DNA from: Clostridium sp. AM49-4BH
GTDB lineage: Bacteria > Bacillota > Clostridia > Lachnospirales > Lachnospiraceae
NCBI RefSeq assembly: GCF_003478335.1
Contig: NZ_QUFB01000034.1
Location: 1-31,751, forward strand
DNA length: 31,751 nt
Direction: 5' to 3'
Shown: in pieces, positions 1 through 31,751 of the stretch
How the letters are laid out: every line of letters begins with the position of its first letter
How positions within the stretch are numbered: the stretch's first letter is position 1
Translations under genes and position numbers: made by a program
Notes under the pieces: generated by a model
The model's input: only the letters and a program-made list of their open reading frames with translations
The model's database searches: none
What the model was told of the DNA's origin: nothing

Positions 1-113
1 CAAACATCCGGAAATGTCTTCTCATCAATTTTAACCGATGCCGCATCTGCTGTTCCTCCTGCAAAGCAGGCGATTCCTATCGCTGCTATTGTACTTAAGA
101 TTAATTTTTCCAT
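1..113 (-). CDS. Secreted protein, N-terminal fragment (possibly leucine-rich repeat type)
   Basis: Only the first 37 codons are inside the window; the gene runs off the left edge. The start begins MEKLILSTIAAIGIACFAGG and reads as a signal peptide: one Lys, a hydrophobic core and a small-residue stretch ending near TADAA. The mature part begins SVKIDEKTFPDV. The phrase IDEKTFPD is common just after the signal peptide of secreted leucine-rich repeat proteins of Lachnospiraceae, but 37 residues cannot prove the family. A purine-rich site (AGGAAGGAG) lies about 16 nt upstream of the ATG, rather far, so the start is likely but not certain. Secretion is well supported and function is not. Confidence 0.6.
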   Translation of the reverse strand, partial: MEKLILSTIAAIGIACFAGGTADAASVKIDEKTFPDV

Positions 114-413
114 TGGATCATAATGATCACTCCTTCCTGCTATTATGAAATTTTTGTTTTCCTTATACCGCAACATAGCAGCATAAGGGATATTACTTTT
201 TTTGTCTTTGATACATTTAGTACACCAAATATTAATAACAAAATCAATAGTTTGAACGCAATCTTAAGAATTCTTAAGAATTATGTTTTTTATTTGTTTC
301 ATATGTTTTATTTTGTATTGTATGTTCTTTGACAGCATATCCTTGTTCGTGGTATTCTATTTTTGTGCTGATAAAGCAACATTTACGATCTAAGAAAGGA
401 TTGATATATTATT
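114..413. other. Divergent intergenic region with direct repeats
   Basis: This 300-base AT-rich region separates the divergent secreted-protein gene and the small membrane-protein gene. It holds two tandem copies of TCTTAAGAAT (262-271 and 272-281), which also form the 16-bp palindrome CTTAAGAATTCTTAAG at 263-278, and the promoter for the rightward gene at 329-358. I see no convincing gene; reading frames here lack a ribosome binding site and protein-like composition. Confidence 0.6.
329..358 (+). promoter_or_regulatory. SigA-type promoter for the small membrane-protein gene
   Basis: TTGACA at 329-334, an 18-bp spacer and TATTCT at 353-358. The -35 is consensus and the -10 matches 4 of 6. 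It lies 55 bases upstream of the ATG at 414. The tandem TTAAGAATTC repeats lie about 50 bp upstream of the -35, where an activator could bind. Confidence 0.6.
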
Positions 414-857
414 ATGCAAACGAGAAAAACAATTATTGCGGCTGCTTTAGTTTGGATGGCAGGCTTGCTTGGAATCATTCTTTTTCAAGATGTCTTTGCC
501 GGATCCCTGTTGGGCGCAGTTTTAGGTATACTGATGGTGATCGTCACACTGGCTGCTACCTATTTTATGGTGGATGGTATGCTCATGCTGAAACAACAGA
601 GCGAAGAACAGCAGGATTTACTGCAGCGAGCTTATCAAGATAAATTATTAGAATTAATGAGTCAGGAGATGGAACGTCTGAATGACAAAAAAGGCGAACC
701 TGCCACTATCGACGATGCTTCTTTCGAACAGTACAAAGAATCCATCAACAAAACTACGTTGCAGGCCGCCAAACTTATTGTGAAATATAATAAAAAATCA
801 ACAGAAGAGATCCATGATAAGCTGGATCAATTATTGGACAAAACCAAAACTTCTTAA
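414..857 (+). CDS. Small two-helix membrane protein of unknown function
   Basis: 147 residues. Two hydrophobic helices (about residues 7-27 and 32-54) joined by a short turn form an N-terminal hairpin in the membrane. They are followed by a charged, probably helical cytoplasmic tail rich in Glu, Gln and Lys (about 57-147). I do not recognise the family. The start is supported by AAAGGA 13-18 bases upstream and by the TTGACA/TATTCT promoter. Its last 27 bases overlap the end of the convergent transporter gene, so the two transcripts are antisense at their 3' ends and no terminator sits between the stop codons. Coding status is well supported; function is unknown. Confidence 0.8.
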   Translation: MQTRKTIIAAALVWMAGLLGIILFQDVFAGSLLGAVLGILMVIVTLAATYFMVDGMLMLKQQSEEQQDLLQRAYQDKLLELMSQEMERLNDKKGEPATIDDASFEQYKESINKTTLQAAKLIVKYNKKSTEEIHDKLDQLLDKTKTS

Positions 858-1772
858 TACAAAGATCCAAACGGTCAATGTTACCGCTGACAAAACTGTG
901 GTTGCGACCACAATACTAGAGGCAAGCTCTGCATCGCCATCCATGTTTTTTGCCATGATATAAGACGCCGGTGTGCAGGGCGATGCCAGCATGATAAGAA
1001 GTGCGATCAACTTTTGATCGCGAAATCCCATATATATGGCAAGTGGCATAAATACAGCAGCCAGACCGATCAACTTAATAAAGGATGCACCCAAGGTCGG
1101 CTTAATCTTTGCAAGTGCCTCTCTGCCACGAAATGTTGCACCGATCGAAATAAGTGCTAACGGCGAGGTCATAACTCCCATATTCGATATTGTCTTTTTA
1201 ACCATCCACGGAAATTTAATATTAAAAAATGATGCGATCATCCCAAGCACAATTCCAATGATGATCGGATTTGTCAACACGCCAATACACGCTTTGCGGA
1301 TGCCCTTTTTGTCTGCGTCACTGCTCGTAAAGGTCAAAATGATGACCGCAAAGATATTGTAAAGAGGGACAGATCCAATGATCATCAATGGTGCCATGCC
1401 GGAAGTCCCATATATGTTTTGAATAAAGGCAACACCTAAGATCGCCGCACTGCTGCGGTATGATCCCTGCACAAAAGCACCGACCATTGATTTGTCCGGC
1501 ATTAGCTTTGCCGCCAAAAACCAGATCACAACGATGGAAATCAGCGTTATAATAAAACAAAACCCTATGTACGGTGCATCAAAATTCTGTCGGATGTTAG
1601 TATCAGCCAGATCCAAAAAGATCATACAAGGCAGACAGGCTCTGAACACGAATTTATTGGATATGCTTGCAAAGTGCTCATCGATCAAGCCAATCTTGCA
1701 TAAAAGATTACCGATCACGATCACTGCAAATACCGGAACTGTCGCATTTAAGCTAAATATAAAACTACTCAT
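831..1772 (-). CDS. AEC-family (auxin efflux carrier-like) transporter
   Basis: 313 residues, normal length for the AEC family (bacterial MdcF and YfdV-like permeases), with about ten hydrophobic segments. Family-like features include an N-terminal segment with AVIVIGNLLCKIG, a conserved-looking NPIIIGIVLGM in the middle, LALISIGATF after it, and the SPCTPASYIMA stretch near the C terminus. Members move organic acids or related anions in bacteria; the substrate here cannot be read from sequence. The start has AGAGGAG 9 bases upstream. The gene is a single unit, convergent with the preceding small gene and divergent from trkA. Confidence 0.88.
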   Translation of the reverse strand: MSSFIFSLNATVPVFAVIVIGNLLCKIGLIDEHFASISNKFVFRACLPCMIFLDLADTNIRQNFDAPYIGFCFIITLISIVVIWFLAAKLMPDKSMVGAFVQGSYRSSAAILGVAFIQNIYGTSGMAPLMIIGSVPLYNIFAVIILTFTSSDADKKGIRKACIGVLTNPIIIGIVLGMIASFFNIKFPWMVKKTISNMGVMTSPLALISIGATFRGREALAKIKPTLGASFIKLIGLAAVFMPLAIYMGFRDQKLIALLIMLASPCTPASYIMAKNMDGDAELASSIVVATTVLSAVTLTVWIFVLRSFGFVQ

Positions 1773-1893
1773 CGTATTATCTCCTCTGTTCTTTTTCTAA
1801 TATAGCAAATCTATTTCCATAGATAATTTCTATAAATCGTATTCACCTATTTTTATTTGCTGCACCAATAACTGTACCACATAATACTTTATA

Positions 1894-1927
1894 GTGTCAA
1901 AAATAGAGAATTGTGCTATACTATAAT
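1894..1927 (+). promoter_or_regulatory. Probable promoter of trkA-trkH
   Basis: GTGTCA at 1894-1899, a 17-bp spacer and TATACT at 1917-1922. An overlapping TATAAT lies at 1922-1927. The region sits 60-90 bases upstream of the preferred trkA start. The -35 is weak (4 of 6), so the assignment is moderate. I see no c-di-AMP riboswitch in the short leader. Confidence 0.45.
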
Positions 1928-1986
1928 TTACGCAAGGGACAATGTCGTTTTCTCGCAGGAATTAAATGAAAGAATGGAGAATAGAG

Positions 1987-3375
1987 ATGGCAAAGAAAAG
2001 TTTAACCCGCAGAGGGTTAAAAATTATTGTTGTTGGCTGTGGTAAAGTCGGCGAAACGCTCACCGACCAGCTAACCAGAGAAGGGCATGAAGTCACTTTG
2101 ATTGACAAAGATCCCACTAAAGTCCATGACCTGACAAACATGTATGATGTAATGGGCATTGTTGGAACAGGTGCAAGTTACAGTGTACAGATGGAGGCAG
2201 GCATTGAGAGCGCAGACCTGTTGATCGCTGTCACCGAATCTGACGAGCTCAATCTGCTGTGCTGTACTGTTGCAAAACGCGTCGGCGATTGCTCTGCAAT
2301 TGCCCGTGTAAGAACTCCGGAATACAGTGAAGAAATCCCTTATTTACGTGAGAAACTAGGACTTGCGCTGATCATTAACCCGGAGCAAGCAGCTGCAAAT
2401 GAGGCAGCGCGATTACTCTACCTGCCTACTGCCTTGGAAGTTCACTCTTTTGCTCATGGTCAGGCCGAGATCGTAAAGTTTAAGCTTGCTGAAAATAATA
2501 CAATGAATCAGAAATCGATTGCAGACTTGGGTCGTACCGGACTTCTCGACCGTATCGTCATTTGCGGCGTAGAACGCGATGGCGAAATGACGATCCCAGC
2601 CGGAGATTTTATCTTTGAAGAGGGAGATATGGTTTCTTTCGTTGCCGCTCAACATGACGCGAAGAATTTTATGCGACGCATTGGACTTCCTACCAATCAG
2701 GTGCGTGACACAATGATCGTCGGCGGTGGCAAAGCTGCTTATTATCTGGCAAAATGCTTACTGGATGTCGGTATCGAAGTCAAAATGATCGAGCGAAACC
2801 GCGCCCGTTGTGAAGAGTTGGCTGTGATGCTTCCGGATGCGATCATTATTAATGGCGATGGCACAGATACCGAACTTCTTAAGGAAGAAGGCATTGAGCA
2901 TGTAGAATCCTTTGTCTCTCTGACTGGAATTGATGAGGAAAATGTGCTTCTGACGCTTCATGCCAGAAACGTATCGGATGCCAAAGTAGTTACGAAGATT
3001 AACCGCTCCAACTTCAAAACCGTGATCAACGAACTGGATCTGGGAAGTGTTGTGTATCCAAGACATATTACTTCTGAAACGATCATTGCCTACGTGCGCG
3101 CAAAACGTGCTTCGCTAAACAGCAACGTAGAAACTGTATACAATTTGTTTGATTCTCGTGCGGAAGCAGTGGAATTTTTGGTGAAAGAAGAATGTGAAGT
3201 AACCGGCAAACCTTTAATGGAACTGAAACTCAAGAAGGATCTTTTGGTTTCGTGTATTTTTCGCAATGGCGAAATCATCATGCCATCCGGTAATGACTGC
3301 ATTATGGTCGGCGATGCCGTATTGATCGTAACTGCACACACCGGACTGGGCGATCTGCAGGATATTCTGGCATAA
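1987..3375 (+). CDS. trkA: Trk potassium uptake regulatory subunit TrkA
   Basis: 462 residues from this start. TrkA is the cytoplasmic, nucleotide-binding gating ring of the Trk/Ktr potassium channel. The protein is a tandem duplication as in full-length TrkA: the first RCK_N domain begins at IIVVGCGKVG (Gly17, Gly19 and Gly22 are the dinucleotide-binding glycines), followed by an RCK_C domain. A second Rossmann fold begins near residue 240 at MIVGGGKAAYYLA, followed by a second RCK_C. I chose the ATG at 1987 because GGAG lies 6-7 bases upstream; an in-frame ATG at 1966 would add 7 residues (MKEWRIE) with a weaker site. It is followed after 81 bases by trkH, its membrane partner, so the pair forms one uptake system. 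Confidence 0.95.
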   Translation: MAKKSLTRRGLKIIVVGCGKVGETLTDQLTREGHEVTLIDKDPTKVHDLTNMYDVMGIVGTGASYSVQMEAGIESADLLIAVTESDELNLLCCTVAKRVGDCSAIARVRTPEYSEEIPYLREKLGLALIINPEQAAANEAARLLYLPTALEVHSFAHGQAEIVKFKLAENNTMNQKSIADLGRTGLLDRIVICGVERDGEMTIPAGDFIFEEGDMVSFVAAQHDAKNFMRRIGLPTNQVRDTMIVGGGKAAYYLAKCLLDVGIEVKMIERNRARCEELAVMLPDAIIINGDGTDTELLKEEGIEHVESFVSLTGIDEENVLLTLHARNVSDAKVVTKINRSNFKTVINELDLGSVVYPRHITSETIIAYVRAKRASLNSNVETVYNLFDSRAEAVEFLVKEECEVTGKPLMELKLKKDLLVSCIFRNGEIIMPSGNDCIMVGDAVLIVTAHTGLGDLQDILA

Positions 3376-3456
3376 ACGGCAAGATATACTGTGCCTGCGG
3401 CAATGTGCTGAAGCCCCAGAAAGGCTGGCTGGCATAGAAAGGAATGTAGATTTAAT

Positions 3457-4977
3457 ATGAATTATTCGGCTGTAAAATATATTTTATCGTATGTATTAAT
3501 GATTGAAGGTGCATTGCTCCTTTTTCCATTTATTGTTGGTGTCCTATATATGGAACAGAAAAGTGTATGGTATCTGCTGGTCGCAGTTATCTGCATTGTT
3601 CTGGGTGTGTTGGGAACACGTCATAAACCCAAAAATGCGATGTTTTATTTTAAGGAAGGCTGTCTGGCAACAGCCGCCAGTTGGATCACACTCAGTATTT
3701 TCGGTTCTCTCCCATTAATATTGACTGGTGAATATCCAAGTTACGTGGATGCACTGTTCGAAATCGTGTCCGGTTTTACGACCACAGGAGCGACGGTGTT
3801 GAGTGATGTGGAATGTCTGTGCCATGCAACACTTTTTTGGCGCGCATTTACACATTGGATCGGTGGTATGGGTGTACTCGTCTTTTTGCTGATGATCATT
3901 CCTATGAGTGGCGGCTCCAATATGAATCTGATGCGTGCGGAGAGCCCGGGGCCTTCCGTTGGCAAGCTGGTGCCGCATCTTAAATCCACGGCACAGATTT
4001 TGTATGTGATCTATTTTGGCATGACTGTCGTTCAGGTAATCCTGCTGTTGCTCGGCGGCATGTCTTTATTTGAAGCGATCACGACCTCATTTAGTGTCGC
4101 CGGTACTGGTGGATTTGGTATTAAAAATGATAGCATTGCAAGTTATTCTCCATATCTGCAATGGGTGATCACAATATTTATGCTGCTATTTGGTGTGAAT
4201 TTTAATGCCTATTATCTGTTACTGCTTCGCAAATGGAAAAATGCTCTGAAAATGGAGGAAGTTCGTTATTATTTTCTGATCATTGCAGTAGCGATCGGTA
4301 TTATCTTTTGCAATATTTTACAGATGGTTGGAAATGCAGCAGATGCATTGCGCCAGGCTTCTTTCCAGGTCGCTTCCATTATTACAACAACCGGCTATTC
4401 CACCGTTGACTTTAACTTATGGCCGCAATCTTCACGCACGATCATGGTGCTTTTGATGTTTATCGGTGCATGTGCAGGAAGTACCGGCGGCGGTATGAAA
4501 GTATCGCGTATCGTGATCTTATTTAAGACAGTTGGTAAGGAATTGCACTCCTATATCCATCCGAAAAGTATTCAGAAGGTTAAATTTGAAAAGAAACCGG
4601 TGGAACACGAAGTGCTGCGTGCAACGAATGTATATTTTATCACATATATAATCGTATTTGCCGTTTCAACCTTCCTGATCTCCTTTGAGGAAAAGGACTT
4701 GGTGACAACATTTACTTCTGTTGCAACAACACTCAACAATGTTGGCCCCGGATTGGAAAAAGTCGGCCCGATAGAAAATTTTGGAGCATTTACTCCTTTC
4801 AGCAAATGTGTCTTTATGTTTGATATGATCGCAGGCAGACTGGAGCTATTTCCACTGTTGATCCTATTTCATCCTGCGTTGTGGAAAGATACTCTATTTC
4901 ATCGTTCCAAAGACAAAAAATCCAGCCGACGGGTAACCGCTCCCGCTAAGGCGGCTAAGAAAAAAGCAAATAAATAA
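3457..4977 (+). CDS. trkH: Trk/Ktr potassium transporter membrane subunit TrkH
   Basis: 506 residues, the usual size. TrkH/KtrB proteins have four M1-P-M2 repeats, each giving one selectivity-filter glycine. All four filter segments are visible: SGFTTTGATVL near residue 105-115, VAGTGGFG near 215-222, ITTTGYST near 310, and NNVGPG near 430. The C terminus ends in a short Lys/Arg/Ala-rich cytoplasmic tail. AAAGGA precedes the ATG. trkA lies immediately upstream, and a strong intrinsic terminator lies 26 bases after the stop, so the unit ends here. The protein imports K+ together with TrkA. Identity is secure; whether it should be named TrkH, TrkG or KtrB is a matter of naming. Confidence 0.95.
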   Translation: MNYSAVKYILSYVLMIEGALLLFPFIVGVLYMEQKSVWYLLVAVICIVLGVLGTRHKPKNAMFYFKEGCLATAASWITLSIFGSLPLILTGEYPSYVDALFEIVSGFTTTGATVLSDVECLCHATLFWRAFTHWIGGMGVLVFLLMIIPMSGGSNMNLMRAESPGPSVGKLVPHLKSTAQILYVIYFGMTVVQVILLLLGGMSLFEAITTSFSVAGTGGFGIKNDSIASYSPYLQWVITIFMLLFGVNFNAYYLLLLRKWKNALKMEEVRYYFLIIAVAIGIIFCNILQMVGNAADALRQASFQVASIITTTGYSTVDFNLWPQSSRTIMVLLMFIGACAGSTGGGMKVSRIVILFKTVGKELHSYIHPKSIQKVKFEKKPVEHEVLRATNVYFITYIIVFAVSTFLISFEEKDLVTTFTSVATTLNNVGPGLEKVGPIENFGAFTPFSKCVFMFDMIAGRLELFPLLILFHPALWKDTLFHRSKDKKSSRRVTAPAKAAKKKANK

Positions 4978-5002
4978 GCGAATGGCATACAAAAGCAAAA
5001 CC

Positions 5003-5032
5003 GGCTTGCACCGTTACGGTGCAAGCCTTTTT
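5003..5032 (+). terminator. Intrinsic terminator of trkA-trkH
   Basis: A perfect 11-bp stem (GGCTTGCACCG 5003-5013, CGGTGCAAGCC 5017-5027) with a 3-base TTA loop, followed by TTTTT. On the other strand it is followed by GGTTTTGCTTTTG, so it may also stop the convergent flavo-diiron gene. Confidence 0.92.
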
Positions 5033-5104
5033 ACTAACACAGTTATCTAATAGGATTCCCATTGTCATTACAGTCCACTTCTGCTGTCATAACATAACCT
5101 ATAT

Positions 5105-6268
5105 CTACAGCATTGCATCTGCCAATGCTTCCAAATTCGGAATATCACTCTCTTTCAGTGTTGACTTGATCGTAACGACCGGATCTACGATCGTAATATT
5201 CTTCATCGGCTCTAAAATTGCTTTCATCGTGCGTGCCGCAGTTGGTCCCCAAGAACCATTCTCTACGATTCCAACTTTGCGATTCTGATATGCCTTGCTC
5301 TGCAAATGATGCAGGAAGTCCTGCATGCAAGGAAATACGCCGCCATCGTAACTTGCTGCTGCCACGATCATTCTGTCATAACGGAATGCGTCCTCTATTA
5401 CTTCTGCCATATCTTCTCGCGCAAGATCACTGACAACGACTTTTTCTGCACCCTTGCTGCGGAGGATTTCTGCAAGTTTCTCTGCTGCTTTACCGGTATT
5501 GCCATGAATAGACGCATATGCGATCAGGATACCTTTGCTTTCCGGCTCATAACTGCTCCAAGTATTGTAAAGATCCAAATAATATCCGAGATTTTCTGTC
5601 AAGATCGGTCCATGTAGCGGGCAGATTGTTGCAATATCAAGTCCGGCCGCTTTCTTTAACAAAGTCTGCACCGGTATTCCATATTTACCAACAATATTAA
5701 AGTAATATCTGCGTGCCTCACACGCCCAGTCCTCATTTTCAGTAAGAGACAGTGCACCAAATTTACCAAAACCATCTGCGGAGAACAGAATTTTTTCGCT
5801 GCTCTCATAAGTAACCATAACTTCCGGCCAGTGTACCATCGGTGCCATTACAAATGTCAATGTATGTGATCCCAAAGAAAGTGTATCACCTTCTTTAACT
5901 GTCAAAGTATGTCCCTCTAACGGCAGGTCAAAAAACTGTGGAAGCATCTGGAACGTTTTCGCATTTCCAACTAAAGTTACCTCCGGGTATAATTCTACCA
6001 AACGCGCAATGCTTCCGGCATGATCCGGCTCCAAATGCTGTATGATCAAATAGTCTACAGCACGACCGTCTAACGCTGCAGTCAAGTTCTTCTCCCACTG
6101 CTCCATGCCTCGCTTGTCCACCGTATCCATCAATGCAACCTTGTCATCCAAAATGACATAGGAATTATAAGAAACTCCTTTCGGTACTACATACTGACTC
6201 TCGAATAGATCGATCGTTGTATCGTCCACTCCAATGTATTTTACAGAATCTGAAAACTTAACACTCAT
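5105..6268 (-). CDS. Flavo-diiron protein (FprA family A-type flavoprotein)
   Basis: 387 residues. FDPs reduce O2 to water, or NO to N2O, protecting anaerobes from oxidative or nitrosative stress. The N-terminal half is a metallo-beta-lactamase fold with iron-ligand motifs: HLEPDHAGS (H-x-E-x-D-H), the histidine in VHWPEVM, an Asp in FSADGFGKF, and the histidine in CPLHGPI. The C-terminal quarter is flavodoxin-like, beginning ILIAYASIHGNTGKAAEKLA, whose SIHGNTG loop binds the FMN phosphate. No rubredoxin domain is fused, so an external electron donor is needed. I chose the ATG at 6268 because GGAGG lies 7-8 bases upstream; the longer frame adds 19 residues that do not look FDP-like. It stands alone, with a palindrome over its likely -10. 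Confidence 0.95.
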   Translation of the reverse strand: MSVKFSDSVKYIGVDDTTIDLFESQYVVPKGVSYNSYVILDDKVALMDTVDKRGMEQWEKNLTAALDGRAVDYLIIQHLEPDHAGSIARLVELYPEVTLVGNAKTFQMLPQFFDLPLEGHTLTVKEGDTLSLGSHTLTFVMAPMVHWPEVMVTYESSEKILFSADGFGKFGALSLTENEDWACEARRYYFNIVGKYGIPVQTLLKKAAGLDIATICPLHGPILTENLGYYLDLYNTWSSYEPESKGILIAYASIHGNTGKAAEKLAEILRSKGAEKVVVSDLAREDMAEVIEDAFRYDRMIVAAASYDGGVFPCMQDFLHHLQSKAYQNRKVGIVENGSWGPTAARTMKAILEPMKNITIVDPVVTIKSTLKESDIPNLEALADAML

Positions 6269-6314
6269 ATGTATCCTCCATTCTTGCCACAACGGGCTTA
6301 TATTTTTTCTGCCT

Positions 6315-6340
6315 CTATTATACACATCCTATGTGTAAAA
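6315..6340 (-). promoter_or_regulatory. Likely -10 and operator-like palindrome of the flavo-diiron gene
   Basis: On the minus strand the sequence TACACAT-agg-ATGTGTA (6321-6337) is a perfect 7-bp inverted repeat with a 3-bp spacer. Its right arm overlaps a consensus TATAAT -10 (about 6316-6321). No good -35 lies at 17 bp. A repressor bound here would block the promoter. The regulator cannot be named from this window. Confidence 0.45.
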
Positions 6341-6379
6341 TGCTACTAAAAATAATATGGAATTACCATGTATTTCCAT

Positions 6380-6431
6380 TTGACATCGTCATAAATTTGC
6401 TAACCGGTGGCACACTATAAATGTAACCGGT
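6380..6431 (+). promoter_or_regulatory. Repeat-bearing upstream region of the Ser/Asn-rich protein gene
   Basis: TTGACA at 6380-6385 is a consensus -35 without a good -10 at 17 bp; the nearest -10-like hexamer is TATAAA at 6416-6421. Two copies of TAACCGGT (6401-6408 and 6424-6431), about two helical turns apart, bracket that hexamer and look like paired regulator sites. A GTTAC-tct-GTAAC inverted repeat follows near 6444-6456. Confidence 0.35.
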
Positions 6432-6499
6432 TGATCATTATGGGTTACTCTGTAACGTTTTGCGGTGCCCATAAACACCTTACAGAAATGGAGATTATT

Positions 6500-6706
6500 A
6501 TGTCAAAAAAACAAACAAATCAGTCACCAAATTATGAGAACTGCTCTGACAGCACACAGAATTGCGGAAGCAACAATTCCTCTAACAAATCTTCTGCAAA
6601 GTCAAGCAACAAGAGCTCTAACAAATCTTCTAACAGCTCTTCCAACAAATCTTCCAACAAGGCTTCCGATCGTTCTTCTAATACGTCAAACGATTGTATG
6701 TACTAG
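6500..6706 (+). CDS. Small Ser/Asn/Lys-rich low-complexity protein
   Basis: 68 residues. The ATG has GGAG 6 bases upstream. The first 25 residues are mixed and contain two cysteines; the rest is built from irregular SSNKSS and NKSSNKS units and ends SNDCMY, with a third cysteine. There is no hydrophobic segment or signal peptide, so it should be cytoplasmic or released only on lysis or sporulation. Small Asn/Ser-rich proteins of this type occur in Clostridia and are sometimes discussed alongside spore-associated proteins, but I cannot assign a family. The frame continues upstream for 31 codons, but the internal start with its ribosome binding site is preferred. A strong hairpin about 100 bases downstream closes the unit. 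Confidence 0.62.
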   Translation: MSKKQTNQSPNYENCSDSTQNCGSNNSSNKSSAKSSNKSSNKSSNSSSNKSSNKASDRSSNTSNDCMY

Positions 6707-6800
6707 AGTGGGGATCTGTTCTACACAACATCAATTGTGCAGTGATCGCATTCTCGCAGATCATGTTTTCATTATAGGAAGCGAGAAGTTTTCTATAACG

Positions 6801-6858
6801 AAAAGCAGCAGTCAGGTTTCATGCAAACAACATGAAGCCTATCTGCTGTTTCTTTTTT
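6801..6858. terminator. Bidirectional terminator between the Ser/Asn-rich gene and trmB
   Basis: A stem of 16 base pairs (one G-U) with a 2x2 internal loop: CAGCAG (6806-6811) pairs with CTGCTG (6843-6848), and AGGTTTCATG (6814-6823) pairs with CATGAAGCCT (6831-6840), leaving a 7-base loop. It is followed by TTTCTTTTTT on the plus strand and by CTTTT on the minus strand, just past the trmB stop codon. Confidence 0.85.
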
Positions 6859-6860
6859 GT

Positions 6861-7511
6861 CTATCGGTGTGCTCTGAATTTACAGATTGGATTGCCTAGA
6901 GCATAAAATTTCTGCTCATATTCCGTCATAATATTATCTGCTGCCGGTCCATTTTCATGTAAATGATAGGATACATAATCGGCATGCCAGCCCGCTTCCT
7001 GAAGCTGCTCGAGTGAGAAATCAAATAATGGGCGATTGTCTGTCTTAAATTCAACGACACCAGCCCGCTGCAGGATCTGATCGTATCTTGACAAAAATGT
7101 AGTCGAGGTCAAACGACGCTTTGCATGACGATCCTTTGGCCATGGATCTGAAAAATTGAGATATATCCTGCCAACCTCGCCCGGCTCAAAATAATCGGTA
7201 ATTTCTTCCGCATCCATTCTCATAAAAAGCAGATTATCTAATGCAAGCTCCTCTCTTTTGTCAATGGCGCGAATCAATACACTGGAATATTTTTCAATAC
7301 CTATATAATTAATGTTCGGATTCTGCTGTGCCAACGTCGTAATAAACTGACCCTTTCCCATGCCAATCTCTATGTGTATCGGATGGTCATTATGAAAATA
7401 CTCACGATTCCAACGTCCCTTGAAATCAGCTCCATCCGTACCATCCGTCTGTATCGTATACGGATCCGCCAAAATTCTTTCGTCAGCTCCTTTTATATTT
7501 CGTAATCTCAT
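6861..7511 (-). CDS. trmB: tRNA (guanine-N7-)-methyltransferase TrmB
   Basis: 216 residues, normal for bacterial TrmB, which uses S-adenosylmethionine to make m7G46 in the variable loop of tRNAs. The SAM-binding motif I is IEIGMGKGQFITTLA, and the TrmB signature NFSDPWPKDRHAKRRL is present, with the conserved DPWPK and RR. The fold is a Rossmann-like methyltransferase acting in the cytoplasm. The start ATG overlaps the stop codon of the upstream PHP-domain gene by 4 bases (ATGA), so the two are translationally coupled. A tRNA-Gly gene lies upstream of the pair, a fitting neighbour, though two terminator hairpins separate them. Confidence 0.96.
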   Translation of the reverse strand: MRLRNIKGADERILADPYTIQTDGTDGADFKGRWNREYFHNDHPIHIEIGMGKGQFITTLAQQNPNINYIGIEKYSSVLIRAIDKREELALDNLLFMRMDAEEITDYFEPGEVGRIYLNFSDPWPKDRHAKRRLTSTTFLSRYDQILQRAGVVEFKTDNRPLFDFSLEQLQEAGWHADYVSYHLHENGPAADNIMTEYEQKFYALGNPICKFRAHR

Positions 7512-8266
7512 ACTTCCTCCATTTGCTCGATAATTGTAATTTCCTGCGCCATGCTGCGGAGCATCTGTTCTCCAACGTTGGACCGCTTGATCTGCTCCGG
7601 ACTGTGTGCATCTATTCCGATAATTGCTTTATTTTGCACTTTGCCCGCAATATCCAAGAAGCGTTTGCTCGGATAATGTCTGCCATCAACAGCACCAAGC
7701 ATATTTAACTCGATCGGGCGGTCATGTTCTTTTAAATACTGACAAAGTCTTGTCATGTGCCGCTCATAAATCGCTGCATTTCCAACATAATTAATGAGAT
7801 CCGGGTGAGCCAAATACAGATATCTGCCGGACTCGAGCCCTGCAATAACGGTATCCACATAGTTCTGTAACGTTGTTTCATCCGTTGTCGGCGCACCGGT
7901 ATAAACTCCGTCGCGTTCCTGCTTCAGAAAATGCTGACCCAATATCATATAGTCGATCGGATATGGTGCAAGTAATTCATCCTGCGCTTCGATCAGATCC
8001 GGCATATGTTCCGTTTCAAAGCCGATCAAAATTCGAATATTATTGCGATATTCTGTTCGCAGTCTCTGCATAGAATCCACATATTCTTCAACCTGATCCG
8101 CTCTCATACGGATTCCGGACACAAAATCATCTTTATAGACCCATGGGCAATGGTCCGAAAAGCCCAGCACCTGTATCCCTGCTGCAATGGCAGCCTCAAC
8201 ATACTCGCGGTCTTCACCTACTGCATGCTGACAGCGTTTGGTGTGCGTATGATAATTTGCATACAT
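7508..8266 (-). CDS. PHP-domain phosphoesterase (histidinol-phosphatase-like)
   Basis: 252 residues. PHP-domain proteins are metal-dependent phosphoesterases. The N-terminal metal motif is NYHTHTKRCQHA (H-x-H plus a later His); GFSDHCPW, GFETEHMPD, ILGQHF, LAHPDLI and GIDAHSP carry further conserved His, Asp and Glu ligands. This arrangement and length match histidinol-phosphatase of the HisK/PHP type, but no histidine biosynthesis gene is near, so the substrate is uncertain. I chose the ATG at 8266, with AAGGAA about 8 bases upstream. The frame is open further upstream only because the 45-bp terminator repeat happens to be a multiple of three. It overlaps trmB by 4 bases. Confidence 0.88.
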   Translation of the reverse strand: MYANYHTHTKRCQHAVGEDREYVEAAIAAGIQVLGFSDHCPWVYKDDFVSGIRMRADQVEEYVDSMQRLRTEYRNNIRILIGFETEHMPDLIEAQDELLAPYPIDYMILGQHFLKQERDGVYTGAPTTDETTLQNYVDTVIAGLESGRYLYLAHPDLINYVGNAAIYERHMTRLCQYLKEHDRPIELNMLGAVDGRHYPSKRFLDIAGKVQNKAIIGIDAHSPEQIKRSNVGEQMLRSMAQEITIIEQMEEV

Positions 8267-8282
8267 GGTCTCGTTTCCTTCT

Positions 8283-8387
8283 TTCCGTAAAAAAGCAAAG
8301 CCAGCGCTTTGCTTTAGTAATTTCCTATTCCGTAAAAAAGCAAAGCCAGCGCTTTGCTTTAGCAATTTCCTATTCCGTAAAAAAGCA
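8283..8387 (-). repeat. 45-bp tandem repeat carrying two terminator hairpins after tRNA-Gly
   Basis: Two full 45-bp units (8283-8327 and 8328-8372) differ at one visible position, and a third partial unit (8373-8387) runs into the tRNA 3' end. In the minus-strand sense each full unit contains the stem GCAAAGC / GCTTTGC with a 4-base GCTG loop, extended by A-T pairs and followed by TTTTTT. This makes two consecutive intrinsic terminators between the tRNA and the PHP gene. The same 29-base hairpin core recurs at 20740-20768. Confidence 0.9.
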
Positions 8388-8454
8388 GCTGACGGGAGTC
8401 GAACCCGCCCCCTTAGCTTGGGAAGCTAATGTACTACCGATATACTACAGCTGC
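8384..8454 (-). tRNA. tRNA-Gly (anticodon CCC)
   Basis: A 71-base cloverleaf. The acceptor stem is GCAGCTG / CAGCTGC with discriminator U, as usual for bacterial tRNA-Gly. The anticodon arm is TTAGC-TTCCCAA-GCTAA, with CCC read at 8420-8422. The T arm contains GGGTTCGACTCCC. CCA is not encoded. It reads GGG codons. The tRNA stands alone, followed directly by the tandem terminators. Confidence 0.95.
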
Positions 8455-8502
8455 ATATTTGCAAGTGATCTGCTACTTGTTAGCTCTTAACAGGCCATCT
8501 CG

Positions 8503-8582
8503 GCAGATAACAATGTATGTCTGCATACTTGCTATCTGCTTTTGACCCTTATCTCTTATATATTAAATCAGATTTTACTCAA
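8503..8582 (-). promoter_or_regulatory. tRNA-Gly promoter and structured leader
   Basis: The minus-strand promoter is TTGAGT (8577-8582), a 16-bp spacer and TATAAG (8555-8560). The start would fall about 90 bases before the tRNA, longer than usual. Within the leader, 8503-8539 can fold into GCAGATA / TATCTGC closing an inner GTATG-caga-CATAC hairpin, which could guide 5' processing. Confidence 0.5.
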
Positions 8583-8597
8583 AAAGTAAAGATTTCT

Positions 8598-10583
8598 TTA
8601 GCAAATCTCTGCACCCGCCGGCATCGTTTTCTCTGGTGCCATCAGTGCCAGATTACCTTCTGCATCTTCTGCACAAAGTAACATTCCTTCAGAAAGAACT
8701 CCGGCTAACTTAGCTGGTTTCAGATTCACCAAAACCATCACTTTCTTGCCGACCATTTCCTCTGCGGAATAATGCTGCTTGATTCCGGATACGATCTGCT
8801 TTACTTCGCTGCCGATCTTAACCTGTGAACAAAGAAGCTTTTTGGACTTTTTCACTTCCTCGCAGGCAATGATCTCTCCTACCTGGAACTGCATCTTCAT
8901 AAAGTCATCAAATGTAATCTCCTCTTTTGGCTCAATATCAATGACTTCCTCTTCGGTCTCGCCACTCTCTGCCTTAGCTTCTGCGATCTGTTTCTGCTTG
9001 ATCTCCTCTGCTTTGGCAAGCACTTCCTTTGGATCCAGTCGCATAAAGAGGATCTCCGGTTTTTCTACAACGTGTCCACCTGACTGGTACAGCCCGAACT
9101 GATCCATCTGATCATAAGCGCGTTTTTGTGCGCCAAGCTGAGCTAATATCTTATCCGTTGTATTCGGCATAAATGCCTCTAACAGGCTGGCGCCGATCGT
9201 GATCGCCTCAACCAGATTATATAATACTGTTGATAAACGATCTTTCTTTGCTTCATCTTTGCCTAAAACCCAAGGCTCTGTCTCATCAATATATTTATTG
9301 CAGCGTTTGAACAGAGCAAATACTTCTGTAATCGCATCCGCTACACGAAGTTGGTCCATTTTGGCTGTTACTTTGGCTGGTGTTGCCAGAACAAACTGCT
9401 TGAGGTTATCGTCTACTTCCTCAGATACACCCTTGTCTGCCACAACGCCGCTCAAGTATTTATTTGTCATCGAGATCGTACGATTTACCAAATTACCAAG
9501 TACGTTCGCAAGATCGGAGTTCATACGCTCTACCATCAGATCCCAACTGATCACACCATCGTTCTCGAATGGCATCTCATGCAATACGAAATAACGCACA
9601 GCGTCAACACCGAAAATATCAACAAGATCATCTGCATAGATCACATTACCCTTGGATTTACTCATCTTGCCGTCGCCCTGAAGCAGCCATGGATGACCAA
9701 ACACCTGCTTCGGAAGTGGGAGATCAAGTGCCATCAGCATGATCGGCCAATAAATCGTATGGAAACGCAATATGTCTTTACCGATCAGATGCAGATCTGC
9801 CGGCCAAAACTTCTTATAAAGATCCTCGCCATTTTCCAAAGTGTCATTACCATCTAAGTCAAATCCAAGACCGGTAATATAGTTGCTTAATGCATCAATC
9901 CATACATATACAACATGATCCGGATCAAAATCTACCGGAATTCCCCATTTGAAAGAAGTGCGGGATACACAGAGATCCTGCAGTCCCGGAAGCAAGAAGT
10001 TGTTCATCATCTCGTTCTTGCGGGACTCTGGCTGAATAAACTCAGGATGTGTATTGATATGCTCGATCAAGCGGTCTGCATATTTGCTGAGCTTGAGGAA
10101 GTATGCCTCTTCTTTCGCCGGCTGACATTCTCTGCCGCAGTCCGGGCATTTACCATCAACAAGCTGGGATGATGTAAAGAAAGACTCACATGGTGTACAA
10201 TACATTCCTTCGTAGAATCCTTTATAAATATCTCCCTGCTCGTATAATTTCTTGAATATTTTCTGTACCTGTTTCTCATGATAATCATCCGTTGTACGAA
10301 TAAATTTATCATACGATGTATTCATCAGATCCCAGATTGTCTTGATCTGTCCGGATACGTCATCAACAAACTGCTTTGGCGTTACTCCTGCCTCTTCCGC
10401 TTTCAGTTCGATCTTCTGACCATGCTCATCCGTACCGGTCTGGAAACGAACATCATATCCTTCTAATCTTTTATAACGCACAATACTGTCTGCGAGCACT
10501 GCCTCATACGTATTACCGATATGTGGTTTGCCGGACGTATATGCGATCGCGGTCGTCAAATAAAATGTCTTCTTGTCTGCCAT
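8598..10583 (-). CDS. metG: Methionyl-tRNA synthetase
   Basis: 661 residues. The enzyme charges tRNA-Met with methionine in the cytoplasm. The class I motifs are visible: the HIGH-like PHIGN near residues 19-23, and KMSKS near 295-300. A zinc-binding insert holds CTPCES and CPDCGREC. The C-terminal 105 residues or so form the tRNA-binding (EMAP/OB) domain, beginning FDDFMKMQFQVGEI and including GIKQHYSAEEMVGKKVMVLVNL, so this is the long form with a fused dimerisation domain. I chose the ATG at 10583, with AGAGGGA upstream; the extra 16 codons of open frame are the leader hairpin. A promoter and terminator-like hairpin precede it, suggesting attenuation. No T-box signature is visible. Confidence 0.97.
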   Translation of the reverse strand: MADKKTFYLTTAIAYTSGKPHIGNTYEAVLADSIVRYKRLEGYDVRFQTGTDEHGQKIELKAEEAGVTPKQFVDDVSGQIKTIWDLMNTSYDKFIRTTDDYHEKQVQKIFKKLYEQGDIYKGFYEGMYCTPCESFFTSSQLVDGKCPDCGRECQPAKEEAYFLKLSKYADRLIEHINTHPEFIQPESRKNEMMNNFLLPGLQDLCVSRTSFKWGIPVDFDPDHVVYVWIDALSNYITGLGFDLDGNDTLENGEDLYKKFWPADLHLIGKDILRFHTIYWPIMLMALDLPLPKQVFGHPWLLQGDGKMSKSKGNVIYADDLVDIFGVDAVRYFVLHEMPFENDGVISWDLMVERMNSDLANVLGNLVNRTISMTNKYLSGVVADKGVSEEVDDNLKQFVLATPAKVTAKMDQLRVADAITEVFALFKRCNKYIDETEPWVLGKDEAKKDRLSTVLYNLVEAITIGASLLEAFMPNTTDKILAQLGAQKRAYDQMDQFGLYQSGGHVVEKPEILFMRLDPKEVLAKAEEIKQKQIAEAKAESGETEEEVIDIEPKEEITFDDFMKMQFQVGEIIACEEVKKSKKLLCSQVKIGSEVKQIVSGIKQHYSAEEMVGKKVMVLVNLKPAKLAGVLSEGMLLCAEDAEGNLALMAPEKTMPAGAEIC

Positions 10584-10601
10584 TTCGTTCCCTCTTTCTG
10601 C

Positions 10602-10643
10602 AAAAAACGTCTTTAAGGCTCGGTGTCCCAAACCTTAAAGACG
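10602..10643 (-). terminator. Terminator hairpin in the metG leader
   Basis: Minus strand: CGTCTTTAAGG (10643-10633) pairs perfectly with CCTTAAAGACG (10618-10608), leaving a 14-base loop, and is followed by TTTTTT. It ends only about 18 bases before the metG ATG and lies downstream of a good promoter, so it would act on metG transcription as well as ending any read-through from the hydrogenase gene. Confidence 0.85.
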
Positions 10644-10686
10644 ATTTACTCGTTTTATTGCTTCTTTGTGTTCCTAGCCTTTTACT

Positions 10687-10715
10687 AGTTTAGTTTATCC
10701 CATATGGTCTGTCAA
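10687..10715 (-). promoter_or_regulatory. metG promoter
   Basis: Minus strand: consensus TTGACA (10715-10710), a 17-bp spacer and TAAACT (10692-10687, 4 of 6). The predicted start is near 10680, giving a leader of about 100 bases that contains the terminator hairpin. Confidence 0.65.
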
Positions 10716-10747
10716 GATACCTCATTGACAAATTCCTATGCTCAAAA

Positions 10748-12196
10748 TTAACGATGCATCGAGAAGGTGTCCATCGGATAATGTTCGAGATTCTCGTGTA
10801 CTCCACGCTCATCTGCCTCACCCAATAATGCATTGCGGTCTTTCATCGCTGCCTTCTCGGTACGGTGCTGGCTAGGGCCGCCAACACAACCGCCTTCACA
10901 GACCATACCCTCAATAAAGTCTTCCGGCAAACGGCCAAGTTTTAACAATGTCAATGCTGTCTTACATTCAGCTGCACCATTACAGGTACGAACTTTGATA
11001 TCGGCATCTCCCTGTGTCTCTTCCAAACATTGAATCACTGCCGCAGTAACACCGCCTGCATTAGCAAATTTCTTACCATAAATACTTGCTTCCTGTGAAT
11101 CATTCTCCGCCGGCTCAAACTTCACATTCCTAGCTTTCATAATAGAACTGAGTTCGCCGTATGTTAATACATAATCTGCATTGCCCTCAATGCTCTTATC
11201 CTGACATTCTGATTTCTTAGCAACACATGGTCCGATAAATACAGTTACCGCTTCCGGCTCTTTCGCCTTGATCATTCTGGACACTGCACACATTGGTGAT
11301 ACTGTCGTAGATACACAATCCCATACCTCCGGGAAATGTTTCTTGACCATATTTACAAATGCCGGACAGCAGGAGGTTGTCTTCTTCTTGCCATCTTTGG
11401 CTGCTTCTGCCCACTCTTCTGCCTCTGCAGCTGCTGTCATGTCTCCACCAAGACCAACTTCGATCATATCCTTAAATCCAATCTTCTTTAAGGCTTCTCG
11501 GATACTGGTCATGGAAATATCTTTACCAAACTGTCCCTCTGTTGCCGGAGCTACCATAGCATATACCGGCTTACCAGCCAACATATCATTAATAATGTCT
11601 ACAACAAAAGTCTTGGATCCAATTGCACCGAATGGACAGCTGTGAATACAATGTCCACACTGAATACATTTCTCCTCATCAATCACACAAATGCCATTCT
11701 CATCGAAAGACATTGCATCTACCGGACACGCTCTCTTACATGGACGCATCAGATCAGCAATGGCGTTATATGGACATGCCTTAGAACAAAGTCCACATTC
11801 TTTACACTGACTAGGATCGATGTAAGCACGGTCTTTTCCCATAGAGATCGCACCAAAGCGGCACGCCTGCTGACAGGATCTCTTCATACACTTACGACAG
11901 TTATCTGTTACTACATAACGTGCAATGGAACACTCCTCACAAGCAGAAGAAATAACCTGAATCATGCTGTCACTCTGCTTATCACTCGGGCATTTACCCT
12001 CTGCCAAACGCACACGCTGGCGGATAATTTCCCTCTCTTTATAAATACAGCAACGAAATCTTGCTTTTGGTCCCGGAATCATCTGGAATGGAAGAAGCTC
12101 CTTCCCCTCCTCAAGTTTCTTGTCATACGCTAACTTGGCTACCTCTTGTAAAACCTTGTGCTTAATGTTTAACACTGTTACGTCATCTGAAAGCAT
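10748..12196 (-). CDS. [FeFe] hydrogenase, group B-like, with N-terminal iron-sulfur domains
   Basis: 482 residues. [FeFe] hydrogenases interconvert H2 with protons and electrons. The N-terminal half is cysteine-rich: CEEC (87-90), CRKCMKRSC (100-108), CKECGLCSKAC (131-141) and CIQCGHCIHSC (177-187), the last two being classical 4Fe-4S ferredoxin motifs. The H-cluster motifs follow: TSCCP (274-278), GPCVAKKSE (322-330, the PCxxKxxE type) and CEGGC (433-437). The spacing fits the less-studied group B enzymes rather than group A. It is cytoplasmic and probably ferredoxin-linked. AAAGGAG precedes the ATG. No maturase (HydE/F/G) gene is in the window. Whether it makes or senses H2 cannot be told from sequence. 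Confidence 0.9.
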   Translation of the reverse strand: MLSDDVTVLNIKHKVLQEVAKLAYDKKLEEGKELLPFQMIPGPKARFRCCIYKEREIIRQRVRLAEGKCPSDKQSDSMIQVISSACEECSIARYVVTDNCRKCMKRSCQQACRFGAISMGKDRAYIDPSQCKECGLCSKACPYNAIADLMRPCKRACPVDAMSFDENGICVIDEEKCIQCGHCIHSCPFGAIGSKTFVVDIINDMLAGKPVYAMVAPATEGQFGKDISMTSIREALKKIGFKDMIEVGLGGDMTAAAEAEEWAEAAKDGKKKTTSCCPAFVNMVKKHFPEVWDCVSTTVSPMCAVSRMIKAKEPEAVTVFIGPCVAKKSECQDKSIEGNADYVLTYGELSSIMKARNVKFEPAENDSQEASIYGKKFANAGGVTAAVIQCLEETQGDADIKVRTCNGAAECKTALTLLKLGRLPEDFIEGMVCEGGCVGGPSQHRTEKAAMKDRNALLGEADERGVHENLEHYPMDTFSMHR

Positions 12197-12254
12197 ATTG
12201 TACTCCTTTCCATTTGGTTCATCTTAATAATTTTTCTCAATACAGTTTTCCGCC

Positions 12255-12263
12255 ATTATAACA
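12255..12263 (-). promoter_or_regulatory. Extended -10 promoter of the hydrogenase gene
   Basis: Minus strand TGTTATAAT: a consensus TATAAT preceded by the TGn extended -10 element, about 60 bases upstream of the hydrogenase start. No good -35 is seen, which the extended element can compensate for. Confidence 0.5.
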
Positions 12264-12367
12264 TATCCCTTGTGGAAAATCTACACAATACGTTTGCATT
12301 TTCATACCAAAACACGGCGATTATGACAATTTGTCTTCTGAAAAGATCACCCTGTCGCGAAAATAGT

Positions 12368-13177
12368 CTATTGTTGTTCGGGTTGAAATTCTGTCATATG
12401 CGTGCGGTATTTCTTGGGTGCCATATTTGTCTGCAATGAATCATTGCGACGCTCATGAATACAAATGCTGTCAAAAAATGTCTTCCATAATATGACATAT
12501 TCTTCTTTTTGCTCCAAAAGCACATCTAACTGTGCGCATTCCTGTACTGTCAACGCTCGAATATACCAAGGCTGCTCGGGAACATGGATCATCACCTCAC
12601 AGTGTCCCTTGTCATAGATTATAAAACGCTCCGGATTGAGGCGATCTGCAAAATGCGAGGCGATCATTGTCAATATACGGTGATCCGGCTCGATCACCGC
12701 CAAAAGTACCGATGGCTCTACAGAGACTTCCTGGAAACGCAATATTTCCCGAAACCATGCCGCCTCATTGCGGACACGCCTCTGCAGCGCGAAGATTGCC
12801 TTGACACACGGTATCTGCATCGCATCCGTTACCCTTCTGCCAATGGTAAAACCATATGTAACAAACTGATACACCAGATTGGCCTTCTCCGGATCATTCG
12901 ACGCCAGCGCATACATAACATACTCATATGCATTTCTGCTAATGCCGCTTTGCACCTTATCTAAGACAATGCGAGCATGCCCCGGATCCGTTACTACCGT
13001 AATATATTCCGCAAATAGGACAAAGGACTCTGTCTCGCCTTCCCTTATCGGTGCGATCCGAATATACTTATGCCCATATCCGGAAATGCCCGCCTCGTAT
13101 ACCGCTGTCAATATCCCGTCCTGTGTATCTTCACACTGATAGATCCGAAGCGGTCTGTTCTCCTCTTCCTGCCTCAT
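12368..13177 (-). CDS. DUF4130-type DNA repair protein (TIGR03915-like)
   Basis: 269 residues. It resembles the TIGR03915/DUF4130 family, small proteins encoded next to a radical SAM protein and annotated as putative DNA repair. Recognisable features are an opening that reads RIYQCEDTQDGILTAVYEA, a central VYQFVTYGFTIGRRV, and the later FADRLNPERFIIYDKGH and WKTFFDSICIHERRN segments typical of the family. The start ATG overlaps the stop of the radical SAM gene by 4 bases, so the two are co-translated and probably work together. No biochemical activity is established that I can cite. Regulation follows the operon promoter, which carries a LexA-type box. No clear terminator is seen after the stop. 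Confidence 0.85.
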   Translation of the reverse strand: MRQEEENRPLRIYQCEDTQDGILTAVYEAGISGYGHKYIRIAPIREGETESFVLFAEYITVVTDPGHARIVLDKVQSGISRNAYEYVMYALASNDPEKANLVYQFVTYGFTIGRRVTDAMQIPCVKAIFALQRRVRNEAAWFREILRFQEVSVEPSVLLAVIEPDHRILTMIASHFADRLNPERFIIYDKGHCEVMIHVPEQPWYIRALTVQECAQLDVLLEQKEEYVILWKTFFDSICIHERRNDSLQTNMAPKKYRTHMTEFQPEQQ

Positions 13178-14769
13178 ACCAATCCTCCGTTTGGAAAATC
13201 ATCAAACAACGACAACTGCCGATACGTTACCCTCTCACCAAATCCCCGCATCACATCTGTATTATCAGCCAAAAGACTGCGTGTGATATAGTCCTCCTCC
13301 ACTTTGAGAAAATCCTGAAACATACGCCCATGGCATGTAATAAAATAAATAGCCCGTTTAAGAACGACTCCCATCGCCTTGAGCGAATCAAAATCCACTC
13401 TGCCGGTACGCCTTGCACGGATAATACGGCCTGCTGACTTCACGCCGATCCCCGGCACGCGAAGCAGCGTATCATAATCTGCACTTTCTATCTCTACTGG
13501 AAATAACTCCAAATGTCCCAACGCCCAATCACATTTAGGATCCAAATACGTATTAAAATTAGGGCGGCTGGGTGATAATAGCTCATTCGCCTCAAATCCA
13601 TAATAGCGCAGCAAAAAATCTGCTTGATATAAGCGGTGTTCCCGCCGCAGCGGTGGCTGACTATCCAGTGCCGGAAGAGTACTATCCTTATTGACATTGA
13701 TAAACGCAGAATAAAACACCCGCTTCAGGTCAAAACGCCGGTATAACGTTTCTGATACCGCCATGATCTCATAGTCTGTCTCCCCGGAGGCACCAATGAT
13801 CATCTGTGTACTCTGTCCGGCCGGGACAAATCCCCTCTTCGTATCGCAGAAATTCCACAATTGCAATCCAGATGAGGCTTTCCCTTGCCGCATAAGGTCC
13901 GTCCCTGTGATCACGCTGTCCCCGCTTTCGGAATGAGAAATCTTGTATCCACCATTGTCTGCATTTGTACCGGGAACGCCCTTAACTCCCCGTGAGACTG
14001 TATGTGCACCGGAAGCACTCGCAACTCCCCGTGAGATTGCATGTGTACCAAAAGCATCCTTAGCTCCCCGCATGGCAAGACGTTTCTGCTTTCGCTCCTG
14101 CGTAAAATGATATGCACCGTAATTGCCCCCTTTCATGCCGAGATACTCACGACTTTCTGCCATTCCATTTTGAATCTGGCGCATCGGTGTCAAGATCGTC
14201 TTGCGCGTCTTATTGGGTGCAAGACGTTTTAATCCTTCTTCCGTCGGCAGCTCCAAATTAATACTCATACGATCCGCATACCAACCCGCCATCTCAATAA
14301 GCGCAGGATCCGCCCCCGGAATTGCCTTACAATGAATATATCCGTTAAACCGATGTATGATCCGAAGATCACGTAATGCCTTGCATATCTGTTCCATCGT
14401 TTCATTGGGTGAATGCAGTATCCCGGAGCTCAAAAAAAGCCCTTCGATATAATTACGTCGATAAAACTCCATTGTCAAAGTACATATTTCTTCTGGGGTA
14501 AAGCTCGCTCTTGGCACATCATTCGAGCATCGGTTCACACAATATTTACAGTCGAATACGCACTCATTGGTATACAATATTTTAAGCAGAGAGATACATC
14601 TGCCATCTCCGGAAAATGTATGGCAAATACCTGCCGCCTCTGTATTTCCAATGCTCCCGGCTTCTGCCTTTCTGGCAACACCACTGGAAGTACATGCAAC
14701 ATCATACTTCGCTGCATCTGATAATATCGCAAGCTTCTGCTGTAATGTTGCATTCTCCTGTAATATCAT
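13174..14769 (-). CDS. Putative DNA repair radical SAM protein (TIGR03916-like) with an internal repeat insertion
   Basis: 531 residues. The radical SAM cluster motif is CVFDCKYC (Cys70, Cys74, Cys77). The opening QQKLAILSDAAKYDVACTSSG matches the TIGR03916 family. The C-terminal third has a helix-hairpin-helix DNA-binding motif, LLRVPGIGVKSAGRIIRAR. Such proteins are predicted to act on DNA damage with the DUF4130 partner. Family members are usually about 100 residues shorter. The excess here is a low-complexity insertion (about residues 233-318) containing three 13-residue repeats beginning RG (234-246, 247-259 and 260-272). I chose the ATG at 14769, with AAAGGA upstream but a rather long 12-base spacing; an upstream in-frame TTG is possible. 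Confidence 0.88.
   Translation of the reverse strand: MILQENATLQQKLAILSDAAKYDVACTSSGVARKAEAGSIGNTEAAGICHTFSGDGRCISLLKILYTNECVFDCKYCVNRCSNDVPRASFTPEEICTLTMEFYRRNYIEGLFLSSGILHSPNETMEQICKALRDLRIIHRFNGYIHCKAIPGADPALIEMAGWYADRMSINLELPTEEGLKRLAPNKTRKTILTPMRQIQNGMAESREYLGMKGGNYGAYHFTQERKQKRLAMRGAKDAFGTHAISRGVASASGAHTVSRGVKGVPGTNADNGGYKISHSESGDSVITGTDLMRQGKASSGLQLWNFCDTKRGFVPAGQSTQMIIGASGETDYEIMAVSETLYRRFDLKRVFYSAFINVNKDSTLPALDSQPPLRREHRLYQADFLLRYYGFEANELLSPSRPNFNTYLDPKCDWALGHLELFPVEIESADYDTLLRVPGIGVKSAGRIIRARRTGRVDFDSLKAMGVVLKRAIYFITCHGRMFQDFLKVEEDYITRSLLADNTDVMRGFGERVTYRQLSLFDDFPNGGLV
13954..14070 (-). repeat. 39-bp in-frame tandem repeats inside the radical SAM gene
   Basis: Three consecutive 39-bp units (14070-14032, 14031-13993, 13992-13954) encode 13 residues each. 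Every unit starts with Arg-Gly from CGGGGA or similar and has a Gly-Thr or Gly-Ala near position 8. Units 1 and 2 are closest in DNA; the third is diverged. Being in frame, they lengthen the protein without breaking it. Confidence 0.75.
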
Positions 14770-14812
14770 AGCAAACCACAATCCTTTCCCATCACGCAAT
14801 CGCAACCTCAAT

Positions 14813-14826
14813 CGAACATTTGTTCG
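14813..14826. promoter_or_regulatory. LexA (SOS) box
   Basis: CGAACATTTGTTCG, with perfect CGAAC / GTTCG half-sites around a 4-bp centre, fits the Gram-positive LexA/DinR box CGAAC-N4-GTTCG pattern. It begins 1 bp downstream of the -10 of the repair operon promoter, over the predicted transcription start, the usual position for repression. Confidence 0.85.
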
Positions 14827-14827
14827 T

Positions 14828-14856
14828 ATTATATCACCCGGTCCTTATCCTGTCAA
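14828..14856 (-). promoter_or_regulatory. Consensus promoter of the radical SAM / DUF4130 operon
   Basis: Minus strand: TTGACA (14856-14851), exactly 17 bp, then TATAAT (14833-14828), a full SigA consensus. A promoter this strong is normally held down by a repressor, and a LexA-type box sits directly after the -10. Confidence 0.9.
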
Positions 14857-14862
14857 CAAACA

Positions 14863-14891
14863 TTGCCCTGCCAATTGTTTCCTGTTATAAT
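14863..14891 (+). promoter_or_regulatory. Promoter of the GH25 lysozyme gene
   Basis: TTGCCC (14863-14868), 17 bp, and TATAAT (14886-14891) preceded by TGT, giving an extended -10. It would produce a leader of about 130 bases before the ATG at 15028. I looked for a known riboswitch signature in the leader and saw none. Confidence 0.6.
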
Positions 14892-15027
14892 GGGCTTGTC
14901 ATTTTTTTACCACATTTGTCGAATACACTGGTACAACGACGATGGCAGTAAAAACATATGAACGAAGTAGTCCATGGCATTATTTACTATGCTGGGACTT
15001 ATTCATAGAAAGGAATAAATATTAAGG

Positions 15028-16749
15028 ATGAGAAAAAAATTATTATGTGCCTTACTGGCAGTATCTATGGTAGTGTCATCTGGAACAATGCTACCGAACA
15101 CACAGGCAGTCACCGCAAGTGCAGCATCCACTTCGGTCAGTCCTTTTACCGGCAAAACCTATACACACTCTGATGTATTCCATGGAAAAAACGTCTATCA
15201 TGGCATCGATGTATCCTATCATAATGGAGCAATTGATTGGGCGAAAGCCGCTGCAGATGGTGTAGAATACGCCTTTATCCGGGTTGGCTACCGCGGCTGG
15301 GGATCCGGCACAGTTGTAGAAGATCCTCGTTTTAAAACATATATCAAAGATGCACTGGATGCCGGAGTCCATGTCGGATTATATTTCTTCACCGAAGCCC
15401 GCACGACCAAAGAGGCTATCGAAGAAGCTAACTTCTGCCTGAAAATGGCAGCAAACTATGACATAGAGCTTCCAATCGCTTTTGATTATGAATACCAATA
15501 CTCCGACGGATCGCTTGTCAGTCCAAAGGCAGGGATCAGTAAAGCACAGGCAACGGCAAACTGTGAAGCTTTCTGCGACACGATCTCGGCAGGCGGATAC
15601 ACACCGATGATCTATGCCAATTCGAGTGACTTAAAGACACTGATCAACGGCGCCAGTCTTCAGCAAAAATACATGATCTGGCTCGCCAACTATACGACGA
15701 AAACATCTTATACCGGCGAATACGATATTTGGCAATACAGCAGTACCGGCAAGATCAATGGATTTACGACAAATGTAGACTGTAATTTCTGGTATTCTGA
15801 TACCGATATTGCAAAGATAAATTTCAACAGCGGTGAGCTCAAAGATGCAGCCATCGCAAAAATCCCGACGCAGATCTATACCGGCAAAGAGATCAAGCCT
15901 GCGCTAACCGTTACACTAAACCGCCGCGGATTAAAAGCCGGACGCGATTATACCGTCACGTACAGCAACAATAAAAAACCGGGCAAGGCAACCGTCACGA
16001 TCACAGGCAAAGGCAACTTCACCGGAACACGCACAACATCTTTTACGATCAAACCAAAAGCAGTTTCCGGTATAACTGCTAAATCCGGCTCCAAAAAGAT
16101 CACGCTGACTTGGAAGGGTGCGACCGGTGGCGATGGATATGAAATATATCGTTCCAGCGAATACAACGGTACTTATAAGAAAGTGAAAACGATCACAAAA
16201 GCGACAACCAAAAAATGGATCAACAAAAAGTTAGCAAAAAACCGCGAATATTTCTATAAAATACGCGCCTATCGCAAAGTTAACGGCAAAGAGTACTTTG
16301 GTGCATACTTGAAAGTTTCCGCAGGAACAACCCCGGGCGGCAAAGGTTTTCAGACTAAAACCGCTATGAAGCTCCTCAAGAAACCATCGGCAAAATCTGC
16401 CAAACGTGCGACGATCCCGGCAGGTGCAACTGTTCGCTACATTGGTAAAACGGTATTGAAGAATAAAGCAAAATTTTACCATGTGCAGTTCCATAAAGGC
16501 AGTAAGACCTTTGACGGATACCTGACCTCGATCAAAGGGTTAAAGTTACGCAAGACTTTGATCACCGCCAAGAGATCTCCGCTCAAACAGAGCGCTTCTG
16601 CCTCTGCGAAAACCTTGGCAACACTGCCAAAGAATATGCCGGTGATCGTATTGAAAACCAAGAAGTCCGGCAAGCATACATGGTATATGACAGTCTATCT
16701 CAAAGGCAAAAAATTACATACCGGATATGTAAATGCAACACAATTTTAA
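15028..16749 (+). CDS. Secreted GH25 lysozyme with MBG-like, fibronectin III and SH3-like domains
   Basis: 573 residues. A signal peptide (about 1-33, ending ASA) directs export. Residues 58-257 form a GH25 muramidase: GIDVSYHNG holds Asp61 and AFDYEY holds Asp153 and Glu155, the expected catalytic acids. Enzymes of this family cleave the MurNAc-GlcNAc bond of peptidoglycan. Next come a bacterial Ig-like segment (about 265-345, with AGRDYTVTYSNN), a fibronectin type III domain (about 350-435, with YEIYRSSEYNGTYKKV) and two SH3-like modules (about 445-573) that may bind cell wall. The C-terminal half is strikingly Lys-rich. AAAGGA lies about 12 bases before the ATG. It probably acts in wall remodelling or on competitors; no holin or phage genes are adjacent. 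Confidence 0.93.
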   Translation: MRKKLLCALLAVSMVVSSGTMLPNTQAVTASAASTSVSPFTGKTYTHSDVFHGKNVYHGIDVSYHNGAIDWAKAAADGVEYAFIRVGYRGWGSGTVVEDPRFKTYIKDALDAGVHVGLYFFTEARTTKEAIEEANFCLKMAANYDIELPIAFDYEYQYSDGSLVSPKAGISKAQATANCEAFCDTISAGGYTPMIYANSSDLKTLINGASLQQKYMIWLANYTTKTSYTGEYDIWQYSSTGKINGFTTNVDCNFWYSDTDIAKINFNSGELKDAAIAKIPTQIYTGKEIKPALTVTLNRRGLKAGRDYTVTYSNNKKPGKATVTITGKGNFTGTRTTSFTIKPKAVSGITAKSGSKKITLTWKGATGGDGYEIYRSSEYNGTYKKVKTITKATTKKWINKKLAKNREYFYKIRAYRKVNGKEYFGAYLKVSAGTTPGGKGFQTKTAMKLLKKPSAKSAKRATIPAGATVRYIGKTVLKNKAKFYHVQFHKGSKTFDGYLTSIKGLKLRKTLITAKRSPLKQSASASAKTLATLPKNMPVIVLKTKKSGKHTWYMTVYLKGKKLHTGYVNATQF

Positions 16750-16771
16750 TTCTAGGATTAAGGCTAAAACA

Positions 16772-16804
16772 AAAATGCTGCGGATTATACTTCCGCAGCA
16801 TTTT
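16772..16804. terminator. Bidirectional terminator between the lysozyme and acyltransferase genes
   Basis: A perfect 13-bp stem (AAAATGCTGCGGA 16772-16784, TCCGCAGCATTTT 16792-16804) with a 7-base loop, flanked by A and T runs on both sides. Its loop includes the stop codon of the minus-strand acyltransferase, so it serves both convergent units. Confidence 0.92.
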
Positions 16805-17513
16805 CTTTTATTTTATCACTGATGATCTGACGAACTTTCTCGCCGATCTTTTTCTTTTCGGCACGTTCCATACTATCCATGTAGATTGGTTCACAATATT
16901 CGATTATAACATGTGTGCGGTGGATCCAAGGCATATGCTGCTCCAACACAGCGTCCATATTATTCATGGCAACCGGCACGATCGGCGATTTGGACTTCTC
17001 AGCAAGCTTAAAGCTCGCCTCATGAAATGGAAGCAGCTCATCGCTGCTATTACGCGTTCCCTCTGGAGCAATAAAAATGTTGGTTCCCTCTTTCATTAAC
17101 TCGATACCGGTTAAGATCACTTTCATTCCCTGACGAATATCATCGCGATCCAAGAACAGACAATTTAAGTATTTCATCCACCAGGAGATCATCGGCACCT
17201 TTTCAATCTCTTTTTTTGATACAAATGCAGACGGAATTGGCGCAGTCGCATATCCTACCACAATATCAAAGAAGCTGCGGTGATTAAACACATACAACGC
17301 CGCCTTGTCATGGATCTGGTTCTCTTTACCTTTGACTGTCACCTTAACACCGGACAAGAACAAAATACATCGAAATCCTCCTGCTACAAATCTTTGTGAC
17401 ATTCGCACCTTTTTCTTTGGATCCATCTTACCCAAGATAAATCCGATCAGATACATCGGCAAGCTGACGATCGTATACAAAAGTAAAAACAATACTACGA
17501 TAATAGTACGCAT
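16785..17513 (-). CDS. 1-acyl-sn-glycerol-3-phosphate acyltransferase (PlsC family)
   Basis: 242 residues. PlsC-type enzymes add the second acyl chain to lysophosphatidate at the membrane. An N-terminal hydrophobic segment (about 3-28) anchors the protein. The catalytic motif NHRSFFD (His78, Asp83) and the substrate-binding motif PEGTR (about 149-153) are present, followed by the conserved IVPVAM. The length is normal for the family. It lies 18 bases downstream of the VanY-type carboxypeptidase on the same strand, so the two are probably co-transcribed, linking membrane lipid and wall functions. It could act on a related lysolipid. Transcription ends at the shared hairpin at 16772-16804. Confidence 0.92.
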   Translation of the reverse strand: MRTIIVVLFLLLYTIVSLPMYLIGFILGKMDPKKKVRMSQRFVAGGFRCILFLSGVKVTVKGKENQIHDKAALYVFNHRSFFDIVVGYATAPIPSAFVSKKEIEKVPMISWWMKYLNCLFLDRDDIRQGMKVILTGIELMKEGTNIFIAPEGTRNSSDELLPFHEASFKLAEKSKSPIVPVAMNNMDAVLEQHMPWIHRTHVIIEYCEPIYMDSMERAEKKKIGEKVRQIISDKIKENAAEV

Positions 17514-17531
17514 AACATCCTCCTATCCTAA

Positions 17532-18683
17532 TTACTCATTCATTTCATCTCCAGATGGCACTTTGGTCTCCTCTGGAGCCTTCGTTGGTTCTTTTGTTGG
17601 CGCCTTCGTTGGCACCGGTGCTTTCGTTGCAGCCGGTGTTTTGACCGGTGCTTTCGTAACTGTTGGTTTCTTAGTCTTCTTTGGCTTCGGCGCATGTGTC
17701 CGCTTTGGAGCTTTCGTTTTCTTAGGCTTAGCCGACTTAGTCGGTGCAGACGACTTGGACGGTTTCGGTGTTTTCTTCGGTTTATACGAAGGATTTGGTG
17801 TCGGTGCAGAAGTCATCTGTGGCTCCTTTGGTGCTCCAGTATCCGTATCCTTAACCTGATCTTCCGGTTTCACCTTCTTATCTACAGTTGTCGTCTGATA
17901 ATACTCCTCCAACGTTAATTTCTTCTTATACAAGCGCTTTGCCAAATTCTTGCCAACATAACGAATATGCCATGGCTCATAAGAATACCCTGTAATATCT
18001 TCTTTCTCCTTTGGGTATCGGATCGTAAATCCATATTTATAGCAGTTACTTGCCAGCCATTTCCCCTCGATCGTCTTTCCAAAGGACTGCTCCAACGCAC
18101 AGCCGATCGAGTCTGCAGAGACATCTATCGTAAGACCGGTCTGATGTTCACTACTGCCCGGAAAAGCGGATACCTGATTCGCTTTCTTCTTCCCTTTTGT
18201 ACTGACATTTCGATTGTAAATTTCTTTTTGGCGGCTGTAAGAACGATATGCCGATACTCCTTTTAATGAAATATTCTGCTCTTTTGCCCCCGCAAAAAGC
18301 TTCTCAAGCGCTGCCGCTGCATCTTTTCTCATATAGCTTTTCTCATACGTCCCATAAAAGCTAAACGGCACATCCGGCACTACCAGATCTTCCGGAATAT
18401 ATTCCTCCGGCAATAAATACTCTCGATTAACAAGCACAGTAATGCTCTCTGGATCCGTATCCACCTGAATCAGTGGTGCTTTCGTTGCTCCCGGTTCACT
18501 CGAACTTTTCACGTCTTTGTCCTCCGGATGATCATTATCCTTATAATAATATTCATATCCGGATGTCTTGGTGCCTTTATGATCGGATGTGTCTTTGCCT
18601 GCAAATAATTTTTTTCCACACAAAACACCGGCAATTGTCAAAAAGACAACTGCCCCTGTTACTATCATTCTTTTTTTCCTCAT
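17532..18683 (-). CDS. VanY-type D-alanyl-D-alanine carboxypeptidase (M15B) with a Lys/Pro/Thr-rich tail
   Basis: 383 residues. These zinc peptidases trim the terminal D-Ala from peptidoglycan stem peptides outside the membrane. An N-terminal anchor (about 6-24) follows a basic start. The M15B motifs are clear: SAYRSYSRQ, SEHQTGLTIDVS (zinc ligands His180 and Asp187) and EPWHIRYV (Glu236, His239). From about residue 287 to the end lies a 95-residue low-complexity tail of K-A-P-T and T-K-A-P-like repeats with very few other residues, probably extended and threading through or binding the anionic wall. GGGGA precedes the ATG at 18683; the longer frame adds 23 implausible residues. The acyltransferase follows closely. 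Confidence 0.93.
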   Translation of the reverse strand: MRKKRMIVTGAVVFLTIAGVLCGKKLFAGKDTSDHKGTKTSGYEYYYKDNDHPEDKDVKSSSEPGATKAPLIQVDTDPESITVLVNREYLLPEEYIPEDLVVPDVPFSFYGTYEKSYMRKDAAAALEKLFAGAKEQNISLKGVSAYRSYSRQKEIYNRNVSTKGKKKANQVSAFPGSSEHQTGLTIDVSADSIGCALEQSFGKTIEGKWLASNCYKYGFTIRYPKEKEDITGYSYEPWHIRYVGKNLAKRLYKKKLTLEEYYQTTTVDKKVKPEDQVKDTDTGAPKEPQMTSAPTPNPSYKPKKTPKPSKSSAPTKSAKPKKTKAPKRTHAPKPKKTKKPTVTKAPVKTPAATKAPVPTKAPTKEPTKAPEETKVPSGDEMNE

Positions 18684-18800
18684 CGTATCCCCACATTCTA
18701 ATCTGTATTCTTCTGAACTTCCCACACACTTCGTATAGAAAGCTTCTACCATAAAATCATAGCATAGTCGTGTAAAATTTCTATGACAAATATATTACAT

Positions 18801-18829
18801 TTGCTTAAACAATCAGCATCGTCTATACT
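18801..18829 (+). promoter_or_regulatory. Probable promoter of ispE
   Basis: TTGCTT (18801-18806), a 17-bp spacer and TATACT (18824-18829), about 95 bases before the ispE start. The leader can form a GCTGCAT / ATGCAGC hairpin at 18840-18860. The -35 matches only 3 of 6. Confidence 0.45.
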
Positions 18830-18923
18830 GATAGAAACGGCTGCATTCTTTGCATGCAGCAGAAACAAGTATACAATATCAGGCTTGTTCATGCAAGCAT
18901 CATTACAAACAAGGAGGTTTGAT

Positions 18924-19804
18924 ATGGATAAAATAACGGTAAAAGCACCCGCCAAAATAAATTTGACTCTGGATGTCCTCGGGCGTCGTGAAAACGGCTA
19001 TCATGACCTGCGCATGATCATGCAGACGATCGACCTGTGTGACGAAGTCACGATCGAACAGATAACTGCTGAAGAAATTACCCTTTCCATGAATAAGGAG
19101 CTCCTGATGGCTGCCCTATGCAAAAAAATCTTGTGTACCGCGCAGCAATTCTTATGAAGGAACGCTATGCTCTGCCGGATGGCATGAATATCATTTTGAC
19201 CAAAAATATCCCTGCGGCAGCGGGTTTAGCAGGCGGCAGCAGTGATTGCGCAGCCACGCTCTTGGGAATTAACGAACTATATAATCTGGGCTTGTCCCTC
19301 GATGAACTGTGCGACATTGGTGTTACGCTTGGCGCAGATGTGCCTTTCTGCATCCGCAAAGGAACAATGTTGTCGGAGGGCATTGGCGAAATACTGACTC
19401 CGCTGACTCCACTTCCATCAATGTGGACATTACTGATCAAACCAAATATTTCCGTTAGCACCGCTTATGTTTATGGCAATCTTGATCTGCAAAAACAACT
19501 GGATCACCCGGATACGGATGCGGTTTTAGATGCGATCGCACACTGCGATGGAGCCAAAGTCGCACACTTACTCAGTAATGTATTGGAGACGGTGACGATT
19601 CCGAAATATCCTGTCTTAGCAGAGCTGAAACAATTTCTGTTGGAAAACGGCGCTGTTGGTGCGTTGATGAGCGGTAGCGGTCCGACTACTTATGGATTAT
19701 TCCAAGACGAAATTGCGGCACGCATGGCTCTGTCCGCTGCGACACAAAAGTACACCAATTATGATGTCATTTTGTGCCAGACGAAAAATGTACCGGCGCT
19801 ATAA
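18924..19804 (+). pseudogene. ispE: 4-diphosphocytidyl-2-C-methyl-D-erythritol kinase, interrupted by a frameshift
   Basis: IspE phosphorylates CDP-methylerythritol in the MEP isoprenoid pathway. The start has a perfect AAGGAGG site. The first frame gives about 58 good residues ([20 protein letters not shown], then [20 protein letters not shown]), then turns non-family near 19101. The rest continues in the -1 frame: [19 protein letters not shown], the GHMP ATP-binding motif PAAAGLAGGSSD, and the C-terminal GALMSGSGPTTYGLF. Together they give a normal-length IspE of about 290 residues, with no other damage. The break is equivalent to one missing base, most simply between 19098 and 19105, where the second frame reads PDGCPMQKN into the conserved region, or in the A7 run at 19122-19128. 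See the finding on sequence error versus true frameshift. Confidence 0.9.
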
Positions 19805-19828
19805 AGTTCTATTCTAATATGCCGATAT
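19802..19828 (+). promoter_or_regulatory. Sigma-D (sigma-28) flagellar-class promoter
   Basis: TAAAG at 19802-19806 and GCCGATAT at 19821-19828, with exactly 15 bases between TAAA and GCCGATAT, match the SigD/FliA consensus TAAA-N15-GCCGATAT in full. It begins in the ispE stop codon and lies about 95 bases before the next gene, whose ATG is at 19923. Confidence 0.88.
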
Positions 19829-19922
19829 ATAATATGAGAGAAGAAACGCTCGTGTTATACGAAAACAGTCCGTGTGCCACGGATGGCAGCGGTTAACAAG
19901 CAAAGAAAAAGGAGGTTCAATT

Positions 19923-20561
19923 ATGGATTTAACAGCAACAAGTGGTGTTCTAGGTACATATACTGCTGAAGCAGCAACGGTGAACAGCCAGGCAGCAGCC
20001 AAGCCGGATACCACAAATTCTTCATCTGCAGCGAAGAAAGAGGATTCTTCTGTGGTATATGAGAAGTCGACAACCACAAAGAAAGATTCTGCCAATCAGA
20101 TCTACAACCGCGATAACATTATCGCAAAGTTAAAGAAAGATCAGGAGTCCCGTATGACTTCCATGCAGAATCTTGTACAGAAGCTTTTGAATAAACAGGG
20201 CAGTGTATTTGATCTTGCCAATGGAACAAATTTGGCGGCTACATTCCGCAAGGCTGCTGCAAATGCAGATCCTGATACGATCAAAGCAGCACAGGAAGCA
20301 ATCTCTGACGATGGTTACTGGGGCATAAAGCAAACTTCTGACCGCATGGTAAGTATGGCAATTGCTTTAACCGGTGGCGATACTGACAAGGCAGACGAAA
20401 TGATCTCTGCTATTGAAAAGGGATTTAAGCAGGCGACGAAATCCTGGGGAGAAGATCTTCCTGATATTTGTCAGAAAACATTGGAGGAGACAAAGAAGAA
20501 GATGAATGATTGGAAAAACGGCGTAACGACTGCCGCTGATTACTCTGATTATTTATCATGA
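19923..20561 (+). CDS. Conserved protein of unknown function, sigma-D regulated
   Basis: 212 residues, no signal peptide or membrane segment. The N-terminal 60 residues are Ala/Ser/Thr-rich and probably disordered (TYTAEAATVNSQAAAKPD). The middle is helical and charged (NRDNIIAKLKKDQESRMTSM), and the C-terminal half contains ISDDGYWGIKQTSDRMV, ALTGGDTDKADEM and GFKQATKSWGEDLPDICQKT. I recall similar proteins in Lachnospiraceae annotated as hypothetical, with the DGYWG-x-x-QTSDR stretch as the most conserved part, but no function. AAGGAGG lies 8 bases before the ATG. The sigma-D promoter upstream places it with motility and chemotaxis genes; a flagellar or surface-associated role is inference. 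Confidence 0.85.
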   Translation: MDLTATSGVLGTYTAEAATVNSQAAAKPDTTNSSSAAKKEDSSVVYEKSTTTKKDSANQIYNRDNIIAKLKKDQESRMTSMQNLVQKLLNKQGSVFDLANGTNLAATFRKAAANADPDTIKAAQEAISDDGYWGIKQTSDRMVSMAIALTGGDTDKADEMISAIEKGFKQATKSWGEDLPDICQKTLEETKKKMNDWKNGVTTAADYSDYLS

Positions 20562-20619
20562 TCTATACGATTATGACGTGTTCCCATTAACAATTCGTGG
20601 GACAATTATTCATAATGAT

Positions 20620-20645
20620 GTTGTCAATACGATATAATTGACAAC
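20620..20645. repeat. 9-bp inverted repeat after the sigma-D gene
   Basis: GTTGTCAAT (20620-20628) and ATTGACAAC (20637-20645), perfect arms 8 bp apart, lie between the stop codon and the terminator. It may be a 3' UTR hairpin or a regulator site. TTGACA within it has no good -10 downstream. Confidence 0.4.
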
Positions 20646-20666
20646 GATTCCTTTCTTTTGTAAAGG

Positions 20667-20709
20667 GCGGGGCACTTTGGATATATGTCAAGGTGCCCCG
20701 CTTTTTTTT
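20667..20709 (+). terminator. Intrinsic terminator of the sigma-D-regulated gene
   Basis: GCGGGGCACTTTG (20667-20679) pairs with CAAGGTGCCCCGC (20689-20701), 13 bp with one G-U, a 9-base loop and then eight T's. Very strong. Confidence 0.93.
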
Positions 20710-20738
20710 GATCGGAAATTGCTGTTGTGTAGCGTGAC

Positions 20739-20768
20739 AAAAGCAAAGCGCTGGCTTTGCTTTTTTAC
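20739..20768. terminator. Repeated hairpin, likely terminator of the FHA operon
   Basis: GCAAAGC (20743-20749), a 4-base GCTG loop, and GCTTTGC (20754-20760), flanked by AAAA and TTTTTT, so it can act in both directions. The 29-base core 20740-20768 is identical to the hairpins in the tandem repeat at 8283-8372. A GGAAATTGCT block also shared with those repeats lies 16 bases further away here. Confidence 0.82.
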
Positions 20769-22015
20769 CCAAGCCGGATTACTTCCTCATCGCCAAGAAG
20801 ATAGACCATTGTACCCGGTCTGGCAAGCGTATAGCTGTCCGTCCGCAAGATCTTGCCATTTGACATCTTGATCGGCTGACTTGTATAGGCGATCACACGA
20901 TACTGTCCGATCAGGGAATCATATCGTACACCGCAATGTCGACGACTAATACCAGAATGTGTGACCACAATGTCACATAATTCCAAACTATTGCCAAGAA
21001 TAACCTCGGCATCCGGCTGCATAACGAAATCCTGTCCGGATAACTGTCCCCGTACTCCTTGAATGTGCCCACTGCCATCATACTGCATCGGAAAACATTC
21101 TAATTCGGGAGCAAGCTCTTTTTCTGCTGCTTCCTCCGGTCTTTCCGCTTCTCTGACCGCCTGTGGCATCGGAGCCATTGGAAATACCTCCCAATTCTGA
21201 ACTTCTTTCGGCTCATATTCTCCGTGATGCACTTCCTCGATCTCGACAAGCTCCCGTTCCGGCCGACACACTGTAAAATAAGCAAAGCTCAACAGTATCA
21301 GCAAGCCCCCCAACAATATCTGTATAAAATATCCGCTGTCCGCAAATCCCCACAACACCGCACGAATGGAGTATTCTCCCACACCCGGGATTGCAAGAAC
21401 GCCCTCGGACACCATTTCATAAGACTGCACCGCCGACTGCATCTGCTCCCACAAAAGTTCCGGGATCACAGTCAGCCACGCCACACCAATCCCGATCGTC
21501 ACTGCACCATCCAAAAAGATCAGTGTCCGCGGGGTTTTTCGTCGCAAAAGCATATACGAGCAAACTACCAGCCCCATTAACGCCGGTGCAAACAGCATCG
21601 CTCCCATAATTTGCAGCACCATCTGAATATCACTGGTGCGCAGAGAGTATCCCTCTTGTACCTGAATTCCCTCAAACGCCAGATCCGCCCCGCTGCTCAA
21701 ACACCATCCCGCCAGATGCAGTCCATCAATGCTGTCCTGTCTGCCATGTAATGCTTCATCTGCTTTTTGTTGATATTCCTTGGCTTTGGCTTCCCGCATG
21801 GACGTACCACGTTCGTAGTTGTCCGTAACCTCATATGCCCCGGCTTCCCTGGCTTTACCGGCAGCGATCTGTTCTGCCTCACGGTTGATCTCCATCGCAA
21901 CCGACACAAAACGGTCTCCGGTAATTTGCAGCCACGGCATAAGAAGTACGGCACTCTGCATCAAAAGCAGGAGTGCCGCCAAAAATATTTGCCATTTAAA
22001 ACCCTTTTTTTCCAT
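20765..22015 (-). CDS. Membrane protein with C-terminal degenerate FHA domain
   Basis: 416 residues. TM1 is at about 9-29, then an extracellular-sized loop rich in Glu, Ala and Lys (about 30-130), and three more hydrophobic segments (about 132-157, 165-190 and 230-250). A Glu/Pro-rich linker leads to an FHA-like domain (about 325-416). FHA domains bind phosphothreonine; ISRRH and the NG turn (SNGK) are kept, but the Gly-Arg that contacts phosphate reads ILGNS, Asn for Arg, so phosphopeptide binding may be lost or changed. It starts one base after the stop of the pseudokinase gene, so it is tightly coupled to it. It is probably a membrane-bound partner in the same complex. The repeated hairpin follows its stop. 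Confidence 0.85.
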   Translation of the reverse strand: MEKKGFKWQIFLAALLLLMQSAVLLMPWLQITGDRFVSVAMEINREAEQIAAGKAREAGAYEVTDNYERGTSMREAKAKEYQQKADEALHGRQDSIDGLHLAGWCLSSGADLAFEGIQVQEGYSLRTSDIQMVLQIMGAMLFAPALMGLVVCSYMLLRRKTPRTLIFLDGAVTIGIGVAWLTVIPELLWEQMQSAVQSYEMVSEGVLAIPGVGEYSIRAVLWGFADSGYFIQILLGGLLILLSFAYFTVCRPERELVEIEEVHHGEYEPKEVQNWEVFPMAPMPQAVREAERPEEAAEKELAPELECFPMQYDGSGHIQGVRGQLSGQDFVMQPDAEVILGNSLELCDIVVTHSGISRRHCGVRYDSLIGQYRVIAYTSQPIKMSNGKILRTDSYTLARPGTMVYLLGDEEVIRLG

Positions 22016-22016
22016 A

Positions 22017-23303
22017 CTATTTTACTTCCAAATATATTTCATATCGATTTGATACCAGATAAATCCGCTCTCCCGGCACCACTTCAGCCACACGTCCTCT
22101 TCCGATAAGTCCACGCACAGTAAATGTACCATTAGCTGACATATCCTTCACCAAAAAGATATTTTTGCGCTTATCATAATGGATCATACAATGCAGACGG
22201 CTGACATTGTCACCATCTACAACAATTTCGCAGTCCTCTCCCGAACGTCCAACACGAATATCTCGATTCGGTTCGATCTTCCATTGACGCATTTCATCAC
22301 CAACTTTGAGGCGTAAATACGGATCCATCTTTGGCGTTCCTTCTGCGGCATCCAATGCTTCCACTAACGCCGGCATGGTCTGAATGCGCTCCCAATACAT
22401 AACCGCTAATGCCTGTTTTAACATATTACTGATACGCTCCGGGATATCCTTATTCTCCACGTTTGCCGCTGATAGCAATGTCCCCTTGCTGCGTTCGATC
22501 GCCGAAATAGGTTTTACGCCCGTGATCATATAATAATACACTGCTGCCAATGCATACACATCTGTCCAAGTTCCCTGTCCGTCCGGTCCGGCATACTGCT
22601 CCGACGGTGCAAATCCCTCTTTCATCACTGCCTCTGTACCATTGATCTCGCTGAGCACATACTGCTTTGTCGCTTCAAAGTCAAGCATTTTGACCGTGCC
22701 GTCCTGCAGGATCCATATCGAATCCGGTCCAATTCCACGATGCAAAAGACCCAGTTTGTGCAGATCCTCTATTGTCCTCGCAACGGACCGAAGTATCTGC
22801 CCCGCCTGTTGACATGGTATCGGCTCCCCGGTACGAGTAATATATTCTTCTATCGTCTCTCCGGAAATATATTCCATCAATAAATATGCCGTGTCATTTT
22901 TGCGCAGGAAATCCCCCGTCTCTGCTAAAATTGTTTCCTCACTGAGTGCACGAATGATCTTTGCCTCATTTTCCAACACATCCATTCCTGCTTGAAAAGA
23001 TTCTGCATTTGCCCCTTCCTGCACCTTGACATGGATGCCATCACCGGAACGCACCGCCCATGCAGCCGGGAAATACTCCCGCAACGCATAGATCTTCTCA
23101 GTACGCAGATCCTGCGCCAGATACGTGATCATGACATCATCCTGTGTGATCACACGGCCCATCGCGTAATGCTGTCCCAATACATAATCATCCGGCAGCG
23201 CACACTGCGGACGATCTTCCTTTACATAGCCACATTTTTCGCATCTTCCCCCCAAATATGTCCCCTTTTGAAAACAATTTGGACATAACTTTTGTGTTGT
23301 CAC
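22017..23303 (-). CDS. Zinc-ribbon Ser/Thr pseudokinase with C-terminal FHA domain
   Basis: 428 residues. A zinc ribbon opens it (Cys7, Cys10, Cys21, Cys24). A protein-kinase fold follows (about 45-320), recognisable from ITYLAQD, LREYFP, LLMEYISGET, the HRG and LDFE positions and FAPSEQY. The catalytic residues are gone: the Gly-rich loop reads TQDDVM, the VAIK lysine is Arg75, HRD is HRG (Gly190), the catalytic-loop Asn is Ser195, and DFG is DFE. An intact-looking FHA domain ends the protein (about 340-428: Gly352-Arg353-Ser354, Ser368-Arg-Leu-His, Asn391-Gly-Thr). It should bind a phosphothreonine partner rather than phosphorylate. Its start overlaps the stop of the FtsW-type gene by 4 bases (ATGA). 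Confidence 0.9.
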   Translation of the reverse strand: MTTQKLCPNCFQKGTYLGGRCEKCGYVKEDRPQCALPDDYVLGQHYAMGRVITQDDVMITYLAQDLRTEKIYALREYFPAAWAVRSGDGIHVKVQEGANAESFQAGMDVLENEAKIIRALSEETILAETGDFLRKNDTAYLLMEYISGETIEEYITRTGEPIPCQQAGQILRSVARTIEDLHKLGLLHRGIGPDSIWILQDGTVKMLDFEATKQYVLSEINGTEAVMKEGFAPSEQYAGPDGQGTWTDVYALAAVYYYMITGVKPISAIERSKGTLLSAANVENKDIPERISNMLKQALAVMYWERIQTMPALVEALDAAEGTPKMDPYLRLKVGDEMRQWKIEPNRDIRVGRSGEDCEIVVDGDNVSRLHCMIHYDKRKNIFLVKDMSANGTFTVRGLIGRGRVAEVVPGERIYLVSNRYEIYLEVK

Positions 23304-24538
23304 TGTTCTTCCTCCTTCTCCAGTTCAGCACGTTTACGCTGTAAACTGCGTCGCATGTGATACCTGTTTACAGATAGCACAATCCCCATTTCCGCTAACG
23401 TAAACAACACCGCAGATCCACCATAACTGATAAATGGAAGCGATGCTCCCGTATTCGGGATAATCGTCAATACAACGCCAACATTGATAAGTACCTGTAA
23501 TGAAATGTGGAACGCAATTCCCATGACTAACACTTTACCAAATAAATTCTCACTATTTACAGCAATTCGAACCAAATGGTAGATCAAAAACAAAAACATA
23601 GCCAGTAAAACTACCGCTCCCACCAATCCCAATTCCTCACAAACGATAGAAAAGATCATATCGTTCTGTGCCTCGGGAATTTTGTCTAATTTTTGCACAC
23701 TGTTGCCTAACCCCTTGCCAAATAAACCGCCGGAGGCAACAGCATATTTGCCCTGTAATGGCTGAAATCCTTGATCTCCTGCATAACGCTCCGGATCTAT
23801 CCACGCATAAAAACGCCCCATACGGAAAGATGACGAAGAAGCATTTAGCTGTTTTTGCGTCGGCAGATTCTTAGCAAGAAGTTTTCTTCCTACAAAAATG
23901 CCGATCAGACCAATCCCGGCAATGATACCATGCAGTTTCTCCTGATTGGTAAACACAAACGAAAGCATAAAACCAATCCCTAAAATGATCAACGCTGATG
24001 ACAGGTTATTACTAATGAACATGACCATCCCCGCTGGTATGATCGTAAAGAATATCCACAAATACACTGCCATATTTTTGAACCGCTGTACCTGATTGGC
24101 ATGTTTCGCCACAAATGCTGCGATCATGATGACCATCGCAATCTTAACCAATTCGGCAACCTGCAATTGAACCGGTCCCAGGCGGATCCAGCGCGCTGCA
24201 CCATGAGAGCGTACAGCAAGCCCCGTTCTCAGCAAAAAGAGAGATCCCACTGAAACCAAAAAAATGATCGGTGCAAGCTTTTGCAGATAGTTGTAATTAA
24301 AATACTGTAATAATAACATCACAACAATGCCTGCCAGCACAAATATCCCCTGCTTTTTTAATAAATACAAGGAATCATAATTGTACTTTGCCAGTGTACT
24401 GCAACTGTATGCCGATGCACTATATATCATGATCAAACCAAACACATTTAATAGTATAACGCAGGCGATCACGCGCAGATCAATTCGATCCATTTGGCGA
24501 ATATAAGCATCCAAAGATCGTTTTACTGATTTCTTCAT
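23300..24538 (-). CDS. FtsW/RodA/SpoVE-family (SEDS) peptidoglycan glycosyltransferase
   Basis: 412 residues, normal for SEDS proteins, which polymerise lipid II into glycan strands. About ten membrane segments follow a basic N terminus. Conserved stretches include IMIYSASAYS in the first helix, ARWIRLGPVQLQVAELVKIA (the R-W-I-x-L-G and Q-x-x-E-x-x-K signature), the large loop with YAVASGGLFGKGLGNS and PEAQNDMIFSIVCEELGLVG, and near the end GASLPFISYGGSA. Whether it serves division, elongation or sporulation cannot be told; no paired transpeptidase is in the window. The start has AAGGA about 12 bases upstream. It overlaps the pseudokinase gene by 4 bases, making a three-gene unit with the two FHA proteins. 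Confidence 0.93.
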   Translation of the reverse strand: MKKSVKRSLDAYIRQMDRIDLRVIACVILLNVFGLIMIYSASAYSCSTLAKYNYDSLYLLKKQGIFVLAGIVVMLLLQYFNYNYLQKLAPIIFLVSVGSLFLLRTGLAVRSHGAARWIRLGPVQLQVAELVKIAMVIMIAAFVAKHANQVQRFKNMAVYLWIFFTIIPAGMVMFISNNLSSALIILGIGFMLSFVFTNQEKLHGIIAGIGLIGIFVGRKLLAKNLPTQKQLNASSSSFRMGRFYAWIDPERYAGDQGFQPLQGKYAVASGGLFGKGLGNSVQKLDKIPEAQNDMIFSIVCEELGLVGAVVLLAMFLFLIYHLVRIAVNSENLFGKVLVMGIAFHISLQVLINVGVVLTIIPNTGASLPFISYGGSAVLFTLAEMGIVLSVNRYHMRRSLQRKRAELEKEEEQ

Positions 24539-24632
24539 CCACTAACTCATTCCTTCTAAATATTTATCACACACGGCTCCCCGGTCTCATTGACGGAGGA
24601 CTATCATGCAAATGGACTTTTACTATTGTATT

Positions 24633-25298
24633 CTAGTCAATCACTTTGATCGCAGTAATCTTCGGCTGCTGATCTGCAGGCACCGTACCATTGTTGTCGA
24701 TTGGCTGCACAGACTGACAGATTTTATCGACGATGTCCATTCCGGCAGTCACTTTACCAAATGCTGCGTAATCTCCATCCAAAAAGTCGGAATCCGCCTG
24801 TACAATAAAAAACTGACTGCTGGCGCTGTCCGGATCATTCTGCGTACGCGCCATGGAAATCACACCACGTTTATGAGACATCGTATTCTCTATGCCATTT
24901 GACTTAAACTCACCTTTGATCGTCTCCTCAGATCCGCCGGTACCATCTCCATTCGGATCGCCCCCCTGGATCATAAATCCGGACATGATCCTGTGAAAAG
25001 TCAAGCCATTATAGAACCCTTTCTTCGCCAAATTAACAAAATTGGTTACCGTGATCGGTGCAACATCTGCATCCAACTCTAATTCCAGCTTGCCATACTC
25101 TGCAATCACAATCTCTGCATGATGTTTTCCCGTCAAATATTGACTGTTAGAGGTGTCTGCATCTTTCTTCTCCGCAAAAGATTCTTTCTTCGTCGTCTTT
25201 GCAGTGCTCTTATCTGCATTTTCTCTTGTGTCACCACATCCGGTCAGACATAATGACAACAGCGCTGCCATCAATATTATGCTAATTAATCGTTTCAT
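24633..25298 (-). CDS. Cyclophilin-type peptidyl-prolyl isomerase, lipoprotein
   Basis: 221 residues. The signal sequence ends in a lipobox (LTGC, Cys21), so it is lipid-anchored outside the membrane. A Lys/Asp/Ser-rich linker (about 22-52) leads to a cyclophilin domain (about 57-221) with [42 protein letters not shown] and SSQFFIV. The catalytic Arg (FHRI) and the Gln/Phe pocket residues are kept. It should assist folding of exported proteins. GGAGG lies 6-8 bases before the ATG. It lies 94 bases upstream of the FtsW-type gene on the same strand with no terminator between, so it may be first in a four-gene transcript. Confidence 0.94.
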
Positions 25299-25376
25299 AC
25301 TTCCTCCATATTTCTCCTTACATTCCTATTGTCTCAGGGTAAACTTCCCCCTACCCCATATAGCAATACCTGTATT

Positions 25377-25405
25377 ATTGTACCACTACTTAGCTGTCCC
25401 CGCAA
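25377..25405 (-). promoter_or_regulatory. Probable promoter of the cyclophilin-FtsW-FHA unit
   Basis: Minus strand: TTGCGG (25405-25400), 17 bp, then TACAAT (25382-25377, 5 of 6), about 80 bases before the lipoprotein start. The -35 is weak. Confidence 0.45.
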
Positions 25406-25482
25406 CCGCCTGGCTTTTTCAATACTTATTTTTCCAAAACCTTAATTGCGCATATTCTCTGTGCCAAACCGGGACTTCGAGT

Positions 25483-25509
25483 TAAAAAGTACTTTCGCAG
25501 CACCGATCG
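25483..25509 (+). promoter_or_regulatory. Sigma-D (sigma-28) promoter of the chemoreceptor gene
   Basis: TAAA (25483-25486), 15 bases, then ACCGATCG (25502-25509), against the consensus TAAA-N15-GCCGATAT. The spacing is exact; the -10 differs at positions 1, 7 and 8. A SigA-like TATAAT also lies at 25516-25521 but lacks a -35. Confidence 0.68.
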
Positions 25510-25627
25510 GTATGATATAATATTCTTTACAAATTTAGGATATATATTACAGATCCTATCAAATGAACGGTATGATAAGATAGATATATTGGGGAATATA
25601 CTTACTTTACCGGAGGAGGAATTTATA

Positions 25628-27561
25628 ATGAGCAAACTGAAAATACCACACAAAAAGAAAGCCATGGATGAGAACACCATCTCGAAACCAAAGCGTTCTT
25701 TACGGTCAAAACACAAACGGAAAAAATCCAAAAAAACAACTGCTATTAAAAAGGAACGTCCAAAGAAGAAACGCAAAGACCGCACAGCAAAAGTACACAC
25801 CAAAAAGAAAGACAAAGCCGTTTCAACCAAAGCAGGAAGCGTGAGTACTGCCAAGCGTTTTCGTCTTCTGACATTTTCGCGCAAAATGCTGCTTCTTTGT
25901 CTGGCACCCATGATGTTGATCTGCATCCTTATCACTGTTTTCAGCCGTCAGTCATTGACCAAGTCGGTTGAGAACGAGATCGATAATGCTTTGAAAATCG
26001 TTGCTATTTCGCTGGATGAAACTTACAGCAATCTCTATCAGGGCGATTATGAACAGGATAAATCCGGCAAGATCAAAAAGGGTGATGTTAGTATCTCAGG
26101 TAATACTGATCTGATCGATGCTTTGAAAAAACGCACTAACTATGATATTACGCTTTTCTTTAACGGTATGCGTCTGGTTACTACGCTTCGCAACGATGCC
26201 GGTGCACCGGCTAACGGTACCCTGGCAGATTCTGCAATCTACGAGAAGATCATGAGAGGCAAGACTGTATTCCTGTCAAATGTAGAGCTTTATGGCAAAG
26301 AATATTATGTATTGTATCAGCCTCTCGTAAATGCTGATGGCACAATTGCCGGAGGTATAGGTGTCGCTAAAGATGCAACAGACGTAAAAAAAACAATTGC
26401 TGCACAGACGAGACGAATCACATTGATTTCCATCGTTCTGTTGGTGCTCGCAGCAGTTTTGATCATCTTCCTGACGACACGAATGGTTTTGGTTATGAAG
26501 TCTACCAAACATTTTCTTGCCAAATTGGCACAGGGTGAATTTGGCGCCGATCCAAAGCAAAAACATATGAAACGAAACGATGAGCTTGGTGATATTTACC
26601 GCAGTTCCGTACGATTACAGCAAGAGTTGCGCAAGATTGTTGATAATATCAAACAATCTTCAGAAAGTCTGATCAACTCAGCAAATCAGTTAACCGGTAT
26701 GGCACAGTCCACACGGACCACTGTGGATTCCGTATGTGATTCTATGCGCGGTATCACTGATGCTTCTGTCACCCAGAACGAGGAAACCACTGTGGCTATC
26801 GGCAACGTACAGGGCATGGCGAATGAGATTGCCTATATTTCAAACATTATGGATTCTTTGACGCAACACGCCAACCAAATGTCAGAAGCAGAACAGGCCT
26901 CTGAAACGATCATTCACCAGTTAAATGCTTCTAATGAAGAAACCATAGATACGATCACCAATGTTGCAGAACAGATCAATGCTTTGCACTCTTCGGTAGA
27001 TCGATCCAAACGGCGATCAATATGATTCAAAGCATTGCCGAAGAAACCGATCTGCTATCTTTAAATGCTAATATCGAAGCAGCACGTGCCGGCGAGTCCG
27101 GACGCGGTTTCTCCGTTGTAGCGACACAGATCAGCAAACTTGCCGATCAGTCTAATTCGACCGCAGAAAATGTCACTGATATTATCGCTAATATCATTGC
27201 AGAAGCAGATCGCATGGTTGAAATGATGGGTGACGTGAAAAATAAAATTCACGAACAGCAGGAAAAGCTGGATGACACAATGGATAAATCAAGTGCTGTT
27301 GCACTTGGCGTTAATAATTCCCTGCGCGATATTGATACGATCCGCAATAAGATCAGCGTACTCAGCCAGTCTGGTGATTCGATACAGGATATTGTAACAA
27401 ATCTCGCATCTATCGCAGAGCAAAATGAGTCCTCCACACAGGCAACAATGGACTCTGCACTCGGCATGAGCGATACAATGAACTCATTGGAAAATGCATC
27501 GGAAAGTTTGAAGGATATGGCACATGCATTAGATGAATCTCTGGTTCGTTTCAAGATGTAA
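25628..27561 (+). pseudogene. Methyl-accepting chemotaxis protein, interrupted by a frameshift
   Basis: Chemoreceptor split near 27000. The first part (25628-27025) has an unusually basic N-terminal tail (about 34 Lys/Arg in 79 residues), TM1 (about 87-106), a Cache-type sensor (YDITLFFNGMRL to GGIGVAKDATDV), TM2 (about 265-290), a HAMP-like region and the first signalling helix. It ends in an out-of-family RSKRRSI. The second frame (-1; readable from before 27022) continues [20 protein letters not shown] and [20 protein letters not shown], the hallmark hairpin tip, and runs to 27561. Joined, they give a complete receptor. The break is equivalent to one lost base at GATCGATCC (26998-27006). 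GGAGGAGG precedes the ATG. Without correction the signalling tip would be lost. Confidence 0.9.
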
Positions 27562-27589
27562 TTGCCAATTGAGAAAGGAATAGCAGATT

Positions 27590-28708
27590 ATGATGAGGCA
27601 GCGTTCTAATACATCTCCGATTTTACGGCTAACAAGAAATCTGATATGTATTGGAATTGCTGCTTTTTTGATTCTCTTTACGCAAAATGAGCAATTCTGT
27701 AAGAAGATCATTCCTACAACGAACGAACAATTAGAAACCTATTCTGATATAAAGCAGATTGCTGCAAGGCTGGAAGAGGAGATCTTGTCCGGCTCAGGTT
27801 CCTTTTCCTTTTATACGACCAGGCTTGACCCTTCACAGATCCAAGACATTAATTCCTATATCGATCCTACTTTTGGCTCTGCCAACTACCAGGAAACAAC
27901 GAACAACCATCTGGCACCAAAAACAACGATTAAAATACAACTCAAACCCGCTTACTATGTCTATGCAGCGATTATGCAGCACAAAACCATCCCCAACAAC
28001 GAAACAAAAGCAAAACGTCTTTATCGAGTGGTAAACGCCGTTTTGAAAGCAAAGATCAAGCCGGCGATGACGGATTACCAAAAAGAACTGGCTCTACACG
28101 ATTATTTGGTAAAACAATGCCATTATAGTACGCATTCTACCTCATCAGACGTATACGAGGCCTATGGCGCACTCGTCAATCACAAAGCAGTCTGCGACGG
28201 CTATGCACAGGCATTGCAATTGCTCTTTACCTGCTCTGGAATCACATCCAAATACATTTGCGGAACGGCAACCGACGCCAATGGTTCTATGGATCATGCA
28301 TGGAATCTCGTAAAATTAGGCAATGACTGGTATCACCTGGATGCTACTTGGGATGATCCGACGCCGGACCGCAAAGGGCGCATCTTACATACCTATTTTA
28401 ATGTGACAGACTCTTACATCAAGAGCAGCCATCATTTTAATGCCTCTTATTATCCGACGATGACTGCTACCAAAATGAACTTTTATGTCCGCAGCAAGCA
28501 GCGCTTTACAAGTTGGAAAAAATATAAAAAAGCTGCCAAAAAAGCATTACTGACTGACAATCGCACGATGTACGAAGCTTACATCGGTAAACGTAATGTG
28601 ACGGTGAACGATCTGCAGTTCCTTTATAGTGACCACACCTCGAAACAGTTTCTTTGGAATGTGATAAAAGAATCTGAAGGAAATGTGCTAGTCATTACAC
28701 AGAAATAA
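27590..28708 (+). CDS. Transglutaminase-like domain protein, membrane-anchored or secreted
   Basis: 372 residues. A basic start and one hydrophobic segment (about 17-32) give an anchor or uncleaved signal. The transglutaminase-like core (about 160-260) carries the cysteine-protease-type triad: Cys202 in AVCDGYAQA, His236 in DHAWNLV, and Asp251 in YHLDATWDDP. Bacterial members are usually peptidases or wall-active enzymes rather than cross-linkers; the substrate is unknown. The C-terminal 100 residues are basic (RSKQRFTSWKKYKKAAKKA) and may bind wall or membrane. AAAGGA lies 12 bases before the ATG. It begins 28 bases after the chemoreceptor with no terminator between, so it may share its sigma-D transcript. 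Confidence 0.88.
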   Translation: MMRQRSNTSPILRLTRNLICIGIAAFLILFTQNEQFCKKIIPTTNEQLETYSDIKQIAARLEEEILSGSGSFSFYTTRLDPSQIQDINSYIDPTFGSANYQETTNNHLAPKTTIKIQLKPAYYVYAAIMQHKTIPNNETKAKRLYRVVNAVLKAKIKPAMTDYQKELALHDYLVKQCHYSTHSTSSDVYEAYGALVNHKAVCDGYAQALQLLFTCSGITSKYICGTATDANGSMDHAWNLVKLGNDWYHLDATWDDPTPDRKGRILHTYFNVTDSYIKSSHHFNASYYPTMTATKMNFYVRSKQRFTSWKKYKKAAKKALLTDNRTMYEAYIGKRNVTVNDLQFLYSDHTSKQFLWNVIKESEGNVLVITQK

Positions 28709-28722
28709 CCACCTTCAATCTT

Positions 28723-28824
28723 TTAACATATTCTTGCTTTCTCGATCGCCATTTCCACTGCTTTCCTCGCCCTGTAATCCATCTCTTTGTCGTTTTCTGT
28801 CAAAGTAATCACTTTAATCTTCAT
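28723..28824 (-). CDS. Short ORF after the AAA ATPase gene, possible gene remnant
   Basis: 33 residues, MKIKVITLTENDKEM followed by DYRARKAVEMAIEKARIC. The composition is protein-like and amphipathic in its second half. No ribosome binding site lies close; GGAGG is about 24 bases upstream. The same frame stays open upstream past the start. It could be a degenerate end of an older gene. I do not recognise the family. Confidence 0.3.
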   Translation of the reverse strand: MKIKVITLTENDKEMDYRARKAVEMAIEKARIC

Positions 28825-28871
28825 CCAAAATATTTCAGGTAATATCCTCCAGCCTTTATTTCTCGCCGGAC

Positions 28872-30566
28872 TTACGCATCCGTTCCGATCAACACCTTTT
28901 TCCCTTCAAACGCAAATCCATAATGACGGATCCGATCTGTCGGAATGTCCTGTGCCAACAACTCGGCATCGTAATTTTTCTCCTGAATCTGTTTCAAAGC
29001 GGACTGGACGGTATCCTGCAGAGATGTCTCCTCGTCCGGTTCATGCACCTTAAACTCCATCACAATAGCATTATCGTTCTTCTCCTCGGGTACCAGCATG
29101 ATATCGTATCGTCCATATCCACTCTCCCTGTTAGATCGAATCTGGTATTGCTCTCTCAGATCCGACAGCAATCCCAGCACAAATCCATGATAAAATCTCT
29201 CCGGCTGGCTCTTTGCAGAAGGTCTTCTTCCTGTGTCAAAACTGCTGAAAGTCGCAAGTGCCACATCATTCATATAAATATTCATTTCCTTGAGATTTCC
29301 CTTTAACAGTGCTTTCACAAATTCATTGTAGTTCGCATCCTGGTTTTCAAACCATCCCGCAAACATACTTTCAAACATGCTTTCCGTTTCCAGATTGGTA
29401 ATCGCGAGATGATACCACGGTTTATTCAGCCTTCCACGATGCTCCACCTGATCTGCTTTTAGATAACCACTGGCAAGCAGAAGGCTCCAAATTGCATTTT
29501 CATTGTGATCAAGCTGGTTATATACGATCTGCTCGTCAAAATTCACCACGATCTCCTGTCCTTTCAGCAGATCCTCCATTTTCTCTTTCACATCCACAGA
29601 TGCCGTCCGGATCAATCGACTCACAAGCCCATTGGAGCTGGTCGCTGCCCAGTAAGCTCGCAATTTCCCTTCATCCAAGTAGTTTGTAATGGACCACGGA
29701 TTATAGATATCACGATGTTCTCCAAAGTTGAATCCATCATACCACTGCTTTACGTCATCCTTTTTATTAGACATACCAAACTCATCCAACGCAGCAAACA
29801 CCTCCGGCTCCGTAAAGCCAAAGCATTCTGCATATATATCGGATGTTGTCGTTACTACACGAAGGTTATTCAGATCGGAAAAAATTGATTCCTTGGACAC
29901 TCTGGTAATTCCTGTCATAATGGCTCGTTCCAGATAAGAATTTGTCTTAAATGTCGCATTAAACAAACTTCTGATAAAGGAAGTATATTCATCCCAATAT
30001 CCCTGCAGATATGCTTCCTGCATTGGTGTATCATATTCATCCAAAAGAATGATGACATTCTTACCATAATAGCGGTACATCCAGGCAGCCATGTTTCTAA
30101 TTGCTTTCTGTGCAGTTGTATCGTCCATCTGTTCCGTCGTTCTATTATATAGCCTTCTCTCGTTATCACTCAGTATGTCTTTTTTTAACAGATATCTGTT
30201 TTCTTCATACAATACTGCTATTTCCTGTTTAATCTGTATCTTCGCCTCCGTCAGATTATCTGCTTTTACCGATGCAAAACTCAAAAAGATCACCGGATAG
30301 GTTCCCTGTAGCTGGCGATACTTCTCTTCCTCCCAGATAGAAAGTCCCTCAAACAGATCTGCCCGGTTGGCATATTTATTTGAGAAGAAACACTCCAGCA
30401 TGCTCATATTCAAGGTCTTTCCAAAACGACGGGGACGGGCGATCAATGTAATGTCATCTTCCTTTTCCCACCACTCTTTGATGAAATTAGTTTTGTCAAC
30501 AAAAAAGTTGTCATGCTCCCGTAAAGACGAAAAACTCTGCTTTCCTATACTGATCGTTTTTTTCAT
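28872..30566 (-). CDS. DUF1703-type AAA ATPase with C-terminal PD-(D/E)XK nuclease-like domain
   Basis: 564 residues, full length. The N-terminal AAA-ATPase_like domain has the opening KQSFSSLREHDNFFVDKT, a Walker A of the form RPRRFGKT (about residues 44-51) and a Walker B NVIILLDEYDTPM (about 168-180). The C-terminal domain matches the PDDEXK_9 pattern: GRYDIMLVPEE, then IVMEFKVHE (D, then E-x-K), typical of nuclease folds. The family is expanded in anaerobic gut bacteria, often in many copies per genome, and its role is not established; mobile-element association or defence are proposals only. AGGTGAG precedes the ATG. The neighbours on its upstream side are mobile-element scraps. Confidence 0.9.
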   Translation of the reverse strand: MKKTISIGKQSFSSLREHDNFFVDKTNFIKEWWEKEDDITLIARPRRFGKTLNMSMLECFFSNKYANRADLFEGLSIWEEEKYRQLQGTYPVIFLSFASVKADNLTEAKIQIKQEIAVLYEENRYLLKKDILSDNERRLYNRTTEQMDDTTAQKAIRNMAAWMYRYYGKNVIILLDEYDTPMQEAYLQGYWDEYTSFIRSLFNATFKTNSYLERAIMTGITRVSKESIFSDLNNLRVVTTTSDIYAECFGFTEPEVFAALDEFGMSNKKDDVKQWYDGFNFGEHRDIYNPWSITNYLDEGKLRAYWAATSSNGLVSRLIRTASVDVKEKMEDLLKGQEIVVNFDEQIVYNQLDHNENAIWSLLLASGYLKADQVEHRGRLNKPWYHLAITNLETESMFESMFAGWFENQDANYNEFVKALLKGNLKEMNIYMNDVALATFSSFDTGRRPSAKSQPERFYHGFVLGLLSDLREQYQIRSNRESGYGRYDIMLVPEEKNDNAIVMEFKVHEPDEETSLQDTVQSALKQIQEKNYDAELLAQDIPTDRIRHYGFAFEGKKVLIGTDA

Positions 30567-30634
30567 ATGCTCACCTGCTTTCCCGCGTAATCTAACGCCT
30601 GCTCTTATAATTCGTTCCTCGTTCTTTTGATATA

Positions 30635-30727
30635 TTATAACGGTATTTCTGCTTTGTTACAAGACAGAACCACTGTCGGAATTCCTCTGACTTCCTCGAC
30701 AGTATAGACTTTCTTTTTCTGTTCCAT
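30635..30727 (-). CDS. Short ORF with strong ribosome binding site, mobile-element associated
   Basis: 30 residues, MEQKKKVYTVEEVRG followed by IPTVVLSCNKAEIPL. The site AAAGGAGGAG lies 8-9 bases before the ATG, as good as any in the window. It may be a true microprotein or a truncated gene whose 3' part is lost. Its 5' region resembles that of the RecT-like remnant at 31215, with a shared motif at 30763-30790. Confidence 0.4.
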   Translation of the reverse strand: MEQKKKVYTVEEVRGIPTVVLSCNKAEIPL

Positions 30728-30762
30728 GATGATCTCCTCCTTTCTTTTAGCGTTTGCTTTTA

Positions 30763-30790
30763 GTTTACTGAACCGCCTTTTGAAAACTGC
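30763..30790 (-). repeat. Leader motif shared with 31255-31282 (copy 1)
   Basis: On the minus strand this reads CAGTTTTCAAAAGGCGGTTC followed by AGTAAAC. The other copy differs by a few substitutions and one-base gaps. Both lie about 36-40 bases before a start codon with an AAAGGAG site. Homologous leaders or a common regulatory site are both possible. Confidence 0.6.
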
Positions 30791-30845
30791 AAAATAATAC
30801 ATGTCCCCTATCACAGATATAATATATGATTAAAATTTTCGATTT

Positions 30846-31076
30846 TTATTGATACTCCATGCCAAATGCCTTTTCCACCCACTTTCTGTGGCGTCCAAAT
30901 TTCTTTCCCCTCTTCTTTGCAACATCGATTCCTTCCCGCTGTCGTCTCCGGATGGTCTGTCTCTCCTGCTCCACAATAGACGCTAATACCTCCGCCAGTA
31001 TATTGGTCACCATATCAATGATCCACTCCTGTCCCTCCGGGACTTCGATCATCGTTGTAGGAAGAGCTAATGCCAT
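30846..31076 (-). pseudogene. Serine recombinase (resolvase/invertase) remnant
   Basis: About 76 codons. The sequence IVEQERQTIRRRQREGIDVA, then KKRGKKFGRHRK, is the hallmark end of the catalytic domain and E helix of resolvases. The preceding LAEVLAS and ALALPTTM fit the strand and helix before it. The N-terminal catalytic serine region is absent, and no helix-turn-helix domain follows. A stop codon precedes the frame by only a few codons. It is therefore a fragment, joined upstream to a RecT-like fragment in a different frame near 31090. Confidence 0.8.
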
Positions 31077-31215
31077 CAGCCGGATTCACTGCTTTTGGAA
31101 CCAGTGTCTTGATCATGTCCACGATGGACATGTTTGTTGTCAATTTGATCCCGTCATTCTTCTTTGCGGCCGCAGTGTTTTCTGCTTTCGCTGCCAGTTC
31201 TTCTTTAAAATTCAT
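31015..31215 (-). pseudogene. RecT-like recombinase N-terminal remnant fused to resolvase DNA
   Basis: 66 residues from the ATG at 31215, with AAAGGAG 6 bases upstream. The first 42 residues (NFKEELAAKAENTAAAKK, then TTNMSIVDMIKTLVPKA) resemble the start of phage RecT single-strand annealing proteins, where a Met-Ser/Thr-Ile-x-Asp-Met-Ile-Lys segment precedes the core. RecT is normally about 280 residues. After about 31090 the frame runs through the resolvase remnant out of frame (GISSSYNDDRS), so the junction is a deletion or recombination scar. Similarity is by eye and short. Confidence 0.5.
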
Positions 31216-31254
31216 ATTAATCTCCTTTCTGCTGATTGCTTGTCTCATGTAATA

Positions 31255-31282
31255 TTTTACGAACGCGCCTTTCAAAAACTGA
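31255..31282 (-). repeat. Leader motif shared with 30763-30790 (copy 2)
   Basis: Minus strand: TTCAGTTTTTGAAAGGCGCG followed by TTCGTAAAA. It matches the copy upstream of the ORF at 30727, at a similar distance from the start codon. Confidence 0.6.
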
Positions 31283-31325
31283 AAAAAGCCCGTAAAACCA
31301 ACCTTTCTTGGTCTACGAGCTTTTT
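31283..31325. terminator. Bidirectional terminator near the RecT-like remnant
   Basis: A three-part stem: AAAAAGC (31283-31289) with GCTTTTT (31319-31325), CGTA with TACG, and ACCAA (31297-31301) with TTGGT (31308-31312), around a CCTTTC loop and small internal loops. T runs flank both ends. Confidence 0.75.
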
Positions 31326-31473
31326 GCTTTTACAGCTTATTTTCCCCTCAGCCCCCTGTTTATAAGGTTGAGAGATATTTTTTCTACCAAATTTCTCTCA
31401 AAAACATTTTTCTTGATTTTTTTTCTACCAATTTTTCTACCAAACGCCTTTTTTGCCCTCCCCGAAAAAACAA

Positions 31474-31504
31474 AAACCCCTGCAGACCACGTCTGCAGGG
31501 GTTT
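31474..31504. terminator. Perfect 14-bp hairpin
   Basis: AAACCCCTGCAGAC (31474-31487), a 3-base CAC loop and GTCTGCAGGGGTTT (31491-31504). On the minus strand the A/T ends extend into TTTTTG, so it probably terminates leftward transcription. Confidence 0.7.
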
Positions 31505-31524
31505 CCCTCGTACTGGGCTAGCGG

Positions 31525-31619
31525 GGTGCAAGAGGTCCAGTGGACCTCTGTTATGCACCGACCGAAGCGGAGCGGAGACCGAACTCACGACTCGTGCGTG
31601 CAGACGCACGAGCTCGTGA
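31525..31619. repeat. Pair of nested inverted repeats
   Basis: First: GGTGCA (31525-31530) with TGCACC (31554-31559) enclosing AGAGGTCCA / TGGACCTCT (31531-31549). Second: TCACGA plus CTCGTGCGT (31585-31599) pairs with ACGCACGAG plus TCGTGA (31604-31619), 15 bp with one bulged C and a 4-base loop. No T run follows, so these are not simple terminators. Confidence 0.65.
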
Positions 31620-31663
31620 AAAAAGGTACCACACCATTCGGTCAATGGCATTAAGTTAAGGAA

Positions 31664-31700
31664 ATCTCACATCACAGAAATGTGGTGTGGGATTTTTTTT
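31664..31700 (+). terminator. Intrinsic terminator at the right edge
   Basis: ATCTCACATCACA (31664-31676) pairs with TGTGGTGTGGGAT (31681-31693), 13 bp with two G-U pairs and a GAAA tetraloop, followed by eight T's. No upstream gene on the plus strand is evident, so it may end a non-coding RNA. Confidence 0.75.
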
Positions 31701-31751
31701 GCAATAAACTATTGACAAATCAGTCATAAAATGCGGCCGCTTTAGCTACTG

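Follow-up and report, generated by a model that had tools for sequence, protein, structure and literature searches.

In the genome of the gut bacterium Clostridium sp. AM49-4BH, a three-gene locus encoding a SEDS-type glycosyltransferase, a predicted pseudokinase fused to an FHA domain and a membrane protein with a degenerate FHA domain looks like the collapsed form of a larger, kinase-bearing cluster. The locus is contained in a stretch of 31,751 nucleotides, which was analysed at its full length and is referred to here as the window. This history of the locus, a collapse of the cluster from its large form, is fairly well supported, and we tentatively propose that the second protein has become a phosphothreonine-reading adaptor on an accessory SEDS protein, with the phosphate being supplied in trans. 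To our knowledge, the control of SEDS polymerases by Ser/Thr phosphorylation is poorly known outside Actinobacteria.

Organization of the locus

The three genes and their surroundings comprise the following features.

23300..24538, reverse strand: gene 1, SEDS glycosyltransferase, 412 amino acids (PF01098; alignment to E. coli MrdB and to FtsW of solved structure)
22017..23303, reverse strand: gene 2, predicted zinc ribbon-pseudokinase-FHA protein, 428 amino acids (Pkinase and FHA matches, motif table, AlphaFold2)
22020..22316, reverse strand: gene 2 FHA domain, approximately residues 330-428 (Pfam, motif residues)
20765..22015, reverse strand: gene 3, membrane protein with C-terminal degenerate FHA domain, 416 amino acids (PF00498, model)
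20667..20764, reverse strand: two terminator-like hairpins 3' of the gene 3 stop codon (by eye; absent from the scan hits)
24633..25298, reverse strand: cyclophilin gene, upstream synteny anchor (PF00160, 161.6 bits)
19872..20561, forward strand: conserved hypothetical gene, downstream synteny anchor in convergent orientation to gene 3 (no Pfam match)
18783..19804, forward strand: IspE, further downstream anchor, split (named by eye)
17532..18752, reverse strand: VanY-type carboxypeptidase, further downstream anchor

The open reading frames reproduce exactly the coordinates, the 4-base overlap between genes 1 and 2 and the 1-base gap between genes 2 and 3 that had been reported in the initial annotation, with the start codon of gene 2 being a GTG that overlaps the SEDS stop. 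Judged from this spacing, the three genes are probably made together. The overlap itself is not conserved, as the equivalent pair is 28 bases apart in the related genome G410. A scan for promoters and terminators offers no evidence for an operon, since its counts of 20 (shuffle mean 15.3, sd 3.7) and, in a second count, 8 (shuffle mean 6.3, sd 2.8) show no clear excess. A cyclophilin-like neighbour was also recognized by eye in the relatives' loci L027, L151, L153 and L158.

The SEDS glycosyltransferase

The assignment of the first gene to the FtsW/RodA type is borne out by a match to the Pfam family FTSW_RODA_SPOVE (PF01098) of 289.8 bits (cut-off 26.4), which at residues 23-394 encompasses the whole protein. 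Its scores against the NCBIfam FtsW equivalog TIGR02614 (293.8 bits) and NCBIfam rodA (243.6 bits) are below the respective cut-offs of 337.5 (curated) and 336.7 bits. Asp293, located in the motif PEAQNDMIF, aligns with the Asp of PERHTDFIF in E. coli MrdB, which we take to be the putative catalytic Asp of the SEDS polymerase. The clade containing gene 1 is separate from dcw-, min- and PBP-linked SEDS proteins. By these features of its sequence, gene 1 is an accessory FtsW-like SEDS glycosyltransferase and putative lipid II polymerase.

A predicted pseudokinase with an intact-looking FHA domain

The AlphaFold2 model of gene 2 (mean pLDDT 90.2) displays a ribbon, a kinase and an FHA domain, the latter two of which are matched by Pfam with 71.1 bits (Pkinase) and 42.0 bits (FHA). 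The families detected in the Pfam scan are kinase and FHA, with no match to MurJ/MviN. The closest solved chain, both by sequence and by fold, is PpkA (5hnv; 7.1e-30; TM 0.91 by target). The kinase had been described as lacking all main catalytic residues, which does not apply to all of them: the Gly loop is lost, Lys75 is replaced by Arg, Asp190 of the HRD motif by Gly, Asn195 by Ser and Gly210 by Glu, whereas Glu113 of helix alpha-C, Asp208 of the DFG motif (here DFE) and His188 and Arg189 of the HRD motif are kept. With its Gly loop, beta3 Lys and HRD Asp lost, gene 2 does not qualify as an active Hanks-type Ser/Thr kinase by its motifs. The pattern is common to eight distinct proteins, namely the window protein and seven others with 58-87% identity to it, and is thus not a slip in one sequence. 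Residues 55, 57, 58, 75 and 210 show the same new letter in all eight of these core pseudokinases. At position 75, which is Arg in the window, P0001 has Pro. Gene 2 is full length in seven of the eight, with P0008 starting late (407 amino acids), and its window and G410 versions differ by 0.19 at codon position 2 and by 0.58 at position 3, indicating codon-level constraint. We thus classify gene 2 as a predicted pseudokinase, with a kinase fold whose degraded catalytic motifs are conserved among relatives.

The FHA domain of the same protein, by comparison, is more conserved than the kinase domain within the pseudokinase group. It retains Gly352-Arg353, Ser368, His371 and Asn391, presumably the residues of the phosphopeptide site, which are kept in 9/9 distinct main-clade pseudokinases, P0015 included. 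The domain looks intact, as had been noted initially, and is predicted to bind phosphothreonine; at the window locus it is the only FHA domain to keep the respective motif.

A membrane protein with a degenerate FHA domain

The model of gene 3 (pLDDT 75.5) contains long helices that fit four spans and an FHA domain at residues about 314-416, which scores 22.9 bits against PF00498 and is found among the listed Foldseek and VIA-align matches. The reported replacement of the phosphate-binding Arg by Asn is confirmed for residue 342 (LGN), and the protein has an altered NGT turn as well; by both motifs, the phosphothreonine site of the window protein is degenerate in sequence. The Asn is found in five distinct gene 3 sequences, including that of the window, and the relatives P0125-P0128 have also lost the FHA Ser. 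At the equivalent position, the genomes G001 and G002 carry the Arg, whereas G412 is without the FHA domain and the locus of G410 lacks the entire gene. Gene 3 is therefore not a constant partner.

Related loci carry intact kinases

Two metagenome-assembled genomes, recorded as a Eubacteriales bacterium (G001, locus L001) and as an uncultured Clostridium sp. (G002, loci L002 and L027), contain a large form of nine genes that starts with SEDS, an Ig-like surface protein, an intact kinase-FHA protein and a PP2C phosphatase, and that additionally comprises a pair of FHA proteins, two further kinases and an Arg-bearing gene 3. In G002 this large form is flanked on both sides as in the window, and in G001 the window flanks are matched across a contig break. 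The intervening genes are absent from the window. Since these relatives hold the same neighbourhood with working-type kinases, the window locus looks like a collapsed form of the larger cluster, and comparison with the relatives suggests the large form to be the ancestral one.

The original view of an arrangement without a local kinase is not supported by this comparison, as the neighbourhoods of G002 and G001 contain the intact kinase-FHA protein, two more kinases and PP2C. Intact kinases in the same gene order had been named as the finding that would contradict it, and this objection applies in part: such kinases are present in both genomes, with one gene intervening between SEDS and kinase. 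We thus regard as very unlikely an independent, Actinobacteria-like design that never had a local kinase and that uses phosphothreonine binding to gate lipid II polymerization. Such a design would agree with the adjoining SEDS, pseudokinase and FHA genes and the intact-looking FHA domain of gene 2, but the three kinases and PP2C are in place in syntenic relatives and the motifs are intact in 19 other FHA-bearing relatives compared. The absence of a local kinase is largely refuted, unless the large cluster was inserted secondarily. The initial annotation as a whole is partly supported by our analysis: its catalytic losses are conserved, and its gene order extends beyond one strain for the SEDS-pseudokinase pair, which is retained in G410 and, across a contig break, in G412, with gene 3 not being a constant part of it. 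In both of these genomes, a PASTA-type kinase with intact motifs was identified by eye. The lineage is rare, being found in 2 of 28 genomes and, in a set of 397, in the centre genome itself only (E 1e-60; at most four candidates scored per genome).

In the gene 2 tree, ten degraded kinase rows are located on one side of a branch (91/85), which provides moderate support for a grouping of the altered kinases. In a 40-row SEDS tree, the hosts of pseudokinases do not form one clade and P0152, a SEDS protein probably from the same contig as P0015, falls with the active clade. AU tests, those of SEDS being run on 19 chosen rows, did not reject a single clade of the SEDS proteins from eight pseudokinase loci (p 0.097) or from seven without P0164 (p 0.186), nor a grouping of P0015 with six active kinases (p 0.186). 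A placement of both P0010 and P0015 outside the active six and the core eight was rejected (p 7.4e-20). A single origin of kinase loss is favoured by the gene 2 tree but not recovered in the SEDS tree of 40 rows, and P0015 may or may not share it. As all cases lie in one lineage, the association of kinase and FHA loss is not a statistical result.

A proposed collapsed signalling cluster and its possible function

A neutral history, where a deletion made SEDS and a leftover kinase-FHA protein neighbours without any functional link, appears unlikely to us. It would account for the SEDS relatives without a kinase neighbour in the examined stretches of G004, G408 (gene near the contig end) and G422, for the separation of SEDS and kinase in the large form by an Ig/LRR surface protein gene with gaps of 166 and 236 bases, for the variation at residue 75, for the decay of gene 3 and for the lower conservation of the kinase domain. 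The mostly full-length reading frames of the core pseudokinases and their codon-level constraint argue against it, as does the fact that G410 and G412 have retained the pair but not gene 3 or, respectively, its FHA domain.

In our preferred, although tentative, scenario of a collapsed phospho-signalling cluster, an ancestor would have carried between cyclophilin and IspE a nine-gene cluster with an active zinc ribbon-kinase-FHA protein, PP2C and two more kinases. The intervening genes would then have been lost and the leftover kinase degraded in its catalytic motifs, with the FHA domain of gene 3 losing its phosphate site and that of gene 2 keeping its motif. The gene 2 FHA domain may now dock to phosphothreonine that another protein, probably the PASTA kinase, generates in trans, while its pseudokinase domain would serve as binding surface, thereby tying the activity or placement of SEDS to a phosphorylated partner and leaving gene 3 as a residual, phosphate-blind and dispensable part. 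A bolder version, which we consider possible but rather doubtful, describes a local kinase-phosphatase-FHA circuit at SEDS that has turned into a one-way reader, whose surviving FHA domain connects the accessory FtsW-like polymerase to a cell-wide kinase such as the PASTA kinase PrkC: its own kinase would have died and become the sensor body, the phosphatase and sister kinases would have been deleted and the second reader become blind.

Alternatively, the gene 2 pseudokinase might bind the blind FHA domain of gene 3 as a phosphorylation-independent scaffold, providing a membrane platform for SEDS. This would fit the degradation of both domains in the window, the YukC pseudokinase-YukB FHA contact, judged phosphorylation independent in the accessible part of the source (PMC9600267), and the binding between PpkA and Fha described in excerpts of PMC12607579. 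The pseudokinase is, however, kept in G412 and G410 without the gene 3 FHA domain or gene, the intactness of the FHA domain of gene 2 would be left unexplained, and a catalytic mutation in PpkA weakened Fha binding (PMC12607579, in part), which together render this analogy improbable.

In the one-way reader version, SEDS would be the target of a pseudokinase-FHA adaptor, and the full circuit would still exist in living relatives. The locus would also allow the conversion of an active bacterial kinase into a pseudokinase to be traced, and it may illustrate the way in which a phosphate switch is deprived of the kinase that belonged to it. Among the relatives, this neighbourhood occurs with both live and dead kinases and with a gene 3 that is intact, blind, truncated or absent. 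They constitute a natural series in which the contribution of kinase activity could be told apart from that of either FHA domain.

Comparison with known systems

Among the listed literature matches on SEDS, FHA and kinase clusters and on bacterial pseudokinases, none describes this locus or names the active clusters of G001 and G002. Both motifs have precedents in MviN-FhaA and T7SSb YukC-YukB. In Mycobacterium, the available parts of two sources (PMC11898655, PMC12599244) describe a complex of the MviN (MurJ) pseudokinase with FhaA and an operon of fhaA, fhaB, rodA, pbpA, pknA, pknB and a phosphatase gene. The complex resembles our locus in tying a pseudokinase and an FHA domain to a lipid II step, and the operon resembles the large form in that genes for FHA proteins, kinases and a phosphatase lie close to a SEDS gene. 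In these excerpts, the mycobacterial pseudokinase resides within the flippase and a separate FHA protein reads its phosphorylated tail, whereas in the window a single protein next to SEDS contains both domains, and the Pfam scan of eight window proteins revealed no PBP.

In the T7SSb pair YukC/EssB and YukB/EssC, a pseudokinase is likewise combined with FHA domains without phosphate-binding residues, these residues being described as not conserved in YukB or EssC in the accessible text of PMC9600267, which reports detection of the YukC-YukB contact in E. coli. This system is a secretion apparatus and not SEDS, gene 2 additionally carries a zinc ribbon and its FHA domain looks intact, and EssC is not found among the same eight proteins. 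The T6SS PpkA-Fha pair provides the nearest solved kinase to gene 2 and equally couples a kinase to an FHA protein, but the T6SS depends for its function on active PpkA according to the available portion of PMC12607579, whereas gene 2 is devoid of the corresponding catalytic residues. The large-form clusters of G001 and G002, finally, share with the window the flanks and related SEDS, kinase-FHA and gene 3 proteins, and are distinguished by their intact kinase motifs, by the Arg in gene 3 and by additional genes for two kinases, PP2C, a pair of FHA proteins and the Ig/LRR protein.

A SEDS gene joined to two genes for FHA proteins

ORF calling places three genes on the minus strand, which overlap by 4 bases at the first junction and are 1 base apart at the second, at exactly the positions reported in the initial annotation:

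23300-24538, minus strand, SEDS ORF
22017-23303, minus strand, kinase plus FHA ORF (gene 2)
20765-22015, minus strand, weak-FHA ORF (gene 3)

Elsewhere, the scan of window proteins found domain matches to AAA-ATPase_like and the nuclease PDDEXK_9 in one protein (28872-30566, minus strand). Pfam assigns 289.8 bits to the SEDS protein, 71.1 (kinase) and 42.0 (FHA) to gene 2 and 22.9 to the weak FHA domain of gene 3 (cut-off 20.7). The SEDS protein stays below the NCBIfam cut-offs for both ftsW (293.8 vs 337.5) and rodA (243.6 vs 336.7), can be aligned to E. coli MrdB and to FtsW of solved structure and retains Asp293, which we take to be the catalytic aspartate. Genome G002 contains four SEDS genes in four contexts, as labelled by eye from their neighbours (a dcw cluster, beside min genes, beside a class B PBP and the cyclophilin locus L027), which fall into four tree clades (L160, L161, L162, L027). 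The L027 SEDS protein and its relatives fall in a clade nearest the dcw form, a placement to be read with caution as the tree contains long branches elsewhere.

Two plus-strand genes of the window are each divided into two overlapping frames. IspE (18783-19804) is a single frame in loci L001, L002 and L151 of relatives, so its split is due to a sequencing error or to a genuine disruption of the gene. The other, a methyl-accepting chemotaxis-like gene (25589-27561, identified by eye), resembles undivided frames at L151 (15155-16882) and L153 (3260-5443).

Loss of catalytic residues in gene 2

Gene 2 encodes a zinc ribbon together with a kinase fold and an FHA domain (AlphaFold2 model, mean pLDDT 90.2); among proteins of known structure, the T6SS kinase PpkA is closest to it, both by sequence (7.1e-30) and by fold (5hnv, TM 0.91 by target). 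The initial statement that all main catalytic residues are missing goes a little too far: set against 19 relatives whose motifs are intact, the protein has lost the Gly loop, Lys75, Asp190, Asn195 and Gly210, but Glu113, Asp208, His188 and Arg189 remain. The losses themselves are conserved. In a comparison of 31 rows (29 distinct), the Gly loop and HRD are degraded in nine distinct rows (the window, P0002 and P0004-P0010), eight of which share Arg75 and DFE, the exception being P0010 (Lys retained, ELG); P0015 is partly degraded (HRN, DIG, Lys retained) and the remaining 19 are intact. The ten degraded rows occupy one side of a branch in the gene 2 tree (support 91/85), and the window and seven further pseudokinases with the same loss pattern all carry the identical new residue at five of the changed positions (55, 57, 58, 75 and 210). 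In the near-identical database protein P0001, residue 75 is Pro in place of the Arg found in the window; the site is thus not strictly held, a hint at relaxed constraint on the former catalytic Lys.

The FHA domain, initially described as intact-looking, retains its motif in all ten degraded rows. Within the eight pseudokinases it is more conserved (55/99 invariant) than the kinase domain (93/285), the reverse of the six closest active proteins (67/99 vs 221/285), although the values are descriptive and would shift with the choice of sequences. Between the window and relative G410, codon positions 1, 2 and 3 of gene 2 differ at 0.30, 0.19 and 0.58, so the gene is under constraint at the protein level.

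A larger, active cluster in relatives

Scanning genome contigs with the gene 3 alignment identified five loci. In L001 and L002, of the metagenome-assembled genomes G001 and G002, gene 3 is followed as in the window by hypothetical, IspE, VanY, acyltransferase and GH25 genes (assigned by eye in the relatives). Upstream on the L002 contig, L027 encodes a cyclophilin, the SEDS protein, a 1149-aa Big_2/LRR protein and the kinase-FHA protein; a PP2C, two FHA proteins and two kinases lie between the latter and gene 3. In G001, SEDS and cyclophilin genes are on one contig and the kinase gene on another, both ending at the expected points. In both genomes the kinase-FHA protein has every catalytic motif and gene 3 its Arg. 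The initial proposal that no local kinase activity is involved is largely contradicted by these relatives, where the same flanks (in G001 across a contig break) enclose an intact kinase-FHA, two further kinases and a PP2C. The simplest reading is that six genes disappeared from the window locus while its flanks were conserved; a gain of six genes by a small locus appears less likely, since the kinase with degraded motifs is the derived state and the outgroups of the tree have intact ones.

At L028 and L029 (G002:C4), L004 and L031 (G004:C5), L152 (G410:C33) and L005 (G005:C11), several zinc ribbon kinases cluster with PP2C phosphatases, FHA proteins and surface or secreted proteins, as recognized by eye. 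These islands lie on contigs or in positions with no SEDS match close by, and our kinase-cluster literature search returned no paper. They may represent a separate signalling system in gut Clostridia.

Distribution

Among 28 genomes searched in the group, the SEDS gene adjoins the pseudokinase in G410 and likewise in G412, where gene 2 leaves its contig and resumes on that of gene 3; G001 and G002 carry the active form. Contigs of equal length point to a linked SEDS gene for P0006, P0007, P0009, P0010 and P0015 as well. The SEDS-pseudokinase pair extends beyond one strain; gene 3 is not a constant partner, the gene being missing at the locus in G410 and its FHA domain missing in G412. Across 397 family genomes (up to four candidates scored in each), a close gene 2 occurs only in the centre G410 (the other match at E 1e-60, in G366, is 34% identical), full-length gene 3 only in the centre G002 and SEDS relatives (E up to 1e-85) in 53. 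In G004, G408 and G422, the SEDS relatives have no kinase gene beside them within the regions retrieved. The arrangement is therefore a narrow lineage trait.

Decay of gene 3 and a proposed role for gene 2

The gene 3 protein is modelled with long helices compatible with four passes through the membrane, followed by a disordered linker and an FHA fold. Its phosphate-binding Arg is kept in 15/15 rows outside the window group (P0131-P0140, G001-G004, G420). In G001, G002 and G004 the contig of gene 3 also carries an intact kinase-FHA, and in G003 and G420 a different contig does; partner kinases were seen for these five of the 15 rows. The replacement by Asn noted initially recurs in the window species and P0125-P0128, with an altered turn and, in P0125-P0128, additional loss of Ser (the fragment P0130 was left unscored). 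Same-sized longest contigs indicate that P0005 and P0128, and likewise P0008 and P0127, are probably neighbours. In G412, the gene 3 product is 295 aa long, and reading the contig's first 1300 bases by eye in the three forward frames revealed no FHA sequence after the stop. In G410, a hypothetical gene directly follows gene 2, and the gene 3 search yielded just two other FHA matches, one being gene 2 itself.

These two genomes bear on a scaffold in which the gene 2 pseudokinase domain would contact the degenerate gene 3 FHA independently of phosphorylation. Such an arrangement has a good published precedent in the pseudokinase YukC and the degenerate FHA domain of YukB, whose interaction was judged phosphorylation independent (PMC9600267), but is weakened by the two relatives that keep the pseudokinase without gene 3 or its FHA. 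We favour gene 2 as an adaptor on the SEDS protein, because its FHA is the sole intact-motif reader left at the locus and the SEDS-gene 2 pair survives in the window, G410 and G412. A phosphothreonine made in trans would be bound by the gene 2 FHA, and gene 2 would bind the SEDS protein, a contact that may alter polymerisation. In both G410 and G412, a gene for a PASTA-type kinase whose motifs are intact lies next to a PP2C gene (by eye), and both genomes have further kinase matches, so the phosphothreonine could come in trans. The window locus is best seen as a reduced phospho-signalling locus, real and conserved in a narrow lineage.

Comparison with known systems

The review PMC12599244 names the families ActPs1-3, CP1, DYD and DLHK; the term 'zinc ribbon' does not occur in it and 'FHA' occurs once. 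In mycobacteria, FhaA is proposed to act via the phosphorylated pseudokinase domain of MviN, and an operon groups fhaA/fhaB with rodA, pbpA, pknA, pknB and a phosphatase gene (PMC11898655, PMC12599244). Although no PBP gene was seen in the full cluster of G002, unlike the pbpA-containing operon, the two are alike in their kind of grouping.
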